DNA from: Alistipes sp.
Lineage (GTDB): Bacteria > Bacillota > Clostridia > Oscillospirales > Ruminococcaceae
NCBI GenBank assembly: GCA_023667265.1
Contig: JAMPAJ010000001.1
Location: 1,231,151 to 1,295,150 of the forward strand
Reading direction: 5' to 3'
DNA: 64,000 nucleotides
Shown here: positions 1-64,000 of the stretch, piece by piece
Position numbering within the stretch: position 1 is the first letter of the stretch
Layout: the number at the start of each line of letters is the position of its first letter
The notes under the pieces: generated by a model
Database searches by the model: none
What the model was told of the DNA's origin: nothing
The model's input: the letters and a program-made list of their open reading frames with translations, nothing else
Made by a program: the position numbers and the translations under genes

Positions 1-959
1 ACACCGACAACTACGCCCTTAACCTTCTCTCCTGTATGTATTTTTTTGAATGACTGATCGAGAGCCTCTGCAAAGTCGATCTCCTCATCCTGATTTGCTG
101 TGAGATTAATATTCTCTGTCATAGTGGTTTGTACCTCCTTGATTATATATGCCGGCGTTGATGCCCCGGCTGTTATGCCGATTTTGCCGGCACAGGGCAG
201 CTTCAAAGATGTCAGCTCTTCCGAATTTTCTATGTGATACGTTCTGCAATACCGGCTGCACACCTCGTACAGCTTCACTGTATTTGAGCTGTGCTTTCCG
301 CCGATAACGAGCATGACGTCGGAATTTTTTGCAAGCTCTGCCGCATCCGACTGTCTTGTGTCGGTTGCACTGCAAATTGTATCGAATATAACAATATCGG
401 GATCGTCCTTAGGAATCACCTTCAAACACTCTTCCCATACTACTATATTATACGTCGTTTGAGCCACAAATGCAAGCTTTTTTCCCAAAAAATTTTGATT
501 TTTTTCAAAAATCGCTTTTAGCTCAAAATTATCCTTAAAAACGATAAAATTTTGTTCACAATGACCGATGATTCCTTGAACTTCAGGATGGTTCACGTCA
601 CCAGCTATCAGGATCAGATAACCCTCTTTTGTCTTTTCATCAACGATCTTGTGTATCTTAGCCACAAAAGGACAGGTAGCGTCAAGCATACGGCAGCCCT
701 TTGCTTCAATTTTATCATAGACACCCCTGCCTATGCCGTGAGAGCGGATAACCACAGTCTCCTCCGTAAGAAGCTCGTCAACGTCCTCGATGACCCTTGC
801 CCCGCGCGCTTTCATGTCATTGACAACGTCGGTGTTGTGTATGATAGGTCCAAGAGTCGCCACGCTCTGGTTATGCTCTAATTCATTATACACCATTTTT
901 ACAGCTCTGTCAACCCCAAAGCAAAATCCTGCTGATTTTGCCACAGTAACACTATTCAT
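1..959 (-). CDS. ispH: IspH fused to ribosomal protein S1 (partial, runs off the window edge)
   Basis: 4-hydroxy-3-methylbut-2-enyl diphosphate reductase, the last step of the MEP isoprenoid pathway. Translating the minus strand from the ATG at 959 gives an IspH domain of about 285 residues. The three [4Fe-4S] cysteines are visible: SAGFCFGVDRA near residue 13, DATCPFV near 96 and FDTICSATDTRQ near 190, plus HSSNT and GASTPAYIIKEV at the domain end. The frame does not stop there: an acidic linker (TANQDEEIDFAEALDQS) leads into GEKVKGVVVGV, the start of an S1 RNA-binding repeat. This is the IspH-S1 fusion known in Clostridia; the remaining S1 repeats lie outside the window. The start overlaps the plsC stop by 8 bp, so the two are translationally coupled in the operon starting near 9942. 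Confidence 0.93.
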   Translation of the reverse strand, partial: MNSVTVAKSAGFCFGVDRAVKMVYNELEHNQSVATLGPIIHNTDVVNDMKARGARVIEDVDELLTEETVVIRSHGIGRGVYDKIEAKGCRMLDATCPFVAKIHKIVDEKTKEGYLILIAGDVNHPEVQGIIGHCEQNFIVFKDNFELKAIFEKNQNFLGKKLAFVAQTTYNIVVWEECLKVIPKDDPDIVIFDTICSATDTRQSDAAELAKNSDVMLVIGGKHSSNTVKLYEVCSRYCRTYHIENSEELTSLKLPCAGKIGITAGASTPAYIIKEVQTTMTENINLTANQDEEIDFAEALDQSFKKIHTGEKVKGVVVG

Positions 960-1584
960 TTTTCTCCTCCACGGCTGCTCCGACAACCTCCGGTTCGCCC
1001 TCGACAAGCCGCTTTATCTCTTCCATATATTTGTTTTTCAGCTTTACAAGCTGCCTGGGATTCGGATTTTCCGGGTCGTCAACATAGTCAGCCGGAAAAA
1101 TCGGCTCGCCGTACTTCACCGTGACTCTTGTGCGGAATTTCAGCTTTTCGCCGAAAACGACTCCCACCGGAATTATAGCCTTTCCCGACCTTACGGAAAT
1201 AACAGCCGCTCCGGAATGACCGCGATGCACCTTGCCGTCCTTTGACCGCGTGCCCTCCGGAAAGATCATTAGACTTCTGCCGTTTTCAAGCCGCTCAACA
1301 GCCGTATCAAGCACCGTCGCATCGCCCTTTCCCCGTGAGACCGGAAATGCTCCGAGAGACCGGATGAGCCAGGCGAAAAGCTTGTTTTTGAAAAGCTCCT
1401 CTTTAGCCATAAATGCGTACTTTCCCCTCGCTCCGCAGCCAACAAGTGGAGGATCGGCATTTGTGCGGTGATTCGAGGCGTAGATGACCTGCTCCTTTTT
1501 TGGGATATTCTCCCTGCCCTGGAATCTCAGGCGAAAGGAGATGTGAAAAGCTATCCACACCAATATTTTTGCCACGTAATACAT
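952..1584 (-). CDS. plsC: 1-acyl-sn-glycerol-3-phosphate acyltransferase
   Basis: Acylates lysophosphatidic acid to phosphatidic acid at the inner face of the membrane. The catalytic HX4D box is seen as NHRTNADPP near residue 40, and the phosphate-binding block as FPEGTRSKDG near 112. An N-terminal hydrophobic stretch (YYVAKILVWIAFHI) fits the usual membrane association, and 210 residues is a normal length. I place the start at the ATG at 1584 because TAGGTGAT lies 5 nt upstream; a GTG at 1593 is inside that ribosome site. Order cmk-plsC-ispH/rpsA is typical of Clostridia. Confidence 0.93.
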   Translation of the reverse strand: MYYVAKILVWIAFHISFRLRFQGRENIPKKEQVIYASNHRTNADPPLVGCGARGKYAFMAKEELFKNKLFAWLIRSLGAFPVSRGKGDATVLDTAVERLENGRSLMIFPEGTRSKDGKVHRGHSGAAVISVRSGKAIIPVGVVFGEKLKFRTRVTVKYGEPIFPADYVDDPENPNPRQLVKLKNKYMEEIKRLVEGEPEVVGAAVEEKNE

Positions 1585-1596
1585 ATATATCACCTA

Positions 1597-2256
1597 CTAT
1601 ATCCGTTCGCGGATAATTCTTGCTATTTCAGCCACAGCCTCGTCCAGGGACAGATTTGTGGAATCCACCAACACCGCGTCATCAGCCTGCTTCAGAGGAG
1701 CTGTCTCGCGATGCATATCCTGGTAGTCGCGCTTGATTATGTCGTCCAGTATTTCCTGATAAGTCGGACAGCCGGGCTTCTCCGAAAGCTCCTTATAGCG
1801 CCGTGAAGCCCTCTCCTCTGCGGAAGCCGTCAGGAAGATCTTAACATCTGCATCCGGAAGCACCACAGTGCCTATGTCTCTTCCGTCCATTATCACATTA
1901 TTTTCTCTCGCAAGCTTCTGCTGCAGATCGAAAAGCCGTGCCCTTACCGCAGGGACAGCAGAGGTCTTTGAAGCCGCCATGGAGATCTCGGGAGTTCTGA
2001 TAAGCTCCGAAACATCACGGTCTCCCAGATAGACACGCTGGACTCCATCAACGAATTTCAGCGAAACATCAGCATTTTTCACCTCAGCCGGAATATCCTC
2101 CTCAGAAACGCCCTTTTCCGTGAGATACAGCGCAACTGTACGATACATTGCGCCTGTGTCCACATATATATACCCAAGCTCTGCCGAGACCTTTTTTGCT
2201 ATAGTGCTCTTTCCAGCCCCGGCAGGGCCGTCTATAGCTATATTGACTGTTTTCAT
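1597..2256 (-). CDS. cmk: (d)CMP kinase
   Basis: Phosphorylates CMP/dCMP with ATP for nucleotide and phospholipid precursor supply. The P-loop IAIDGPAGAGKST is at the N-terminus, followed by the CMP-binding YVDTGAMYR block and the MDGRDIGTVV motif, with the LID-region arginines in EERASRRY. The length of 219 residues is standard. Two in-frame ATGs lie close together. The one at 2256 is 7 nt from AAAGGAG whereas the one at 2262 is only 1 nt from it, so 2256 is the likely start. The stop is 12 bp from the plsC start, in the same operon. Confidence 0.95.
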   Translation of the reverse strand: MKTVNIAIDGPAGAGKSTIAKKVSAELGYIYVDTGAMYRTVALYLTEKGVSEEDIPAEVKNADVSLKFVDGVQRVYLGDRDVSELIRTPEISMAASKTSAVPAVRARLFDLQQKLARENNVIMDGRDIGTVVLPDADVKIFLTASAEERASRRYKELSEKPGCPTYQEILDDIIKRDYQDMHRETAPLKQADDAVLVDSTNLSLDEAVAEIARIIRERI

Positions 2257-2276
2257 TTTCATGCTCCTTTATCATT

Positions 2277-3494
2277 TTATAAATATAAAGCTGCCGAATA
2301 TGCCGTTGAAAAGGCAATTTGCAGATTGAATCCGCCGGTATAGGCGTCCACGTCGATGACCTCACCGGCAAAGAAAAGACCAGGACATAGCTTTGACTCC
2401 ATAGTTCCGGGATTGATTTCCTTGACCGATACGCCGCCGCTGGTGATTATCGCCTCTTCAATGGGGCGAAATCCGGATATCCTGACCGGAAACGCTTTTA
2501 TCAGCTCTCCGAATTTCCGACGCTCCTCACGCGTAATTCCGTTCACCTTGCGATCCGGATCAATTCCCGAAAGCCGGATAATGACCGGGATAAGCTTAGC
2601 CGGCAGCAGCTTTCTTATACCGTTCCGGAAATCGCGGTTGAGATTTTCCGCGAAATCGCGCTTTATCCGCACATCCAGCTGTTCCGTCGAAAGTCCGGGC
2701 TTCAGGTCGATGACAAGTCTGTACCTGTTGGGCTGCATCTGACGGATATGGCTGCTTGCGCTGAGTACGAGAGGGCCGCTGACGCCGAAATGGGTAAACA
2801 GCATTTCTCCCAGCTCGCTGAAGATCAGCTTGTCGCCGTCGTAAAGCTGCGCAGTCACATTTCTCAGTGAAACTCCCATAAGCTCGGCGCAGAATCTGTC
2901 TCTGGAAACCAGCGGCACAAGACTTGGCTTCAGCTCAGTTACCGTATGTCCCGCTGACTCCGCAAAACGATATCCGTCGCCTGTTGAGCCTGTTCCGGGA
3001 TAGGATTTTCCTCCGCAGGCAACAAGCACGCTTCCGCTGCGATATTCCTTTCCGCCGGAGACGACGCCGCAGCACCTGCCGTCCTCCAGGATAAGCGAGG
3101 AAACCGGCTTTTTTATCAGTTTCACTCCGGTATTTTTCAATTCGCGCTCGAGAGCCGACACAATGTCCTCCGCCTTGTCGCTTACCGGGAAAACACGGTT
3201 TCCGCGCTCGGTTTTCAGCGGCACTCCCAACTCCTCGAAGAAGCTCATGGTCTCCTCTGCCCCGAACTGTGAAAACGCGCTGTACAGAAATCTTGAATTG
3301 ACCGGAATATTGCGCATATGCTCCTCTGATGCCGAATTGTTTGTAACGTTGCATCTGCCCTTTCCGGTTATGCGCAGCTTTCTTCCTATCCTGCTGCCGC
3401 TTTCAAACAGAAGCACGCTTTTGCCGTATCGCGCGGCAAAAATCGCAGCCATGCAGCCTGCCGCTCCTGCGCCTATTATAATAGTGTCCGTCAT
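2277..3494 (-). CDS. HI0933-family flavoprotein (BaiN/YhiN-like)
   Basis: NAD(P)/FAD-dependent oxidoreductase of the HI0933/YhiN group; the physiological substrate of most members is unknown. The dinucleotide-binding motif IIGAGAAGCMAA is at residues 6-17, followed by RIGRKLRITGKGRCNVTN, the family signature. The C-terminus has FFAGEVIDVDAYTGGFNLQ, where FAD is re-contacted. The length of 405 residues is usual. It begins right after the DUF3006 stop with an AGGCGG ribosome site. A second member of the same family lies at 25532-26779, so this genome carries at least two. Assigned to the family with confidence, not to a reaction. Confidence 0.88.
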   Translation of the reverse strand: MTDTIIIGAGAAGCMAAIFAARYGKSVLLFESGSRIGRKLRITGKGRCNVTNNSASEEHMRNIPVNSRFLYSAFSQFGAEETMSFFEELGVPLKTERGNRVFPVSDKAEDIVSALERELKNTGVKLIKKPVSSLILEDGRCCGVVSGGKEYRSGSVLVACGGKSYPGTGSTGDGYRFAESAGHTVTELKPSLVPLVSRDRFCAELMGVSLRNVTAQLYDGDKLIFSELGEMLFTHFGVSGPLVLSASSHIRQMQPNRYRLVIDLKPGLSTEQLDVRIKRDFAENLNRDFRNGIRKLLPAKLIPVIIRLSGIDPDRKVNGITREERRKFGELIKAFPVRISGFRPIEEAIITSGGVSVKEINPGTMESKLCPGLFFAGEVIDVDAYTGGFNLQIAFSTAYSAALYL

Positions 3495-3495
3495 A

Positions 3496-3711
3496 TCAGT
3501 TTCCGCCTTTGCTCAGAAGCCGTTTCATTCTGCTTGCAGCAGCTGCTCTCCGCTGCTCAGTAGTTTCCCTGTCAACTTCATAGCCTCCGTCGCAGGAGAC
3601 GAGCACATCGCCCTCCCGTACATCTGCCGGAAGCTCCGAGCGCGGTATATCCAGGAATCCGTCCTCCGTTTCGACTACCGCGATATCTCCCTCAAATCTG
3701 TCGATTATCAT
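3496..3711 (-). CDS. DUF3006 domain protein
   Basis: A 71-residue protein starting MIIDRFEGDIAVVE and containing DIPRSELPADVREGDVL, the pattern of DUF3006, a short beta-rich domain of unknown function. Its start overlaps the stop of the preceding MBL hydrolase as ATGA (4 bp), so the two are translationally coupled. DUF3006 genes are often found next to ComEC-like MBL hydrolases, as here, suggesting an accessory role to that enzyme. The C-terminus is basic (RRAAAASRMKRLLSKGG), as could suit nucleic-acid contact; this is inference. Confidence 0.82.
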   Translation of the reverse strand: MIIDRFEGDIAVVETEDGFLDIPRSELPADVREGDVLVSCDGGYEVDRETTEQRRAAAASRMKRLLSKGGN

Positions 3712-4676
3712 GCTGCGCTCCTTTCCGTGCTGACGCTGATATTATCGCCGTCGGTCGTTATTACCACAGTTCCGCACAAGTCAGTCCTGTATATTTTATC
3801 CGTATATTTCTCCAGCTTTTCGACAGTCACATCATGAGGGTGTCCATAGGAATTGCCCTCGCCGCAGGAGATCACGGCATAATCCGGTGAGATCGCCTCC
3901 AGAAATTCCTCGCTGCTCGATGTATCGCTTCCATGATGACCTGCTTTGTAAACGTCGATATGCCGCAGCGGATAATTCTCCAGTATCTGCTTCTCAACCT
4001 GCTTTTCCGCGTCGCCTGTGAAAATAAAGCTTCTTTCACCGTACCGCAGGATAATTCCCACAGAATAATTATTTGTGTTGCTGTACTTCTCCCCGATCGG
4101 AGCTATGACCTCCCACTGTGCGTCTCCGAAGGGCACTTTCATGCCAAGCTCCGCCTCGGTGATGTTCAGTTCCTTCTCCTCAGCCGCATTGAGAAAACGC
4201 TCGAAATATTTCGTGGTCGGGAAATCCTCGTCGGCAAGGTGAGGCATAATAAATTCTCCTATATCAAACTCCTGCACAACTGCCGCCATTCCGCCCATAT
4301 GGTCTGAATGTGGATGCGTGCCTATGACATAGTCCAGCGTTTCCACGCCCTGCTCATGAAGATATGCGCAGACCGTATCTCCCTGTGAGACCTCGCCGCT
4401 GTCAATGAGCATATTCTTGTCTCCGCAGGAAATATAAATTGCGTCTCCCTGTCCCACGTCGATATAATGCACCGAAAGACTTCCGTTTTCCGGCTTCGCC
4501 TGCTTATATGTAAGGCATGAGAAGATTGCCATAACAGCAATTGATAAAACCAGCCATATCAGCCATTCCTTCGATTTTTTCGCTGATTTTTTCCTCCTGC
4601 TTGTTTTTGAGACCGTCCCGAGCTGCCTTTTTGCCGTGCTCCGTGAACCTCCCGACCTGCTTTGCTTTTTTGCCAT
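3708..4676 (-). CDS. Membrane-anchored ComEC/Rec2-like MBL-fold hydrolase
   Basis: Metallo-beta-lactamase-fold hydrolase resembling the extracellular domain of ComEC. A Lys/Arg/Ser-rich N-terminus of about 40 residues is followed by one membrane segment (WLIWLVLSIAVMAIFSCL). The MBL domain follows: VHYIDVGQGDAIY, then GTHPHSDHMGG (metal ligands), FTGDAEKQ and KAGHHGSDTS. The predicted topology puts the hydrolase outside the cell. It lacks the ComEC channel domain, so it is a stand-alone nuclease- or phosphodiesterase-like enzyme rather than a DNA channel. The start at 4676 is the only ATG before the membrane segment and has GGTGAC upstream. It lies inside the ygiQ-like gene, giving an unusual 118-bp overlap. 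Confidence 0.85.
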   Translation of the reverse strand: MAKKQSRSGGSRSTAKRQLGTVSKTSRRKKSAKKSKEWLIWLVLSIAVMAIFSCLTYKQAKPENGSLSVHYIDVGQGDAIYISCGDKNMLIDSGEVSQGDTVCAYLHEQGVETLDYVIGTHPHSDHMGGMAAVVQEFDIGEFIMPHLADEDFPTTKYFERFLNAAEEKELNITEAELGMKVPFGDAQWEVIAPIGEKYSNTNNYSVGIILRYGERSFIFTGDAEKQVEKQILENYPLRHIDVYKAGHHGSDTSSSEEFLEAISPDYAVISCGEGNSYGHPHDVTVEKLEKYTDKIYRTDLCGTVVITTDGDNISVSTERSAA

Positions 4677-6511
4677 GACCTGTCACCATCCTTTGAAGCC
4701 CTTTTCCGGCTGTCTGCCGCCGTATCGTTTACAAGGCATCCCGGCGCTGTTCCGATAAGGTCGAAACGCCCCGCCTTTTTAAGCGCCTCCAGCACAAGAT
4801 CTTTGTTCTGGGGTCGGAAATACTGGAGCAGCGCTCTCTGCATCGCCTTTTCCTTCGGAGTTTTCGGCACATACACCTTTTCCATAGTATACGGGTCAAG
4901 CTCCGTGTAGAACATACTTGTTGAGATCGTTCCCGGCGTGGGATAGAAGTCCTGCACCTGCTCCGGACGTATCTTGTTATCCCGAAGGAAAATCGCAAGC
5001 TCAACCGCCTCGCTCAGCGTGCTTCCGGGATGTGAGGACATGAGATATGGAACAAGATACTGCTCCTTCCCTATACCCTTTGTAATTTCATAAAAACGCT
5101 TCTGGAAAGCCTTGTAAGCCTCGATATGCGGTTTTCCCATTTTATCAAGCACCACCGCCGAACAATGCTCCGGCGCGACCTTGAGCTGTCCGCTTACATG
5201 ATATTTTATCAGCTCACGGATAAACTCGTCATTTTTATCCTCCATAAGGTAATCGTATCTTATTCCCGAGCGGATAAAAACCCTCTTGACGCCGTTCACC
5301 TTGCGTATCTTCCGCAGAAGAGCGAGATATTCCCTGTGATCCGCCTTCAATGCCGGACAAGGCGTGGGCGCAAGACATTTTTTTCCCATACACAGTCCCT
5401 TTTCAAGCTGCTTTTCACAGGATGTATGCCGGAAATTCGCCGTCGGACCTCCTACATCGTGGATATATCCTTTGAAATCCGGCATTTTCGTTATCCTATC
5501 CGCCTCTGCAAGAACCGACTCCTCGCTCCGGACGGTTACGCGTCTGCCCTGATGAAGAGCGATCGAACAGAAGTTGCAGTAGCCGAAGCAGCCGCGGTTG
5601 TGGGTAATTGAAAACCGCACCTCTTCGATCCCAGGAACACCGCCCTCCGCCTCATATGACGGGTGATAACGCCGGGTATACGGCAGGCTGTAGATATAAT
5701 CCAGCTCCTCTGTCGTAAGGCTCTTAGCCGGAGGATTCTGCACAAGCATCATTTTTCCGTGACGCTGGATTATAGTCTTGCCGTAGACCTCGTCCTGCCA
5801 GTCGTACTGTATCCTTGTCGCCTTTGCATATTCTCTCTTGCTCTCGCGAACCTGCTCCAGAGACGGACACTGTGCCGCTCCGAGAGGCGTATTCACAGGC
5901 TCTGTCATGTAACACGTTCCGCGTATATCATGAATATCATGTATATTCTCTCCTGCCGCAAGACGGCTGCAAAGCTCCTGTATCTGGTGCTCGCCCATGC
6001 CGTACATGAGAATATCTGCGCCGCTGTCCGCCAGAATAGACGGACGAACACAGTCGTCCCAGTAGTCATAATGTGCAAACCGGCGGAGAGAAGCCTCCAG
6101 TCCGCCTATCGCCAGCGGCACGTCCCCGAAATATTCGCGGATCTTCTGACAATACACGATAACGGCTCTGTCCGGACGTTTTCCAGCCTTTCCGCCGGGA
6201 GAGTATGCGTCGTCGGAACGCTTTCTCTTAGCCGCCGTATAGTGAGCCACCATTGAGTCGATATTTCCGGAGGTCACAAGAAAAGCATATTTCGGCGCGC
6301 CGAATCTGCGGAGATCCCGGTCGCTGTGCCAGTCCGGCTGCGATATGATGCCAACGGTAAAGCCCATCGCCTGGATAAGACGCGTAACGATCGCCGCCCC
6401 GAAGCTGGGGTGGTCAACGTAGGCGTCGCCTGTTACGTAGATAAAATCAAATTGTTCGATTCCAAGCTTCTCCATTTCCCGTTTTGAAACCGGTATAAAC
6501 TCATCGTACAT
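4559..6511 (-). CDS. YgiQ-family radical SAM protein
   Basis: Radical SAM enzyme of the YgiQ (UPF0313) family; the substrate is unknown. The [4Fe-4S] site NRGCFGYCNFC lies around residue 310-320, preceded by a B12-binding-like N-terminal half (VTGDAYVDHPSFGAA). It is followed by family blocks such as RVFIRSGIRYDYL, KVAPEHCS and QVQDFYPTPGT. GAGGTG upstream supports the start at 6511. The core ends near residue 600. The last 45 residues are an Arg/Lys/Ser/Gln-rich low-complexity tail that overlaps the start of the next gene in another frame. Tail length varies in this family, so the tail may be a by-product of read-through rather than a functional domain. Confidence 0.9.
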   Translation of the reverse strand: MYDEFIPVSKREMEKLGIEQFDFIYVTGDAYVDHPSFGAAIVTRLIQAMGFTVGIISQPDWHSDRDLRRFGAPKYAFLVTSGNIDSMVAHYTAAKRKRSDDAYSPGGKAGKRPDRAVIVYCQKIREYFGDVPLAIGGLEASLRRFAHYDYWDDCVRPSILADSGADILMYGMGEHQIQELCSRLAAGENIHDIHDIRGTCYMTEPVNTPLGAAQCPSLEQVRESKREYAKATRIQYDWQDEVYGKTIIQRHGKMMLVQNPPAKSLTTEELDYIYSLPYTRRYHPSYEAEGGVPGIEEVRFSITHNRGCFGYCNFCSIALHQGRRVTVRSEESVLAEADRITKMPDFKGYIHDVGGPTANFRHTSCEKQLEKGLCMGKKCLAPTPCPALKADHREYLALLRKIRKVNGVKRVFIRSGIRYDYLMEDKNDEFIRELIKYHVSGQLKVAPEHCSAVVLDKMGKPHIEAYKAFQKRFYEITKGIGKEQYLVPYLMSSHPGSTLSEAVELAIFLRDNKIRPEQVQDFYPTPGTISTSMFYTELDPYTMEKVYVPKTPKEKAMQRALLQYFRPQNKDLVLEALKKAGRFDLIGTAPGCLVNDTAADSRKRASKDGDRSWQKSKAGREVHGARQKGSSGRSQKQAGGKNQRKNRRNG

Positions 6512-6523
6512 TTTTTCACCTCT

Positions 6524-9121
6524 TTATGCCTGATTGTCAAGCATTCTCATTTTCCATTCGTCAAACTGCATCTTGGACATAATGACCTTTCTCGGCTTTG
6601 CGCCCTCGGTAGGTCCGACAATTCCGCGTTCCTCCATATCATCCATGATACGGGACGCTCTTGCATAGCCCAGCTTCAGCTTTCTCTGGAGCAGCGTTAT
6701 GGATATCTGTCCGAGATTTACAGCTACCTCCGCTGCCTTCACCAGGTATTCCTCGTCGCTTCCGGCCTCGATAACGCCGTCAATTCCGCCGCCGTGGTCT
6801 CCCTTGCCCTGGGGCATGAAATTCTCCACAGCGTCAATGATGCTGTTGTCGTATGTGCTCTGTACCTGAGAACGAATGAAATTCAGCGTCTCATTGATAT
6901 CCTTGTTTGAAGCGAAGCAGCCCTGAACACGAATTGGCTTGCTTGTTCCTATAGGCATATACAGCATATCGCCGTTGCCAAGCAGCTTATCCGCGCCAGC
7001 CATATCAATAATAGTTCGTGAATCCACCTGGGACTTAACGGAAAGCGCGATACGGCTCGGGATATTCGCTTTGATAAGACCGGTTATAACGTCGGTGGTA
7101 GGACGCTGAGTTGCAACGACAAGATGTATTCCTGCTGCTCGTCCCATCTGTGCCAGACGGCATATGGAGTCCTCGACGTCCTTTCCGGCAACAAGCATCA
7201 TATCCGCAAGCTCGTCAATAAATATGACTATCTGCGGCATATGCGGAACATCCTCGTCCTCGTCCGCTATTTCATTATAAGAACGCAGGTCGTTTGCACC
7301 TATATCCGCAAATGTGTTATACCTGCGCATCATCTCATTTACCGCCCAGTTAAGAGCGCCGGCAGCCTTTTTCGCCTCGGTGACGATAGGAATAAGCAAA
7401 TGGGGCGTTCCCTCAAACACCTTGAACTCAACGACCTTCGGGTCGATCAGGATTATCTTGACCTCGTCGGGAGTCGCTTTATAGAGGATACTCATGATAA
7501 TGGAACGCGTGCAGACGGATTTTCCCGAGCCTGTTGTTCCAGCTATAATGACGTGAGGCATTTTCGTGATATCGCCGATAATGGCATTTCCCGTGATATC
7601 CTTTCCGACGGCAAAGGTAAGCTTGCTCTGTGCGCTGCGGTATTCCTGGGTCGACAGCATCTCGCGGATAGTAACGGTATCCTTGTTGATGTTCGGCACT
7701 TCGATACCCACCGCCGCTTTACCTGGAATAGGCGCTTCGATACGAACGCCCTGCGCCGCAAGACTTAGAGCAATGTCGTCCTCAAGTCCCTTTATCTTGG
7801 AGACCTTTACGCCCGCTCCGGGCTGGATCTCATAACGCGTTATGGACGGTCCGCGGTAGATGCTCTTGATCTTTACCTCTACGCCGAAGCTTTTCAGTGT
7901 GTTGACGATGATATCAGCCTTTTCACGCATTTCCGCAGCCGCCTGAGCGCTGTTGGAATTTATATCCGGAGGCGTAAGCAGGTCAAGTCCCGGAAGAATA
8001 TACAGCGGAAGCTGCGGCTCTTCCTTCTTTTCCTCTTTTTTGATTCCGAAGGCCGCTTCATCCTGCTTCGCCTTTTTCTCAGCGGCACGTGTGATAAGCG
8101 CGTCAAGCTCCGGATCATCGTCGCCTTTTTTCTCCTCAGCAGACTTCTCGTCCGGGATAGGCACATCGAAAAGCCGGCTGAACTCGTACTGCTCCTCCGA
8201 CTGCTCAGCAGTTTTCTCAGCAGGCTCTGCACTATCAAGCAGACCGTATATGGGCAGGTCTATGGAATCCTCACGGCTGTTCACCATTTCGATCGCCTCG
8301 ATGTCCTCGTCAAAGGAGCGCTTTTCCATTTCGTCCTCGTCCTCTTCAACATAAAAGGCGTCCTCGAAATCGCCTCCCATAAACACATTATGTATGCCGG
8401 AAAGACACTGTCCGATGAAGATAAACGGCTTTGCAAGAAGCTTCAGAAAATCAAAAATATCCTTTCCTGTCAGCAGCAGCACCGACACAAAGATCAGCAG
8501 CGCTATCACGATACTTGCGCCGAGCCTGCCCAACATACGCAGCAGAACTCCTGCCAAAAGCATACTTATCACGCCGCCGCCCTTGAAATTAACTCCGTCT
8601 TTATAGAGAAGCGAAATATTTTTCTTCACTCCATATCCCGGCAGATCCCCGACCAGAAAGATCTGCACCGCCGAGGACAGCGTGATAACAAACAGAACCA
8701 TAAGCCACATATATTTTTTTCTGCTCTCGCTGCGTTTTCCGATCAGTATCGACGACGCTATTATCGCCGAGGGTACAGAAATTGCCGTCACGCCGAAAAC
8801 GCCCAGCATCCAATGATGTATCGCTCTCCAGCCGTCCGCGCCCTTGAAAAGTACAACGAGCGCGAAAAATACGCCTATGGCAAAAAGCAGTACCGAGACT
8901 ATCCTTGCGGTCTCCTGATCCTCTCGCTCAAATTCCTCTTCAAGCGGATCTGTTTCAGCAGCCGGAGCAGCTTTCTGCTTTTCAACCGTTTCAACAGTCT
9001 CCTGGTTGATCTCTTCATTCTGCGCAGCAGACTTTTTTCTTCGTTTCGGCTTGCCGCTGCTTGTAAAATCCTCGTCTCTGAAATCCGCTCCCATGGGCGC
9101 TTTTTTTCCTCTGCCTGCCAT
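6524..9121 (-). CDS. ftsK: FtsK/SpoIIIE DNA translocase
   Basis: Septal ATP-driven DNA pump for chromosome segregation. The 865 residues begin with a basic stretch and about four membrane segments (residues 75-215). An acidic Glu/Asp-rich linker follows, then the motor: IIAGTTGSGKSVCTRSII (Walker A, near 535), IVIFIDELADMM (Walker B) and VVATQRPTTDVITG. The C-terminal gamma winged-helix domain (SITLLQRKLKLGYARASRIM) reads KOPS/SRS-like polar sequences. CGGAGGAACA precedes the ATG at 9121. It lies directly downstream of a TepA-like gene, the arrangement also seen next to spoIIIE in Bacillus. Whether it acts in division, sporulation or both cannot be told from sequence. Confidence 0.96.
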   Translation of the reverse strand: MAGRGKKAPMGADFRDEDFTSSGKPKRRKKSAAQNEEINQETVETVEKQKAAPAAETDPLEEEFEREDQETARIVSVLLFAIGVFFALVVLFKGADGWRAIHHWMLGVFGVTAISVPSAIIASSILIGKRSESRKKYMWLMVLFVITLSSAVQIFLVGDLPGYGVKKNISLLYKDGVNFKGGGVISMLLAGVLLRMLGRLGASIVIALLIFVSVLLLTGKDIFDFLKLLAKPFIFIGQCLSGIHNVFMGGDFEDAFYVEEDEDEMEKRSFDEDIEAIEMVNSREDSIDLPIYGLLDSAEPAEKTAEQSEEQYEFSRLFDVPIPDEKSAEEKKGDDDPELDALITRAAEKKAKQDEAAFGIKKEEKKEEPQLPLYILPGLDLLTPPDINSNSAQAAAEMREKADIIVNTLKSFGVEVKIKSIYRGPSITRYEIQPGAGVKVSKIKGLEDDIALSLAAQGVRIEAPIPGKAAVGIEVPNINKDTVTIREMLSTQEYRSAQSKLTFAVGKDITGNAIIGDITKMPHVIIAGTTGSGKSVCTRSIIMSILYKATPDEVKIILIDPKVVEFKVFEGTPHLLIPIVTEAKKAAGALNWAVNEMMRRYNTFADIGANDLRSYNEIADEDEDVPHMPQIVIFIDELADMMLVAGKDVEDSICRLAQMGRAAGIHLVVATQRPTTDVITGLIKANIPSRIALSVKSQVDSRTIIDMAGADKLLGNGDMLYMPIGTSKPIRVQGCFASNKDINETLNFIRSQVQSTYDNSIIDAVENFMPQGKGDHGGGIDGVIEAGSDEEYLVKAAEVAVNLGQISITLLQRKLKLGYARASRIMDDMEERGIVGPTEGAKPRKVIMSKMQFDEWKMRMLDNQA

Positions 9122-9167
9122 TGTTCCTCCGAAAACCCGGACAGCTCCGGTAATTTCCGGATTTGTC

Positions 9168-9836
9168 TCAGGAATATCTTTTGTCCGTTTTCTCTATCAT
9201 ATCGTAAAGGCAGTCCATTGCGTCCCCAAGGCTGCCAAGGTTATCAACAAGACCAAGCTCCACGGCTTTTTTACCGTCCACGACCGAGCCTACGTCCATT
9301 GCAAGCTCCTCTGTGTTCATCATCAGGCGGCGAAATTCAGCCTCGTCTACACGGCTGTTTTTCGTCACAAAGCTGACGATCCTGTCCTGCATCCTGCCGA
9401 AATAATTCAGCGTCTGCGGTACGCCGAGAAGCGTGCCGTTCATGCGGACTGGGTGGATCGTCATAGATGCCGAGGGTACTATAAATGAATGTTTTGCACA
9501 GACTGCCAGCGGCACACCGATAGAATGTCCTCCGCCTACCACAAGAGAGACGGTAGGAGTTTTCATTCCCGAAATAAGCTCGGCAATGGCAAGACCCGCC
9601 TCCACATCGCCGCCTACTGTATTCAGAATTATGATAAGCCCCTCGACGCTCCTGTCCTGCTCGATAGCCACAAGAGCAGGAATAATATGCTCATACTTGC
9701 TGGTCTTATTCTGCTCGTCGAGAACGTAATGTCCCTCTATCTGCCCGATAATATTCAGGCAGTGGATAAGATGACGGCTGTTGCGTTCTGCCGTCACGCC
9801 GTTATCCTTGATTTCGCTGCTTATGTCCTGTCCCAT
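9168..9836 (-). CDS. ClpP-like serine protease, TepA type
   Basis: ClpP-class serine peptidase of the translocation-enhancing protein (TepA) group, 222 residues. The fold signature LNTVGGDVEAGLAIAELI is present, the serine sits in GGGHSIGVPLA and the histidine in SMTIHPVRM, positions matching the ClpP Ser/His pair. There is no signal peptide, so it is cytosolic or membrane-peripheral. I use the ATG at 9836 because AAAAGGAG lies 8 nt upstream; an in-frame ATG at 9866 has no ribosome site. It is the first gene of the nine-gene minus-strand operon and precedes ftsK. Confidence 0.87.
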   Translation of the reverse strand: MGQDISSEIKDNGVTAERNSRHLIHCLNIIGQIEGHYVLDEQNKTSKYEHIIPALVAIEQDRSVEGLIIILNTVGGDVEAGLAIAELISGMKTPTVSLVVGGGHSIGVPLAVCAKHSFIVPSASMTIHPVRMNGTLLGVPQTLNYFGRMQDRIVSFVTKNSRVDEAEFRRLMMNTEELAMDVGSVVDGKKAVELGLVDNLGSLGDAMDCLYDMIEKTDKRYS

Positions 9837-9913
9837 AATATATGCTCCTTTTGACAAATCTGCCATGCGGCGTGTAAAACTATTATGTCCCGTTCAAAAG
9901 TGCATATACATTT

Positions 9914-9942
9914 ATTATATACTATTTCCGCAGTAAAGTCAA
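9914..9942 (-). promoter_or_regulatory. Sigma-A type promoter of the tepA-ftsK-...-ispH operon
   Basis: On the minus strand TTGACT (9942-9937) and TATAAT (9919-9914) are separated by 17 bp, one mismatch from consensus. Transcription would start near 9907, giving a leader of about 70 nt before the tepA ATG. No other strong promoter is evident between here and 1, and gaps between genes are mostly under 25 bp, so this probably drives the whole run of nine genes. Confidence 0.75.
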
Positions 9943-9984
9943 GTGTCAGAGAACGAACAAATTTACAAACAGCTTCATATTATG

Positions 9985-10054
9985 TAGAGGCAGCCTTTAA
10001 AGCGAGCTGTTTTTGTCAGAAGCTGTTTCAAGAGGCTGCCCTGAGGCATCTCAG
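9985..10054 (+). other. Hairpin-forming leader upstream of the DUF3343 gene
   Basis: The roughly 150 nt between the divergent tepA promoter and the DUF3343 start holds an imperfect inverted repeat, AGGCAGCCT (around 9988) against AGAGGCTGCC (10031-10040), and a smaller CTGAG-GCAT-CTCAG palindrome at 10041-10054. No known riboswitch was recognised and no T-run follows. It may be an RNA leader structure or a degenerate repeat. I found no convincing promoter for the downstream pair here. Confidence 0.35.
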
Positions 10055-10100
10055 AAGCTATCTGCGATGCTTTGCAACCACACTCAAGCGAGGTGATATT

Positions 10101-10307
10101 ATGACTTATACGGCTGAAATGCCCTCATACACATATGCCAGAAAGGCTCAGAGGCTCCTGGAAAGAGGCGGATTTCCAAGCGAGATAGTCCGCCGCGAAT
10201 CAGGCTGCGGTTTTGATCTGCGGCTCTATTCACGAAATGCCCTGAAATTTCTGGATCAGAATTCAGTCACCTACAGACTCAAAGGAAGCGGAGGTGACAG
10301 CTGGTGA
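10101..10307 (+). CDS. DUF3343 (putative Se/S carrier-like) protein
   Basis: A 68-residue protein with the pattern of DUF3343: SYTYARKAQRLLERGGF, then EIVRRESGCGFDLRLYS with the single conserved cysteine in a GCGF context. Such proteins are annotated as putative Se/S carriers because they pair with selenium or sulfur transfer enzymes. Here its stop overlaps the start of a cysteine-desulfurase-family gene by 4 bp. AGGTGAT 5 nt upstream fixes the ATG at 10101; a longer frame starting at 9885 has no ribosome site. A role passing sulfur or selenium from the desulfurase is inferred from the pairing only. Confidence 0.72.
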   Translation: MTYTAEMPSYTYARKAQRLLERGGFPSEIVRRESGCGFDLRLYSRNALKFLDQNSVTYRLKGSGGDSW

Positions 10308-11431
10308 TATATTTCGACAACGCCGCAACAACCTTTCCAAAGCCGGAATCCGTCAGAAGGGCGGCGCTGATAGCCATGAGGAGCTACGGCAGCTCAGGCA
10401 GAGGCGGTCATCCGGTAGCCGCAAGAACCTCAGAAGCAGTCTACTCCGCACGTGAAAAAATTGCAGATCTCTTCGGTGCAGAGCCGGAAAACACGGTTTT
10501 TACCCTCAATTGCACCCACGCTCTCAATATGGCGATACAGGGCGTAATGAGCGGCGGCGGCCATCTTATTATAAGCGGAATGGAGCATAATTCGGCTGCC
10601 CGTCCGGCATTCCATATGGCAGACGACGGCATAATAAGCCTTTCTGTGGCGCAGATCTATCCGGAGGATGAAAGGACTATCGAAAGCTTCCGCAGTCTTA
10701 TCCGCAGCGACACCAGAGCTGTCGTATGCACCATAGCAAGCAATGTTACCGGACAGCTTATTCCCTACCGCGAAATAGGACGTCTTTGCCGTGAGCGTGG
10801 GATATGCTTTATCGCTGACGGCGCACAAGCCTGCGGGATCACAGAAATAAGGCTTGGAGACGGCATAAATATTCTCTGTACTGCCGGGCACAAGGGGCTG
10901 TATGGCATGACCGGAACAGGACTTCTTGTCTCGGACGGCAAATTTCCGATCAGACCTATTATCCAGGGCGGCACGGGAAACAACTCCCAGAGCCTTGAGC
11001 AGCCGGAGCTGCTTCCGGAATCCCTTGAAAGCGGCACACTTGCCGTAACCGGGATCATATCACTTAAGGCAGGTGTTGATTTTATTGAAAAAACCGGTTT
11101 GGACAGGATATACCGGCACGAGACGAATATGTGCAGGCTTCTGATAGAAAGCCTGAAAAACAGCGGAGTTATCATCTATCGTCACCCGGCGGCAGAATAT
11201 CTGCCTATAGTTTCATTTAATGTACCCGACGTTCCTTCGGAACGAGTCGCGGCAATACTTGGGGAAAAGGGGTACTGTCTCCGTGCAGGCTACCACTGCT
11301 CCGCACTCGCTCATGCCGCTCTCGGAACAGAAACCGGAACAGTACGCTTTTCACCCTCGGCATTCAGCAGGGGGGACGATGTACTCAGACTTTCAAGAGA
11401 TATCCGGGAGATAGCAGATAAATTTCGCTAA
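10304..11431 (+). CDS. Cysteine desulfurase family protein (class V aminotransferase fold)
   Basis: PLP enzyme of the NifS/SufS superfamily, closest to the stand-alone cysteine desulfurase family group. It begins IYFDNAATTFPKPESV. The PLP lysine is in CTAGHKGLYGMTGTG, PLP-contact motifs are AVVCTIASNVTGQL and FIADGAQACG, and the mobile loop carries the candidate catalytic cysteine in RAGYHCSALAH. The length of 375 residues is typical. Start is a GTG (10304) with GGAGGTGA about 7 nt upstream, overlapping the DUF3343 stop (GTGA). Context suggests sulfur or selenium mobilisation for DUF3343 rather than a bulk Fe-S role, as no iscU/sufU lies nearby. Confidence 0.88.
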   Translation: MIYFDNAATTFPKPESVRRAALIAMRSYGSSGRGGHPVAARTSEAVYSAREKIADLFGAEPENTVFTLNCTHALNMAIQGVMSGGGHLIISGMEHNSAARPAFHMADDGIISLSVAQIYPEDERTIESFRSLIRSDTRAVVCTIASNVTGQLIPYREIGRLCRERGICFIADGAQACGITEIRLGDGINILCTAGHKGLYGMTGTGLLVSDGKFPIRPIIQGGTGNNSQSLEQPELLPESLESGTLAVTGIISLKAGVDFIEKTGLDRIYRHETNMCRLLIESLKNSGVIIYRHPAAEYLPIVSFNVPDVPSERVAAILGEKGYCLRAGYHCSALAHAALGTETGTVRFSPSAFSRGDDVLRLSRDIREIADKFR

Positions 11432-11603
11432 AAAATTATTTATTTCAGGATAAAAAATATAATTTTATAGAAAATTTCTGGAAAATATAAAAAAACTATT
11501 GAATTTATTTGAAATTGTGGTAAAATATAATAGGGGATCAATGCAGTTAAGAGCAGCACCGTACATGGACTGTGCGGTGCCGGCTCAGCCCCGACCCCGT
11601 TTT
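11432..11603 (+). promoter_or_regulatory. AT-rich region with candidate cdaA promoter and a solo palindrome
   Basis: The gap between the desulfurase gene and the repeat element is very AT-rich. A candidate promoter is TTGAAT (11499-11504), 16 bp, TAAAAT (11521-11526). At 11551-11586 there is a GC-rich hairpin of the dispersed family 1 terminal repeat (GCAGCACCG...TGCGGTGC). A CCCCG-TTTTTT stretch follows, so the hairpin region could also act as a weak terminator in the cdaA leader. Confidence 0.5.
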
Positions 11604-11783
11604 TTAGTGCAGCACCGCACAAGGATCGTGCGGCAGATGTACAGTCGGATTTTTCGTTATGTTGCATAAAAACGACGCAGGCATACTGTCTTATGTCAAG
11701 AAGTTTTTGTGTAATATGATGTCAAATTCGCAAGCAGATGACGTGCAAAGTCGTCATACGAGCTTTGTGCGGTGCCGCCTTAG
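11604..11783 (+). repeat. MITE-like nested palindrome, family 1, full-length copy in the cdaA leader
   Basis: About 180 bp. The ends are imperfect inverted repeats (left TTAGTGCAGCACCGCAC, right GTGCGGTGCCGCCTTAG) around a central hairpin near 11669-11706 with arms AAAAACGACG and AGAAGTTTTT. It is recognisable along its whole length as the same element as the one at 28811-28988, in opposite orientation. No transposase is encoded. It sits between the candidate cdaA promoter and the cdaA ribosome site, and an open frame runs through it into cdaA, which explains a misleading longer start for that gene. Confidence 0.82.
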
Positions 11784-11814
11784 AAATACATACACAGAAA
11801 AAGGAAGTGAGAAC

Positions 11815-12693
11815 GTGCCGTCCTTTCAAGATATGAAATACGCATTTTTCAGCCTGATGAGTACAATTGAACTAAAAGATATAATTGACCTTGCCGTTCT
11901 GTCATACATAATCTATCTGCTTCTGAAGCTTATACGCGAGACGCGTGCAGGACAGCTTGTCAAGGGTATCCTTCTCCTTGTGGCTGCTTATTTCATAAGC
12001 GGTCTGCTTGAGCTGACCGTTATGGAATACATACTCGGTCATGCCCTGGACATCGGACTCCTCGCTATGCTGATTCTTTTCCAGCCGGAAATAAGACGCG
12101 CACTGGAGCAGTTCGGTACAACCAAATTCGGCATAAAGCTCATTGGAATCGGGCCGTCGGACGACGAGAAAACACGCTGGAATACAGCTATCGAATCTAT
12201 CTGCGACTCCTGTGTGGAGCTTTCCGCAAGCTGTACAGGCGCGCTTATCGTTATCGAACGTCAGACAAAGCTCGGCGAACAGATCGAAACCGGAACGATG
12301 ATGAACGCGATCCCCAGCAAAGAGGTCTTCGGCAATATCTTCTATCCCAAAACTCCGCTTCACGACGGCGCAGTCATTATACGCGACGGCATGATACTTG
12401 CGGCAGCCTGCTTCCTGCCAAGACCCAAAAGCGATCTGCAGATCGACAAGGCTCTCGGCTCACGTCACCGTGCAGCTATCGGCATGAGCGAAAACTCCGA
12501 CGCGGTCGTTATCGTCGTGTCAGAAGAAACAGGGCAGATCTCCATTGCCATGAACGGCGTCCTTACAAGAGACTACACCCATGATAAGCTTAAAGCCGCT
12601 CTTGAACGGGAGATCTTCAACGAATCCTCCGAGGACGGCGGAATAGCTAAAAAGACTTTCTCTTCTTTTTTCGGAAGGAGGAAGAATAAATGA
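11815..12693 (+). CDS. cdaA: Diadenylate cyclase CdaA
   Basis: Makes c-di-AMP from two ATP at the membrane. Three membrane segments (residues about 18-38, 45-65, 70-92) are followed by the DAC domain. The catalytic DGA motif is in LHDGAVIIRDG and the RHR motif in GSRHRAAIGMSE. I choose the GTG at 11815 (292 residues) because AAGGAAGTGAG lies just upstream and the encoded N-terminus runs straight into the first membrane helix. Upstream in-frame starts lie inside the repeat element and would add about 50 unrelated residues. It overlaps cdaR by 4 bp. The usual third partner glmM is absent here; glmS is at 58875. Confidence 0.94.
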   Translation: MPSFQDMKYAFFSLMSTIELKDIIDLAVLSYIIYLLLKLIRETRAGQLVKGILLLVAAYFISGLLELTVMEYILGHALDIGLLAMLILFQPEIRRALEQFGTTKFGIKLIGIGPSDDEKTRWNTAIESICDSCVELSASCTGALIVIERQTKLGEQIETGTMMNAIPSKEVFGNIFYPKTPLHDGAVIIRDGMILAAACFLPRPKSDLQIDKALGSRHRAAIGMSENSDAVVIVVSEETGQISIAMNGVLTRDYTHDKLKAALEREIFNESSEDGGIAKKTFSSFFGRRKNK

Positions 12694-14039
12694 GCTTTTT
12701 TAAAAGAATTCGTGAAAAATACATGAAGAACAACTTCTCACTCGCAATACTTTCCGTTGCAATTGCGGTATGCCTCTGGCTGTTTATCTCGCTTACGCAG
12801 TACCCCTCCGTCCAGAAAACCATTCAGCATATACCGGTTACTATTGACATTACCGGCAGTTCTGCCGGACAAAACGGTTTGCAGGTTATTTCATGCAGCG
12901 TGGAGGAAGTGACTGTCGAGCTCCTTGGAAGCCGTACCGAGGTAGGAAATCTCAACAGCGATAATCTTGTGGCTTATTTTGACGCGGACAGCGTATCCTC
13001 TGCCGGTACGAAAAATCTTACCCTTAAAATAAGAAGCGACAGCGGAATAAACTATGAGGTCAAGTCGATCATGCCGGATAAGGCGACTGTCGTCTTTGAC
13101 AAGATAGAAACGAGAGAATTTCCGATCTCCCCCAAAACTCCCAATGTTGATATCGTCGAGGGCAAGGAGATTTTTGCTGACGATTACGTCTGCGATCCGT
13201 CTGTTGTACAGATAACAGGCCCTTCGGCGCAGCTTGATAAGATCAGCAAGTGCTATGCCCTTTCCAAAAAGGATATGAGCCTTTCCTCCTCATATGTACT
13301 CTCCAGCGACGAAATACAGCTGTATACCGAGGACAATATCCTGATCGACCAGTCGGAGCTGCGATTCAGCAATCAGAATTTCAACATTACCATTCCTGTC
13401 CGGACACAGAAGAACGTAGGACTGACGGTGACTATTATAAACGCTCCGGAAAACTTCGATCAAAGCACTATAAAGCTCCGGCTTTCCACCGATGCGGTAA
13501 CCCTTGCCTGCAACAACAGCGAGACGGAGATACCGGACACAATAAGCGTCGGAATGATACCGCTTAACGAAATAAAGCCCGGCTTCTCAAAGACATTCTC
13601 TCTCAGCACCAGCCTTGAATCCAGCGAATTTATAAATGTATCGGATCTTCAGACCGTTACCGTCACCCTAGATGACAACGACCTGACCCAGGCTGATATG
13701 CTAATTGACAAGAGCAGAATAAACATCAGCAACAAGCCTGACAGCATCTACGATTACGAGGTGCTGACGCAGCAGCTTGACGTAGTTCTGGTAGGTTCGG
13801 AGGAGTCCCTTGCGGAGATAACTCCCGAAGATATAGTTGTAGAGGTCAACCTGCTGAACGCCTCTATAACTACGGATCAGTTCAACTGGAACGCCACATA
13901 CTCCTGTCCGGATTATGATGATGTCTGGGTGATAACCAACTCGAAAATTTCGATACAGCGAACTCCAAAGCAGACCGGAACTGCCGCAGCAGACGCCTTT
14001 TCCAATATAGATACCACTGTAACAACGACACAGCAATAA
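12690..14039 (+). CDS. cdaR: CdaR-like YbbR-domain protein
   Basis: Regulator of CdaA anchored by one N-terminal membrane helix (FSLAILSVAIAVCLWLFISL, residues 15-34) with the rest outside the cell. The 449 residues contain several YbbR repeats, recognisable from recurring patterns such as VTVELLGSRTEV, VQITGPSAQLDKI and LDVVLVGSEESLAEI. The C-terminus is Thr-rich. The ATG overlaps the cdaA stop as ATGA. In Firmicutes CdaR binds CdaA and modulates c-di-AMP output in response to envelope state; that role is taken from the family. Confidence 0.9.
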   Translation: MSFFKRIREKYMKNNFSLAILSVAIAVCLWLFISLTQYPSVQKTIQHIPVTIDITGSSAGQNGLQVISCSVEEVTVELLGSRTEVGNLNSDNLVAYFDADSVSSAGTKNLTLKIRSDSGINYEVKSIMPDKATVVFDKIETREFPISPKTPNVDIVEGKEIFADDYVCDPSVVQITGPSAQLDKISKCYALSKKDMSLSSSYVLSSDEIQLYTEDNILIDQSELRFSNQNFNITIPVRTQKNVGLTVTIINAPENFDQSTIKLRLSTDAVTLACNNSETEIPDTISVGMIPLNEIKPGFSKTFSLSTSLESSEFINVSDLQTVTVTLDDNDLTQADMLIDKSRINISNKPDSIYDYEVLTQQLDVVLVGSEESLAEITPEDIVVEVNLLNASITTDQFNWNATYSCPDYDDVWVITNSKISIQRTPKQTGTAAADAFSNIDTTVTTTQQ

Positions 14040-14049
14040 ACATTCTATT

Positions 14050-14078
14050 CAGCACCGCACAAGGATCGTGCGGTGCTG
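14050..14078. repeat. Solo family 1 terminal palindrome after cdaR
   Basis: CAGCACCGCAC, 7-nt loop AAGGATC, GTGCGGTGCTG: an 11-bp perfect stem identical in its left half to the start of the 11604 element. It starts 11 bp after the cdaR stop. It has no T-run, so it is a stabilising 3' hairpin at most, and is best read as a repeat copy in which the two ends are fused without the internal part. Confidence 0.75.
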
Positions 14079-14197
14079 CTCTCAGAACTTGTTCTCATAA
14101 ATAGTCAAATGATGCTGAAGCGTAGGCTTCGGCATTATTATTATTACGTTTTATGTTTTAATCAATTAACATAAATTTAACACATATTTTTTCTATA

Positions 14198-14208
14198 TAT
14201 GGTATAAT
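14198..14208 (+). promoter_or_regulatory. Extended -10 promoter of the dockerin gene at 14290
   Basis: TATGGTATAAT carries a TG one base before TATAAT (14203-14208), an extended -10. No good -35 at 17 bp is seen; TTAACA (14177-14182) is 20 bp away. The transcript would start near 14215, directly before the hairpin at 14223-14262. Confidence 0.55.
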
Positions 14209-14222
14209 ATAACTGACAGGTA

Positions 14223-14262
14223 AAGGCGGCAGTAATTTCTTAGGCACACCTGCCGCCGCCTT
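14223..14262 (+). promoter_or_regulatory. GC-rich hairpin in the leader of the dockerin gene
   Basis: GGCGGCAG (14225-14232) pairs perfectly with CTGCCGCC (14250-14257), with AAGGC/GCCTT offering an outer alternative, followed by TTAAATTTTTATTG. The shape is that of a weak intrinsic terminator or attenuator lying between promoter and ribosome site (AAAGGA, 14275-14280). It may hold back transcription or protect the 5' end. No ligand-binding riboswitch was recognised. Confidence 0.5.
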
Positions 14263-14289
14263 AAATTTTTATTGAAAGGACGATCAACT

Positions 14290-16401
14290 ATGAAGATCAA
14301 AGGATTCACAGGCAAATTCAATGCAGCTCTGCTCAGCGCAATCGTAGCTGCTTCCACTGTTCCGGCTTATATGTCGGCTGTTCCGGCAGCTGCCGTATTC
14401 CAGCCCTCTCTTTCCGCTGACTCTCTCAAGGGCGCTGCTACCGCGCTTACGGCTGGAAAAAATCTGGAGAAAAATTCATTTCCCTCCGCGTTCAACGCCG
14501 ATAACCCGGTAACAGCCGTTGTTGTCACCGTCGAAGCTGACCGCGATATCTCCTTCTCCTACGGATTCGGAATCCAGACAAGCACAGACTGGGTCGAGAA
14601 AAGTCCGACAGGCTGGGATGCCAAGGGCGAGGGCACGGCTGTTTCACTCAAAAAGGGTACGAATCAGTTCGTTATCGACCTCTCTGATCTTACGCTGAAA
14701 TACGACCAGTATACCAAGTTTGATTTCAGATGCTACTACTGCTCATATTACGATAACGCTTCTGCCGAAATGGTGGAAACCTCCGTTAATTTTGTGGATT
14801 TTCAGTATAATATAGAGGTTGACCCTGATATCCGCAATCCCGATCCGGATACTCCTGAAGTTCCCGACAGAGAAAATATCGTTCCCGACGGCAACAAGCA
14901 CTCCAACGGTGCAAACAGCGAAAACGGCAAAAACTGGAGCTTCGTTGACAATGGCGACGGTACGGCTACTATCACCTCAACTGTTGCAAAGCAGATGGGC
15001 GGCGAAGCCTTTGAGCCTATCAGGCTCACAAAGGGATTTGACGAGGATTATTATGCCGCTAATCCCAGCGACGACCCGGATAAGCCCATAAACAGCCATA
15101 AGTTCAAATTCTCCGACTTTGGTCTCACAGATATGGACGGAGTTGTTGTCGAGTCCATTACCTGCGTCATCGAATCGGCAGAGGAAATAGATCAGTTCGT
15201 TTACGGCGGCGGTATCAACGTTCAGAACGGCTCGCCTGCCGATACGGAATACGCAAAGCAGGTTGCGGGTATTCCCGGCAAGGATCACGCAGGCTACTGG
15301 TACAACGACATGGGCAGCGAGGGCGAAGGCTCTGTTGCTGATTATGAGGAGCAGGGCGTTGAGTTCCAGATCGCTCCCGGCAACGGAGGCAGACTCTACG
15401 AGGCAGGCACATATTTCGAGGCTTACTGGGAAGTCCCGGCAGAGGTTCAGCCTTATCTGACCGACGTTTCAACAGATACCGTTTCATTCCAGTACTGGTA
15501 CGGCTGCGACGCCGACGGCAATGAGATCGACTCCGTCGACATCACAAACGCTGTTCTTACCTACACCAAGACAGTCACAGTTCCCTACACGGACTGTATT
15601 TCAACCGCTGTTGACTCTATCCTCAACCACGGCGGCACAGACGCACAGAAAAATCTCAACGTCTCCTACGCCGACCTTGGTATCGACGAGACAAAGGACG
15701 TTTATGCTATCCGCTTTGACATTACTGCCAAGGAGAACATCGGCAAGCTGATCTACAACGTCGGCACAGGCGTAGAAAAGACTGTTTCTGAGGACTACTG
15801 GTTCCAGGAGGAAGGTAACTACTGCATTCTCGATGCCGGTGATACAGCTGAAATTATGTGGATAGTTCCTACGATCTGTGCAGGCGACGAAAGCCACGGA
15901 AACCGTATCAATACAACGGACGGAAAGCTGAATATCGGCTACTACTACGGCGAAACCGACGCTATTACAGTGGATAACATTCATATTTACTACGCCGACG
16001 CACCTGTTACAACTACAGAGCCGCCTGTTACAACTATAGCAACGACTTCCACGACAACATCTACTACTACCACTACAACGACAACCACTACAGCTCCTCC
16101 CACAACGACAACAACTGTTACAACAGAACCGCCTGTGACAACAAAGGCTCCTCTTACTGTTAAAAAGTGGGGAGACGCAAACTGCGACAATAATGTTGAT
16201 ATTGCAGATGCGACTCTTATTCTCCAGGTTATCGGAAATCCCGATAAGTACTCTATGTCGGAACAGGGCGAAATCAATGCTGACGTCGTAGACAACGGCA
16301 AGGGCATCACACCTCTTGATTCTCTGGCTATCCAGTTATATGACGCACATCTTATTGAATACAGCGCATTCCCTATTCACTCTGACCAGATGGATTCATA
16401 A
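14290..16401 (+). CDS. Secreted dockerin protein with three related beta-rich modules
   Basis: A 703-residue exported protein. A signal peptide (residues 1-40, ending around AVPAAAVF) is followed by three modules of similar character (about 45-190, 205-425 and 445-580). They are rich in aromatic residues and share patterns such as FxYxYG(C) and a terminal strand (VDFQYNIE, ITNAVLTYTK, DNIHIYYAD). Next comes a Thr/Pro linker (about 582-622) and a C-terminal dockerin with two Ca-loops, GDANCDNNVDIADATLIL and INADVVDNGKGITPLDSLAI. No catalytic motif was recognised; a carbohydrate-binding or scaffold-related role is plausible. AAAGGA 9 nt upstream fixes the ATG at 14290. Transcribed convergently with the next gene. 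Confidence 0.82.
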   Translation: MKIKGFTGKFNAALLSAIVAASTVPAYMSAVPAAAVFQPSLSADSLKGAATALTAGKNLEKNSFPSAFNADNPVTAVVVTVEADRDISFSYGFGIQTSTDWVEKSPTGWDAKGEGTAVSLKKGTNQFVIDLSDLTLKYDQYTKFDFRCYYCSYYDNASAEMVETSVNFVDFQYNIEVDPDIRNPDPDTPEVPDRENIVPDGNKHSNGANSENGKNWSFVDNGDGTATITSTVAKQMGGEAFEPIRLTKGFDEDYYAANPSDDPDKPINSHKFKFSDFGLTDMDGVVVESITCVIESAEEIDQFVYGGGINVQNGSPADTEYAKQVAGIPGKDHAGYWYNDMGSEGEGSVADYEEQGVEFQIAPGNGGRLYEAGTYFEAYWEVPAEVQPYLTDVSTDTVSFQYWYGCDADGNEIDSVDITNAVLTYTKTVTVPYTDCISTAVDSILNHGGTDAQKNLNVSYADLGIDETKDVYAIRFDITAKENIGKLIYNVGTGVEKTVSEDYWFQEEGNYCILDAGDTAEIMWIVPTICAGDESHGNRINTTDGKLNIGYYYGETDAITVDNIHIYYADAPVTTTEPPVTTIATTSTTTSTTTTTTTTTTAPPTTTTTVTTEPPVTTKAPLTVKKWGDANCDNNVDIADATLILQVIGNPDKYSMSEQGEINADVVDNGKGITPLDSLAIQLYDAHLIEYSAFPIHSDQMDS

Positions 16402-16415
16402 TCAAAACAGAATTA

Positions 16416-16455
16416 AAAACAGCTGCTGCAATGATCTATTGCGGCAGCTGTTTTT
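16416..16455. terminator. Bidirectional terminator between two convergent dockerin genes
   Basis: AAAACAGCTGC...GCAGCTGTTTTT forms a strong hairpin (ACAGCTGCTGCAA against TTGCGGCAGCTGT) with A- and T-runs on the two sides, so it can stop transcription from both directions. Confidence 0.88.
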
Positions 16456-16496
16456 ATTGGCTTTTTCTCTAATACCATAGCGGTTTCAGAAAAAGT

Positions 16497-18788
16497 CTAT
16501 TGTACATTTTCAAATGCGCTTATGATATCTTCGCTCAGGGTTTTTGCGTCTCTCGGTTTGAGACTAAATTCATATGTACCGATCTCAGCCTGCTTACCGT
16601 TTGTAAGATTTGTCAGGTACGCCGTAGCCTTGAAATTGTTTGCAGCAGCAGTGAGCTTCAGAGTCATGCTCTTCATCGCGGGAAGAACAATCGTGCTGGA
16701 GGAGATCGTCGTAACATCGCCGTTTTCGTCTGTTATAACATAGTCTATGACATATCTGCCCTCATAGCCCTCCGGGAAAGGAGTCATGAAGGCGATGTTG
16801 TTATCGTCAGATTTTCCGGGAACGATTGAGCTGAAATCAACAGTCGGCTCAGGAGATGAACCTTCCTCAACGATCGTAACGGCAATTTCAGCCTTTACAG
16901 ATGGATTGTCCACGCTAATAACGGTAATAGTACATTCGCCTGCACTGACGCCTGTTATCCAACCGTATCTGTCGACTGCAGCAACCGACGCATCCGAGCT
17001 TTCCCACATCTCGTCAACATTTGTCGCATCTGCAGGAGACATAGTCACCCAGGAAAGAGCCCTTCCGCCAACCGGGACAGTAAAGCTGTAATCCGAAAGC
17101 GTTATGGACTGGACCTTTATGTGTGAATTTACCGTAACGACTATATTTGCTTTAATATCCGGATTTTCGTCGCTCTTCACCGTGACAACGGTCACACCGG
17201 CGCTTACGCCTGTAATACAGCCGTTTTCGTCAACGACCGCAACATCCTCGCTGCGGCTGAGCCATGTCAGCTTCTTATTTTTTGCAGTATCCGGAACGAC
17301 CTCTGCTGAAACGGTATACTTCTCACCTATGGATATTTCGATCTCGTCATTTCCAATGTTGATTCCGGTTACATCGTCCGCCGGAGCTGTCACAGGAGGA
17401 GCTTCGGTGGTGACTGTTGTCACAGGAGTAACAGGAGGTTCTGTAACAGTGGTAACAGGTGCGGAATCATCCACAACGCTGACCGCGATCACAGCGAATA
17501 CTGCCGGGTTGTCCACGCTTCTGACAGTTATGGCGCAGACGCCGGCTTTCTTTCCGACAACCCAGCCCTCATTGTCAACAACCGCGATCTCCTCGTTGGA
17601 GCACGACCATATCTCGCCCTTGTTGGCTGCCGTCTGCGGAAGCATGGTGACACGTGCGGACAAGTCGCCCTCGCCGACCCTGACAGTCATTTCCGTTCTA
17701 GAAACACGAATATCCTTAACACTGGTAGTATCAATAGTCTCTACGGCAATTTCCGCATAGACCTCCGGATTGTCCACGCTTGTAACTCTTATGGTACACT
17801 TGCCCTCTCCAACGGCCTGCACCCAGCCCTGGTCGTCTACAATAGCAACGCTTTCATCTGAGGTGCTCCATATCTCACGCACATCTTCGGCAGTGATCGG
17901 TAGCATCGTTACTCTTGCGGACAGGTCGCCGGTGCCGACAGTCAATGTCATTTCGGTACGGCTTAAACGTATATCTGCGACTCTTTTAGGGTCGGCAGTA
18001 ACGACAGGGACCGTTGTCACCGGCTTTGCGGTCGTCAGCGGTTTTACGATCGTTGTAACAGGCTTGGTTGCCGCTGTCACAAGCTTTTCAGTCGTGACAG
18101 GCGGTTTCGCCGTTGTAGCAGGCTTGGTTGCCGCCGTTGCAGGCTTTTCAGTCGTGACAGGCGGTTTCGCCGTTGTAGCAGGCTTGGTTGCCGCCGTTGC
18201 AGGCTTTTCAGTCGTGATAGGCGGTTTCGCCGTTGTAGCAGGCTTGGTTGCCGCCGTTGCAGGCTTTTCAGTCGTGATAGGCGGTTTCGCCGTTGTAGCA
18301 GGCTTGGTTGCCGCTGTCACAGGCTTTTCAGTCGTGACAGGCGGTTTGGCTGCTGTGGTCACAGTGTTTGCGACAACTGTGGTAACAGTCGCAGTCGTCA
18401 CCGGAGGCTTCACCTGAACGCTGCTCTCATAAAATTCCTCAAAAGAAAGCTTTCCACCTATAGACACATAGGCATAGTAGGTCAGGATAAATGAAGCGTC
18501 TGAGGCATCTACCTTTCCATTGCCGTCAATGTCGGCCGCATCATTCTGCGCACCAGTAAACGTTCCGCTCTGCCCTGTAGAAAGTGCGGCATATTCTTTC
18601 AGAACCATCGAAGCATCAGAGGCGTCAACTTTGCCGTTTCCGTCCACATCGCCCACGGTCAGCGCGGTCTCACTGGATGCAGATGTGTCTTTCTCAGCAA
18701 AAGACATTACCGACGCTGCGGACTGTCCGGCTGAAAAGACTCCCATCGCCGCAGCCAGGACGGCTGCAATAAATTTTTTTCTGTTCAT
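16497..18788 (-). CDS. Secreted protein: N-terminal dockerin, Pro/Thr repeat linker, four BIG2 Ig-like domains
   Basis: A 763-residue exported protein. A signal peptide (residues 1-30) is followed directly by a dockerin (about 44-115) with two near-identical loops, GDVDGNGKVDASDASMVL and DIDGNGKVDASDASFIL. A linker of about 130 residues includes five 20-residue repeats (AATKPATTAKPPITTEKPAT type). Four bacterial Ig-like group 2 domains follow (about 266-355, 356-445, 473-560, 561-648; recurring GWVxxxxAGxCTITVxSVDNP), then a C-terminal beta module (660-750). No catalytic residues are evident; an adhesion or scaffold-linked role is likely. Dockerins are usually C-terminal, so this order is unusual. 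AAGGGG lies upstream of the ATG. Confidence 0.85.
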   Translation of the reverse strand: MNRKKFIAAVLAAAMGVFSAGQSAASVMSFAEKDTSASSETALTVGDVDGNGKVDASDASMVLKEYAALSTGQSGTFTGAQNDAADIDGNGKVDASDASFILTYYAYVSIGGKLSFEEFYESSVQVKPPVTTATVTTVVANTVTTAAKPPVTTEKPVTAATKPATTAKPPITTEKPATAATKPATTAKPPITTEKPATAATKPATTAKPPVTTEKPATAATKPATTAKPPVTTEKLVTAATKPVTTIVKPLTTAKPVTTVPVVTADPKRVADIRLSRTEMTLTVGTGDLSARVTMLPITAEDVREIWSTSDESVAIVDDQGWVQAVGEGKCTIRVTSVDNPEVYAEIAVETIDTTSVKDIRVSRTEMTVRVGEGDLSARVTMLPQTAANKGEIWSCSNEEIAVVDNEGWVVGKKAGVCAITVRSVDNPAVFAVIAVSVVDDSAPVTTVTEPPVTPVTTVTTEAPPVTAPADDVTGINIGNDEIEISIGEKYTVSAEVVPDTAKNKKLTWLSRSEDVAVVDENGCITGVSAGVTVVTVKSDENPDIKANIVVTVNSHIKVQSITLSDYSFTVPVGGRALSWVTMSPADATNVDEMWESSDASVAAVDRYGWITGVSAGECTITVISVDNPSVKAEIAVTIVEEGSSPEPTVDFSSIVPGKSDDNNIAFMTPFPEGYEGRYVIDYVITDENGDVTTISSSTIVLPAMKSMTLKLTAAANNFKATAYLTNLTNGKQAEIGTYEFSLKPRDAKTLSEDIISAFENVQ
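18061..18346. repeat. Five 60-bp tandem repeats encoding the Pro/Thr linker
   Basis: An exact 60-bp period (20 codons) begins GGCTTGGTTGCCGC on the plus strand at 18061, 18121, 18181, 18241 and 18301. The three middle copies differ from one another at one position at most, the outer copies at several. The near-identity implies recent expansion or homogenisation, and the copy number is likely to vary between strains, changing linker length in steps of 20 residues. Confidence 0.92.
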
Positions 18789-18837
18789 ATTTTTCCCCTT
18801 ATATTTATATTATTTTGCAAGACATTATTATAAATGA

Positions 18838-18866
18838 ATTATACCGCCTTTTTGCCAAAAAATCAA
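18838..18866 (-). promoter_or_regulatory. Promoter of the BIG2/dockerin gene
   Basis: Minus strand TTGATT (18866-18861), 17 bp, TATAAT (18843-18838). The leader would be about 45 nt to the ATG at 18788. Confidence 0.72.
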
Positions 18867-19145
18867 GAAAAATGGAAAAATTTGGAGAAACTAACAAAAA
18901 CCTGGAAAATAATGGAAGAGTTTATGACATTGCAACATATCTCTTGCGATTTTTTTGTGTAAAATAAACAAACAAAAAAGAATATTTAAAACCGGTCAGC
19001 GAAAAAGGGCAACAACACATTTTTTGAAAAATGGTTCAAATTACTTCCGGAGAAAATCCGGTGAATATTTTTTGAAAAATTGTGCGGCTATACGAAATAT
19101 GCAAAATCATATTTACTTTTTTGTCAATATATGATAATATATTTT
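18867..19145. other. AT-rich gap before the sigma-factor operon
   Basis: No gene is seen. There are A/T runs, a small CCGGAGAAAATCCGG hairpin around 19050-19070, and near the end a possible promoter TTTACT, 17 bp, TAATAT reading toward the sigma operon (roughly 19114-19141). Nothing else is recognisable. Confidence 0.4.
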
Positions 19146-19199
19146 TAGGCCAACACTGCACAAAGCACGTCTGACGAGCAATCTCTGTGCGGTATTGCC
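19146..19199. repeat. Deleted copy of the family 1 element in the sigma-operon leader
   Basis: Starts TTAGGCCAACACTGCACAAAG and ends TGTGCGGTATTGCC, the same ends as the 28811 element (TTAGGCAACACC... and ...GCGGTGTTGCC). Only about 20 bp of interior remains (CACGTCTGACGAGCAATCT). It lies just upstream of the GATAAGGAGG ribosome site of the gene at 19223. Confidence 0.72.
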
Positions 19200-19222
19200 C
19201 TGGATGATAAGGAGGCTTTGAA

Positions 19223-19633
19223 ATGAATCTTAATTTTGAACCTGTCGGCAGACTTACAGTGAAAAAACAGTATCATTATGTCTGCGTCGCTCTTGCAGTC
19301 ATTCTCCCGGCTGCTCTGATAATTCTCACATTGATAAAGGGCACCTTCTCCCCTGCTACGCTTCTGGTATGTGCCGGAATAATCGTCGTTGCACTGGGAA
19401 TCGACTACTCCAACCGAAGCAACGTTGTGGCATATGACAGCGAGCAGATCGCCCTGCTTGGAATGTTCGGCAAATCGAAGCTATACCGCTGGGAAAAGCT
19501 GACCTCTGTGAACACGGGTGACACTACTATGCGCCTTGATTTTTCCGACGGCAGCAAGCTATATATCAATATGGAATATGACGGAATAAACGAATTTATC
19601 GCCTATCTCAACAGCGTGACGGAAGAAAAATGA
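19223..19633 (+). CDS. Small membrane protein, possible PH-like cytoplasmic domain
   Basis: 136 residues with two membrane segments (HYVCVALAVILPAALIILTLI at about 18-38, and LLVCAGIIVVALGI at about 48-62). A soluble part of about 70 residues follows (VVAYDSEQIALLGMFGKSKLYRWEKLTSV...), resembling the bacterial PH-like modules seen after short membrane hairpins. The family was not identified. AAGGAGG precedes the ATG. Its stop overlaps the sigma-factor start as ATGA, so it is made together with the sigma factor and may act as a partner such as a membrane anchor or anti-sigma component; that is inference. Confidence 0.65.
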   Translation: MNLNFEPVGRLTVKKQYHYVCVALAVILPAALIILTLIKGTFSPATLLVCAGIIVVALGIDYSNRSNVVAYDSEQIALLGMFGKSKLYRWEKLTSVNTGDTTMRLDFSDGSKLYINMEYDGINEFIAYLNSVTEEK

Positions 19634-21105
19634 AAGAACTGATCAACCGCGCCAGGAGCGGCGATAAAATGGCAGTCACAGAGCTGTACAACAGGACATA
19701 TAAGGAACTGTATTACTACTGCTCACGACTTTGCAGAAACGATCAGGACGCCCATGATCTGGTTCAGGACACTTATCTGACGGCATTTGAAAAGCTGGAG
19801 CAGTACCGCTATGACGATAATTTCAAGGGCTGGCTCCACACAATTGCACTTCATAAGTATTACAATAAGAGGCGCAGTGAACGTCCTGGGATATGGGAGG
19901 AAATTGCGGAGGACATTCCTGCGGAGGAGGAGCTCTCCTGCCCGGAGGAATACGCTGAAAACCGGGAATTATACCGCTTTCTCAGCAAAATTATATCCGA
20001 CAGACTGACCGAACCTCAGCGGCTCACGGTAATAATGTTCTACTACGATGACATAAGCGTTTCCAGAATTGCTGAGCTTCTGGAGTGTTCTCAGGGAACG
20101 GTAAAATCACGGCTCTACTACAGCCGGAAAATTATCCGACGGGAGCTGGAAAAGGGCGGTTATGTTCTCAGCGGCGGAGTGCTTGTTGTTGCTGCTGCGT
20201 TCGGCTTTGAATCGGCAGACTTTATTTCCGGCGTCACGCTGAACAGCGGACTGCTCACCAATATTCTAAGCACTAAGACCATTGCAAAAAAATTCGCCGC
20301 AAGATCGGTGAAAAGCTACGCCAAGGCAAAAATTATCGCAGGCGCGGCAGCTATTGCCGTTGCAGGCGGAGCGGCTGCCTATAACCACGCAGCCAATAAG
20401 AATACGAAGCCTGAACCTGAGCCGCCGAAAACGATAGCAACTATCCCTGCGCCGTCGCTCCAGATACCCACGGCGATCGTCACACCTACAAAAGCACCGC
20501 TTCCTACAGAAGCCGAGACCGAGCCGCCTACAGGTATTTCAGTCCCCGGAGGCGAACCGATGGAGTATGATTTTCCTCTGGGCTTCTTCTCTGCAAAAAT
20601 TCCGGAAAATTTCCAATTCATACCCTCCGGCGTTAATGCCGAAAGAATGGAACTGGTTCAGAATGGCAGGGTGATGAGTTCAATGCAGAGCAGGCTTCCC
20701 TTGAAATTACGCCCGGATGAATTCAGCGGAGACATGATCCTGATAGCGAGAAATCCTTCAGAAGAATATTTCTCTGACCTTGAAACCTCTCTTTCCGAAT
20801 ATTTTTCGGAAGTGGAGCTCGGTGAAAGCTCCGAAATCACGATGTCAGTCGACAATACTAACTCACCGGAAAGCGCGTCGGAGGCTACAGCCCTACGGAC
20901 GTCATTTTCGGCAGTTTCTCAGGGGAAAGAAGCCGCCGGAACAGCCGTAGTGTGCAAGCATATGAAAGACTCATATTTGTTCGTATTTCTGGATTGCAGC
21001 GGCATAAGGCAGGAGGAATATGATGCTATCATCGACTCGATACTATTCCGATACGCCGACGAAAGCTGGAAGGACAACTATCCGCATTTCAACAACGGAG
21101 CGTGA
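19630..21105 (+). CDS. ECF sigma factor fused to a membrane segment and extracytoplasmic domain
   Basis: 491 residues. The first 172 form a regular ECF sigma factor: region 2 (LINRARSGDKMAVTELYNR..., DAHDLVQDTYLTAFEKL) and region 4 (LTEPQRLTVIMFYYDDISV, ELLECSQGTVKSRLYY). The chain continues with a hydrophobic stretch (about 177-200), a basic segment, and a clear membrane helix (AKIIAGAAAIAVAGGAAAY, about 234-254). A Pro/Thr linker and a folded C-terminal domain (about 300-485, PMEYDFPLGFFSAKIPENF... to DSILFRYADESW) follow. The topology puts the C-terminal domain outside the cell, so sigma activity could be tethered and controlled by an external signal. It is the middle gene of a three-gene operon close to dockerin genes. 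The frame is uninterrupted. Confidence 0.85.
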   Translation: MKELINRARSGDKMAVTELYNRTYKELYYYCSRLCRNDQDAHDLVQDTYLTAFEKLEQYRYDDNFKGWLHTIALHKYYNKRRSERPGIWEEIAEDIPAEEELSCPEEYAENRELYRFLSKIISDRLTEPQRLTVIMFYYDDISVSRIAELLECSQGTVKSRLYYSRKIIRRELEKGGYVLSGGVLVVAAAFGFESADFISGVTLNSGLLTNILSTKTIAKKFAARSVKSYAKAKIIAGAAAIAVAGGAAAYNHAANKNTKPEPEPPKTIATIPAPSLQIPTAIVTPTKAPLPTEAETEPPTGISVPGGEPMEYDFPLGFFSAKIPENFQFIPSGVNAERMELVQNGRVMSSMQSRLPLKLRPDEFSGDMILIARNPSEEYFSDLETSLSEYFSEVELGESSEITMSVDNTNSPESASEATALRTSFSAVSQGKEAAGTAVVCKHMKDSYLFVFLDCSGIRQEEYDAIIDSILFRYADESWKDNYPHFNNGA

Positions 21106-21108
21106 AAA

Positions 21109-21948
21109 ATGAAGAATATTTTCGGGATAAATGTAACGGAAAACAAAGAAAACACTGAATTTGACGGCGATATTTTTGTGACCCGCAGGCTTTCAGAGGG
21201 CACGCAGAGCAAGCTTGACAGTATCGTAAATGACGTGGAAATTTACGAGAAAAAAGCCAATTTACCGCTGTTCTTGCAGATAATCAACCTGATATGCTGG
21301 TTTCTGGGCATTGTCATTGGTCTGGCAATACTCTACAGTGGGATAAAAACCGCCGCCCAAAGCGCGCCGTATTTCATTTACATTTGCGTTATCGCATGGA
21401 TCACAGTGATTTTTCTCGCGATAACCAGACGGAAAAAGGCAAAAGAAGTCGGCGGAAGCAGCGAATTTGAACAGCATATCCGCAATACCGAGGAAATTGT
21501 AAAGGAAGCGATGACAGAGCTGGAAATTCCTGAAGGCTGTCCGAGCATAGACGTTATCGCTGTGAAATATAGTGAAAAAAACGGCAAAACAAGGATAGTC
21601 AATTTCAATCCGATGTTCAGGCATTTCAACTATGATATGTTCATTTTCATAAAGGGAAATTATCTTTGTCTTGCAGGCATTAGCAGCGTGTATGAGATTC
21701 CGGTCTCGTCTCTCAGAGCCATCGAGCCGTGCAGCAAAAAGGCTATGTTTCCGCAGTGGAACAAGGAGGAGGAATATAATTCTCCCACCTATAAGCCCTA
21801 CAAAGTCGTCGAAAACAGCCAGGGTACATACTACGCCCATTGTTTCAAAGTTGTTATTTCGGATATTTCAGGGGATTTTGAGCTGATTATTCCAAACTAC
21901 GATCAGCCGATATTTTCCGGAATAACAGGGTTAAATTTAATGATATAG
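21109..21948 (+). CDS. Membrane protein of the sigma-factor operon, family not recognised
   Basis: 279 residues with two adjacent membrane helices (about 56-78, IINLICWFLGIVIGLAIL, and 85-104, APYFIYICVIAWITVIFLAI). A predicted cytoplasmic domain of about 165 residues rich in aromatic residues follows (RIVNFNPMFRHFNYDMFIFIK). No catalytic motif was found. It follows the sigma gene by 3 bp and ends at a strong terminator, so it belongs to the same transcript. With the 19223 product it gives two small membrane proteins flanking the sigma factor, a layout that suggests a membrane-located regulatory complex. Confidence 0.65.
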   Translation: MKNIFGINVTENKENTEFDGDIFVTRRLSEGTQSKLDSIVNDVEIYEKKANLPLFLQIINLICWFLGIVIGLAILYSGIKTAAQSAPYFIYICVIAWITVIFLAITRRKKAKEVGGSSEFEQHIRNTEEIVKEAMTELEIPEGCPSIDVIAVKYSEKNGKTRIVNFNPMFRHFNYDMFIFIKGNYLCLAGISSVYEIPVSSLRAIEPCSKKAMFPQWNKEEEYNSPTYKPYKVVENSQGTYYAHCFKVVISDISGDFELIIPNYDQPIFSGITGLNLMI

Positions 21949-21957
21949 TCAAATAAA

Positions 21958-21993
21958 GGCTGCTGAACTTAATTTGCTTCAGCAGCCGTTTTT
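21958..21993. terminator. Terminator of the sigma operon
   Basis: GGCTGCTGAA (21958-21967) and TTCAGCAGCC (21978-21987) form a perfect 10-bp stem followed by GTTTTTA. The stem also faces the convergent gene at 22002 and may serve both. Confidence 0.9.
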
Positions 21994-22001
21994 ATATTGT
22001 C

Positions 22002-23042
22002 TTAAATTTTCTTCGTAAATATCCTTTCAATGGCGGAAATAAGCCGTTTATTGTCGTCGATCGTGCCCACAGCCACGCGGAAATATTCGTCCGTCAGGCC
22101 ATACTCCGCACCGCATTTTTTTATGACGATGCCTCTCCTGCCCAGCATTTCCGCAAGTGGCAATTCGCAGCGGAACATGAGAAAATTCGTCTTTGACGGC
22201 AGCACAGGAAGTCCGAGCCGAGTCAGCTGGACTGCCATACTTTTCCGCTCCAGGGAAATATATCTCCTCGAGAGCCTTACAAATTCATTGTCCTTCGCCG
22301 CAGCAGCTCCGGCAGCCTGTGCAGCTCCAGAAACAATCGCTTTTCTTCCTGATACACGTACTTTTTCAGCAAGGCTCTTATCTCCGAAAACAGCATATCC
22401 CATTGGCAGTCCGGCAGTGGAGAATATCTCGTCAAAAGATCTGATTATAACAATATTGCTGCTAAGTATGCTCTTGGCGCTGTAACGCTCGCTCCTGTAT
22501 ACGAACTGCATGAACCGCTCGTCGCACACCATTATCGTTCCGGTTTTTTCGCATTTTTTCGCTATTGCAAGCAGGGTGTACAGCGAAACCACCCCTCCGG
22601 TAGGATTGCACGGATTGCCGATGATGACCATATCTGTGCCGGGATAAATGAAATCCGCCGCATCGGATGTAAGTGCAAAATCTCTGTCCGGATTCAGAGC
22701 GACCTCCATTATTTTGCAGCCGCACGCCTCAAGCGCCGCCCTGTAAACACCGCTGCACGGCGTATAAATAACAGCCTTTTTCGGCTTGCAGGCATCTGTG
22801 AGGCGGAAAACCATATCGTCACCTCCGTTTCCGCAGACGATACGGTTTTCCGGAACGCACTCATAAACGGAAAGACTGCGGCGCAGAACACAGCAAGCCG
22901 GGTCGCCCTGTGCCTGCAGGATACGCCTGTCAGCCGACAGAGCTTTCCTTACAGAGGCAGGCATACCGAGAGGATTTGCCGTTCCAGAAAGGTCGGAAAT
23001 TTTCAACGTTTTTTTGTTTATATCAAATTCAGAGCTTGTCAT
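22002..23042 (-). CDS. Aminotransferase class I/II fold protein lacking the PLP lysine
   Basis: 346 residues resembling HisC/CobD-type aminotransferases: NPLGMPASVRKAL at the N-terminus, VCGNGGDDMVFRL, VIIGNPCNPTGG (Asn contacting PLP), MVCDERFMQFV (Asp for the pyridine nitrogen) and FLMFRCELP near the end. In place of the usual SFSKxFGLAGLRxGY it reads SFDEIFSTAGLPMGY: the Schiff-base lysine is Glu and the phosphate-binding arginine is Pro. I re-read the codons (GAC GAG) and the frame is otherwise intact, so it should not transaminate by the normal mechanism. GAGGGTGG precedes the ATG. The next gene of this run is rsmA. Confidence 0.8.
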   Translation of the reverse strand: MTSSEFDINKKTLKISDLSGTANPLGMPASVRKALSADRRILQAQGDPACCVLRRSLSVYECVPENRIVCGNGGDDMVFRLTDACKPKKAVIYTPCSGVYRAALEACGCKIMEVALNPDRDFALTSDAADFIYPGTDMVIIGNPCNPTGGVVSLYTLLAIAKKCEKTGTIMVCDERFMQFVYRSERYSAKSILSSNIVIIRSFDEIFSTAGLPMGYAVFGDKSLAEKVRVSGRKAIVSGAAQAAGAAAAKDNEFVRLSRRYISLERKSMAVQLTRLGLPVLPSKTNFLMFRCELPLAEMLGRRGIVIKKCGAEYGLTDEYFRVAVGTIDDNKRLISAIERIFTKKI

Positions 23043-23060
23043 AGCAAACCACCCTCGATC

Positions 23061-23918
23061 TTATTTTGCCCCCATAAGTTCACGCGAAACCGCGGTCAGT
23101 TCCTCCATCGTCAATGCTTCAATACGCACGCTCTCGCTTATCCCAAGCGCCGAAAGTGCGCTGTACACAGCCGTTTTCTCTATTTCGAGCTGGGAGGAAA
23201 GCGAATTTGCAAGAGTTTTTCGACGCTGTGAAAATCCAGCCTTGACCATGCGGAAAAAGAATTTTTCATGCTCCTCGTCAAGTCTTGATTCGTGATTCAG
23301 ATCTATGCGTATAACCGCAGAATCCACATTCGGCGACGGCATAAAGCTGCCCCTGGACACATCGAAAAGCTTCTGTACAGAGCCGTAATAATTCACTCCT
23401 ACGGTTATTGCGCCGGAATCACGGCTGCCGACTCTTGCGCACAGCCGCTGAGCAGCCTCCTTCTGTACCATGACGGTTATGGAATCCACCGGCAGGCGGC
23501 TTTCCAGCAGCAGCATAATTATCGGCGACGTGATGTAGTATGGCAGATTTGCACATACCGCTGCTCTGAGGCCACGAAAATCCTCGTCGATTATTTTCCG
23601 CAGGTCAGCCTTCATAACGTCCTCGTTATAAATTTTAATATTGTCCAGTTCCCCCAGTGTTTCGGCAAGAACAGGCATCAGCCTCTTGTCGATCTCCACC
23701 GCCGACACCTTGTCGGCACGAAGCGCAAGCTCCTTTGTCAGCACGCCGATACCCGTGCCTATCTCAAGCACGCCATATCCCTTGCAGGCATTGCCCATTT
23801 CCGCTATTTTCGGGCAGATATCCGGATTTATTATAAAATTTTGCCCCAGACCCTTGGAGAAATTGAATCCGTGCCGGCTCATGACCTCACGAACGGTATT
23901 TATATTTGTTAAATTCAC
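23061..23918 (-). CDS. rsmA: 16S rRNA dimethyladenosine transferase
   Basis: Dimethylates A1518 and A1519 of 16S rRNA during 30S maturation. SAM-binding motifs are present (GLGQNFIINPDICPKI, LEIGTGIGVLTKELA, VEIDKRLMPVL), the catalytic NLPYYITSPI is near residue 125, and the C-terminal helical domain includes KAGFSQRRKTLANSL. 285 residues is standard. Start is a GTG at 23918 with TGGAGGAA about 9 nt upstream. It sits 4 bp after the flavoprotein gene at 23923. Confidence 0.96.
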   Translation of the reverse strand: MNLTNINTVREVMSRHGFNFSKGLGQNFIINPDICPKIAEMGNACKGYGVLEIGTGIGVLTKELALRADKVSAVEIDKRLMPVLAETLGELDNIKIYNEDVMKADLRKIIDEDFRGLRAAVCANLPYYITSPIIMLLLESRLPVDSITVMVQKEAAQRLCARVGSRDSGAITVGVNYYGSVQKLFDVSRGSFMPSPNVDSAVIRIDLNHESRLDEEHEKFFFRMVKAGFSQRRKTLANSLSSQLEIEKTAVYSALSALGISESVRIEALTMEELTAVSRELMGAK

Positions 23919-23922
23919 TTAC

Positions 23923-25527
23923 TTATTCCTCCAGTAATGACAAAATAACCGCCTCGGCACACTTCATGCCGTCTGCTGCCGCCGACATGATACCTCCCGC
24001 ATATCCTGCGCCCTCGCCGCAGGGATAAAGTCCGGAAACGGAAACCGACTGCAAATTTTCTCCCCGGTTTATGCGTACAGGCGAGCTGCTGCGGCTTTCC
24101 ACTCCCGTCAGCACCGTATCTCTGTCGTCAAAGCCCTTTATTCGCTTACCCATTTCCACGATGCCTTCGCGAATAGAGTCGCACACAAACTGGGGCAGAT
24201 ATTCTTCAAGCGCTGCAAATTTTACCCCAGGGAGGTATGTCGGCTTAACTCTTCCGAATCCGCCGCCGACCTTTTTTTCAAGCATATCCCCGACTAAAAT
24301 TACAGGAGCGCTGTAGTCAGAGCCGCCTGCTCTGAACGCTTTTTCCTCTATTTCACGCTGAAATCCAACTCCTGCCAACGGATGGGAGCTGCCGAAATCC
24401 TCGGGCGTTACATTGACAAGAAGCGCGCTGTTGGAATTTTCGCCGTCACGTGCAAAGCAGCTCATGCCGTTAACTGTAAGCCGACCCTCCTCCGAGGAAG
24501 CAGCCATTACATAGCCGCCCGGACACATACAGAATGTGTACAATGTCCTGCCGCTGGGCAGGTGTACAGCCAGCTTATAATCCGCCGCTTTAAGCGCATG
24601 ATGCCCGGCAAAATCACCGTACATAGCCCTGTCAATATCTCTCCGCAGATGCTCGGCGCGAACTCCGACGGAAAAGGACTTCTGAGTCAGCGTCACATTT
24701 TTTTCGTATAGAAGCCTGAAAACATCCCGGGCGCTGTGACCTGCGGCGAGGATCAGATCATTCGTTTCAACGATGTGTCTGCCGCTGTCGTCAGTGTAGC
24801 TGATTTGAGAGATTCTGCCGTTTTCCGTGTTGAATCCGTCAAATTTCGCACCGAAACGAACCTCTCCCCCAAGCTCGATAACACGCTTCCTGATGTTTTT
24901 CACCACCTGGCGAAGCTTGTCCGTGCCGATGTGCGGTTTGGCGAGATAACGTATTTCTTCCGGCGCACCAAATTCCGTAAACCAGCGTAAGATCGTCGAA
25001 ATACGGCTGTCCTTGATACCTGTTGTCAGCTTTCCGTCGGAAAATGTCCCTGCACCGCCCTCGCCGAACTGGACATTGCACCGCTCGTCGAGACTGCCGG
25101 TCTGCTGAAAATTCTCCACCGCCTTCACACGGCTGTCAATATCAAAGCCGCGCTCCAGGACTATGGGACGTGCCCCGGCGTATGCCAGAACAAGCGCTGC
25201 AAACATCCCTCCTGGTCCGAATCCTACGATGACAGGTCGCATATTCTCGAATATAACGGGAATTTTCCTTATCTCATAATTTATTTTTTCAACCCTTGAG
25301 ACATTTTTCAGACGCAGAATTTTTTCTTCATTTACGCCATGCTTCAGGGAAATATCCGCGGAAATAATAAAATGTACGTCATTTTTCTTTCTTGCGTCCA
25401 CCGATTTCTTCGACAGCTCCACAAATGATATATCCCCGGCAGCTATACCGAGCTTTTTGGCGCAGAGACGTTTCAATCCGCCGAAATCGAAGTCCAGCGG
25501 CACTCTGACATTAGAAAGTCTGATCAC
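23923..25527 (-). CDS. FAD-dependent dehydrogenase of the COG2509 type
   Basis: 534 residues. A short N-terminal domain (VIRLSNVRVPLDFDF..., about 90 residues) precedes the FAD-binding core MRPVIVGFGPGGMFAALVLA, then RCNVQFGEGGAGTFSDGKL and, near the C-terminus, GLYPCGEGAGYAGGIMSAA. This matches the uncharacterised FAD-dependent dehydrogenases common in Firmicutes; the substrate is unknown. I place the start at the GTG at 25527, 4 bp after the upstream stop and 9 nt from AGGA. A longer frame begins inside the preceding gene and would add about 50 residues of unrelated sequence. Confidence 0.87.
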   Translation of the reverse strand: MIRLSNVRVPLDFDFGGLKRLCAKKLGIAAGDISFVELSKKSVDARKKNDVHFIISADISLKHGVNEEKILRLKNVSRVEKINYEIRKIPVIFENMRPVIVGFGPGGMFAALVLAYAGARPIVLERGFDIDSRVKAVENFQQTGSLDERCNVQFGEGGAGTFSDGKLTTGIKDSRISTILRWFTEFGAPEEIRYLAKPHIGTDKLRQVVKNIRKRVIELGGEVRFGAKFDGFNTENGRISQISYTDDSGRHIVETNDLILAAGHSARDVFRLLYEKNVTLTQKSFSVGVRAEHLRRDIDRAMYGDFAGHHALKAADYKLAVHLPSGRTLYTFCMCPGGYVMAASSEEGRLTVNGMSCFARDGENSNSALLVNVTPEDFGSSHPLAGVGFQREIEEKAFRAGGSDYSAPVILVGDMLEKKVGGGFGRVKPTYLPGVKFAALEEYLPQFVCDSIREGIVEMGKRIKGFDDRDTVLTGVESRSSSPVRINRGENLQSVSVSGLYPCGEGAGYAGGIMSAAADGMKCAEAVILSLLEE

Positions 25528-25531
25528 AATA

Positions 25532-26779
25532 TCATGTCCTATCTTTGATAGATTTGCCGCAGCTTCCGCCTGCAAGCATTCCTGACGACCATGCCCACTG
25601 TAAATTGTAGCCTCCGCAGTCGCCAACAGTATCAAGAATTTCTCCGCACAGGTACAAACCCTTATGAAGCCGAGATTCAAGCCGATCGTTTATGCAGCTT
25701 CCGTGTATCCCGCCCATCGTCGCCTGAGCGTTCTGCCACGGTGAACAGCCGGAAACCTCGAATCTCAGGTCTTTTATCAGCCTCGACGAGGTCATTATCT
25801 GTTCATTGCTAAGCCCAGCGATTTTATCGGGTATATTCCGATCGACCGCTCTTTTTATAAGGTAAGCAGCCAGATTTTTCACGAAAATTCCAGTAAGCAG
25901 CTCTTCCGGAGGCTGTTCCGCTCTTGAGCTTCTCATCCTGAAAAGGTAGTCCGCGATCTCTGAACCGCTCATTTCCGGCAGCAGATCGGCGGAAAGCAGC
26001 AATTTCCCCTCGTATCTCTGAAAAAGATAGGCAAGATTGAACACACAAATTCCCGAAATATTGTTTTCGCCGAACTGGATCTCTCCCTTTTCGCTGCGGA
26101 GGATCTTGCCTCCCGAAACTGCCGAAATACAGCCCTTTACCCTGACGCCCTTCAGTCCCTTGACCGCCGCCGGGTCAACCCTCAGAGGCGAAACTGCCGG
26201 GCATATCCCGGAAACCTTGTAGCCCATATCACGGAGAAGCCGAAGCACGCCGCCGTCTGTTCCGAAGCTTGGTGCAGCATAGCCGCCTGCAGCTATTATC
26301 AGCCGTTTGCAGCTTATTTTTTCATCGGCGCTTGTAAGCTCAAAACCGCCTTTAACACAGTTGATGCCCGTTACCTGCCAGCCGCATATCTCCTCAATTT
26401 CCAGCTGATCCAGCCGGCATCGGAGGGCATTGACAACTGTGGAGGAGCTGTTGCTGCGAGGATAGATACCACCCTCTCTGCCCTCGCTTCCAGCCGCGCA
26501 CAGCACACCCAGATAATCGGTAAAAAACTCCTCGTAATCCGGCATTTTCCGTATGACTGAAAGAGCGTCGACCGAACCGTGATAGTTCCTCGGTTCTATG
26601 CTCAGATTGCTGAGATTGCACTTTCCGTTTCCGCTTGCAATGATTTTTTTGCCCACTCGCGGAAGCCGCTCCAGGACGGCTATCTTCGCCGACGGACAGA
26701 CCTCTTTAGCCGAAATTGCCGCCGTCAGCCCGGAAGCTCCTCCGCCTATGACGGCTATATCGTAGTATTTTCCGCTCAT
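25532..26779 (-). CDS. HI0933-family flavoprotein, second paralogue
   Basis: 415 residues. The dinucleotide fold YDIAVIGGGASGLTAAISA is followed by RVGKKIIASGNGKCNLSN, the signature shared with the protein at 2277-3494. The C-terminus GLYLCGEILDTVGDCGGYNLQWAW matches the family. AGAGGTGAT 5 nt before the ATG at 26779 supports that start over a GTG at 26788. The reaction is unknown. It lies directly upstream of the COG2509-type flavoprotein, and the two may be co-regulated. Confidence 0.87.
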   Translation of the reverse strand: MSGKYYDIAVIGGGASGLTAAISAKEVCPSAKIAVLERLPRVGKKIIASGNGKCNLSNLSIEPRNYHGSVDALSVIRKMPDYEEFFTDYLGVLCAAGSEGREGGIYPRSNSSSTVVNALRCRLDQLEIEEICGWQVTGINCVKGGFELTSADEKISCKRLIIAAGGYAAPSFGTDGGVLRLLRDMGYKVSGICPAVSPLRVDPAAVKGLKGVRVKGCISAVSGGKILRSEKGEIQFGENNISGICVFNLAYLFQRYEGKLLLSADLLPEMSGSEIADYLFRMRSSRAEQPPEELLTGIFVKNLAAYLIKRAVDRNIPDKIAGLSNEQIMTSSRLIKDLRFEVSGCSPWQNAQATMGGIHGSCINDRLESRLHKGLYLCGEILDTVGDCGGYNLQWAWSSGMLAGGSCGKSIKDRT

Positions 26780-26801
26780 TCCGATCACCTCTATTCGCCT
26801 G

Positions 26802-27692
26802 TTATTCGGGATCTATTTCAATTGCCACGATCTCCGGACGGTTGAACATCCGCACAGGGTACGGAGAATCACCGATGCCGGAGGTAATAAACATTGCTCC
26901 GTTTTCGTACTCGAACCAGCCCTTGTCGTAGACAGTCCTGTTGGAACGCTGCCTTGGAAACCATTCGCCTGTCAATGAATCGTAAACGGGTCCAAGGTTA
27001 AACGGCAGCCGCGCCATCCCCCCGTGGGTATCTGCGCAAAGAGTAAGATCTGCTCCAAACTCCGCAAATTTCTCATAATTCGGGATATGCGCCAAAAGGA
27101 TATTAAAGCAGTCCGGGTCATTTGTAAATTCGCTGCTCAGGTCAAAGGTGTCCGAGTAGTAAACATTGTCAATGCCCATAATATGAAGCTTATTCCCCTT
27201 GATCTCGACGGTTTCCTCAAGATAAAGCTCTTCGGAGCCGTACTGATACGCCATAACATGAACGCCCACATCCAAAAGTGATTTGATATACCGGTAGGAG
27301 GTATCGTGATCTCCGGGAACAAAATAAGTGGGATAATGAGCAGCCAGATTCCCCATAAAATCAATAGGGATCTGCATTTGCTCCTCAGAAGCGCCGCGGC
27401 TATACATATCTCCCAGCACAAAGACAATATCCGGCTCGATCTTTTCAACCTTATCCATAACGCTTCTGCCGGAGATATTAGTGCCGTCTGAGTGCATATC
27501 GCTGAGAACCACAGCAGTAATAGCAGCCGATATCTTTTCCGAGGAACGCTCCGTTCTGTTTATTTTAATTGTATAGTTATTGAAGTACCAGAGAAAGACT
27601 ATCGCCAGACAAACCGCTAAGAATCGGGCAAATTTGCTTTTTCCTCCGGATTTCTCTTCCTTTGGCTCTGAATTATTTATTTTCTCCGGCAT
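26802..27692 (-). CDS. Membrane-anchored metallophosphoesterase (YkuE/YaeI-like)
   Basis: About 296 residues: one N-terminal membrane helix (FARFLAVCLAIVFLWYFNNY) then a calcineurin-like phosphoesterase domain facing outward. Metal-site motifs are AVVLSDMHSDGTN, VFVLGDMYSRG, YFVPGDHDTSY, ILLAHIPNY and LCADTHGGM. Two positions differ from the usual family form: GNHD is GDHD and GHTHGG is ADTHGG, so one metal-ligand His is Asp. It starts 1 nt after the mscS stop; a GTG at 27701 is an alternative. YkuE-like enzymes act on lipid-linked or cell-surface phosphates; the substrate here is unknown. Confidence 0.82.
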   Translation of the reverse strand: MPEKINNSEPKEEKSGGKSKFARFLAVCLAIVFLWYFNNYTIKINRTERSSEKISAAITAVVLSDMHSDGTNISGRSVMDKVEKIEPDIVFVLGDMYSRGASEEQMQIPIDFMGNLAAHYPTYFVPGDHDTSYRYIKSLLDVGVHVMAYQYGSEELYLEETVEIKGNKLHIMGIDNVYYSDTFDLSSEFTNDPDCFNILLAHIPNYEKFAEFGADLTLCADTHGGMARLPFNLGPVYDSLTGEWFPRQRSNRTVYDKGWFEYENGAMFITSGIGDSPYPVRMFNRPEIVAIEIDPE

Positions 27693-27693
27693 A

Positions 27694-28560
27694 TCACTCA
27701 CTTATATGGACGTCAAGCTGCTTGTATGGTATCTCTATACCGCTCTTGTCAAACAGCTGTTTTATAGTTTCATTTAATGTATAGCTTACCTCTTTGTAAT
27801 TGTCGTTTTCAGTCCAGACAAGGACGTCGATACCGACGGAACTTTCCTTATGGCTGCTCATGCGAACCACAGGCGCAGGCTTCTGCAATATCATGGGATT
27901 TTCGCAGACAGCAGAAAGAATGAGCTGACGTGCAGCCGAAAAATCCGAAGTATAGCTTATATCTATATTCAAATCCACGCGCCGCGTAGGCGTATCTGTG
28001 TAGTTTATAAGCTTTGCCGCCGTTACATTGCCGTTTGGTATAAGAACTGTCTTGCCGTCAAATGTATGAAGCTTTGTATTGAGTATGCCTATTTCCCGGA
28101 CGATTCCCACAGTTCCGTCCAGCTCAACGGTATCACCTGCGGCAAAGGGCTTTGAGAAAAGGATAACGAAGCCGCCGCATAAATTCGTCAGACAGTTTTG
28201 CAGCGCAAGGCTGGCTGCAAGACCTGCCGCACCGATAATAGTTATCACGGAGGTCATAGGCACGTTGATGATCGACAGGGCAATAATGACTACTATGAGA
28301 TAAAGTATTGTCCTGATAACAGATACAATAAATTTTCTCGCGGCATTGTCGACAGTTGAACGCTTCATAACGGCAGATATGAACCTTGTTATGAGCTTTG
28401 TCAGTACAATTCCCACAATGAGTACGATAACCGCAATAACAATAAGCGGCAACGCAGCCTTGAAGTAGTCCGCAATTCCTGAAAAAAACCCGGAAGCCTG
28501 CTCTACCTTTTCCTGTATAGTCTCTACCACTGCGGGAGCTGTGGTCGTCTCATTCTCCAA
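27694..28560 (-). CDS. MscS-type mechanosensitive channel
   Basis: 288 residues: three membrane segments (about 25-50, 75-98, 105-130), the pore-lining Gly/Ala-rich helix (IGAAGLAASLALQNCLTNLCGG split over TM3) and the cytoplasmic beta domain (KPFAAGDTVELDGTVG, LIPNGNVTAAKLINYT). It releases solutes on hypo-osmotic shock. I use the TTG at 28560 because GGAGGG lies 7 nt upstream. The in-frame ATG at 28590 falls on the predicted transcription start of the promoter at 28624-28596, so it is unlikely to be in the mRNA. Confidence 0.9.
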   Translation of the reverse strand: MENETTTAPAVVETIQEKVEQASGFFSGIADYFKAALPLIVIAVIVLIVGIVLTKLITRFISAVMKRSTVDNAARKFIVSVIRTILYLIVVIIALSIINVPMTSVITIIGAAGLAASLALQNCLTNLCGGFVILFSKPFAAGDTVELDGTVGIVREIGILNTKLHTFDGKTVLIPNGNVTAAKLINYTDTPTRRVDLNIDISYTSDFSAARQLILSAVCENPMILQKPAPVVRMSSHKESSVGIDVLVWTENDNYKEVSYTLNETIKQLFDKSGIEIPYKQLDVHISE

Positions 28561-28595
28561 AATTATCCCTCCGTTTACACATAGATCCATTTTAT

Positions 28596-28624
28596 ATTAT
28601 AACACAAATAAAAAAAATAGTCAA
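28596..28624 (-). promoter_or_regulatory. Promoter of mscS and the genes downstream
   Basis: Minus strand TTGACT (28624-28619), 17 bp, TATAAT (28601-28596) preceded by TGTGT. Transcription would start near 28589, which argues for the TTG start of mscS. Confidence 0.8.
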
Positions 28625-28783
28625 TAGGCGGTGAGCCACCGCTGCAAATCACACGTAACCGCTCACAAGGTTCGTTAATTAGAGCGTGTTCACATAAAAT
28701 TTAAGGCATTTTTCCGCGAGCAATATCAATATAAAAAAATCTTCTCAACAACTGTTGCATTTTTTGCTATAATATAGTATAAT
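28625..28783 (+). promoter_or_regulatory. Promoter-bearing repeat module upstream of the CE2 esterase
   Basis: Begins with the hairpin GCGGTGAGCCACCGC (28627-28641) and ends with TTGCAT (28755-28760), 17 bp, TATAAT (28778-28783). The same order of hairpin, AT-rich middle with CGCG, and TTGCAW promoter recurs at 30756-30937, 30935-31029 and 37912-38005. Similarity in the middle is low, so membership of this copy is less sure than for the last two. Confidence 0.55.
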
Positions 28784-28810
28784 AGTAATTAGAGGTGTTC
28801 GCAGGATACT

Positions 28811-28988
28811 TTAGGCAACACCACACAAAGCGCGTCTGACGACTTTGCACGCCATCTGCTTGCGAATTTTCCGTCATCTTACACAAAAACTCCTCGACAT
28901 ACTAAAGTATGCCTGCGTCGTTTTTATACAATCTGACGAAAAATTCGACTGCGCATCTGCCGCACAATCTTTGTGCGGTGTTGCCTTA
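28811..28988. repeat. MITE-like nested palindrome, family 1, full-length copy in the CE2 esterase leader
   Basis: 178 bp with inverted ends TTAGGCAACACCACACAAAG and CTTTGTGCGGTGTTGCCTTA. The centre is a hairpin with arms AAAAACTCCTCGACATAC and GTATGCCTGCGTCGTTTTT around TAAA (28885-28925). No open frame for a transposase. It aligns over its whole length with the element at 11604-11783 in reverse. It lies between the promoter at 28755-28783 and the ribosome site of the gene at 29025, so it would be part of the mRNA leader. Confidence 0.88.
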
Positions 28989-29024
28989 AAAAAATAATTG
29001 AGGGAAATTTTCAGGAGGGAAAAC

Positions 29025-30755
29025 ATGAAGAAAAAAACAATTACAGCGGCACTGGCTGTAATGTCGGCTGCGCTTGTTACCGGCGGTGCGGTTTTTGCCG
29101 CCTCCAGGTACACAAAGGATGATTTACAGAAGCTTAGCAGCTCGCTTCTTGGCGGATCGGCGGTAACCGAGGAACAGGACGTTAACGGCGACGGAGTTGT
29201 CGACGCCTACGATCTGGCTGAGATGAGGAAAACATTTACCAATTCCGGCTCAGGAGAATTTACAGAGCAGATCTTCGACGTAAGCGAAACTAACGTCCGC
29301 TATATCGGAAGAAATATCTACAACGACGAGAAAATCGCCTGGCTTGTACAGAGCGGCTCGGCAATTGAATTCAATGTTACCGGCAAATCTGCGGAGATAA
29401 CTATAAACGGAGACGGCTTTACCGAAAGCGACGAGAAATACCGTCCCAGATACGCGGTTATCGTGGACGGCGAAATTATCCTGGACGAGCTTCTCAGCGT
29501 AAAGGAAAAGCAGGTCACACTTTTCGAGGGCAGCGCCTCCAGAACCGCGTCAGTCAAGGTCATTCACCTTTCCGAGGCAAATAACGGAGCAATAGGCGTA
29601 AGCAAGGTCAAGGTCAATTCCGATGTGGCTGCACCGGTACTCCCAACGGCTAAAAAAGATCTGCAGATCGAATTTGTGGGCGATTCCATTACCTGCGCAT
29701 ACGGCGTTGAGGGCGCAAGCCAGTATGAAAGCTTCATGACAAGCACTGAAAATTTCATGAAGTCCTATGCATACCTGACTGCAAAGCAGCTTGACGCAGA
29801 CTACAGCGCTGTAAGCTACAGCGGTCACGGCATTGTTTCAGGCTACAGCAGCTCCGGTGACGCAATGACGGACAGCCTTGTTCCGGATTATTATGAATAT
29901 GTGGGCAAGCTTGGAACATATAAGCAGCCCTGGGATTTTGAGTCTCACCAGAGCGACGTTGTAGTCGTGAATCTGGGCACTAACGACAATACATATACCT
30001 CTAAGGAACCGGAAACGAGAAGCATGGAATATGCCGAAAAATACACGGAATTTCTGGAACTTATCCACGAAAAGAATCCAGATGCATATATTATCTGCAC
30101 ACTGGGAACAATGGGCTGCACGGAGCTTTATCCGTATATTGAGATTGCAGTCGAGGACTTCAAGTCAAATACCGGCTGTGACAGGATAATGTGCTACCAG
30201 TCCGCAACGCATACACAGAATGACGGCATGGGTTCAGACTGGCATCCGTCAGAGAAAACACAGCAGAACAGCGCGTATGTTTTAGCTGACAAGATCTGCC
30301 AGTGCCTCGGCATGGAATCCGACCAGATAGGCATAAATGTTGCAGTTGACGCAGCTTACAGCGTTGAGCAGGAGTGCGAAAATATGATGTCCGCCTATTT
30401 CTCAGAATGGGACGGTTCATATCATGTAACTGTAACAAACGGAGGCTCTTCTTCTGAAGCTATCAAGGCATACTACTCTGGAATCGACCTGCGCAAGGGT
30501 GGAAGCTACCACTTCACCTTCCAGCTTGAAACCACAGAGGGCGCGGAGATACCTATGGTTGTACGCAGCCGCAAGACAGGCGAGGTCATCTTTGAGGACA
30601 CCATTGTAGGCGGAAGCGGAAGAACCGAGTATTCTGCCGATTTCGAGTCAGATATCACAGCCGACAGCGAGATCGTATTCAGCATAGGCGGACAGAACAG
30701 CCTGAGATTCAGCATCTACGAGACAAAAATGGTAAAATACGAACAAAAGCACTAA
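29025..30755 (+). CDS. Secreted dockerin-bearing SGNH esterase, CE2-like
   Basis: 576 residues: signal peptide (1-26), one dockerin-type Ca-loop (DVNGDGVVDAYDLAEM, about 56-71), then a jelly-roll domain (about 85-205) and an SGNH hydrolase domain. Catalytic blocks are FVGDSITCAYG (Ser), YSGHG (Gly), VVVNLGTNDN (Asn) and SDWHPSEKTQQ (His). A jelly-roll followed by SGNH is the carbohydrate esterase family 2 architecture (deacetylation of xylan and mannan oligosaccharides). The C-terminal 130 residues look like a CBM4/9-type binding module. Only half a dockerin is visible. AGGAGGG precedes the ATG at 29025. Confidence 0.85.
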   Translation: MKKKTITAALAVMSAALVTGGAVFAASRYTKDDLQKLSSSLLGGSAVTEEQDVNGDGVVDAYDLAEMRKTFTNSGSGEFTEQIFDVSETNVRYIGRNIYNDEKIAWLVQSGSAIEFNVTGKSAEITINGDGFTESDEKYRPRYAVIVDGEIILDELLSVKEKQVTLFEGSASRTASVKVIHLSEANNGAIGVSKVKVNSDVAAPVLPTAKKDLQIEFVGDSITCAYGVEGASQYESFMTSTENFMKSYAYLTAKQLDADYSAVSYSGHGIVSGYSSSGDAMTDSLVPDYYEYVGKLGTYKQPWDFESHQSDVVVVNLGTNDNTYTSKEPETRSMEYAEKYTEFLELIHEKNPDAYIICTLGTMGCTELYPYIEIAVEDFKSNTGCDRIMCYQSATHTQNDGMGSDWHPSEKTQQNSAYVLADKICQCLGMESDQIGINVAVDAAYSVEQECENMMSAYFSEWDGSYHVTVTNGGSSSEAIKAYYSGIDLRKGGSYHFTFQLETTEGAEIPMVVRSRKTGEVIFEDTIVGGSGRTEYSADFESDITADSEIVFSIGGQNSLRFSIYETKMVKYEQKH

Positions 30756-30937
30756 GCGTGGAGCCCCCGCTGGCGATTCACATGACCGTTCGTACATCAC
30801 TGATATTTTGTGCAGATTTTAATATGCCGCGATCGGTATTTATTAGATAAAGGCTAATGGCTAAGGGCTTCCATAACAGCTAACAGCTAAAGGCTTTACA
30901 AAATAACTTGCATTTTTGCTGCATATTATGTTATAAG
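30756..30937 (+). other. Intergenic stretch with a probable third promoter-repeat copy
   Basis: Starts AGCGTGGAGCCCCCGCTGG, a hairpin like those at 28627 and 30938. It contains short direct repeats (GGCTAATGGCTAAGGGC and AGCTAACAGCTAAAGGC, 30850-30896) and ends TTGCAT (30909-30914), 17 bp, TATAAG (30932-30937). The last bases abut the next copy, so two units appear to be joined head to tail. No gene is seen. Confidence 0.45.
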
Positions 30938-31029
30938 CGGAGAGTCTCCGCCGGTAGTTTCGCGCAATAAATTTTTGCTATCAATATTTTTTCGCGTGGG
31001 TTGCAAATTTGCAAATAATATGTTATAAT
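30935..31029 (+). promoter_or_regulatory. Promoter-bearing repeat module upstream of the 31061 gene
   Basis: AAGCGGAGAGTCTCCGCCGG hairpin, TTTCGCG, AT-rich spacer, CGCG, then TTGCAA (31001-31006), 17 bp, TATAAT (31024-31029) in the context TATGTTATAAT. The copy at 37912-38005 has the same blocks in the same order and nearly the same spacing. Confidence 0.7.
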
Positions 31030-31060
31030 AAACAAATGAAATCAAATTTGGGAGAAGCTT

Positions 31061-31561
31061 ATGGATAGGAACAGGATCGCTGCGCTGCTCTGCGCCATTA
31101 TTGCCTTTTTACTTGTGGTTATGGCTGCAAAAAGCTGTAGTGAGAGCATAAATGAGACGAATAAGGCTAACAGGAATAAAGCTGTTCAGGCTTCGGTTTC
31201 TGCATCGGAAAGCGGCAGCAGTGAGGAGAAGGCGGAAAAAACATCGCCTCCTCAGAATGTTCAGTATGATCTTTTCGGCAGACCTGTCATTCCCACGGAA
31301 GCGCCTGTAGAGGAAGTTCAGTCTGCTACGGACGAGGACGGAAACGTAATTGAGCCGGAGGTGGAGACTGTCACCGACGAAGCCGGAAATATCCTTGAAA
31401 CGATCCCTCCGGCTGAAGAAGAGTCAGAGGAAACTACAGAGGCGGCAAATCAGACTCCCACAGCGCCTCCCGGATTCAGCGGCTTCGACCATAAGGAATA
31501 CGATAACGCCGGAAACGAGGTCGCAACTATTCCGCCTGATTTCGTAATTGTAATTGAGTAA
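31061..31561 (+). CDS. Acidic membrane-anchored extracytoplasmic protein, unknown function
   Basis: 166 residues. An N-terminal helix (IAALLCAIIAFLLVVMAAKSC) acts as signal or anchor. A Cys right after it could be a lipobox-like site, though the AKSC context is weak. The rest is a low-complexity Glu/Pro/Thr chain with no recognisable fold. It contains a repeated DExGNxxE pattern (TDEDGNVIEPE, TDEAGNILET, DNAGNEVAT) ending at PPDFVIVIE. GGGAGAAG lies upstream. It is followed 13 bp later by the cyclophilin gene and is likely co-transcribed from the repeat-borne promoter. Confidence 0.68.
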   Translation: MDRNRIAALLCAIIAFLLVVMAAKSCSESINETNKANRNKAVQASVSASESGSSEEKAEKTSPPQNVQYDLFGRPVIPTEAPVEEVQSATDEDGNVIEPEVETVTDEAGNILETIPPAEEESEETTEAANQTPTAPPGFSGFDHKEYDNAGNEVATIPPDFVIVIE

Positions 31562-31574
31562 AAGGAGTATTATC

Positions 31575-32048
31575 ATGGTTGTAATTGAAATGGACAACGG
31601 AAAAAAGATCAAGCTGGAGCTTTATCCGGAGATCGCCCCTATAAGCTGCGAGAACTTTGAAAAGCTGGTAAGAAGCGGCTTCTATGACGGACTTATTTTC
31701 CACCGCGTTATCCCCGGATTTATGATCCAGGGCGGCTGCCCGCAGGGTATCGGCACAGGCGGTCCCGGCTGGCATATCAAGGGTGAATTTGCAGCAAACG
31801 GAGTGAAAAACGACCTGAAACACACAAGAGGAGTTCTCTCCATGGCACGTGCTCAGGCTCCCGATTCCGCAGGCTCGCAGTTCTTTATCATGCATGAGGA
31901 CGCTCCTTATCTGGACGGTCAGTATGCCGCTTTCGGCAAGGTCGTTGAAGGGATCGAGGTCGTTGACGAGATCGTTGCCCAGCCCACAGACTACAGGGAC
32001 AAGCCCCTTGAACCCATGGCAATGAAAAAGGTTTATATTGAGGAATAA
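31575..32048 (+). CDS. Cyclophilin-type peptidyl-prolyl isomerase
   Basis: 157 residues, a single cyclophilin domain without signal peptide (cytosolic). The active-site blocks are FHRVIPGFMIQGGCPQGIG, SMARAQAPDSAGSQFFI and LDGQYAAFGKVVEG. It catalyses cis-trans isomerisation of Xaa-Pro bonds. AAAGGAG 8 nt before the ATG at 31575 fixes the start. It is 3 bp from the endonuclease IV gene. Confidence 0.94.
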   Translation: MVVIEMDNGKKIKLELYPEIAPISCENFEKLVRSGFYDGLIFHRVIPGFMIQGGCPQGIGTGGPGWHIKGEFAANGVKNDLKHTRGVLSMARAQAPDSAGSQFFIMHEDAPYLDGQYAAFGKVVEGIEVVDEIVAQPTDYRDKPLEPMAMKKVYIEE

Positions 32049-32051
32049 GCC

Positions 32052-32885
32052 ATGCTGTATATCGGTTGTCACCTTTCCTATTCCAAGGGCTACGAGGCTA
32101 TGGGCAGACAGGCTCTTGAAATTGACGCGAATACCTTTGCATTTTTCACACGGAATCCCCGGGGCGGAGCTGCGAAAGCCATCGACCCGGAGGACGCCGC
32201 AAAGCTCCGCGACATTCTTGCGGAAAACAGCTTCGGAAAGCTCGTGGCTCACGCGCCGTATACCATGAACGCCTGCGCTGCCGACCCGAAGATACGCGCC
32301 TTTGCCCGTGAAGCTATGGCGGACGATCTGAAACGTATGGAAGCTGTTCCGGGAAATTATTACAATTTTCACCCAGGCTCTCATGTAAAGCAGGGCGTTG
32401 AGATCGGAATACAGCTTATTTCAGAGCAGCTCAATGAAGTTCTCACAGAGGAGCAGTCAACTGTTGTACTTCTGGAAACTATGGCTGGAAAAGGCTCTGA
32501 AATGGGTCGCAGCTTTGAGGAGCTTCGTGCTGTTATCGACAGAACCAATGTCAGCTCCAAAATAGGTGTGTGTCTCGATACCTGCCACATCTGGGACGGC
32601 GGCTATAATATCGCAGATAATTTAGACGGTGTACTGGAGGACTTTGACCGCGTGATCGGTCTTGACAGGCTTAAAGCAATACATCTCAACGACAGCCTTA
32701 ATCCCCTCGGCGCTCATAAGGACAGACACGCTAAGATCGGCGAAGGATATATCGGCGCTGACGCGATTATCCGTGTGATAAATCATCCTCTGCTGAAAAA
32801 GCTGCCCTTTATCCTTGAAACTCCGAATGATATAGACGGCTATGCACGGGAGATCAAATTTCTCAGAGAAAATTTCAGTGAATAA
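32052..32885 (+). CDS. nfo: Endonuclease IV (AP endonuclease)
   Basis: Cleaves at abasic sites in base excision repair; TIM-barrel with three Zn ions. 277 residues. Visible Zn-ligand blocks are IGCHLSYSKG, VAHAPYTMN, NFHPGSHVKQG, VLLETMAGKGSE, CLDTCHIWDGGY, AIHLNDSLNPLGAHKDRH, KIGEGYIG and FILETPNDI, all consistent with an active enzyme. The residues FAFFTRNPRGG match the family. Followed by a strong terminator. Confidence 0.95.
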   Translation: MLYIGCHLSYSKGYEAMGRQALEIDANTFAFFTRNPRGGAAKAIDPEDAAKLRDILAENSFGKLVAHAPYTMNACAADPKIRAFAREAMADDLKRMEAVPGNYYNFHPGSHVKQGVEIGIQLISEQLNEVLTEEQSTVVLLETMAGKGSEMGRSFEELRAVIDRTNVSSKIGVCLDTCHIWDGGYNIADNLDGVLEDFDRVIGLDRLKAIHLNDSLNPLGAHKDRHAKIGEGYIGADAIIRVINHPLLKKLPFILETPNDIDGYAREIKFLRENFSE

Positions 32886-32891
32886 AAAAAT

Positions 32892-32926
32892 GCTGATGCA
32901 GTACAAAATACCGCATCAGCTTTTTT
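32892..32926. terminator. Terminator after nfo
   Basis: GCTGATGC (32892-32899) pairs with GCATCAGC (32913-32920), followed by TTTTTT; an A-run on the other side lets it also serve the convergent pduL gene. Confidence 0.9.
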
Positions 32927-32948
32927 ATGTATTCAGAGCATTCGGAAA

Positions 32949-33530
32949 TCAGCCGATCTCAACAATCTCACCGTAAAGCTCACGACCTGCGCCGATCGCA
33001 TTTGACTCGTCTGTGTCGATGTGCATTGCGCGTGCATACTTCTCGGATACACGGCATACAACATCGCCGAGGATAGCCTTTCTCTCGGGAGTCTCGACCT
33101 TTACCCATACGACCTGCTTGTCAACAACGCCAAGCTCCTCAGCGTCGGCAGGAGTAAGGTGGATATGACGCTTAGCAACGATAACGCCCTCGCTGATCTC
33201 GATCTCACCGCAGGGACCAACTACCTTGCAAGCGCCTGAGCCGGCAATATCAGCAGACTCTCTGATGGGAGCGGCAATGCCGATCGAACGAGCATCTGTA
33301 GCGGAAAGCTCAACCTGAGTTTCAGGGCGGACAGGTCCGAGAATAGATACGCCTGCAAGCTCCTTCTTAGGACCTACGATAGTAACTCTCTCCTCGCAGG
33401 CAAACTGACCGGGCTGAGAAAGATCCTTCTTCTTTGTAAGCTCGTGACCCTTGCCGAACAGGATCTCAAGGTGCTCCTGAGTTACGTGGATGTGGCGTGC
33501 TGATGTTTCAACGATAAAATTTTTTGACAT
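32949..33530 (-). CDS. pduL: Phosphate propanoyltransferase PduL-like
   Basis: Transfers acyl groups between CoA and phosphate. The 193 residues show both PduL halves with metal-binding HxH motifs: TSARHIHVT near residue 12 and AKRHIHLTPADAEELG near 120, plus MHIDTDESNAIG near the end. No N-terminal encapsulation peptide for a microcompartment shell is visible, so it likely acts as a free phosphotransacylase in acetate or propionate formation. GGAGG 8 nt upstream places the start at 33530. No ackA lies next to it; the tRNA-Arg gene is just upstream. Confidence 0.92.
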   Translation of the reverse strand: MSKNFIVETSARHIHVTQEHLEILFGKGHELTKKKDLSQPGQFACEERVTIVGPKKELAGVSILGPVRPETQVELSATDARSIGIAAPIRESADIAGSGACKVVGPCGEIEISEGVIVAKRHIHLTPADAEELGVVDKQVVWVKVETPERKAILGDVVCRVSEKYARAMHIDTDESNAIGAGRELYGEIVEIG

Positions 33531-33552
33531 TATAAAAACCTCCAGGCTCAAA

Positions 33553-33597
33553 TTTTAGCCGCCGGCGCAAGCTGTATCATGCAAATCGCCGACGGCA
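33553..33597 (-). other. Hairpin between tRNA-Arg and pduL
   Basis: On the minus strand GCCGTCGGCG...CGCCGGCGGC forms a GC-rich stem followed by TAAAATTTG. It may terminate or process the tRNA transcript, or attenuate read-through into pduL. The T-run is poor, so termination would be partial. Confidence 0.5.
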
Positions 33598-33603
33598 TTA
33601 AGC

Positions 33604-33680
33604 TGGCGTCCCAAAGAGGAGTCGAACCTCCGGCCTACTGCTTAGGAGGCAGTCGCTCTATCCTACTGAGCTATTGGGAC
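33604..33680 (-). tRNA. tRNA-Arg (anticodon CCU)
   Basis: Reads GTCCCAATAGCTCAG... on the minus strand. The acceptor GTCCCAA pairs with TTGGGAC, the anticodon stem is ACTGC/GCAGT with loop CTCCTAA (anticodon CCT), the T-loop is TTCGACT, the discriminator is G and CCA is encoded. It decodes AGG. Confidence 0.95.
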
Positions 33681-33700
33681 ACATTTACTCATCTTTTTAT

Positions 33701-33729
33701 ATTTTACCACATTTCTCACTGTATTTCAA
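33701..33729 (-). promoter_or_regulatory. Promoter of tRNA-Arg
   Basis: Minus strand TTGAAA (33729-33724), 17 bp, TAAAAT (33706-33701). The start would be about 14 nt before the mature tRNA 5' end. It may also feed pduL by read-through. Confidence 0.68.
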
Positions 33730-33786
33730 GTAGTATTATATATTTTTTATTATTTTAACTATTTTTCAGCTCTGCCGGGGAAGTAT

Positions 33787-33820
33787 CAGGGGAGGTTCTC
33801 TTTTTGCAGAGCCTCCCCTG
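33787..33820 (-). terminator. Hairpin after the peptidoglycan-binding cassette
   Basis: CAGGGGAGG and CCTCCCCTG form a perfect 9-bp stem extended by CTCT/AGAG around a small loop, beginning 5 bp past the stop of the gene at 33825. No strong T-run follows on the minus strand, so it may mainly stabilise the 3' end. Confidence 0.6.
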
Positions 33821-33824
33821 CTTG

Positions 33825-34331
33825 TTATTCAAAATGTCTGCAGCATCCTACCAGCATATTCCAGGTATCCCTGTCTACATAAACAGCGTCCGGAAGTCCG
33901 CACTTTCCCCGGAAAAAACGCACTGCCGCCTCAGTGTCCTCCCTGAATACTCCGCTGACCTCAACAGACGGCACGTTATCGCAGGCTTTTCCCAGCTCCC
34001 GGAACATACTCTGTATGACCCATACCGGCAGCCCCTCGTCTCCACGCTGCCAACGCTGACCACGGTATCTGAAGGGCTGATAAGGATCCGGCGTGTTCCG
34101 TGCCAGATCAATATAAGCTGCCGCGATCGCGTCCCATGTGCCGCTGTCGATCTCTCCGGTAACGGGCAAGCCGTTATCCTGCTGAAAATCCCGTACTGCC
34201 GCTCTCGTTCTTTCGCCGTAGATACCATTTGGAAATACCGTCATCAGCTCACCGGACAACAGCTGTATCTGTCCGAGATAACGCTGTATCTCTGCAATAT
34301 GCTCCTGCTTCTGCTTCTCTGTAAATGCCAT
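33825..34331 (-). CDS. Peptidoglycan-binding domain protein, no signal peptide
   Basis: 168 residues with two PG_binding_1-type repeats: residues about 8-75 (IQRYLGQIQLLSGEL, NGIYGERTRAAVRDFQQDNG) and 85-165 (VWVIQSMFRELGKACDNV, GVFREDTEAAVRFFRGKCG). The chain starts MAFTEKQKQEHIAEI with no export signal and no catalytic domain. It is the last of a three-gene cassette whose other members also lack signal peptides. Mother-cell or spore-associated assembly would explain this, but that is inference. Confidence 0.75.
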   Translation of the reverse strand: MAFTEKQKQEHIAEIQRYLGQIQLLSGELMTVFPNGIYGERTRAAVRDFQQDNGLPVTGEIDSGTWDAIAAAYIDLARNTPDPYQPFRYRGQRWQRGDEGLPVWVIQSMFRELGKACDNVPSVEVSGVFREDTEAAVRFFRGKCGLPDAVYVDRDTWNMLVGCCRHFE

Positions 34332-34340
34332 GCCTGCCTC

Positions 34341-35732
34341 CTAACTGATAGTATAACCGGGATTCTGATACGGACGCTTATCGAATCCGAACCGCAGGTC
34401 TGAATACACTCCTGCGATCGTATCCCAGGTCACAGGGCCGATAATTCCAGTCGGTTCAATTCCGAACTGACGCTGAAATTCCGTTACGGAACGTTTTGTC
34501 ATTTGCCCGAAATATCCGGTATTGCTTACTGCCGGAATGTTGCTGTAGGTGTTGTGGATAAATGTCAGATACTCCTGCATTATCCGAACAGAATCGCCGC
34601 GCGAACCCTCTTTAAGCACAGTTCCGGGATAGAGAGCAACTGATGTATACTCCGGACGAACGGACTCAGCAATACCCATATAAGCCCTGTAAAGGTCGAT
34701 TTTCGTCTGTCGGTCAAGAACGCCGGTATCCGGGATCCCGAAAACACGCTGGAATGATTTCAGCGAAGCTTCTGTCTGAGTGCCGAAATATCCCGTTATT
34801 TCAACTGGCATCACTGCATTGTAGTACGCGCCGATGACTGCGAGATAATACTGGAGATTCCGCACCTCCGTGCCCTCCGAACCAATACTCAGGTCTTCGG
34901 TGAAGATCGGAGCTATTTCGTCATATGAAACGCCCTCGGAATTAAGCTCCGCTATCCTCTTTACGCTGGTGTAGATGTATACTATCCTGTACCACGTACC
35001 CTGATCGACAACGCCTGTTACGTTGAGGTCGAACACGCTCTGGAATATTCGGACAGCCTCTTCCGTTACCGCTCCGAATATGCCGTCTGCGATCGGTATT
35101 TTCGTAATTGCAGGATAATTCCGGGAAATTCTGTTCAGATATATCTGCAAAGACCGCACATCGTTGCTTGCCGAGCCGAATCTCAGCGGAACTCCCGGAT
35201 ATGAGGGCATCGCTGTCCGCACCGGTGCATTTTTCACAATATTTATATCATCTCCGTAGTAATATTGAAGTATCCGGTAGGGCGTGTAGCCCTGATTTGC
35301 AAGATCGACCGTTCCCCATTGGGACAGTCCTGCGCAGGTGGAAGTCGTTCCGTTGCAGAATGCTGTAAACAACGGCTCGATACTGCCCTGCCGCTGAACG
35401 TAATCATTGAACAGCTCATCGGCAAGATAACCGATATTCTCGAAAAATTCCCTGCCGTTAATGAATTTCTGGTCGTACTGGGTGTTGTTTGTTATGTCGA
35501 AATCATAGCCCTGAGACCTGTACCATTCCGTGTATATGCGGTTAAGCGCAAATGACACGATAGCGTATATATTCGCCCTTAATGCCGATTCATTCCAGGT
35601 AGGGAATATTTCGCTTGACGCGACATTTTTCACATATGACGGAAAATCCACCGTCACATTAGGCGCATTCGACCCGGGCGCACCGAGATGCACCGTGATC
35701 GTCTCTGGTATATATGGCGTTCCGGTAAGCAT
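34341..35732 (-). CDS. SpoIID/LytB-like domain plus peptidoglycan-binding repeats
   Basis: 463 residues. Residues about 10-165 resemble the SpoIID/LytB fold: ITVHLG, VDFPSYVKNVASSEIFPTW, ESALRANIYAIVSFAL (compare EALKAQAVAARTY) and AGLSQWGTVDLANQGYTPYRILQYYYG (compare MSQYGA...GxxYxxILxHYYxG). The glutamate of the catalytic block is kept; the His of GHGVGMSQ is not seen. Three PG_binding_1 repeats follow (about 180-245, 275-345, 370-445), each with a GxFGxxTExxxxxFQ pattern. No signal peptide. AAGGAGGG precedes the ATG. Its likely job is binding or trimming peptidoglycan glycan strands. Confidence 0.72.
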   Translation of the reverse strand: MLTGTPYIPETITVHLGAPGSNAPNVTVDFPSYVKNVASSEIFPTWNESALRANIYAIVSFALNRIYTEWYRSQGYDFDITNNTQYDQKFINGREFFENIGYLADELFNDYVQRQGSIEPLFTAFCNGTTSTCAGLSQWGTVDLANQGYTPYRILQYYYGDDINIVKNAPVRTAMPSYPGVPLRFGSASNDVRSLQIYLNRISRNYPAITKIPIADGIFGAVTEEAVRIFQSVFDLNVTGVVDQGTWYRIVYIYTSVKRIAELNSEGVSYDEIAPIFTEDLSIGSEGTEVRNLQYYLAVIGAYYNAVMPVEITGYFGTQTEASLKSFQRVFGIPDTGVLDRQTKIDLYRAYMGIAESVRPEYTSVALYPGTVLKEGSRGDSVRIMQEYLTFIHNTYSNIPAVSNTGYFGQMTKRSVTEFQRQFGIEPTGIIGPVTWDTIAGVYSDLRFGFDKRPYQNPGYTIS

Positions 35733-35742
35733 AGTCCCTCCT

Positions 35743-36432
35743 TTAGCCGAAATACGGCTCTTGGTTATAGTAGGTCAGCGTCTCGTTTTCCTCCTGACCT
35801 ACAGGCGTTGGCACCATGTTGAAATTCTGGATCGACGTTATTCCCGAGAACACCGGAACGTCGACGCTTCTCGCACGGAAAAAGCCGTCCGCGACTACGC
35901 TTACATCGAAAAGGCTATATGGGCGTTTGTCAGGGTACGGCGTCTGGGAATATATCTCATTGGGCGCAGGTGCGGAAAGCTTCAAAGTCGTGCCGCTTAT
36001 ATCCGTCATTCCCACGGCGATAAGAAACCTGCTGCCGTCCAGCACAGATGTTATAACGACCGAAGCGCCCTCTATGGGGAAGGCTTCTCCTCCTGTCCGG
36101 ACGTTAACGAGGATATAGCCAGTTGAATCGCCCAGTTCTTCCTCCGAAGCCTGCTCCAGGACGGGATACTCTCCAGGCTCCTGAACGCTCTCTCCGGGGA
36201 CGTTTTCGTCAGGCTGTTGAGCCTCATTGTCGACCGTATATGGGTAATAGGCAGTGTCGTGCCCTTCTTCCGGAGGTTCTCCGGTATCCTGTTCTTCATA
36301 GATCGTGTCATCTTCCTTCTGATCATTATTTTCATCCTGCTGCACATTTTCCTCCGCCGTACGCTTTCCGTACAGCTTCATCAGCTCACGCTTATATTCC
36401 TCGGCTCTTGAACCTACATCCTGTATTTCCAT
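35743..36432 (-). CDS. Acidic protein with carboxypeptidase-regulatory-like C-terminus
   Basis: 229 residues. The N-terminus (RAEEYKRELMKLYGKR) is a charged helix, the middle (about 30-105) a Glu/Asp/Gln/Pro-rich disordered linker. The C-terminal 120 residues (GYILVNVRTGGEAFPIEGASVVI... SVVADGFFRARSVDVPVF) look like a transthyretin-like carboxypeptidase-regulatory fold. No signal peptide. First gene of the cassette with the two peptidoglycan-binding genes, 10 bp from the next. A TATAAT (36465-36460) in the context GCATATAAT lies upstream, without a good sigma-A -35; an alternative sigma factor is possible. Confidence 0.65.
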   Translation of the reverse strand: MEIQDVGSRAEEYKRELMKLYGKRTAEENVQQDENNDQKEDDTIYEEQDTGEPPEEGHDTAYYPYTVDNEAQQPDENVPGESVQEPGEYPVLEQASEEELGDSTGYILVNVRTGGEAFPIEGASVVITSVLDGSRFLIAVGMTDISGTTLKLSAPAPNEIYSQTPYPDKRPYSLFDVSVVADGFFRARSVDVPVFSGITSIQNFNMVPTPVGQEENETLTYYNQEPYFG

Positions 36433-36489
36433 ATGATCGCCTCCATAATGTGCTGAAATATTATATGCAGTTTCCGGCGATTTGAGAAC

Positions 36490-36519
36490 AAAAAAGCGTC
36501 CCGAAGAAAATCGGAACGC
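36490..36519 (-). terminator. Terminator after metY
   Basis: Minus strand GCGTTCCGA, loop TTTTCT, TCGGGACGC, then TTTTTTG: a 9-bp stem with one mismatch and a U-tract. Confidence 0.85.
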
Positions 36520-36551
36520 GTAATTTTGTGTTAAAAAGCGTGATAAGCCTC

Positions 36552-37817
36552 TCAGAGAGCTGCAAAGCCTTTTTTCAGATCGTCAAGAATGTCCTGGATA
36601 TTTTCAAGTCCGACGGAAAGACGGATCATGCCGCCGTTGATGCCTGCCGCAGCAAGCTGCTCGTCTGTGAGCTGACGGTGAGTTGCACTTGCCGGGTGAA
36701 GTACGCAGGTGCGTATGTCGGCAACATGGACTTCGTTTGAAGCAAGGCTGAGAGAGTCCATGAACTTAACAGCCGTGCTGCGTCCGCCCTTGATAACGAA
36801 GGAAATTACGCCGCTTACGCCGTCGGGAAGATACTTCTCCGCAAGGGCGTGATATGTGTTTCCGGGAAGTCCGGGATAATTTACAGACTCAACATTTTCG
36901 TTAGCCTCCAGAAATTCCGCAACGATCCGCGCATTTTCGCAGTACTGCTTCATTCTTACGGCAAGGGTCTCAAGTCCGAGATTGAGATAGAATGCGGACT
37001 GAGCAGCCGGATAGCAGCCAAAATCTCTCATGAGCTGCATTCTTGCCTTTACGATATATGCAGCCTTTCCATAGCTTTCAGTGTAGATAAGACCGTGATA
37101 GCTGTCGTCGGGCTCGGTGAACTCCGGGAATTTGCCGTTAGCCCAGTTAAAATTGCCGGAATCGACGATAACGCCGCCGACCTGAACTGCATGACCGTCC
37201 ATGTACTTTGATGTTGAGTGAACGACAATATCAGCGCCGTGCTCGATAGGACGGCAGAGAATAGGCGTGGGGAAGGTGTTGTCCACAATAAGGGGAACAT
37301 TGTTTTCGTGGGCAACCTTTGCAAACTTCTCGATATCAAGGACAGTAAGCGCAGGATTTGCCAATGTTTCGCCGAAAACAGCCTTTGTATTGGGTTTGAA
37401 TGCGGCTCTTATCTCATCCTCTGAAGCGTCCGGATCGACGAAAATGCACTCGATGCCCATTTTCTTGAATGTGACGGCAAAGAGATTGAAGGTTCCGCCG
37501 TATATAGTTGTGGTGGAAATAAAGCTGTCACCTGCACTGAGGATATTGAGCATACTGCACATTGTGGCAGCCTGTCCGCTGGACGTACACATTGCGGCAA
37601 CACCGCCCTCAAGAGCGGCAATTTTATCCTCTACCGCCATAACTGTAGGATTCTCAAAGCGCGAGTATATCAGGCTCTTTGTGGGATCGTCAAAAACAGC
37701 CGCTACGTCGTCTGTAGAATCATAGACATATGTTGTGCTCTGAACGATAGGCACTACTCTCGGCTCGGTATTTCCAGGCGTATAGCCTGCGTGAAGACAT
37801 TTAGTTTCTATATTCAT
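36552..37817 (-). CDS. metY: O-acetylhomoserine sulfhydrylase
   Basis: PLP enzyme of the Cys/Met metabolism family making homocysteine from O-acetylhomoserine and sulfide. 421 residues. Landmarks are SRFENPTVMAVEDKIAALEGG, CTSSGQAAT, PLIVDNTFPTP and the PLP lysine in VVHSTSKYMDGHAVQVGG. The longer MetY-type inserts are present. GGAGG 7 nt before the ATG at 37817 fixes the start, and the promoter at 37886-37858 excludes a longer one. No SAM riboswitch fits in the roughly 35-nt leader. The mtnN gene of the methyl cycle is divergent just upstream. Confidence 0.93.
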   Translation of the reverse strand: MNIETKCLHAGYTPGNTEPRVVPIVQSTTYVYDSTDDVAAVFDDPTKSLIYSRFENPTVMAVEDKIAALEGGVAAMCTSSGQAATMCSMLNILSAGDSFISTTTIYGGTFNLFAVTFKKMGIECIFVDPDASEDEIRAAFKPNTKAVFGETLANPALTVLDIEKFAKVAHENNVPLIVDNTFPTPILCRPIEHGADIVVHSTSKYMDGHAVQVGGVIVDSGNFNWANGKFPEFTEPDDSYHGLIYTESYGKAAYIVKARMQLMRDFGCYPAAQSAFYLNLGLETLAVRMKQYCENARIVAEFLEANENVESVNYPGLPGNTYHALAEKYLPDGVSGVISFVIKGGRSTAVKFMDSLSLASNEVHVADIRTCVLHPASATHRQLTDEQLAAAGINGGMIRLSVGLENIQDILDDLKKGFAAL

Positions 37818-37857
37818 AATTTTTCCTCCTGATGTATATTTGCATAGCTGCACATAT

Positions 37858-37886
37858 ATTATACAACTTTTTCCGGAAAAAATCAA
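37858..37886 (-). promoter_or_regulatory. Promoter of metY
   Basis: Minus strand TTGATT (37886-37881), 17 bp, TATAAT (37863-37858); start near 37851. Confidence 0.75.
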
Positions 37887-37911
37887 TAGGATAACATTAT
37901 TTTTTAGTCAA

Positions 37912-38005
37912 GCGGAGAACCCCCGCCGACAATTTCGCGTGGAAAATAATAACGATCTAAATTTTTCACGCGGCTATTGCAATTTTGCGGCTGGTATGTT
38001 ATAAT
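37912..38005 (+). promoter_or_regulatory. Promoter-bearing repeat module upstream of mtnN
   Basis: AAGCGGAGAACCCCCGCCG, TTTCGCG, AT-rich spacer, CGCG, then TTGCAA (37977-37982), 17 bp, TATAAT (38000-38005) within TATGTTATAAT. It matches the module at 30935-31029 block by block. It provides the mtnN promoter. Confidence 0.7.
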
Positions 38006-38044
38006 TAGATAAACAAAAACCATTTTTACAAGGAGATACTACAT

Positions 38045-38722
38045 ATGAACACTATAGGAATTATAGGCGCAATGCCCTCGGAGCTTGCCGATATACGCAA
38101 AACCCTCGGAGAGGCGGAGATCCGGAGCATATCCGGCTTCGACTTCTACATAAACAGCTTCAACGGAAAGACTATCATTAATGCCTGCTGCGGTATCGCC
38201 AAGGTAAACGCTGCCCTCTGCACACAGGTGCTCATCGACTGCTTTGCTCCGGACTGCATCATCAATACCGGCGTTGCTGGCGGAATGAACAGCAACGTAA
38301 AGGTCTGCGATATTGTTATTTCAACGGAAGTCCTTCCCCACGACCTCGACCTCCGCTTCCTTACGGACTATCCGCCTCACTGCGGAATTTTCAAGGCTGA
38401 CAAGGAGCTTATTAAGGCTGCGGAAAGTGTCTGCCGGGAATTCGGAGTTGACAGCTTCCGCGGACGCATCGTTTCCGGAGAGGCTTTCGTTTCCGACAAC
38501 ACTCTCAAAGCGGCTATCCAGCTCAGCTGGACGCCATATGCCGTTGATATGGAAAGCGCTGCCGTGGGTCATGCCTGCTATCTGAACAAGCTGCCTTTCG
38601 TAAGCGTCCGCTGCATTTCCGACAATGCCGACGACGAGGGTGCTATGTCCTTCGACGAATTTGAGAAGATCGCGGCTAAAAGAGTTGCCGATATCGTGCT
38701 TAAAATGACGGAAATTATATAA
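38045..38722 (+). CDS. mtnN: 5'-methylthioadenosine/S-adenosylhomocysteine nucleosidase
   Basis: Hydrolyses MTA and SAH to adenine and the thio-sugar. 225 residues: IGIIGAMPSELADI at the N-terminus (Glu-type catalytic residue near 13), NTGVAGGMNSNVKVCDIVIS, GRIVSGEAFVSD, the substrate-binding DMESAAVGHACY and catalytic Asp in RCISDNADDEG. The ribosome site is AAGGAG. A dockerin gene follows after 37 bp, possibly on the same transcript. Confidence 0.94.
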   Translation: MNTIGIIGAMPSELADIRKTLGEAEIRSISGFDFYINSFNGKTIINACCGIAKVNAALCTQVLIDCFAPDCIINTGVAGGMNSNVKVCDIVISTEVLPHDLDLRFLTDYPPHCGIFKADKELIKAAESVCREFGVDSFRGRIVSGEAFVSDNTLKAAIQLSWTPYAVDMESAAVGHACYLNKLPFVSVRCISDNADDEGAMSFDEFEKIAAKRVADIVLKMTEII

Positions 38723-38759
38723 TGCCATTTATATATAATATTGAAAAGGAGAAAATGCT

Positions 38760-39719
38760 ATGAAAAAAATCATTTCCACAACTCTTGCGGCAATGCTTTC
38801 CATGACCTCTGCGTCAGCTATTGCCATGAACAGCTTTGCCGAGGGCGAAGACGCACTTGACGTTCCTGCGCTCTATCTCAAGCTTGCTGACGGACAGGAC
38901 GTGACTATTGACGACGACGGCAGTATCATCCTGAGCCGCGACCAGATACGCTATGGCCTTACCCTTCAAGCCGAGGTCTACATCCAGGACTCTACCCTTT
39001 CATGCTGGAGCGTCGCACCGAAGATCAAGTGCGCGCAGAAGCTTATTACAATGGCAAGGGCTTATGATCCGCTGCCAAAGAACGGAAGTCCGTATCGGGT
39101 CTACGCCTACGCAGAGGCTGACGAGAACGGCAATCTCATCTGCGACAACAACAGCACATATCTTACTTTGGACAGCATCTACAACGTCATCAATTATACG
39201 GTGGAGAGGCAGCGAACCATAACCGGCGACGGCTCTCCCCTTGTGCCCTACGGTGCAGCCTCCGACAGCTACCCTTTGCTGACCTTTGACATGGAGATCT
39301 CGCCTAATACACCCTACGGCGAGCACAGCGTATATTTCCTGACAGAGCAGGAGGACGAGCCCGACCAGAGATGCACTACCGTTGCAATGCGCATAAACGG
39401 CAGCACAGTCCTCACACCTGAAGTTTCCGGATTGAATATCAAGGTTACGGGCAGCAACCTTGGCGACATCAACAACGACGGAAAAGTGGACGCCTCCGAC
39501 GCCTCGACAGCTCTGGTCGCCTACTCCAGGGTTTCCACGGGATCTGACAGCGGTCTGGACGAGCTGCAGTTCGCTGCCGGAGATACTGATCTCAACGGCA
39601 AGATCGACGCCTCCGACGCCGCCATGATACTTGTGTACTACTCCTACGCTTCCACCACGAATGACAACGTCAAAACGTTCGCAGATTATTTTTATCCTAT
39701 AACTCCTGTAAACAATTAA
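38760..39719 (+). CDS. Small secreted dockerin protein
   Basis: 319 residues: signal peptide (1-28), an N-terminal beta-rich module (about 35-225) with no recognised family, then a complete C-terminal dockerin with loops GDINNDGKVDASDASTAL and GDTDLNGKIDASDAAMIL. The module contains YGLTLQAEVYIQ and TFDMEISPNTPYGEHSVYFL, the latter resembling the strand pattern of cohesin-like or carbohydrate-associated modules, but this is weak. No catalytic motif. AAAAGGAG precedes the ATG. Probably attaches to a cohesin-bearing scaffold. Confidence 0.8.
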   Translation: MKKIISTTLAAMLSMTSASAIAMNSFAEGEDALDVPALYLKLADGQDVTIDDDGSIILSRDQIRYGLTLQAEVYIQDSTLSCWSVAPKIKCAQKLITMARAYDPLPKNGSPYRVYAYAEADENGNLICDNNSTYLTLDSIYNVINYTVERQRTITGDGSPLVPYGAASDSYPLLTFDMEISPNTPYGEHSVYFLTEQEDEPDQRCTTVAMRINGSTVLTPEVSGLNIKVTGSNLGDINNDGKVDASDASTALVAYSRVSTGSDSGLDELQFAAGDTDLNGKIDASDAAMILVYYSYASTTNDNVKTFADYFYPITPVNN

Positions 39720-39722
39720 AAG

Positions 39723-39759
39723 AACAGCGTCTCACAAAAAAGTGGGACGCTGTTTTTTT
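39723..39759. terminator. Bidirectional terminator between dockerin gene and response regulator
   Basis: AACAGCGTC.CAC and GTG.GACGCTGTT form a 12-bp stem with one mismatch, A6 loop and T-run; convergent genes on both sides. Confidence 0.9.
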
Positions 39760-39764
39760 AGCTA

Positions 39765-40391
39765 TTATACTATATTATTTTTTATGGCAAAGACAGCAAG
39801 CTGAGTCCTGTCCTTCATTCCAAGCTTTTCAAGAAGCCGGGATATGCCGTTGCGGACAGTTCCCTCGGCTAAAAAAAGCTGGGCCGCAATTTCCTTATTG
39901 TCGCAGCCATCACATATTAGCCGCAGAAAATCAGTCTCGCGCTCCGTAAGGTCGAAGCTTTTCGGATCCTGGCGCAGGACTGTTTCTTTTTTTATGGAAT
40001 TGAAAACGTCGTTGTGGAAAACGCTTATTCCGCCTGCTACAGCACGAATGGAATTTATCATCTGCTCGCTGTCCATTTCCTTCAGGATATAGCCGTCAGC
40101 GCCGCTTGCAACTGCCTTTTCTACGGTCTCCTTGTCGTCGAAGGTCGTAAGTACGAGGACTTTTACTCCCGGCAGCTTATCCTTTATCTGCTTCGTGCCG
40201 TAGCCGCCGTCGAAATCAGGCATACGCATATCCATAAGAACTACGTCGGGACGCAGCCGCACTGACATATCATAGGCTTCTCTTCCATTCGTCGCCTCTC
40301 CTACGACGCTGATGCCGCTGTCCTCGTTCAGAACCGCCCTGAGTCCCGTGCGGATTATCTGGATATCGTCGGCAATTATAACCTTTATCAT
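39765..40391 (-). CDS. NarL/FixJ-family response regulator
   Basis: 208 residues: receiver domain with the phospho-acceptor in VVLMDMRMPDFDGG (Asp near 53), VLTTFDD and the lysine in YILKEMD. A LuxR-type helix-turn-helix follows (LTERETDFLRLICDGCDNKEIAAQLFLAE, EGTVRNGISRLLEKLG). It acts as a DNA-binding output for the kinase encoded 4 bp upstream. The target genes are not evident from context. Confidence 0.93.
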   Translation of the reverse strand: MIKVIIADDIQIIRTGLRAVLNEDSGISVVGEATNGREAYDMSVRLRPDVVLMDMRMPDFDGGYGTKQIKDKLPGVKVLVLTTFDDKETVEKAVASGADGYILKEMDSEQMINSIRAVAGGISVFHNDVFNSIKKETVLRQDPKSFDLTERETDFLRLICDGCDNKEIAAQLFLAEGTVRNGISRLLEKLGMKDRTQLAVFAIKNNIV

Positions 40392-40395
40392 CTCT

Positions 40396-41994
40396 TCACC
40401 TCTTGGGAATTTTTATTACTGTTGAAAAGCCTTCACCCGGAATTGAACCGAAACGAACAGTTCCCCCGAGCTCCCCGATACGCCTGCGAATACCTTTCAA
40501 ACCGTTGTTTTCCTTTATTTCTCCGCAGCCGCAGCCATTGTCGAAAATGTACAGCTCAAGGCGATCAGCGAGGAATTTCAGGATAATATCTATCTTTTCC
40601 GCCGAGGAATAACGCACAGCGTTTGTCACCGATTCACGTGTACTGTCGTAAACCTGCCGCACACAGAAGCCGAAGCTGCTGTCCTCCTCGCCCTGTATGC
40701 AGAGGTCGATCTTAATATTCCGAACCGCCTCTGTGACTGTTCTGACTGCTCCGGAAACAGTCGCAAGAAAGCTGTCGTCACGGAGATTATTTATAGAGCA
40801 CCGAAGCTGGGTCACGCCGCTCCGTGCAAGACCGTCTATCTCTGAGGTGTACTCCAGAAGCTGCGATTTTTCGATATTTTCGTTTACCGCTGCCGAGTGG
40901 AGTATTTTTGCGATCGAGCTTATCATTGTGAAGGTGTGCCCAACGGAATCGTGTATCTCCTGGGCTATCCTGTTCCGCTCCTGCTCGATAGAAAGCTGTT
41001 TTTCCACTTCCGCAAGCTCGTAATATTCGGAAATATTGTTGATGAGAAAGGTTCTCGCGATCGCATCGCCCTTGTCGTTCAGACACAGACTGCTCCGGAG
41101 GCTGTAGCTGTCACCGTCCAGAGTCAGCTCCGCAGAGGTCGTTTCCACGGAAAGCTCAGCTCCGCCAAGCTCCGAAAGTCTGTCGAGGAATCGGTTCAGC
41201 TCCGGCTTGTCCGCAACCGGAAGAAGCTGCTCCGCCGACCTGTTTGTGTAGGTCATTTTTCCCTCGGTATCGAAAACTATCATAGCCTCGTCAATATTTT
41301 TGACCATGTCGTATATTGCGATGCGATTTATGTTCAGCAGTCCGTACCGGCGTATGGCGATCTGCACCATAAGAACAGAAAAGGCGAAAAACAGCGGTGT
41401 AGGCTCCATTTTTGATCTCAGTACGCCAGTTATATAAAATATGTTTATCACAAGCGGTACAGCCGCCGCAAGCGCAAGAAATACCGACTGCTTCGACAGA
41501 GCCGCACCTCTCCTCGCCTGATGTATGAGTATCAGCGATATGCCCCAGACTATCATCGAATAAAACAGAAGCTGGAACACATAAAACGCCGTGCCGTAGC
41601 GGATATTTCCCTTTTCAAAATCAGCGTAATACAGCTTATGGAGCGGATTCAGCGAAATGAAGATCAGCATAGCCGCCGCCATAGCCGGAAGCGTCTTTCT
41701 GAATATCCGGCTTATGCGCAGAGATCCCGAGTATTCCGCAGAAAACATCAGCCAGAGCGGTGCAAAGGCGCATATTCCGGCGTTTCCGATGAAATAGCTG
41801 ATGAACAGCTGCTTTTCGGTTACGGAAAAAAGTATCAGAAGCTGGGATATGAGCCAGAGGGCTATGGAAAGCTGGCATCCTACAAATTCCCGTGTCATGG
41901 CATTGTCGTTGCCCCGGCGTAAGATCCAGACCACCGTGCCGACCATGCCGCAAAGCCCGATAAAAAGCAGCGCAACTGAAATTATAGCCGCCAT
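40396..41994 (-). CDS. Sensor histidine kinase with 7TM-type N-terminal region
   Basis: 532 residues: about seven membrane segments (1-230), a PAS-like domain (about 240-335, MIVFDTEGKMTYTNRSAEQLL), a HisKA_3 dimerisation domain with the phospho-His in RNRIAQEIHDSVGHTF, and an HATPase_c domain (VRQVYDSTRESVTNAVRYS N-box, DNGCGCG and GLKGIRRRIGELGG). Pairs with the response regulator downstream. AAAGGAGGTGAG lies just upstream of the ATG, touching the end of the palindromic repeat at 42010-42048. The signal is unknown. Confidence 0.92.
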   Translation of the reverse strand: MAAIISVALLFIGLCGMVGTVVWILRRGNDNAMTREFVGCQLSIALWLISQLLILFSVTEKQLFISYFIGNAGICAFAPLWLMFSAEYSGSLRISRIFRKTLPAMAAAMLIFISLNPLHKLYYADFEKGNIRYGTAFYVFQLLFYSMIVWGISLILIHQARRGAALSKQSVFLALAAAVPLVINIFYITGVLRSKMEPTPLFFAFSVLMVQIAIRRYGLLNINRIAIYDMVKNIDEAMIVFDTEGKMTYTNRSAEQLLPVADKPELNRFLDRLSELGGAELSVETTSAELTLDGDSYSLRSSLCLNDKGDAIARTFLINNISEYYELAEVEKQLSIEQERNRIAQEIHDSVGHTFTMISSIAKILHSAAVNENIEKSQLLEYTSEIDGLARSGVTQLRCSINNLRDDSFLATVSGAVRTVTEAVRNIKIDLCIQGEEDSSFGFCVRQVYDSTRESVTNAVRYSSAEKIDIILKFLADRLELYIFDNGCGCGEIKENNGLKGIRRRIGELGGTVRFGSIPGEGFSTVIKIPKR

Positions 41995-42009
41995 TCTTGC
42001 TCACCTCCT

Positions 42010-42048
42010 TTAGGCAACACCGCACAAAGATTGTGCGGTGTTGCCTTA
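42010..42048. repeat. Solo family 1 palindrome overlapping a stop codon
   Basis: GGCAACACCGCACAA, loop AGA, TTGTGCGGTGTTGCC: a perfect 15-bp stem made of the two ends of the family 1 element without interior. Its right edge (GCCTTA) supplies the TAA stop of the gene at 42046-44397 and its left edge touches the ribosome site of the histidine kinase gene. It could reduce read-through between the two. Confidence 0.88.
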
Positions 42049-44397
42049 CCAAGTCCAGTCAGAAAGCTTTCTCTCGACTGTTGAAATTACATTTTCGCCC
42101 TTTTTCCGGCAGGCCTCGTTAACTGCGGCAACAGTAACAAGGATAATGCCAACGGCAAGCAGATATGCCCACCAGCCTACAGAGGCGATATATTCGTGCA
42201 TAAAGCATACTGTAAGCACCACAAGGGATATTGATGACGCAATGAACCAGGTCTTGCTTTTCAATATGAACGAGAGCACAAGCACGGCTGCCGTTACGCC
42301 GAGGACGAATATTCTGTTGAGAACGCCGTCATGAACGATGCCGTCGATCATCAGCGAAGCAAAGCATGAAACGAATATCGTCGTGGAGACAAGCTTTGAA
42401 ACAAGCTTATTTTCACGCCATATAAACTTGCAGGCGATGCCTAAAAGCACGAAAATGAAAAGATTGATCTTACTTGTCACAATTCCCGAATCAAAAACCA
42501 GGAACGGACGCCGCAGAAGCGCAAAGGCTGCCAGAACTGCCGAGCCGGTCAGAATACAGGACTTTACATCCTGCGAAGTACTTTTCTTTACAAATGCCGC
42601 TGTGTAAATGGCAAGGCCAAGCATAACAAGAAATCCGTAATATTCTCCGCCGCCTCTCATACTCACGATCGGAAGCCAGGCTGTTCCAAGAAAAACGTCG
42701 GCAGTGATTTTTTTCTTTTCCCCGACCATAATGATTTTTTCCGGGAACATGAATCTCGATGCGACGAGAGCGGCAGCCGTCAATGCAAGGAAAATTCCGT
42801 TTCTCAAATCTGCATAATTCATAGGCACAAGGTCGACGACGATATTTATAACGCTTGCCAGCGCTGCCGCCGTTGAAGCAAAGGCTGTAAAATTTACCTT
42901 TGTCAGGTGCGACAGTGCGAAATGTACTGCACAGAGCGCAAGAATAACTGCGGAAATCTCAGTGGTGTCAGTGATGAACAGCAGAGCAAGTCCGGCTGCC
43001 GTAAGATTAGCATAGACGAAAGCCTGGGTTTTCAGAGGATGCTTTGCGTGGAAGGAAAAGCATATCTTCCTCATGAACAGAGCCGCAGCAGCCGCTGCCA
43101 TGCAGACAAGCGCATATCCGCCGTAGGTCAGCGCCGCCACCATATTATCGCTTCTATAGTTCGTATACTGATTTATGGCATCAGATATTGTTATGGTCAC
43201 ACAATAGGGCATAAACGGTGCAAAAATACCGGCAATGTACTGGATGACGATATTGTCATGGAACGCAAATTCCGCAATTGCGGCGGACACCAGAAGAGGC
43301 GCGGCGATCTGGAGAAGCAAAGGCGCTGATGCGGTCAGGGAGAAAAAAGCTCCGATAACTGCCCCGGCAAGAGCTACGACGCGCTGGACTGTGCCAAATT
43401 CCGGGATAAATCTGTTTGCCGCATAAACCAGCAGAGTAAGGACTGAAAATACGATTTTTGCAGCAGCGTCTCCATATGCCAGCTCCGCGTGGACGGAAAC
43501 TATCATGGAGGCGTAAAATGCGAAAACATCTGCGGCTGTCATAAGCTTCCGGGACTTCTTGAAATATCCGTAGAAGAACAGCTGAACAAGAACGACAGCC
43601 AGAATTATAAACACATATGCGTTGGTTTCGTTGAAGCTGGTAAAAGCATAAGCCAGAGCGAGAACGCCGTAAACACAGGCTGCCGCCTTTGAAACCGTTT
43701 CCAACGGCTTTTCCCAGCTTTTGCCCTTTCCGGGATCTAAAAGTCCGACAAAGGCAGTCATGACGAGCTGCACCATAATAATTGTTACGGCAAATTCCGG
43801 ATAATCGTCAGAAAACTGACCGCAGAGCATAGCGACCGCAAGGGCTGCGAAGGAGAAGCCTATGTAGTGCATCGCCGTGTTCCGGAAGAAGGTATATCCC
43901 GCAAAGGAGAAGGCAGAAACTATTATCGCGGCAGCTCCGTAGAGCAGCATCTGTCCTCCGCCGCCTGTGCAGAACCAGCTTCCGAAAAGCCTGTAATATC
44001 CGGATGTCACAAATGCAACGGATGTTATAAGCATTCCCATTGCGTAAAATGCAGCAGATGTGCGTTTAAGTCCGATAACGGCGTTGAGCACAGCGCTTAC
44101 GGCAAATGCCGCAGCCGATGCACCAAACAGCGTAAAGACCTTTCCTGCCGCGCCCATGTCATTCCAGTTAGCCGCAACAAAGGCGATCGACGCAAATACG
44201 ATAAACGCCGTGCCAATGAGCAGCAGTATTGTTGAGGCGGTCATTTTCTTTCGCGAAGGCTGCACCTGTTTTTTCAGCTGCGTTTCAAGCCGGAAACCTC
44301 TCAGCTTACTGATGAACCACTGGTCGGTCATTATCAGTATCAACGGTATTATCAATACTCCGGAAACAGATAACACCTTCCATGCAAATTCTTTCAT
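42046..44397 (-). CDS. Large polytopic membrane protein (DUF2157-like)
   Basis: 783 residues with about 20 predicted membrane helices. After one N-terminal helix comes a basic loop (LETQLKKQVQPSRKK), then TILLLIGTAFIVFASIAFVAANWNDM, which is the pattern of DUF2157-type proteins. The rest is a run of Ala/Val/Phe-rich helices with short loops and no catalytic or transport motif. AAAGGAC precedes the ATG; a candidate -10 TATAAT is at 44439-44434. Its stop codon lies inside a repeat palindrome. The histidine kinase gene starts 51 bp downstream and may be co-transcribed. Function unknown. Confidence 0.68.
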   Translation of the reverse strand: MKEFAWKVLSVSGVLIIPLILIMTDQWFISKLRGFRLETQLKKQVQPSRKKMTASTILLLIGTAFIVFASIAFVAANWNDMGAAGKVFTLFGASAAAFAVSAVLNAVIGLKRTSAAFYAMGMLITSVAFVTSGYYRLFGSWFCTGGGGQMLLYGAAAIIVSAFSFAGYTFFRNTAMHYIGFSFAALAVAMLCGQFSDDYPEFAVTIIMVQLVMTAFVGLLDPGKGKSWEKPLETVSKAAACVYGVLALAYAFTSFNETNAYVFIILAVVLVQLFFYGYFKKSRKLMTAADVFAFYASMIVSVHAELAYGDAAAKIVFSVLTLLVYAANRFIPEFGTVQRVVALAGAVIGAFFSLTASAPLLLQIAAPLLVSAAIAEFAFHDNIVIQYIAGIFAPFMPYCVTITISDAINQYTNYRSDNMVAALTYGGYALVCMAAAAAALFMRKICFSFHAKHPLKTQAFVYANLTAAGLALLFITDTTEISAVILALCAVHFALSHLTKVNFTAFASTAAALASVINIVVDLVPMNYADLRNGIFLALTAAALVASRFMFPEKIIMVGEKKKITADVFLGTAWLPIVSMRGGGEYYGFLVMLGLAIYTAAFVKKSTSQDVKSCILTGSAVLAAFALLRRPFLVFDSGIVTSKINLFIFVLLGIACKFIWRENKLVSKLVSTTIFVSCFASLMIDGIVHDGVLNRIFVLGVTAAVLVLSFILKSKTWFIASSISLVVLTVCFMHEYIASVGWWAYLLAVGIILVTVAAVNEACRKKGENVISTVERKLSDWTW

Positions 44398-44482
44398 AGT
44401 TCTCGTCCTTTCATGGTAAATTTCTGTATTTTTATTATACCACTTTTTCCCTGAAATGGCAGATGTATTCTGTCATTTTGTC

Positions 44483-44498
44483 AGTGACAAATGTCACT
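44483..44498. other. Short palindrome upstream of the polytopic membrane protein gene
   Basis: AGTGACA-AA-TGTCACT, a 7-bp perfect inverted repeat of operator-like size, about 85 bp before the ATG at 44397. It could be a regulator site; no family was recognised. Confidence 0.3.
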
Positions 44499-44503
44499 CT
44501 TTC

Positions 44504-44582
44504 ATACTAATAACCAATTGTTCTATGGATAAAGCCGTTGGATAGACTGTGGATTTATCCGTAGGTTATTGGTTATTAGTAT
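44504..44582. repeat. Long two-arm inverted repeat after the YdbT-like gene
   Basis: ATACTAATAACCAAT (44504-44518) is exactly complementary to ATTGGTTATTAGTAT (44568-44582), and inside it CTATGGATAAA (44523-44533) pairs with TTTATCCGTAG (44554-44564) with one mismatch. The 79-bp unit has a 20-nt centre. The outer arm includes the last base of the stop codon of the gene at 44582. AT-rich arms with no T-tract argue against a plain terminator; a small mobile palindrome is likely. Confidence 0.75.
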
Positions 44583-46036
44583 CAGACAAGAACGTCATGA
44601 TGCAGCTTTTCAGCAATTTCCCGGGCGTCGCTCAGCTCCATTGACTTCACTTTGTACCTGGAGCGGCTTTCGCCTCTGAACCATATCACCATATCGCAGG
44701 TTTTCCATGGGATCTGGGTTATAGTCTGCTGTATTTCGACCTTTACTATATTTTTACGCTTTGCCACAACGGTATGGAAAGCAGTTCCATTTGAGCACCA
44801 TATCATAATATCTTTACTGTAAATGGATATCCCGCTCGTTCTGTGAGCAACGGTTTTTACTGCGGTAAGCCACAAAAGCGGTATCTCCAGCATTATTACC
44901 GGGAAATCCAGATATTTGTCCAGAAACGGTATTCGTTCAACTACATACTGGGAAAGTACATACACAACGACCGCACAGGAGGCAGGGAGTCCCTCATAGC
45001 TGAAAAATGACGACCAGCAGGGCTTATACTGCGGTTTTCCCAGTGAATGAACGCCGAAAACCTCCATGCCCTTGTCGATTTTCTGCTTCTTGTTTATGGA
45101 CAGCAGAACAGGCAGGTTGGAGTCCAGACCATAGCCGGGACAGCTTATTTTAATGGTAACCGCCCGCCGCAGCTTCATCAGCAGATTCTGCCGCAGATCG
45201 GTATAGTTTATGTGGTCAGCCTTTATTCTGTATCGTCTGCGCTTCACAAGTCCGCAGGCAATGCTGATATATTCGCCGTCGGCAGTCATCCTGAATCTAT
45301 AATATTTTACCACATTCATAGTAAAGGAAAACAGCCACGCCGCAAGGAAAAGAATACCCACGAGAATAGCCGTTCTCGGGATCTTCAGCAGCGCCGCCTC
45401 GGAAATGCGGTCGGTCGTTTTATTGATACGGTCAAGTGACATTCCTATGATATCATGAGCCATATCGCCGCCCTTGAAGAAAAATGCGGCAAGATAGACT
45501 GCTCCGGAAAAGCCGCTGGAAAAGAAAAACGCAAACAGCAGCACAGAACGGAATGTTGGAACGGGGATATCCTTTATCCTGTTCTCATGCCTGACATTCG
45601 GGATATGTCTCATTATTTCATTCGCCACATCCCGGGAAACCATGATCTTCAGATCGGTGGAATTGAAAAATCCGGCTCTCGTGTCGCAGCATACAACAGT
45701 TGCATGGAGCGGAAAGAGAAAAAACAGCGTCTCCGTGCTTGCGGAGCTTATTTTCTCAAATGGAATAGTGCGGCTGACCTTGAAGAAAATTCCCTGAGTA
45801 TGGGTGATAGAATTATCTGTCAGCGTGATCCTTGAGCAATACCAGCGTACTATTCCGTATATGAGGATCATACCGAAAACCAGAATATCCATCCATGCAC
45901 CCTTTACCCAGGCATAAAATCCCTCCGGATTGAAGCTGAACGCAGATACGCCTCGGATAACAGGAAAGATAAGAAGCCAGAGGCTCTTCATTGAATATCG
46001 GAAGCTGCGCAGAAAGTGCTCGTGATACAATGTCAT
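44582..46036 (-). CDS. PH-domain membrane protein, YdbT-like
   Basis: 484 residues with about six membrane segments in pairs, each pair followed by a bacterial PH (DUF304) module: around residues 65-145 (ITLTDNSITHTQGIFFKVSRTIPFEKISS), 245-330 (FRMTADGEYISIACGLVKRRRYRIKADHI) and 405-480. Its start overlaps the stop of the YdbS-like partner as ATGA. The paired YdbS/YdbT arrangement is known in Firmicutes, where it has been linked to resistance to some antimicrobial compounds; here only the family can be stated. Confidence 0.85.
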   Translation of the reverse strand: MTLYHEHFLRSFRYSMKSLWLLIFPVIRGVSAFSFNPEGFYAWVKGAWMDILVFGMILIYGIVRWYCSRITLTDNSITHTQGIFFKVSRTIPFEKISSASTETLFFLFPLHATVVCCDTRAGFFNSTDLKIMVSRDVANEIMRHIPNVRHENRIKDIPVPTFRSVLLFAFFFSSGFSGAVYLAAFFFKGGDMAHDIIGMSLDRINKTTDRISEAALLKIPRTAILVGILFLAAWLFSFTMNVVKYYRFRMTADGEYISIACGLVKRRRYRIKADHINYTDLRQNLLMKLRRAVTIKISCPGYGLDSNLPVLLSINKKQKIDKGMEVFGVHSLGKPQYKPCWSSFFSYEGLPASCAVVVYVLSQYVVERIPFLDKYLDFPVIMLEIPLLWLTAVKTVAHRTSGISIYSKDIMIWCSNGTAFHTVVAKRKNIVKVEIQQTITQIPWKTCDMVIWFRGESRSRYKVKSMELSDAREIAEKLHHDVLV

Positions 46037-46479
46037 TCCTCCTCTTTCTTCTCCTCGGCATTTCCGGCGTATTCCAGCACCTTTTGTGCGGCGTCGTAGC
46101 TGAGAAACAGCAGCAGCATCTGACCGCCGTAAACGAACATGATAACGAAGTTCAGCCCGGTATGCTTTGAAAAAGGCGTCTCTACCAGAGTTGTGTACTG
46201 GACTGTTGAAAAGCGCACAGTCTGGCTTGTTTTGAAAATAACGCCGCTGTGACGGGTTATTTTGTCATTTGTCATCTCGCATCTTACCGAGGCGAAATAC
46301 AGCGGCAGATATATAAAATCCAGAAAAATATCAATTGTTCCAACTGCTATGGCAATTATTCCCACGATTATGTCGATCGGAATGAACATTCTGGCGATTC
46401 CAAGCAGAAGAAGCGAAATAAATATCACAATAAGCTGGAGCGAAAAAAGCGCGCTCTTTGCAGGTTTGAATTTTATCAT
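46033..46479 (-). CDS. PH-domain membrane protein, YdbS-like
   Basis: 148 residues: two membrane helices (about 12-32 and 38-60, LFSLQLIVIFISLLLLGIA and IIVGIIAIAVGTIDIFLDFIYL) and one bacterial PH module (CEMTNDKITRHSGVIFKTSQTVRFSTVQY). GGAGGAAAC before the ATG at 46479 fixes the start. A longer frame from 46572 begins upstream of the predicted transcription start of the TATAAT at 46582-46577. Overlaps its YdbT-like partner by 4 bp. Confidence 0.87.
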   Translation of the reverse strand: MIKFKPAKSALFSLQLIVIFISLLLLGIARMFIPIDIIVGIIAIAVGTIDIFLDFIYLPLYFASVRCEMTNDKITRHSGVIFKTSQTVRFSTVQYTTLVETPFSKHTGLNFVIMFVYGGQMLLLFLSYDAAQKVLEYAGNAEEKKEEE

Positions 46480-46576
46480 TGTTTCCTCCGAAAAGTTCTG
46501 ATACTGACCCTGAAACGCCGGACTTTGTCTGTCCGGATCCAGAAGATCGGTATAATATAGAATAAGATACATAGTT

Positions 46577-46585
46577 ATTATAACA
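46577..46585 (-). promoter_or_regulatory. Extended -10 promoter of the ydbS/ydbT-like pair
   Basis: Minus strand TGTTATAAT, with TG one base before TATAAT (46582-46577). No good -35 is seen. The leader would be about 90 nt. Confidence 0.55.
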
Positions 46586-46637
46586 CATAATCAAAAAAAA
46601 ATATACCTTTTTTTGTAAATTCTCGGGAGGATTTTTT

Positions 46638-47876
46638 ATGAGTGAAGTTCTTGAAAAGATAAACGGCTATGTCTGGGGAAGCGGTCTTATTTTTCTTCTG
46701 CTGGGAACAGGCTTGCTCCTTACGTTAAAGCTTGGCTTTATACAGTTCCGGCTCCCGGTTCTTCTTAGAAGGAATAAAAGCGAAAAGAAGAGTGGATTTA
46801 CGGCGTTCAAGACGATCTGTATGAGTCTCGGCACGACGATGGGAACGGGCAATATAACAGGCGCTGCAGCGTCCCTTGCGCTTGGCGGAGCAGGCTCGGT
46901 GTTCTGGATGTGGGTGTCCGCCTTTCTGGGAATGGCTCTGGTTTACGGCGAAAACGTTCTGTCGGCAAAATACAGCGACAATGAGCTTAAAGGGCCTATG
47001 GCATATATGACCAAGGGACTGAACTCCGCTTTTTTAAGCCGGATGTTCGCATTTTTCTGCGCAGCCGCGGCTCTCGGCATGGGCAGTATGGTACAGACAG
47101 GGACGTTTTACGGCGAATTAAAAAAATGCTGTGGAATATCTCCGATAATTATTGCGGCAGTCGTTTTTGTGCTGATTTTCCTGATAATCCGCGGCGGCGC
47201 CGACCGTATCGGCACAGCGGCACAGCTTCTTCTGCCCCTTGCCTCCGCAGCCTATGGAATAATATGTGCCGCTGTCATAATATCTCACAGAGATGCTCTT
47301 CCGGATGTCGCAGGCAGGATCTTCCGTGAAGCCCTTTCCTTCCGGAGCGCCGCCGGAGGAGCCGCAGGATATGCTGTTTCTGTAGGCATACGCAGAGGAA
47401 TTTTCTCCAACGAAGCCGGACTCGGCAGCTCTCCTCTGCTCCACAGCACAGCGGATGACGCTTCACCGGAGGCTCGGGGTTCCTGGGCGATGCTGGAGGT
47501 TTTTCTCGACACAATGGTGTGCTGTACGCTGACTGCGCTGGCGGTCATGTGCGTTTCGCCTGATTATTCGGTATCCGAAGCCGTATCGTCGGTTTTAGGC
47601 GATTTTTCTCCTGCATTTCTTGCGGCGGAGCTGGGGATATTCGCACTCTGCACCGTCATAGGCTGGTACTACTGCGGCGCTACCTGTTTTTCATACCTGA
47701 CAGGCGGCCGCTTCGGCAGCGTTTTCTGCATTGCGTATGCGGCGGCGGCAGCTCTGGGAATACTTATCTCCCTGGATTCCCTATGGACGCTTTCGGATAT
47801 TTTCAACGGTCTTATGGCGTTTCCGAATCTTCTGGCTATCCTGCTTCTTATGGGTAAGATCAAGGGTAAGAAATAG
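46638..47876 (+). CDS. AGCS-family sodium:alanine-type symporter
   Basis: 412 residues, about ten membrane helices. Family blocks are GFIQFRLPVLL, the Na-binding MSLGTTMGTGNITGAAASLALGG near residue 62, YGENVLSAKYSD, and GIRRGIFSNEAGLGSSPLLHS near 250, the AGCS signature. It imports small neutral amino acids such as alanine or glycine with Na+. It is somewhat shorter than the usual 450 residues but both signatures are intact. GGGAGG precedes the ATG. Confidence 0.92.
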   Translation: MSEVLEKINGYVWGSGLIFLLLGTGLLLTLKLGFIQFRLPVLLRRNKSEKKSGFTAFKTICMSLGTTMGTGNITGAAASLALGGAGSVFWMWVSAFLGMALVYGENVLSAKYSDNELKGPMAYMTKGLNSAFLSRMFAFFCAAAALGMGSMVQTGTFYGELKKCCGISPIIIAAVVFVLIFLIIRGGADRIGTAAQLLLPLASAAYGIICAAVIISHRDALPDVAGRIFREALSFRSAAGGAAGYAVSVGIRRGIFSNEAGLGSSPLLHSTADDASPEARGSWAMLEVFLDTMVCCTLTALAVMCVSPDYSVSEAVSSVLGDFSPAFLAAELGIFALCTVIGWYYCGATCFSYLTGGRFGSVFCIAYAAAAALGILISLDSLWTLSDIFNGLMAFPNLLAILLLMGKIKGKK

Positions 47877-47904
47877 CTTGTTAATTTTTTGACGTTTTTC
47901 ACTA

Positions 47905-47933
47905 TTGACAGAACGGCTTTTTTATTGTATAAT
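47905..47933 (+). promoter_or_regulatory. Consensus promoter of rnj
   Basis: TTGACA (47905-47910), 17 bp, TATAAT (47928-47933): a perfect sigma-A consensus. Probably drives rnj-gdpP and perhaps the genes beyond. Confidence 0.88.
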
Positions 47934-47940
47934 TAATTTG

Positions 47941-48132
47941 TATAGGCAACCTCTGAAAAGCTGTCCGCAGTTTTGGACAAATGATATGACTTTAATATGG
48001 CATACAGCCATTTAAACAGCTTTGCGGCATTTTCGTCCGGCGTTATTCTATGAGTTCCTGCAAATGGGTCGAGATCACGCAAAGCGGATATATTTCATCA
48101 ATTATTTTTACTTACGAAAGTGAGGCTAAACA
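47941..48132 (+). other. Long rnj leader
   Basis: About 190 nt between promoter and GTG. It contains a GGCATACAGCC palindrome (47999-48009) and two imperfect direct repeats (AAAGCTGTCCGCAGTTTTGGAC and ACAGCTTTGCGGCATTTTCGTCC without gaps noted). It starts ATAGGCAACC, like the edge of the family 1 repeats. No known riboswitch or protein-binding leader was recognised. Confidence 0.4.
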
Positions 48133-49950
48133 GTGAACGAAAACAATAATAACCAAGTAAAAAAAACGCGCAAGCCTGCCGCTCCGAGAAGAAAGCCGGC
48201 CGCTGCAAAGAAAACACCTGCGGAAGCCAGAACCGCTGCGGCTGAGACTCCGGCAAAGGCAAAACGTACCAGACAGCCCAAAGAAGTCCGCAAAACCCCT
48301 GTACGGATCATCCCTCTCGGCGGTCTTAACGAAATAGGCAAGAATATGACCGTCTTTGAATGTTCAAACGATATGTTCATCCTGGACTGCGGTCTGGCAT
48401 TTCCTGATGCCGATATGCCCGGCGTTGACATCGTTATACCCGATTTCACTTACGTTGAACGGAATGCAGACAAGATCCGCGGCATCGTTATCACACACGG
48501 TCACGAGGATCACATCGGTGGACTTGCCTACCTCCTCAAAAAGGTGAATGTTCCGGTCTATGCAACACGGCTTACTATCGGTCTTATCGAAGGCAAGCTC
48601 CGTGAACAGGGCATCCTGAACAAGGTCAGCCTGAATGTGGTAGAACCGAGAAAAACCGTGAAAATGGGCTGTATGGCTGTCGAGTTCATCAAGGTCAACC
48701 ACTCCATTCCGGATGCCGTGGGAATGGCTATCCACACCCCGGCAGGAATTATCGTTCATACCGGAGATTTCAAGGTGGATTACTCCCCTATCGACGGCAA
48801 AATAATCGACCTCGCTCGTTTCGGCGAGCTTGGAAGCAAGGGCGTTCTCGCGCTTATGGCAGACTCTACAAATGCCGAGCGTTCAGGTTACACACACTCC
48901 GAACGAACTGTCGGCGAATCCTTCGACAGACTTTTCAAAAAGGGCGAGGGAAAGCGTATAATCATTGCCACCTTCTCATCGAACATCCATCGTGTGCAGC
49001 AGATCATCAACTGCGCCGCACGATACGGCAGAAAGGTCGCTGTTTTCGGCAGAAGCATGATAAATGTCATCAATACTGCCATCGAGCTGGGCTATCTTGA
49101 AGTTCCGGACGGCATTATTATTGACATTGATATGATGAATAATTACTCAAACGAGCGTATCGTTCTCATCACAACCGGAAGCCAGGGAGAGCCCATGTCC
49201 GCCCTTACCAGAATGGCTATGAACGACCATAAAAAGGTTAATATCACGCCTATGGATTTCATAATCATCTCCGCGACGCCTATTCCCGGCAACGAAAAAT
49301 ATGTTACACGCGTTGTGAACGAGCTGATGAAATCCGGCGCCGAGGTGGTCTATGAGGCTATGTACGAGGTGCACGTTTCGGGACACGCCTGTCAGGAGGA
49401 GCTCAAGCTTCTCCAGGCTCTCACCAAGCCCAAGTTCTTTATCCCGGTACACGGTGAATACAAGCATCTGAAAAAACACGCCGATCTCGCCCTTCAAATG
49501 GGAATGTCGAGAGAAAATATCATTATTGCGGAAATAGGAAACGTTATAGAAACAGACGGCGTTTCCATGAAGGTGGTTTCGCAGGTTCCTTCGGGACGCG
49601 TTCTTGTGGACGGTCTCGGCGTGGGCGATGTCGGCTCTATCGTTCTCCGTGACAGAAAGCATCTCGCTCAGGACGGACTCATAATCATAGTTATCGGCAT
49701 AGACAGATCGGTCAACGAGGTCGTTGCAGGTCCGGACATAATTTCCCGCGGATTCGTATATGTCCGGGAATCCGAGGAGCTTTTCGTTGAAGCAAGAAAT
49801 CTGCTGAGAAGAACCCTTTCCGGCTGCTCCAATGCGGAAATGCACGAATGGACTACACTGAAGGGCAAGCTCCGCGACGCACTTTCCGACTATATCTACC
49901 AGAAAACCAAGAGAAGTCCGATGATACTGCCGATCATTATGGACATTTAA
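48133..49950 (+). CDS. rnj: Ribonuclease J
   Basis: Endo/5'-exoribonuclease for mRNA turnover and rRNA maturation. 605 residues. A basic Ala/Lys/Pro extension (about 1-55, KKTRKPAAPRRKPAAAKKT...) precedes the MBL/beta-CASP core: VRIIPLGGLNEIGKNM, VITHGHEDHIGGLAYLL (Zn), HTGDFKVDYSP, ADSTNAERSGYT, TTGSQGEPMSAL, VSGHACQEE and FIPVHGEYKHL. The extension resembles the disordered tails that help RNases contact RNA or ribosomes. Start is a GTG with GTGAGG upstream. Confidence 0.95.
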   Translation: MNENNNNQVKKTRKPAAPRRKPAAAKKTPAEARTAAAETPAKAKRTRQPKEVRKTPVRIIPLGGLNEIGKNMTVFECSNDMFILDCGLAFPDADMPGVDIVIPDFTYVERNADKIRGIVITHGHEDHIGGLAYLLKKVNVPVYATRLTIGLIEGKLREQGILNKVSLNVVEPRKTVKMGCMAVEFIKVNHSIPDAVGMAIHTPAGIIVHTGDFKVDYSPIDGKIIDLARFGELGSKGVLALMADSTNAERSGYTHSERTVGESFDRLFKKGEGKRIIIATFSSNIHRVQQIINCAARYGRKVAVFGRSMINVINTAIELGYLEVPDGIIIDIDMMNNYSNERIVLITTGSQGEPMSALTRMAMNDHKKVNITPMDFIIISATPIPGNEKYVTRVVNELMKSGAEVVYEAMYEVHVSGHACQEELKLLQALTKPKFFIPVHGEYKHLKKHADLALQMGMSRENIIIAEIGNVIETDGVSMKVVSQVPSGRVLVDGLGVGDVGSIVLRDRKHLAQDGLIIIVIGIDRSVNEVVAGPDIISRGFVYVRESEELFVEARNLLRRTLSGCSNAEMHEWTTLKGKLRDALSDYIYQKTKRSPMILPIIMDI

Positions 49951-49962
49951 GGAGTCTGAAAA

Positions 49963-51954
49963 GTGAAAAATAAATTTCCGGCATCCATTCTGACCGTGGT
50001 GCTTGTTGTACTACTGAGCCAGGTTTTCCTGTCTCTGGCGCTTTTCAAATTCGATAGAACATACGGACTTGTCGGATTCGTACTGTCAGCATTTACGGCG
50101 ATCCTGATGATAATTTCAGCCGCCGCATTTTCCCGGAACTCCATAAAGCGCATTTCCAGAATGAATGCACACCTGGAGACCTCCGCTGCCGAATATATGA
50201 ACAGCCTGCCTGCCCCTATCGCGGTCATCGACCCTGACGGCAAGATCGTCTGGTACAACTGCACATTTCTCGACAGGATAAGCAGCGGAAACGATGTTTA
50301 CGGTCTTGATTTCCAGGAACTTCTGAAGCTCGATATTTTATCGATCCAGGAGGGCAATACTTCAGAATGTCAGGTTAACGGCTCAAGCTACCGGATAATG
50401 CTGGAAAAATTCAGCGAAAACGACATCTCGTTCCTTATTATATATTTCCATGACATATCCGAGTACCACGATCTGAGGAGGCTTCACGCCGAGACCAGAC
50501 CGAACGTTGTCGTCATAACGATCGACACCTATGAGGAGATAATGCAGAATGCCAAGGAAACCGAAAAAGCGCGTGTTTCCGTAGAAATGGAGCAGCTTAT
50601 GGAGCAGTTCATGGGCAGTACCAACGGCTTTGTAAAGAAAATTTCCTCAAATACGTTTTACGCAGTCATCGAGAATCAGCATCTTGAAGAAAAAATCAGC
50701 AACCGCTTCAGGATACTCGACCTTGCACGAGGTATAAAAATTGCCGGAAAGTACCCTCTTACGCTGTCTATCGGCGTAGGTGCAGGCGCAGAATCTCTTG
50801 CAGACAGCGAAAAGATCGCACGGCAGTGTCTCGATATGGCTCTCGGACGAGGCGGAGATCAGGCTGTTGTGAAAACGGAAAACGGCTACCGCTTTTTCGG
50901 AGGAGTTTCCAAGGGCGTGGAGAAGATGTCCCAGACGAAAACGCGTATTATCGCCAACGCCATGCAGGACGTTATCATGAACGCCTCTACGGTATATATT
51001 ATGGGACACCGCTTCGGAGACCTCGATTCCGTCGGCTCTTCATGCGGTCTTGCCGGAGCTCTGCGTCTTCTCGGAAAGGATGTACACATAGTAGTTGACA
51101 GGCAGAAAAATCTCGCACCGAATCTCATTGACGCTGTTGAAAAACAGGCAGGCGAAGGGCTGTTTATCACTCCGTCTGCGGCAATTTCATCAGTCGGCGA
51201 CAACGACCTGCTCATAATAGTTGACATCCACAACAAGGACTTTATCGAGTCGCCGGAGCTGTATCAGAGATGCAGGCAGGTCGTCGTAATAGACCACCAT
51301 CGCAAAACCGTCAATTTCATCGACAACGCCGTTATTTTCCACCACGAGCCCTACGCTTCGTCGGCATCGGAAATGGTAACGGAGATCATAAGATATTTCA
51401 ATTTCAAAAGCGACGAAAAGCTTCCTACGATCTATGCGGAGGCTCTTCTCGCCGGAATTATGCTCGATACGAAGAATTTCGTCATGCGTACCGGCGTTCA
51501 TACATTCGAGGCTGCGGCATTCCTTAAAAAGCTGGGCGCGGACACGGTGGCTGTAAAGCTGCTTTTCTCCAATTCCTTTGACTCGTACAAAAGAAAATCC
51601 CAAATAGTCGCCGCCGCGAAAATACACAGCAAATGCGCAATTGCCGCCGCTGATTTCAAATCAGACGACATACGCATCGTTGCACCGCAGGCAGCGGACG
51701 AGCTGCTGTACATAACCGACGTGGACGCTTCGTTCGTGCTCTATAAAACAGGCGGCACGGTGAACATCTCAGCCCGTTCCCTCGGCGCAGTGAACGTTCA
51801 GGTCATTATGGAAAAGCTCGGAGGCGGCGGTCACCAGACTATGGCTGCCGTACAGCTTGAAAACAAAACAGTTCAGGAAGCCGTAAAGGCTCTCATAAAA
51901 GCAATTGATGCCCGTGAAAAGGAAACGGAGCAGACCGAGAGCCTGTGTTCATAG
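49963..51954 (+). CDS. gdpP: GdpP-type c-di-AMP phosphodiesterase
   Basis: 663 residues: two membrane helices (about 7-55), PAS-like domain (75-170), degenerate GGDEF domain (180-310), then DHH/DHHA1. DHH motifs are VYIMGHRFGDLDSVGSS, LLIIVDIHN, VVVIDHHRK and the DHHA1 GGGGHQTMAAV. It hydrolyses c-di-AMP, opposing CdaA encoded at 11815. Start is a GTG with AAGGAG upstream, 12 bp after rnj. The last codons and the TAG stop lie inside the terminal repeat of the element at 51939-52100, so the C-terminal few residues (ESLCS) come from an insertion. Confidence 0.94.
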   Translation: MKNKFPASILTVVLVVLLSQVFLSLALFKFDRTYGLVGFVLSAFTAILMIISAAAFSRNSIKRISRMNAHLETSAAEYMNSLPAPIAVIDPDGKIVWYNCTFLDRISSGNDVYGLDFQELLKLDILSIQEGNTSECQVNGSSYRIMLEKFSENDISFLIIYFHDISEYHDLRRLHAETRPNVVVITIDTYEEIMQNAKETEKARVSVEMEQLMEQFMGSTNGFVKKISSNTFYAVIENQHLEEKISNRFRILDLARGIKIAGKYPLTLSIGVGAGAESLADSEKIARQCLDMALGRGGDQAVVKTENGYRFFGGVSKGVEKMSQTKTRIIANAMQDVIMNASTVYIMGHRFGDLDSVGSSCGLAGALRLLGKDVHIVVDRQKNLAPNLIDAVEKQAGEGLFITPSAAISSVGDNDLLIIVDIHNKDFIESPELYQRCRQVVVIDHHRKTVNFIDNAVIFHHEPYASSASEMVTEIIRYFNFKSDEKLPTIYAEALLAGIMLDTKNFVMRTGVHTFEAAAFLKKLGADTVAVKLLFSNSFDSYKRKSQIVAAAKIHSKCAIAAADFKSDDIRIVAPQAADELLYITDVDASFVLYKTGGTVNISARSLGAVNVQVIMEKLGGGGHQTMAAVQLENKTVQEAVKALIKAIDAREKETEQTESLCS

Positions 51955-52100
51955 GATAAGCCGCGCGGATTTTCGGCAAATTTTGCCGATTACTGCGTTG
52001 AAAATCCTTGACATACATCAAGTATGCCTGCGGATTTTCGCCTTGCACTCGGCAAAATTATGCTCGAAAATCCGCACATCTTCCCTATTAACACAGGCTC
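51939..52100. repeat. MITE-like nested palindrome, family 2
   Basis: 162 bp bounded by GAGCCTGTGTTCATAGG (51939-51955) and CCTATTAACACAGGCTC (52084-52100), complementary at 16 of 17 positions. Inside are further inverted arms (GCGGATTTTCGGCAAATTTTG... and ...GCTCGAAAATCCGC) around a central hairpin GACATAC-ATCAA-GTATGCCTGCG (52010-52032). The outer and middle arms differ from family 1 but the centre is the same as at 28896-28917. No coding capacity. The left end overlaps the gdpP stop codon. Confidence 0.88.
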
Positions 52101-52128
52101 TGAATAATTTTTGAAAGGATAAGATATT

Positions 52129-52575
52129 ATGAAGGTAATTTATTTGCAGGATGTTAAAGGCTCTGGCAAAAAGGGCGAGGTAAAGAACGTGGCTGACGGC
52201 TACGCAAGAAATATGCTGCTGCCGAAGGGACTGGCTGTAGAGGCTACTCCCGAGAATATGACAAAGCTTGCAGGACAGAAATCTTCTGCCCAGTTTAAGT
52301 TCGACACTGAGAAAAAGGCTGCGGAGGAGGCTGCTGCAAGGATCAAGGATAAGAAGCTCGTGATAAAGGCGAAGGCAGGTTCTAACGACCGTCTTTTCGG
52401 CTCTGTTACGGCTGCTCATGTAGCTGACGCCCTTGAAGCTCAGCTTGGGGTGAAAACTGATAAGAAAAAGATCTCGCTCAGCACAGATATCAAGAATTTC
52501 GGAACATATAAGGCTGTTGTCAAGCTGTTTACAGGCATTTCCGCCGAGGTTGACATCGAGGTAGTCGAGGGATGA
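52129..52575 (+). CDS. rplI: Ribosomal protein bL9
   Basis: 148 residues: [30 protein letters not shown] at its N-terminal domain (only the first part quoted by position: residues 1-30), the connecting helix, and the C-terminal domain with [19 protein letters not shown]. Standard length. GAAAGGAT precedes the ATG. It overlaps dnaB by 4 bp, the usual rplI-dnaB pairing. Confidence 0.97.
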
Positions 52576-53927
52576 GCGAAAATTCGCCATTCGCCCTCGA
52601 TCCGGGAGAGTTCGCCCACAGCATAGAGGCTGAGCAGTCGGTCATCGGCTCGGTCCTTGCAGATCCTTCCGTTCTGCCGCAGGTGCTTGAGAAGCTGAAG
52701 CCGGACTACTTTTACAGCGAAAACCACAAGAAGCTCTTTTCTATAATTTCCAGAATGTTCACTGGCGGCGTCAATGTTGACGTTGTAACGCTTCTCAACG
52801 AGGCTGTAAAGGAGCACGTTTTTGAGACTGCTGCTGACGGAAAACGCTATCTCTCGGAAATAGCCGGGACTCTTCCTACAGTCTCAAATGTTGACAGCTA
52901 CTGCAAGATCGTCTCCGATAAGTACTATATCCGCGCTCTGGGCTGTACTGCGCGTTCCATCCTTGAAGAGGTGCGCGAGGCTGAGCAGGACGCAGAGCTG
53001 CTTATCGACTCGGCAGAGCAGAAAATCTACAATATCCGCCAGGGCAGGAACGTAACAGGTCTTGCTCATATTTCAGACGCTGTTCTGGAGGCATATGACA
53101 GGCTGGGAAAAATTACCGGTGAGGACAAAGACAAGTATATGGCGGCACGAAGCGGCTTTTCAAAGCTGGACGAGATAACCTCGGGACTTAACAAATCAGA
53201 CCTTATTATCATTGCCGCCCGTCCTGCAATGGGAAAAACCTCCTTTGCCATGAATATCGCCACAAATGTTGCAAAACGAAGCGATAAGAATGTGGTCGTA
53301 TTCAATCTTGAGATGGGCAAGGAGCAGCTTGCTACACGTCTGCTTTCGACGGAATCTCTCATCGAATCATCCGCCCTGAGAAGCGGCAGAATATCTACCG
53401 AGCAGTGGGTGAGGCTTGCGGCAAGCGCGTCGTTTCTGAGCACTCTCCATATGTATATCGACGACACTGGCAGCATTACCGTTCAGCAGATGAAGGCGAA
53501 GCTGCGGCGTGTGGAAAATCTCGGGCTTGTGGTCATCGACTATTTGCAGCTTATGGGCTCTTCCTCACGGTCGGACAACAGAGTACAGGTAATTTCTGAG
53601 ATAACTCGTCAGCTTAAACTTATGGCGAAGGAGCTTGACGTTCCCATTCTGCTTCTTTCCCAGCTTTCGAGAGCTGTTGACAGCCGTCCCGATAAACGAC
53701 CGGTCATGTCGGATCTGCGTGAATCTGGCTCTATCGAGCAGGACGCGGACATAGTGCTCTTCCTCTACCGTGACGATTACTACAATCCGGACACGGCGGA
53801 AAAGAACATCTCCGAGTGCATCATTTCAAAAAACAGACACGGCGAGACAGGAAAGGTCAAGCTCGCCTGGAACGGTCAGTTCACAAGGTTCTCGGATCTT
53901 GAATATACCGCGCCGCCGGAGGCATAA
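52572..53927 (+). CDS. dnaB: Replicative DNA helicase DnaB
   Basis: 451 residues, hexameric replication-fork helicase (DnaC of Bacillus nomenclature). N-terminal DnaG-interacting domain ([19 protein letters not shown]), then the RecA core: [18 protein letters not shown] (Walker A), [13 protein letters not shown] (Walker B), [19 protein letters not shown] and [14 protein letters not shown]. No intein. Start ATG overlaps the rplI stop. Confidence 0.97.
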
Positions 53928-53928
53928 T

Positions 53929-55299
53929 ATGAGCAGTATGCTTGATAAAATAAAGACGCTTTGTCTTGAATACAATATGATAAGTCCGGGCGACGAGGTG
54001 ATTTGCGGTCTTTCGGGAGGTGCGGACAGCGTCTGCCTGCTGCTGACTCTTCTTCGGCTTTCGGCGGAAATGGATTTTAGCCTGGAAGCTGTTCACGTGA
54101 ACCACTGCCTGCGAGGTGGAGAAAGCGACAGAGACGAGAGCTTCTGCCGCAGACTGTGCGACGAGCTCGGGGTTTACATTCATGTTGAACACTGCGATGT
54201 GAAAAGCTATGCCGAAAGACATTCACTCTCTGTTGAGACGGCTGCCCGGGAAATGCGCTATCAGTTTTTTTCAGCGGTTTCTCATGGCAAAAAGATCGCC
54301 ACGGCTCACAATGCCGACGATAATCTTGAAACAATGCTGCTGAATCTTGTCCGCGGCTCCGGAATAAAGGGTATCGCAGGTATTCCGCCTGTTCGCGGCA
54401 ATATCGTGAGACCGCTTCTTGCTGTAAGCCGATGTGAGATAGAGGAATATCTCCGTGATTGCGGTCAGTCATTTGTCACTGACAGTACCAATTTATCGGA
54501 CGATTATACACGCAACAAGCTGCGGCACAATGTAATTCCAATGCTGAAGCAGATAAACGGATCTCTCACGGAAACTGCTGTGAGAACGGCACGTGTACTG
54601 CGCAGCGAAAATGATTTCATAGAAGCTGAGACCAGGAACGCATATGAGGATTGTCTGGAAAACGGCTCTCTGCGCGGAATTTCCGCTTATTCACAGGTTG
54701 TCCGGCGGCGGTGCATAGCCCGGCTCGTATGTGATGGTATTCCCTCCAACAGCTCTCTTATTTCGGAGAAAAAACTGGCGGATTGGGACAAAATTGCAGT
54801 TAACGGTGGAAAGTTCAATATTTCCGGAGAATTTTTTCTCACCTCCGACGGCAACACAGTCTGCCTGGAAAAAATCCCACGCCAAAAAACTCGGGAGGAG
54901 ATCAGCTCTCCTCTTCAACTGGGCAAAAACAGGCTTTTTGACGATCATGTACTGTTATGTGAGCTTGTGGAATGTGATAATATGGAGAAAATTTCGTTTG
55001 TTCATAAAAATTCCACAATTAACTGGCTGGATTATGATAAAATAATAGGAAGAGCTGTTGTCAGAAGCAGGAAAAACGGCGACCGTATACAGCTGAAAGG
55101 TCGGAGCTTCACTTCGTCCGTAAAAAAATTGATAAATGAACGAATTCCCACATCTCTCAGACCATTCCTCCACTTTATCGAGGACGAGGGGGGAACGATA
55201 TACGGAGATGAAATCGGTATCGCTCAGCGCGTCTGCCCGGATGAAAATACCCGGCGTTTGCTGAAAATAACGGTTTTACGGGAAGAAAGGAGATCGTGA
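53929..55299 (+). CDS. tilS: tRNA(Ile)-lysidine synthase
   Basis: Adds lysine to C34 of tRNA-Ile(CAU). 456 residues. PP-loop motif VICGLSGGADSVCLLL near residue 27, then VNHCLRGGESDRDE and TAHNADDNLETMLLNLVRGSG, and the C-terminal TilS domains (RSRKNGDRIQLKG, KKLINERIPTSLR). GGAGG 6 nt before the ATG at 53929, one base after the dnaB stop, fixes the start; a longer frame overlaps dnaB without a ribosome site. The tilS-ftsH order is common in Firmicutes. Confidence 0.94.
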   Translation: MSSMLDKIKTLCLEYNMISPGDEVICGLSGGADSVCLLLTLLRLSAEMDFSLEAVHVNHCLRGGESDRDESFCRRLCDELGVYIHVEHCDVKSYAERHSLSVETAAREMRYQFFSAVSHGKKIATAHNADDNLETMLLNLVRGSGIKGIAGIPPVRGNIVRPLLAVSRCEIEEYLRDCGQSFVTDSTNLSDDYTRNKLRHNVIPMLKQINGSLTETAVRTARVLRSENDFIEAETRNAYEDCLENGSLRGISAYSQVVRRRCIARLVCDGIPSNSSLISEKKLADWDKIAVNGGKFNISGEFFLTSDGNTVCLEKIPRQKTREEISSPLQLGKNRLFDDHVLLCELVECDNMEKISFVHKNSTINWLDYDKIIGRAVVRSRKNGDRIQLKGRSFTSSVKKLINERIPTSLRPFLHFIEDEGGTIYGDEIGIAQRVCPDENTRRLLKITVLREERRS

Positions 55300-55300
55300 T

Positions 55301-57172
55301 TTGACACCAAGAAAAAACAGAGGAATCTTTACTTATTTGATTTTTATAGTTCTCTCGATAATCTGTATTTATTTTGTCATTTCCAAAATGGGAAGTACAG
55401 GTGAGCAGGTCCAGTATACCGAGGTTGTCAAGCACTTCGACGATTTCGAGGTCGCTGAATACGAGCTGGATCTTGGCACCGGCGAGCTGAAATACAAACT
55501 GCGCGGTGATGATACAGTGCATAAGTATGAAGTTCCGAATGTCCAGCTTTTCCTCAACGATACCGAGGATTACCGCCAGGAATACAACAAGAAGTACGCG
55601 GACGCTCCGCTGATACAGAACTATATCAAGATAACCGACAGATCATGGCTGCTGTCGCTTATTCCGGTGGTTATTACTATAGGTCTTGGAATTTTCATTC
55701 TCTACTTTATGATGCGTCAGAACGGAGGCGGAAAATACAACAGCTTCGGTAAAGCCACCATGAAGCATCAGGCTGAAGGTAAAAAAGCCAAATTCAGCGA
55801 CGTTGCAGGTGCAGATGAGGAAAAACAGGAGCTTTCTGAGATCGTTGACTTCCTGAAAAATCCCAAGAAATATTCCGGTATCGGCGCGAAAATACCCAGC
55901 GGCGTTCTTCTGCTCGGCCCCCCCGGAACAGGTAAAACTCTCCTTGCGAGAGCGGTTGCCGGCGAGGCTGGCTGTCCGTTCTTCCCGATTTCCGGTTCGG
56001 ATTTCGTGGAAATGTTCGTGGGCGTCGGCGCTTCACGCGTAAGAGATCTGTTTGAGCAGGCTAAGAAAAATGCTCCGGCTATCATATTTATTGATGAGAT
56101 CGACGCGGTGGGCAGACACAGAGGTGCAGGTCTCGGCGGCGGTCATGATGAACGCGAACAGACGCTGAACCAGCTTCTCGTTGAAATGGACGGCTTTACC
56201 GGAAACGAAAATGTCATCGTTATTGCGGCAACTAACCGCCGCGATATTCTCGATCCCGCGCTCCTCCGCCCCGGTCGGTTCGACAGACAAATCGTTGTTG
56301 GCTATCCCGATGTAAAGGGACGCGAAGAGATACTGAACGTCCACGCAAAGAATAAGCCCTTTGCTCCTGACGTTGACCTGAAGATAATTGCTCAGACAAC
56401 TCAGGGCTTCACAGGAGCTGACCTTGAAAATCTTCTTAACGAGGCTGCGCTCCTTGCCGCAAGAGCCGACAGAATGGCAATTACGGAGAAAGACATTGAA
56501 GAGGCGACTATGAAGGTCATTGCAGGTCCGGAGAAAAAATCCAGAATTGTAACCGAACACGACAAAATGGTCACCGCATATCACGAGGCTGGTCATGCTG
56601 TTGCCGCCTATAATCTGCCGACGCAGGATAAGGTGCACCAGGTAACGATAATTCAGCGCGGCATGGCAGCTGGTCTTACTGTTACGCGCCCTGATACCGA
56701 TGATATGCACGTTTCCAAAAAGCAGATGAGCGAGCAGCTTATTATGCTTCTCGGCGGACGTGTTGCGGAGGAAATTTTCCTTGACGATATCTGTACGGGA
56801 GCGTCAAACGATATTGAGCGCGCCACAAGCACTGCAAGAAATATGGTTACAAAGTACGGCTTCTCCGAGAAGCTCGGCACGGTCGTTTATGGCTCCGACA
56901 ACGACGAAGTGTTCCTTGGCAAGGACTACGGTCACACCAGAAATTACAGCGAGGCTGTTGCAGCAGAGATCGACGAGGAGGTACGCCGCCTTATCGAAGA
57001 TGCCTACACGAAGTGCAAGGAGCTGCTTTCACGCAATGCCGAAAAGATGCACAAGCTTGCAGGCTACCTGCTTAAATACGAAAAGATTGACGGCGATACC
57101 TTTGTAAAGCTTATGGATGGCGAAAACGTAGACCCTGAACCGGTTGAACCGCAGGAATCTACTGAAGAATAA
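55301..57172 (+). CDS. ftsH: ATP-dependent zinc metalloprotease FtsH
   Basis: 623 residues: two membrane helices (about 9-28 and 112-133) around a short external domain. The AAA+ domain follows: [20 protein letters not shown] (Walker A), [13 protein letters not shown] (Walker B), [19 protein letters not shown] (SRH). The protease domain has the Zn site [12 protein letters not shown]. It degrades misfolded membrane proteins and regulators. Start is a TTG at 55301 with AAAGGAG upstream; no ATG is suitably placed. Confidence 0.97.
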
Positions 57173-57180
57173 CTATTATC

Positions 57181-57212
57181 AAAAGCTCCCAGTCGGGGGC
57201 TTTTGATTTTTT
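57181..57212 (+). terminator. Terminator after ftsH
   Basis: AAAAGCTCCC, loop AGTC, GGGGGCTTTT with one G:T pair, then GATTTTTT. Confidence 0.85.
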
Positions 57213-57224
57213 CGTAAAATCCGG

Positions 57225-57253
57225 TTGACTTATGTCGGAAAATGTGATATAAT
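57225..57253 (+). promoter_or_regulatory. Promoter of the PH-domain gene
   Basis: TTGACT (57225-57230), 17 bp, TATAAT (57248-57253). Leader about 70 nt. Confidence 0.82.
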
Positions 57254-57328
57254 TATAGTTGAATCAGTACGGAAAAACAGAGCGTCGCTTGCTGCCGATC
57301 GCGAGTGTGCCGCAAAAGGAGTTATACT

Positions 57329-57733
57329 ATGTCGAAAAATGAAATAGATTACGTTTGGACAGACAAAAAACGCACGATTTTCGGTCTTCCATGGTCATTT
57401 ACACGTTACTATCTGACAAAAACCAAGTTCATTACCCGTGTAGGATTTTTCAGCGTTAAAGAGGACGAGATCGACCTGTATAAAATAATCGACAAAAGCG
57501 TGCAGAGATCGTTTTTGCAGCGTCTTTTCGGCTGCGGAACTATTACTATTCACAGCAAAGACAAGGATACGCCTGAGAAAATCGTCCACAGCGTAAAACA
57601 GGTTCGTGCTGTCTCAAATCTCATTGACAAATACATGAATCGTATGCGCGATCAGTATAATATCCGCGGTCGTGACCTTATGGGCGGATGTCACGACGAT
57701 CATCATGACGACGATGACTGCGATATCATTTGA
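57329..57733 (+). CDS. Small PH-domain protein with His/Asp-rich tail
   Basis: 134 residues without membrane segments, forming one bacterial PH (DUF304-like) module: YLTKTKFITRVGFFSVKEDEIDLYKIIDKSVQRS... GTITIHSKDK... The last residues are GGCHDDHHDDDDCDII, a possible metal-binding tail flanked by two Cys. AAAAGGAG precedes the ATG at 57329. The partner and role are unknown. The FkbM methyltransferase gene follows after 30 bp and may share the promoter. Confidence 0.78.
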   Translation: MSKNEIDYVWTDKKRTIFGLPWSFTRYYLTKTKFITRVGFFSVKEDEIDLYKIIDKSVQRSFLQRLFGCGTITIHSKDKDTPEKIVHSVKQVRAVSNLIDKYMNRMRDQYNIRGRDLMGGCHDDHHDDDDCDII

Positions 57734-57763
57734 TATTCTTAATCTGACTATACGGAGTGTTGT

Positions 57764-58828
57764 ATGCTTTCCTTTATTAAAGAAAAAATATCCGTCTGGG
57801 ATAAGCTCAAGGCGGAAACAAGACCTATTTTTATTTACGGCATGGGCGACGGCGCGCTGAAAATCATGTCGGTTTTCAGGCAAAGGGGCATCCTGCTTTC
57901 AGGTATTTTTGCCAGCGATGATTTTGTCCGCGGTCATTCCTTTGAAGGCTACCGCGTTCATAAGCTGTCAGAAGTCGAGGAAATGGTGGATGATTTTGTC
58001 GTAGTTCTGGCGTTTGCCGCCGGATATCAGGAAATCGTCGATAGGATTCACGAGATCGCGTCGCGTCATACCCTTTATGTCCCCGACGTGCCTGTTACAG
58101 GCGGCGGACTCTTCACATACGAGTACTGCGTCAAGAACGAGCAGAAGCTTCAGCAGGTTTATGACAGCCTTGCAGACGACTATTCGAGAAAGGTCTACGC
58201 AAATATCATCAACTTTAAGATAAGCGGAAATATTGACTATCTCTCTACGGTAACAACGCCGAAATCCGAAATCTACCGTGAGATCATCAAGCCGAATATG
58301 AACGAGACGTATGTTGATTTAGGCGCATATAACGGCGATACCGTCAAGGAGCTCCTGGATTTCACACACGGAAGATATGCGTCGATCTTCGCTCTTGAAC
58401 CTGACAGAAAGAATTTTAAAAAGCTCTCTAAATTTGTGGACGGTATGCCAATGGTTTGCGCGCATAATGCCGCAGCTTGGTGTATTGATACAGAGCTGCC
58501 TTTTGCAGCTAAGGCTGGCAGACAATCGGCTATCTCCGCAAGCTCTGACACCATGATAACTGCCCGTGCCGTTGACAGCGTCCTCGGCGGAAAAGCGGCG
58601 AGCATAATAAAAATGGATGTAGAGGGATTCGAGCGCGAGGCTATCTGGGGCGCGGCAAATACGATCGCCCGGTATTCTCCTAAGCTTATGATCTCTCTAT
58701 ACCACAGAAACGAGGATATTTTCGAGCTGCCGCTGCTGATAAAGCTCATTAACCCCAATTACAGGCTTTTTATCAGGCATCAGCTGTATATCCCGGCGTG
58801 GGAAACTAATCTTTATGCGACTTTATAA
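57764..58828 (+). CDS. FkbM-family methyltransferase
   Basis: 354 residues. An N-terminal Rossmann-like domain of about 110 residues (IFIYGMGDGALKIMSVFRQRG..., AFAAGYQEIVDRI) is followed by an FkbM-type SAM methyltransferase domain: ETYVDLGAYNGDTVKELLD (SAM motif I, about 187), IFALEPDRKNFKKL, IIKMDVEGFEREAIWGA and SLYHRNEDIFELP. These act mostly on sugars or secondary metabolites; the acceptor is unknown. The N-terminal domain looks like the nucleoside-diphosphate-sugar-binding half seen in glycan-modifying enzymes, an inference. Confidence 0.85.
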   Translation: MLSFIKEKISVWDKLKAETRPIFIYGMGDGALKIMSVFRQRGILLSGIFASDDFVRGHSFEGYRVHKLSEVEEMVDDFVVVLAFAAGYQEIVDRIHEIASRHTLYVPDVPVTGGGLFTYEYCVKNEQKLQQVYDSLADDYSRKVYANIINFKISGNIDYLSTVTTPKSEIYREIIKPNMNETYVDLGAYNGDTVKELLDFTHGRYASIFALEPDRKNFKKLSKFVDGMPMVCAHNAAAWCIDTELPFAAKAGRQSAISASSDTMITARAVDSVLGGKAASIIKMDVEGFEREAIWGAANTIARYSPKLMISLYHRNEDIFELPLLIKLINPNYRLFIRHQLYIPAWETNLYATL

Positions 58829-58866
58829 TAAAAAATCCACTGTCGGTCTGACGGTGGATTTTTTAT
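58829..58866. terminator. Bidirectional terminator between FkbM gene and glmS
   Basis: AAAAAATCCAC.GTC, loop GGTCT, GAC.GTGGATTTTTT: a long stem with one mismatch and A/T runs on both sides between convergent genes. Confidence 0.9.
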
Positions 58867-58874
58867 TATATATA

Positions 58875-60713
58875 TTACTCTACTGTAACGCTCTTTGCCA
58901 GATTCCTCGGCTTATCCACGTCATAACCCTTAGCCACAGATACATAGTAGCCAAGAAGCTGGAGCGGAATAACTGAGAGACTTCCTGCAAAATGTGGATC
59001 GGTATGGGGAACATAAACCGTGAAATCCGCCAAATCCTCCATGCTGTAATTTCCGTAAGTAGTCAGTCCCATAAGCGACGCACCGCGGCTCTTCACCTCA
59101 ACCATATTGCTTACAGTTTTCTCATAAAGATCAGGCTGGGTAAGGATTCCGATAACCGGGATCTTATCCTCGATAAGGCTGATAGGGCCGTGTTTCAGCT
59201 CTCCGGCAGCGTATGCCTCGGAATGGATATAGCTTATCTCCTTCATTTTCAAGCTGCCTTCAAGACCGATAGCGTAATCTATGCCGCGTCCGATGAAGAA
59301 AGCGTCCTTGCATCCGGCAAGCTTGTTGGCATACCACTGAATACGCTCCTTGTCCTCCAAGATCTTCTCTATCTTCTCGGGAATCGTTTCAAGCTCCGAA
59401 AGAAGTCTGTCGTACTCCGCCTGCTCCATTTCGCCTCTTGCAAGCGCAAACTGCATCGCCAGGAGATAGCCTGCAATAAGCTGGGTGCTGTACGCCTTTG
59501 TGGTGGCGACAGAGATCTCCGGACCGGCAAGGGTGTAGAACACGCTGTCCGCCTCACGTGCAATTGACGAGCCGACAACATTGACGATGCCGAATGTCTT
59601 TACGCCCATTTCCTTTGAAAGACGAAGTGCGGCAAGACTGTCAGCTGTTTCGCCGGACTGGCTGATAATAATAACGAGGCTGTTTTTTGCCAGCTTCATT
59701 TTTCTGTAGCGGAACTCAGAAGCCAGCTCCACACGTACCGGAATAGAGGTGAAGTCCTCGATAACATACTGAACCGCCATTCCCACATGATATGCAGAAC
59801 CGCAGGCAACAACATATATCTGGCTTATCTTAGCCATTTCCTCGTCTGTAAGACCGTGCTCGCCAAAATCAATTCTGCCGTCCTTGACAACGGAATTGAT
59901 CGTATCCTTGATAACCTTTGGCTGCTCATGAATTTCTTTCAACATAAAGTGCTCGTAGCCGCCCTTTTCCGCAGCCTCTGCGTCCCACTTTATCTCCACA
60001 AGCTCCTTCTGTATCTCCTCACGATCAATATTATAAAAAGTTGCCTTTCCCTTTTCAAGCTTGGCAATTTCCATATTGCCAATATAGTAAACATTTCTGG
60101 TATATTTCAAAACTGCCGGAACGTCGGAGGCAACGTAGGTCTCGCCGCCTGTAATACCGATTATCATCGGGCTGTCCTTACGAGCAGTATAAATTTCGCC
60201 CGGATAGTCGCTGAACATAACGCAGAGAGCGTAAGAGCCTCTTATGCGGATCATAGCGCGGGCGATCGAGTCTACCGGTCCGAGACCATACTTCCTATAG
60301 TAGTAGTCTACAAGCTTTACAGCTACCTCTGTGTCGGTCTGTGATTTGAATGTATATCCGCTTTTGGAGAGCTTTTCTTTCAGCTCCTGATAATTTTCAA
60401 TGATTCCGTTGTGAACAGCAACAACATTTTCGTCGTCGCTTGCATGGGGATGTGCGTTAAGAGTCGACGGCTCGCCGTGAGTTGCCCAGCGTGTATGACC
60501 AATACCGCAGCTTCCGCTGACAGATTCGCCGTCATTCGTCATTTTTTTCAGAACCTCAAGCTTGCCCTTAGCCTTAATGACCGTCGTGTCGCCGTCTCCG
60601 TCACGGACAGCTATTCCGGCAGAATCATAGCCTCTGTATTCAAGCTTAGAAAGTCCGTCAAGGAGTATTGGAGCCGCCTGAGCCGTTCCTGTAAAACCTA
60701 CTATTCCACACAT
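58875..60713 (-). CDS. glmS: Glucosamine-6-phosphate synthase
   Basis: Makes glucosamine-6-phosphate from fructose-6-phosphate and glutamine for peptidoglycan. 612 residues. The nucleophile Cys is residue 2 (MCGIVGFTG), exposed after Met removal. The glutaminase domain has GIGHTRWATHGEP and SDTEVA-like DTEVAVKLVDYY. Two SIS domains follow (VACGSAYHVGMAVQYV, ISQSGETADSLAALR, SVATTKAYSTQLIA, GRGIDYAIGLEGSLKMKEISY) and the C-terminus ends NLAKSVTVE. The ATG at 60713 is required by the Cys nucleophile and has AGGAGG 11 nt upstream. Confidence 0.97.
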   Translation of the reverse strand: MCGIVGFTGTAQAAPILLDGLSKLEYRGYDSAGIAVRDGDGDTTVIKAKGKLEVLKKMTNDGESVSGSCGIGHTRWATHGEPSTLNAHPHASDDENVVAVHNGIIENYQELKEKLSKSGYTFKSQTDTEVAVKLVDYYYRKYGLGPVDSIARAMIRIRGSYALCVMFSDYPGEIYTARKDSPMIIGITGGETYVASDVPAVLKYTRNVYYIGNMEIAKLEKGKATFYNIDREEIQKELVEIKWDAEAAEKGGYEHFMLKEIHEQPKVIKDTINSVVKDGRIDFGEHGLTDEEMAKISQIYVVACGSAYHVGMAVQYVIEDFTSIPVRVELASEFRYRKMKLAKNSLVIIISQSGETADSLAALRLSKEMGVKTFGIVNVVGSSIAREADSVFYTLAGPEISVATTKAYSTQLIAGYLLAMQFALARGEMEQAEYDRLLSELETIPEKIEKILEDKERIQWYANKLAGCKDAFFIGRGIDYAIGLEGSLKMKEISYIHSEAYAAGELKHGPISLIEDKIPVIGILTQPDLYEKTVSNMVEVKSRGASLMGLTTYGNYSMEDLADFTVYVPHTDPHFAGSLSVIPLQLLGYYVSVAKGYDVDKPRNLAKSVTVE

Positions 60714-60756
60714 ATGAATTAAATCCTCCTGTAATTCTGCAAAAATATTCACTTAT

Positions 60757-60786
60757 ATTATACAATATTTTATATCTCTTTGTCAA
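60757..60786 (-). promoter_or_regulatory. Promoter of glmS
   Basis: Minus strand TTGACA (60786-60781), 18 bp, TATAAT (60762-60757). Transcript start near 60750 leaves a leader of about 37 nt, too short for a glmS ribozyme. Confidence 0.82.
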
Positions 60787-60800
60787 TAAAAATGAAAAAT

Positions 60801-61142
60801 TTATTCCCATTGTGCCCAGATTTCCGGACAGCAGCCTATAGTGGCTTTTTTTCCGTTGCGTACGATCGGAGTTTTCAGAAGCTGCTGATTTTCAAAAAGC
60901 TTCTCCTCCCTGTCGCTTTCAGAAAGATATTTCATGAGAGTAAGCGTCTGCTTGTCCTTGGCCTTTTCGTCGAGCATATTGTCGATCCCACCAAGTGCCG
61001 CTTTAACGGAATCGAACTCTCCCCTGCTCAATTCCTTTTCTTTCAGGTCGATATACTGGAATTTAATTCCGCGTTCCTTGAAATAACGCTGTGCTTTTTT
61101 TGTATCAAAGCATTTTTTAGTGCCGAAAATCTGTATATTCAT
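60801..61142 (-). CDS. ArsC/Spx-family thioredoxin-fold protein
   Basis: 113 residues, arsenate reductase (ArsC)-like fold: MNIQIFGTKKCFDTKKAQRY with a single Cys in a KKCxDTKKA context, LKEKELSRGEF, and the cis-Pro region LLKTPIVRNGKKATIG. There is no CxxC, so it is not a typical Spx redox switch; it belongs to the uncharacterised ArsC-like group. The ribosome site GAGGAG overlaps the region just after the GH3 stop 9 bp away, so the pair is co-transcribed. No ars genes are nearby, so arsenate reduction is not implied. Confidence 0.85.
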   Translation of the reverse strand: MNIQIFGTKKCFDTKKAQRYFKERGIKFQYIDLKEKELSRGEFDSVKAALGGIDNMLDEKAKDKQTLTLMKYLSESDREEKLFENQQLLKTPIVRNGKKATIGCCPEIWAQWE

Positions 61143-61151
61143 AGGCTCTCC

Positions 61152-63899
61152 TCATTCATTCAGGGCAGCAACGTCCACCGCCTTGTCAATTTTCTCGAAT
61201 TTGATGCTGATAAGGTCGAGTCCGTTCTGGGCAAAATAGAGCCTTACCGCAGTATAGCGCGAAAACAGCGGCATTTCCTCGGAATATGAAACAGCTTTTC
61301 CGTCTGTTCCGTTCCATGTAAATGTGGCAAAGGGAGTTCCCATAGCGAACATAGTGACCGGTATCTGTGCAAGCTCGCCCTGAGTTGACGACGCTGTCGC
61401 CGTTACCCTGTACCAGCTCGGATGCACTACAGTCAGGGCAAAGCTGTAATTCGTGCCCTTTACGGTTTTAACGTCGGACAGGTCGATCGTCAGCTCGCCG
61501 TCCAGCTCGTAGAAAATAACAGGCTCGTCGGAGGGATCGTCCTCGGCAGGTCTGCCGGTTATCCTGATTTCGTCAGCCGTACCCATAAGCCGTCTGAGGG
61601 CGTTTGTGTGCAGCAGAAAACGGCAGATATTCGCCGCGTTTCTCTGAAGCTCACAGCGTTTCAGATCGCCTCTTTCCAGAGCTTCAAGGGTATTGTCGTT
61701 ATTGCTGTCGCCTTTCGGGCAGACCATGTACAGATCGTTCTGAGCCATAGCCATTGCCGCGAGATCCGTTTTATCGGCATCTCCGCCGCGACGGTTGATA
61801 TTCGCCCACCAGTCCGTCATGGTGATGCCTGTATAGCCCCATTCTTCCCGGAGGATAACAGTGTTAAGATCATAATTTCCAGCCGTCCATACGCCGTTTA
61901 CCTTGCCGTAGGTCGTCATGATGCTGTCGGCATCGCCCTGTTTTACGGCAATTTCATAGCCTTTGAGATAAATCTCACGAAGAGCTCTCTCCGAAACAAC
62001 TGAATCCAGGAAATGACGGTTTGTCTCCTGATTATTGGCACAGAAATGCTTTATCGTTCCCGTTACGCCGGACTTGTGCATACCGCGCAGCTCGGCAGCG
62101 GCAAGTGTTCCCGTCAGATATGGATCCTCCGAGAAATACTCGAAATTTCTGCCGTTCAGCGGATGTCTGTGGATATTTATTCCTGGACCGAGGAGAGAAT
62201 CCACCTTATTTGCAGCCATTTCAAGCCCCATAAACTCGAACAGCTCTTCCGCAAGCTCCTTATTGAACGTTGATGCGATCATTGTACCGTTTGGCAGGCT
62301 GAATGCCTTTGTTCCGCAGTCAAGACGCATTCCGGAAGGACCGTCGGAGCAGCAGGCAGCGGGGATGCCGTATTTCGTCAGGCAGTCTGCAACTCCGCCG
62401 AACGCAGATGCAGTTCCTGCGGTAACTCTCGGGCTGCCCATACCCTCGCCGCGGATGATGCAGGAAAGTTCAGTATCGCTCAACTGAGCAATAAACTGCT
62501 CCATAGTATTTTTACCGTTCAGAACATCGGCAAGCCTTATTCCACTGTCTCCGGTATACTCTATCTCCTCTGGAAGTCCCTCCAGGCGGCGTGCAGCCTC
62601 GTCTACCCGGCTCGTTGGCACAGGCTCATAGGCAAGTCCGCCGCGGTTTACCATTCGCTCAAAGGGCTCGACCGGAGCAAGAGCCTGTCTGCACTGCTGA
62701 ACGACCCTTGTCCCGGGAAGCTCAATAACGAGCGAGCCGTTATTTCCGGAATTTTCTACGAAAAATCTGTATGCGCCCTGCTCCAGCACCCAACAGTAGG
62801 AATGTCCGGTAACTCCGCTGTCGTCATAGGAGGCTATGTCATTGAGCTGAACCTCCAGCGTCAGACGGCAGCTTTCGCCAGGTTCAAGATTTTTTGTCTT
62901 GGCATAGCCGCAAAGCTCCTTTGCAGGCTGTCCGAGAGTGCCCTGGGGCTTGGAAACATAGAGGAAAACGACCTCCTTGCCTGCCATATCTCCGGTGTTT
63001 TTTACGACAACGCTGAAAGCTACTCTATCATCCTCGCGGGCGGAGTTTTCAACAGAGATCTCAAAGCTTGTGTAGGAAAGTCCGAAGCCAAAGGGATAAC
63101 GTACCTTTTCAGGGGCAAAGGTGCTGAAATAGCGATAGCCGACGTAGATATCCTCGGCGTAGCAGTTGCTGTTCCTGTCGCCGAAATATTTATGCGAGGG
63201 ATAATCCTCCAGCTTATATGCGATAGTGTCCGGCAGCTTTCCGGAGGGCGAAACCTCTCCCGTAAGCACCTTAGCCGTACCTGTACCGCCTGTCATTCCG
63301 CCCTGCCATACGAAGAGAATTGCGTCAGGCTTCTGCTCCTCGATGTATTCCAGGTCGATGAGACCGCCTACATTGAGCAGAACGACCATTTTTTCAAAGC
63401 CGCGGCGTACCTTTGCGATCATATCCTTTTCCTTGTCCGTGAGCAGGAAAGAACCCGGTTCATTGCGAACCTCCTGCTCCTCCCCGGCAGTTCTGCCGAT
63501 GACAACGATCGCCGTTCCGCTTACACTGGCTGCGCTGCCGACGATCTCGTCGGTCAGCGGCATTTCCTTCTGAGACCACGGCTCAGCTCCCCAGCCTTTT
63601 CCCAGGTCATAGGGATTTTTCTCGTCCCAGTCCTTATATATGCCCAGCAGCTCCTGATTGAGCTTCACTCCTGCATCCATAAGACCGTCGGTAATACCGG
63701 TTACCTTGGATACATTGACCATTCCGCCAGAGCCTGTGCCGCTTTTATAATAGTGCAGCTGAATACGTCCGAAAACCGAGACGGTCTCCTCTTTTTTCAG
63801 CGGAAGAACGCAGTTCTCGTTTTTCAGCATAACTATGCCCTCGGCGACGGTGTCGGCGGCAATATCGAGATATTTTTTCCAGTCAAGAATTTTTTCCAT
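61152..63899 (-). CDS. GH3 beta-glucosidase with permuted domain order
   Basis: 915 residues, no signal peptide (cytoplasmic). The order is reversed relative to ordinary GH3. The GH3 C-terminal alpha/beta domain comes first (about 15-240, AEGIVMLKNENCVLPLK), then an FN3-like domain (about 265-390, FGFGLSYTSFEISVEN, KNTGDMAGKEVVFLYV). The catalytic TIM-barrel domain follows (about 470-790): CCSDGPSGMRL, HRHPLNGRNFEYFSEDP, GTIKHFCANNQETNR and the nucleophile Asp in GITMTDWWANI. An extra C-terminal beta module (about 800-905) follows. This order is known in Ruminococcus albus and Butyrivibrio beta-glucosidases. It probably hydrolyses imported cellobiose or other beta-glucosides. GAGG precedes the ATG. 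Confidence 0.93.
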   Translation of the reverse strand: MEKILDWKKYLDIAADTVAEGIVMLKNENCVLPLKKEETVSVFGRIQLHYYKSGTGSGGMVNVSKVTGITDGLMDAGVKLNQELLGIYKDWDEKNPYDLGKGWGAEPWSQKEMPLTDEIVGSAASVSGTAIVVIGRTAGEEQEVRNEPGSFLLTDKEKDMIAKVRRGFEKMVVLLNVGGLIDLEYIEEQKPDAILFVWQGGMTGGTGTAKVLTGEVSPSGKLPDTIAYKLEDYPSHKYFGDRNSNCYAEDIYVGYRYFSTFAPEKVRYPFGFGLSYTSFEISVENSAREDDRVAFSVVVKNTGDMAGKEVVFLYVSKPQGTLGQPAKELCGYAKTKNLEPGESCRLTLEVQLNDIASYDDSGVTGHSYCWVLEQGAYRFFVENSGNNGSLVIELPGTRVVQQCRQALAPVEPFERMVNRGGLAYEPVPTSRVDEAARRLEGLPEEIEYTGDSGIRLADVLNGKNTMEQFIAQLSDTELSCIIRGEGMGSPRVTAGTASAFGGVADCLTKYGIPAACCSDGPSGMRLDCGTKAFSLPNGTMIASTFNKELAEELFEFMGLEMAANKVDSLLGPGINIHRHPLNGRNFEYFSEDPYLTGTLAAAELRGMHKSGVTGTIKHFCANNQETNRHFLDSVVSERALREIYLKGYEIAVKQGDADSIMTTYGKVNGVWTAGNYDLNTVILREEWGYTGITMTDWWANINRRGGDADKTDLAAMAMAQNDLYMVCPKGDSNNDNTLEALERGDLKRCELQRNAANICRFLLHTNALRRLMGTADEIRITGRPAEDDPSDEPVIFYELDGELTIDLSDVKTVKGTNYSFALTVVHPSWYRVTATASSTQGELAQIPVTMFAMGTPFATFTWNGTDGKAVSYSEEMPLFSRYTAVRLYFAQNGLDLISIKFEKIDKAVDVAALNE

Positions 63900-63946
63900 A
63901 TGTAAAGCCTCGTTTCTGTTAATATGTGATTATAAACATCGGGATT

Positions 63947-63994
63947 CCAAAGGGGCAATGCTCCTTTGGCAGAGTCCAGAGGCGGCGCCTTTGG
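63947..63994. repeat. Pair of palindromes upstream of the GH3 gene
   Basis: CCAAAGGGGCAATGCTCCTTTGG (63947-63969, described by its arms CCAAAGG and CCTTTGG) and CCAGAGGC-GGC-GCCTTTGG (63976-63994). Two adjacent GC-rich inverted repeats with related arms, continuing past the window edge. They look like the start of another dispersed palindromic repeat; the remaining 50 bases after the GH3 start hold nothing else recognisable. Confidence 0.55.
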
Positions 63995-64000
63995 CGAGGT

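Follow-up and report, generated by a model that had tools for sequence, protein, structure and literature searches.

Two families of palindromic MITE-like elements share a central hairpin and point to a modular superfamily

Results

Palindromic elements in the window

The window, that is, the whole stretch of 64,000 nucleotides analyzed here, contains a palindromic element of family 2 (F2) between a gdpP-like gene and the gene for ribosomal protein L9, and elements and core-less derivatives of family 1 (F1) at other positions (Table 1). F1 and F2 elements are approximately 160–180 bp long, have no transposase gene inside, and occur in many copies in the genome from which the window was taken. 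The RNA fold of F2 was much more stable than that of shuffled sequence (z = −11.4), and the z value of F1 was −5.9 (computed on positions 28810-28988). In F2, the right-hand counterparts of the left tags, CCTGCG and GCCTTG, come after the core hairpin. The core stem of the third F1 copy carries one mismatch.

The reading frame of the gdpP-like gene terminates within the F2 end (51939-51954), and its final codons and TAG stop codon come from the inserted element. Two c-di-AMP genes, those of the GdpP-like phosphodiesterase and a CdaA-like cyclase, adjoin or overlap elements of the window, and the placement of elements at both is possibly due to chance.

Table 1. Palindromic elements, their parts, and the genes beside them in the 64-kb window.
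Feature	Position	Strand	Detail
F2 element, 162-bp near-perfect palindrome	51939-52100	+	ends GAGCCTGTGTTCATAGG / GAGCCTGTGTTAATAGG
Core hairpin of F2	52010-52032	+	GACATAC-ATCAA-GTATGCCTGCG
F2 left tags CTGCGTT and CCTTG	51993-52010	+	flanking A/T stem (CTGCGTTGAAAATCCTTG)
F1 element	28814-28985	+	ends GGCAACACC / GGTGTTGCC
Core hairpin of F1	28896-28917	+	GACATAC-TAAA-GTATGCCTGCG
Third F1 copy, ends diverged	11609-11779	-	core 11676-11699
Core-less F1 derivative, 33 bp	42013-42045	.	two ends only
Core-less F1-like derivative, 33 bp	14048-14080	.	
Core-less F1 derivative, 51 bp	19149-19199	.	
Lone end of the GAGCGTGTTCACATAAA shell	28682-28698	+	nearby partner not seen
gdpP-like gene	49963-51954		
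Ribosomal protein L9 gene	52129-52575		
CdaA-like cyclase gene	11659-12693		

A core hairpin common to F1 and F2

The centers of F1 and F2 have TTG[AC]CATAC-loop-GTATGCCTGCG in common, and their ends and arms are unrelated; the window F1 element has TCG in place of TTG beside the core. The first-pass annotation had placed both core hairpins correctly, and the A/T-rich stretches outside the hairpin do pair, as it claimed. Its description of two families with unrelated outer parts around a shared core was borne out by the window copies and by 28 identical bases, TCCTTGCCATACATCAAGTATGCCTGCG, common to an F1 copy (L020) and an F2 copy (L002). The stretch shared between F1 and F2 amounts to only about these 28 bp, and the identity of the whole interiors was 54%, compared with 47% for shuffled interiors.

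Allowing at most one mismatch, GTATGCCTGCG occurs five times in the window against 0.99 expected, a number that none of 100 shuffles reached. The exact paired pattern GACATAC-loop-GTATGCCTGCG was found eight times in the genome of origin, and its reversed control was never found there. Among 148 genomes of the same family (the genome of origin included), 11 contained the core pattern, and all controls were zero. A scan of a species-genome collection gave at least 119 stretches with the core; the 80 of them that were listed came mostly from Ruminococcus, other Oscillospiraceae or Clostridia, and two came from Desulfuromonadales (L127 and L131).

The core is not invariant. Twenty further stretches were fetched, of which 12 had the core and eight were core-less. 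Other right-hand tags (e.g., GTATGCTTTCGC) were present in 11 of the 12 core-bearing stretches, and the left-hand tags differed too (e.g., CTCACCATAC) in 10 of these 11. Tag variants occur in the genome of origin, where F1 copies with AATGC/GCATT and CAGGC/GCCTG stems were seen as well; eight F2 loci retain CCTTG together with a CCTGCG- or CCTTCG-type right tag. Inspection spoke against protein coding, since loops of four or five bases change the reading frame. A double-hairpin unit of roughly 56 bp is inserted in the core-hairpin loop of several F1 copies (L032, L034, L036, and L039; also L258), and a different but similar unit lies beside the core in the F2 copies L007, L008, and L257.

Kinds of ends around the core

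The kinds of ends, or shells, were examined at 128 distinct cores from loci L001-L212 with at least 110 bases on each side. The flanks were palindromic at 111 of them, as judged by pairing above the 99th percentile of 300 random sites, the best of which outscored many of the 111. Thus, the case that would have spoken against a modular layout, a core found mostly outside palindromes, did not arise. The other 17 cores include copies broken by insertions (L007, L061, and L177) and copies with one arm lost (L110, L150, and L192). The sole core with neither palindromic flanks nor a recognizable shell, L089, is probably a chance occurrence, at the level that we estimate for so large a scan.

Shells were assigned by end patterns because the arm alignment ran too far into the A/T-rich flanks. 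Several shell types surround the core across genomes, as the first-pass annotation had anticipated, and ten kinds of ends were recognized: S1 (ends GGCAAYACC, 64 of the 128 cores), S2 (GARCYTG, 13), S3 (GGAAACGCTGATTAAAT, 5), S4 (GGGCACCTCTAAAAACC, 5), S5 (TACTAAACGCTATAGC, 4), S6 (TACTAAGTATCATTAAA, 4), S7 (GTGTTGACACTATC, 2), S8 (AGAGGGTGTTTGCAAA, 1), and two that were required on one side only, S9 (CCAAGTCGGTTTTTGCAGGC, 6) and S10 (CGATACGCCTGAAAACAAATA, 2). The 22 cores outside these patterns include variants of them and a Desulfuromonadales end, GATGGCGTCGCAAAAA.

Common interiors and hybrid elements

The interiors of S1, S3, and S4 elements were 85–91% identical across shells, whereas shuffled interiors gave 47–48%; their 24-bp ends were 50–65% identical across shells, for which the chance level is probably similar to that of the shuffled interiors or higher. 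Two S1 copies compared with each other had interiors of 85% and ends of 92–96% identity. Interiors of F2-like shells showed 77–90% identity, and F2 is one of several end types on one interior. A single continuum of divergence is unlikely for F1 and F2, and it may partly hold among the F2-like end types.

Two hybrids are known, both in the genome of origin. In L258, a GAGCGTGTTCACATAAA-type left arm (98.6% identity over 72 bp) meets an F1-like right half (78.5% over 158 bp) at the core; this hybrid could have arisen from a deletion joining two neighboring elements. L249 has the left end GAACCTGTATTTATAGG and an interior and right end of the GAGCGTGTTCACATAAA type, with an F1 element inserted within. 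Modular assembly, a shared core in distinct shells as first proposed, is supported by the ten kinds of ends, by interiors common to unrelated ends, and by these hybrids. A small G-rich hairpin insertion was observed at the same right-arm site in S1 copies (L154:1952-2141 and L177:4651-4840) and an S4 copy (L189:2646-2836); either end exchange or repeated site-specific insertion would explain it.

Target duplications and transposases

The elements have terminal inverted repeats and, as is typical of MITEs, target duplications of fixed length, 4 bp in F1-type and 3 bp in F2-type elements. Exact 4-bp duplications were present at 57 of 83 S1 (F1-type) end pairs, compared with 11.7 expected from exchanged flanks, and at five of six S4 end pairs (0 expected). 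Exact 3-bp TNA duplications (TAA, TTA, and TGA) were present at 10 of 16 S2 (F2-type) end pairs (4.3 expected). The excess of 4-bp duplications at S3 end pairs was slight (six of eight; 3.7 expected). With the boundary that was applied, the GAGCGTGTTCACATAAA shell showed a duplication in 0 of 10 cases, and the edge bases of the two TACTAA shells were always identical and thus uninformative on duplication. The duplications of the window copies are imperfect (CGA/TGA for F2 and TTTA/TTAA for F1). F1 and F2 are both MITE-like. An F2-type element at L021 (approximately 1501-1678) holds an inserted F1 element with a TTGA duplication.

Since the duplications are 4 bp for F1-type and 3-bp TNA for F2-type elements, one mobilizing enzyme for all shells is unlikely. 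The suggestion that the core is a common recognition hairpin for such an enzyme is also opposed by L264 and L265, two 51-bp core-less F2 derivatives that are scarcely more than two ends and have kept matching 3-bp flanks. In addition, no recurring core-linked transposase was found among the 30 listed clusters of open reading frames near the core (loci from L047 on). By our reading, the cluster with the most loci (10) was an ABC-type ATPase.

An autonomous relative with matching ends was found for the S4 shell only: L189, a locus with an S4 MITE, also contains an intact IS5-family transposase gene (5777-7019) bordered by S4-type ends, and no duplication is visible at this insertion sequence. 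The genome of origin gave no matches for PF01609, PF13586, or the L189 transposase. Fifteen genomes yielded no autonomous partner with ends of F1 or F2, and none of the transposases in the searched genomes was flanked by an F1 or F2 end pair. The behavior of F1 and F2 is therefore that of MITEs served by different transposases, of which the searched genomes gave no present-day source. At L277 (947-2778), two inverted palindromic elements that differ at two positions in 161 bp enclose an insertion sequence of the ISAs1 family; it was rejected as an autonomous parent and taken as a neighbor because its enzyme comes with separate inverted repeats, located inside. L282 (1468-2289) holds an 821-bp insertion sequence whose DDE transposase gene is interrupted and whose ends, TTTAGAGCCTGTTGACACTA, resemble two of the shells.

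Fold and mismatched tags

Covariation was analyzed in 51 aligned F1-interior elements (50 of 67 elements and the window copy; rows with insertions or deletions and shortened or misassigned elements were omitted), using a 64-pair structure drawn by hand from the palindrome. Both sides changed in 45 of the 64 stem pairs. Covarying cells numbered 263, compared with 68.5 in shuffles, none of 500 being as high, and sequence relatedness and DNA-level arm correction may add to these counts. Paired cells made up 88.7%, compared with at most 48.5% in slid controls. The covarying structure takes in a 3-bp side hairpin. An automatic consensus fold had 27 pairs only (the ends, the side hairpin, and the core hairpin), with part of the right arm self-paired.

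Beside the hairpin, CCTTG stands opposite CTGCG, and these tags are mostly unpaired. Many interiors have a second, flipped copy of the tags one stem further out (CTGCGTT...GCCTTG). Both outer tag words were found in 10 of 41 non-redundant cores, whereas 271 permuted word pairs averaged 0.31, with six at most, and the words with swapped sides gave 0. Other stems occur between the same tags in nine hairpins with degenerate tags and five with strict tags, whereas permuted strict tags gave 0 on average. Most members of alignment A1 were found via the core pattern, which biases its tag conservation, and this conservation was not counted as evidence.

Recurrence of the tags in other phyla

Five of 199 genomes of a phylum sample (the genome of origin included) contained the general pattern CTGCGTT-N-GCCTGCG-N-GCCTTG, as did 16 of 58 genomes of Desulfuromonadia, the class of the Geopsychrobacter record L127; the reversed control was absent from both sets. 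A shorter tag pattern was noisy (eight matches and three controls in four genomes). In Desulfuromonadia, the CCTTG/CTGCG mismatch motif recurs beside other stems. A perfect stem of at least 4 bp lay beside CCTGCG in 18 of 30 distant matches, taken from the 62 listed outside the genome of origin, compared with 3.5% in shuffled segments. A match on a Trichlorobacter lovleyi plasmid is a true relative with a diverged left tag, and matches on Cupriavidus plasmids did not show the motif. At four loci of Desulfuromonadia (L216, L231, L224, and L225), elements of two different shells lie directly at the stop codon of the same gene, which by its reading appears to encode a cobalamin-type methyltransferase.

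Evidence for action as RNA or DNA

A search of Rfam above the gathering cut-off gave one tRNA only in the whole window and nothing for the element alone, and no match over the elements was obtained at 18 distant loci. On the CCTTG strand, 42 G.T cells were counted against 99 A.C cells (25 against 35 as distinct states). The first-pass annotation had alternatively proposed a common RNA motif with exchangeable outer stems. The fold is indeed conserved with covariation, but the missing Rfam match and the fewer G.T than A.C cells do not favor the RNA side of that proposal.

The position of neighboring genes was examined with crude gene calls on the retrieved loci. Edges of elements often fall at the stop codons of genes. 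Of the 66 upstream genes on the CCTTG strand in Oscillospiraceae, 14 stop at 79-81 bases, which corresponds to the S1 edge (L101, among them, is not S1), compared with five of 57 at the corresponding edge of the other strand (68-70 bases). In Desulfuromonadia, 12 of 21 genes on the CCTTG strand stop at 22-26 bases, where none of 19 on the other strand do; four of these 19 stop at 52 bases, the edge of another shell. The CCTTG strand was the sense strand in 39 of 56 co-directional gene pairs in Oscillospiraceae and in nine of 18 in Desulfuromonadia. From these sequence features, an RNA role for the elements is possible.

Discussion

The results lean towards the view that F1 and F2 are palindromic MITEs and belong to a modular superfamily, in which ends have been exchanged around a conserved folded center. 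Mobilization of each copy would be in trans, by a DDE transposase for which the outer 15-20 bp suffice, and different shells would be served by different transposases, IS5-family types serving at least one of them. The interior would be a folded module, centered on the core, that occurs with many different sets of ends. Hybrids with two different ends may arise when copies recombine, or a template switch occurs between them, within the A/T stretches by the hairpin or within shared arms; correction of one arm by the other would then make the new shell symmetrical. The core would still be common to F1 and F2 because it is innermost, inside every exchange point. Because of the tags, with CCTTG mismatched against CTGCG, the palindrome stays imperfect, and these tags are probably favored in the folded state.

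Exchange alone does not explain the recurrence of the tags in Desulfuromonadia. It is possible, though doubtful, that the core and the CTGCG/CCTTG tags instead form a structure recognized by a widespread DNA- or RNA-binding factor of the host. Unrelated MITEs with this motif would spread, or be tolerated, better, and the motif would be kept or regained in many shells and phyla. This accords with both tag pairs being found in the phylum sample and the class of L127 and in no reversed control, with different stems between the same tags, with the perfect stems beside CCTGCG in distant matches, and with outer tags on both sides of a quarter or so of the non-redundant cores. However, nearly all core-bearing fetched stretches have variant inner tags, core-less copies exist, and there is no candidate factor; the motif could also have spread with one element, through common descent or horizontal transfer.

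We consider it unlikely that the elements act after transcription as functional RNA, for example, as 3′-end structures for mRNA decay or termination, with the shells as exchangeable outer stems. The covarying fold with its side hairpin, the edges that meet stop codons in the CCTTG strand sense, and the bias of that strand in Oscillospiraceae gene pairs would fit such a role, and the passages seen of a report on a related Geobacter family refer to predicted short RNA elements (PMC2700814). Against it stand the ratio of G.T to A.C cells, the absence of an Rfam match, and the ambiguous strand bias in Desulfuromonadia, where the gene pairs are evenly divided and the genes on each strand meet an edge of their own; moreover, DNA-level arm correction can also yield covariation.

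Simple common descent, in which the ends of one element diverged by ordinary mutation without exchange, is very unlikely. The F2-like ends (GARCCTGT.TTCATAGG, GAACTTGTTCTCATAGG, GAGCCTGTTCATTATCTC, and GAGCGTGTTCACATAAA) do look like a graded series on one interior, but the interiors of S1, S3, and S4 elements match across shells as well as those of two S1 copies do while their ends differ, the duplications are 4 bp in one type and 3 bp in another, and hybrids occur. It is scarcely credible that one enzyme recognizes the core hairpin itself, or that the core is an independent mobile hairpin landing in the centers of palindromes: the same core does occur in many shells, and small hairpins do insert in the core loop (L032, L034, L036, and L039), so that hairpin loops can be targets, but the duplications differ per shell, no transposase is linked to the core, only one of 128 cores lacks palindromic flanks and a shell, about the chance level by our estimate, and the interiors are common well beyond the core.

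A broader suggestion can be made, in which we place little confidence, that CTGCG facing CCTTG, present as two mutually flipped copies around a spacer stem, is the signature of an undescribed class of palindromic mobile elements that crosses phyla. A conserved host factor would read the motif in its folded form, and transposases and sets of ends that are unrelated would be interchangeable around it. If the tags are under selection, they would point to a factor that handles folded palindromes, and such a factor might explain why genomes tolerate these repeats next to stop codons and within operons.

Definitions of MITE families usually rest on the ends. In the modular superfamily favored here, the ends look exchangeable and the folded interior persists, and therefore families defined by ends would hide one superfamily. 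The layout was not described in the passages available from the open-licence literature on Ruminococcus MITEs, modular or palindromic repeats, and end exchange. Like IS5-family MITEs, the elements are short, non-coding, and palindromic, with terminal inverted repeats and target duplications of fixed length, and at L189 an S4 MITE has an IS5-family element with S4-type ends as its neighbor; unlike them, one interior has several unrelated end sets, and one core runs across all. A likeness to attC, dif, IS91/IS200 hairpins, and rut sites was considered and set aside. A MITE named Chunjie is reportedly present in Geobacter. ERIC and BOX sequences differ from those of the F1 and F2 elements, and we know of no end exchange around one core in either. 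ERIC and BOX resemble these elements in being palindromic or modular intergenic repeats, approximately 100–150 bp long in their case, that can fold in transcripts (for ERIC, see PMC2267715). The passages available on REPs tagged with GTAG/CGTC describe small palindromes with conserved unpaired tags in several phyla, a feature in common with the present elements (PMC3733652). According to the same passages, REPs are 20–40 bp long with the tag at one end, whereas F1- and F2-like elements are approximately 160–180 bp long, have terminal repeats and duplications, carry their tags internally, and lack the GTAG/CGTC end tag (PMC3733652). In Geobacter metallireducens, 24 predicted short RNA elements with a central palindrome, GRCGTAGCGCTGCTACGCC, are reported in the passages seen of one paper, which call them intergenic RNA elements and make no mention of shells, mobility, or Firmicutes relatives (PMC2700814). 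The same palindrome occurs unchanged in L224, between CCTCG and CCTGCG tags.
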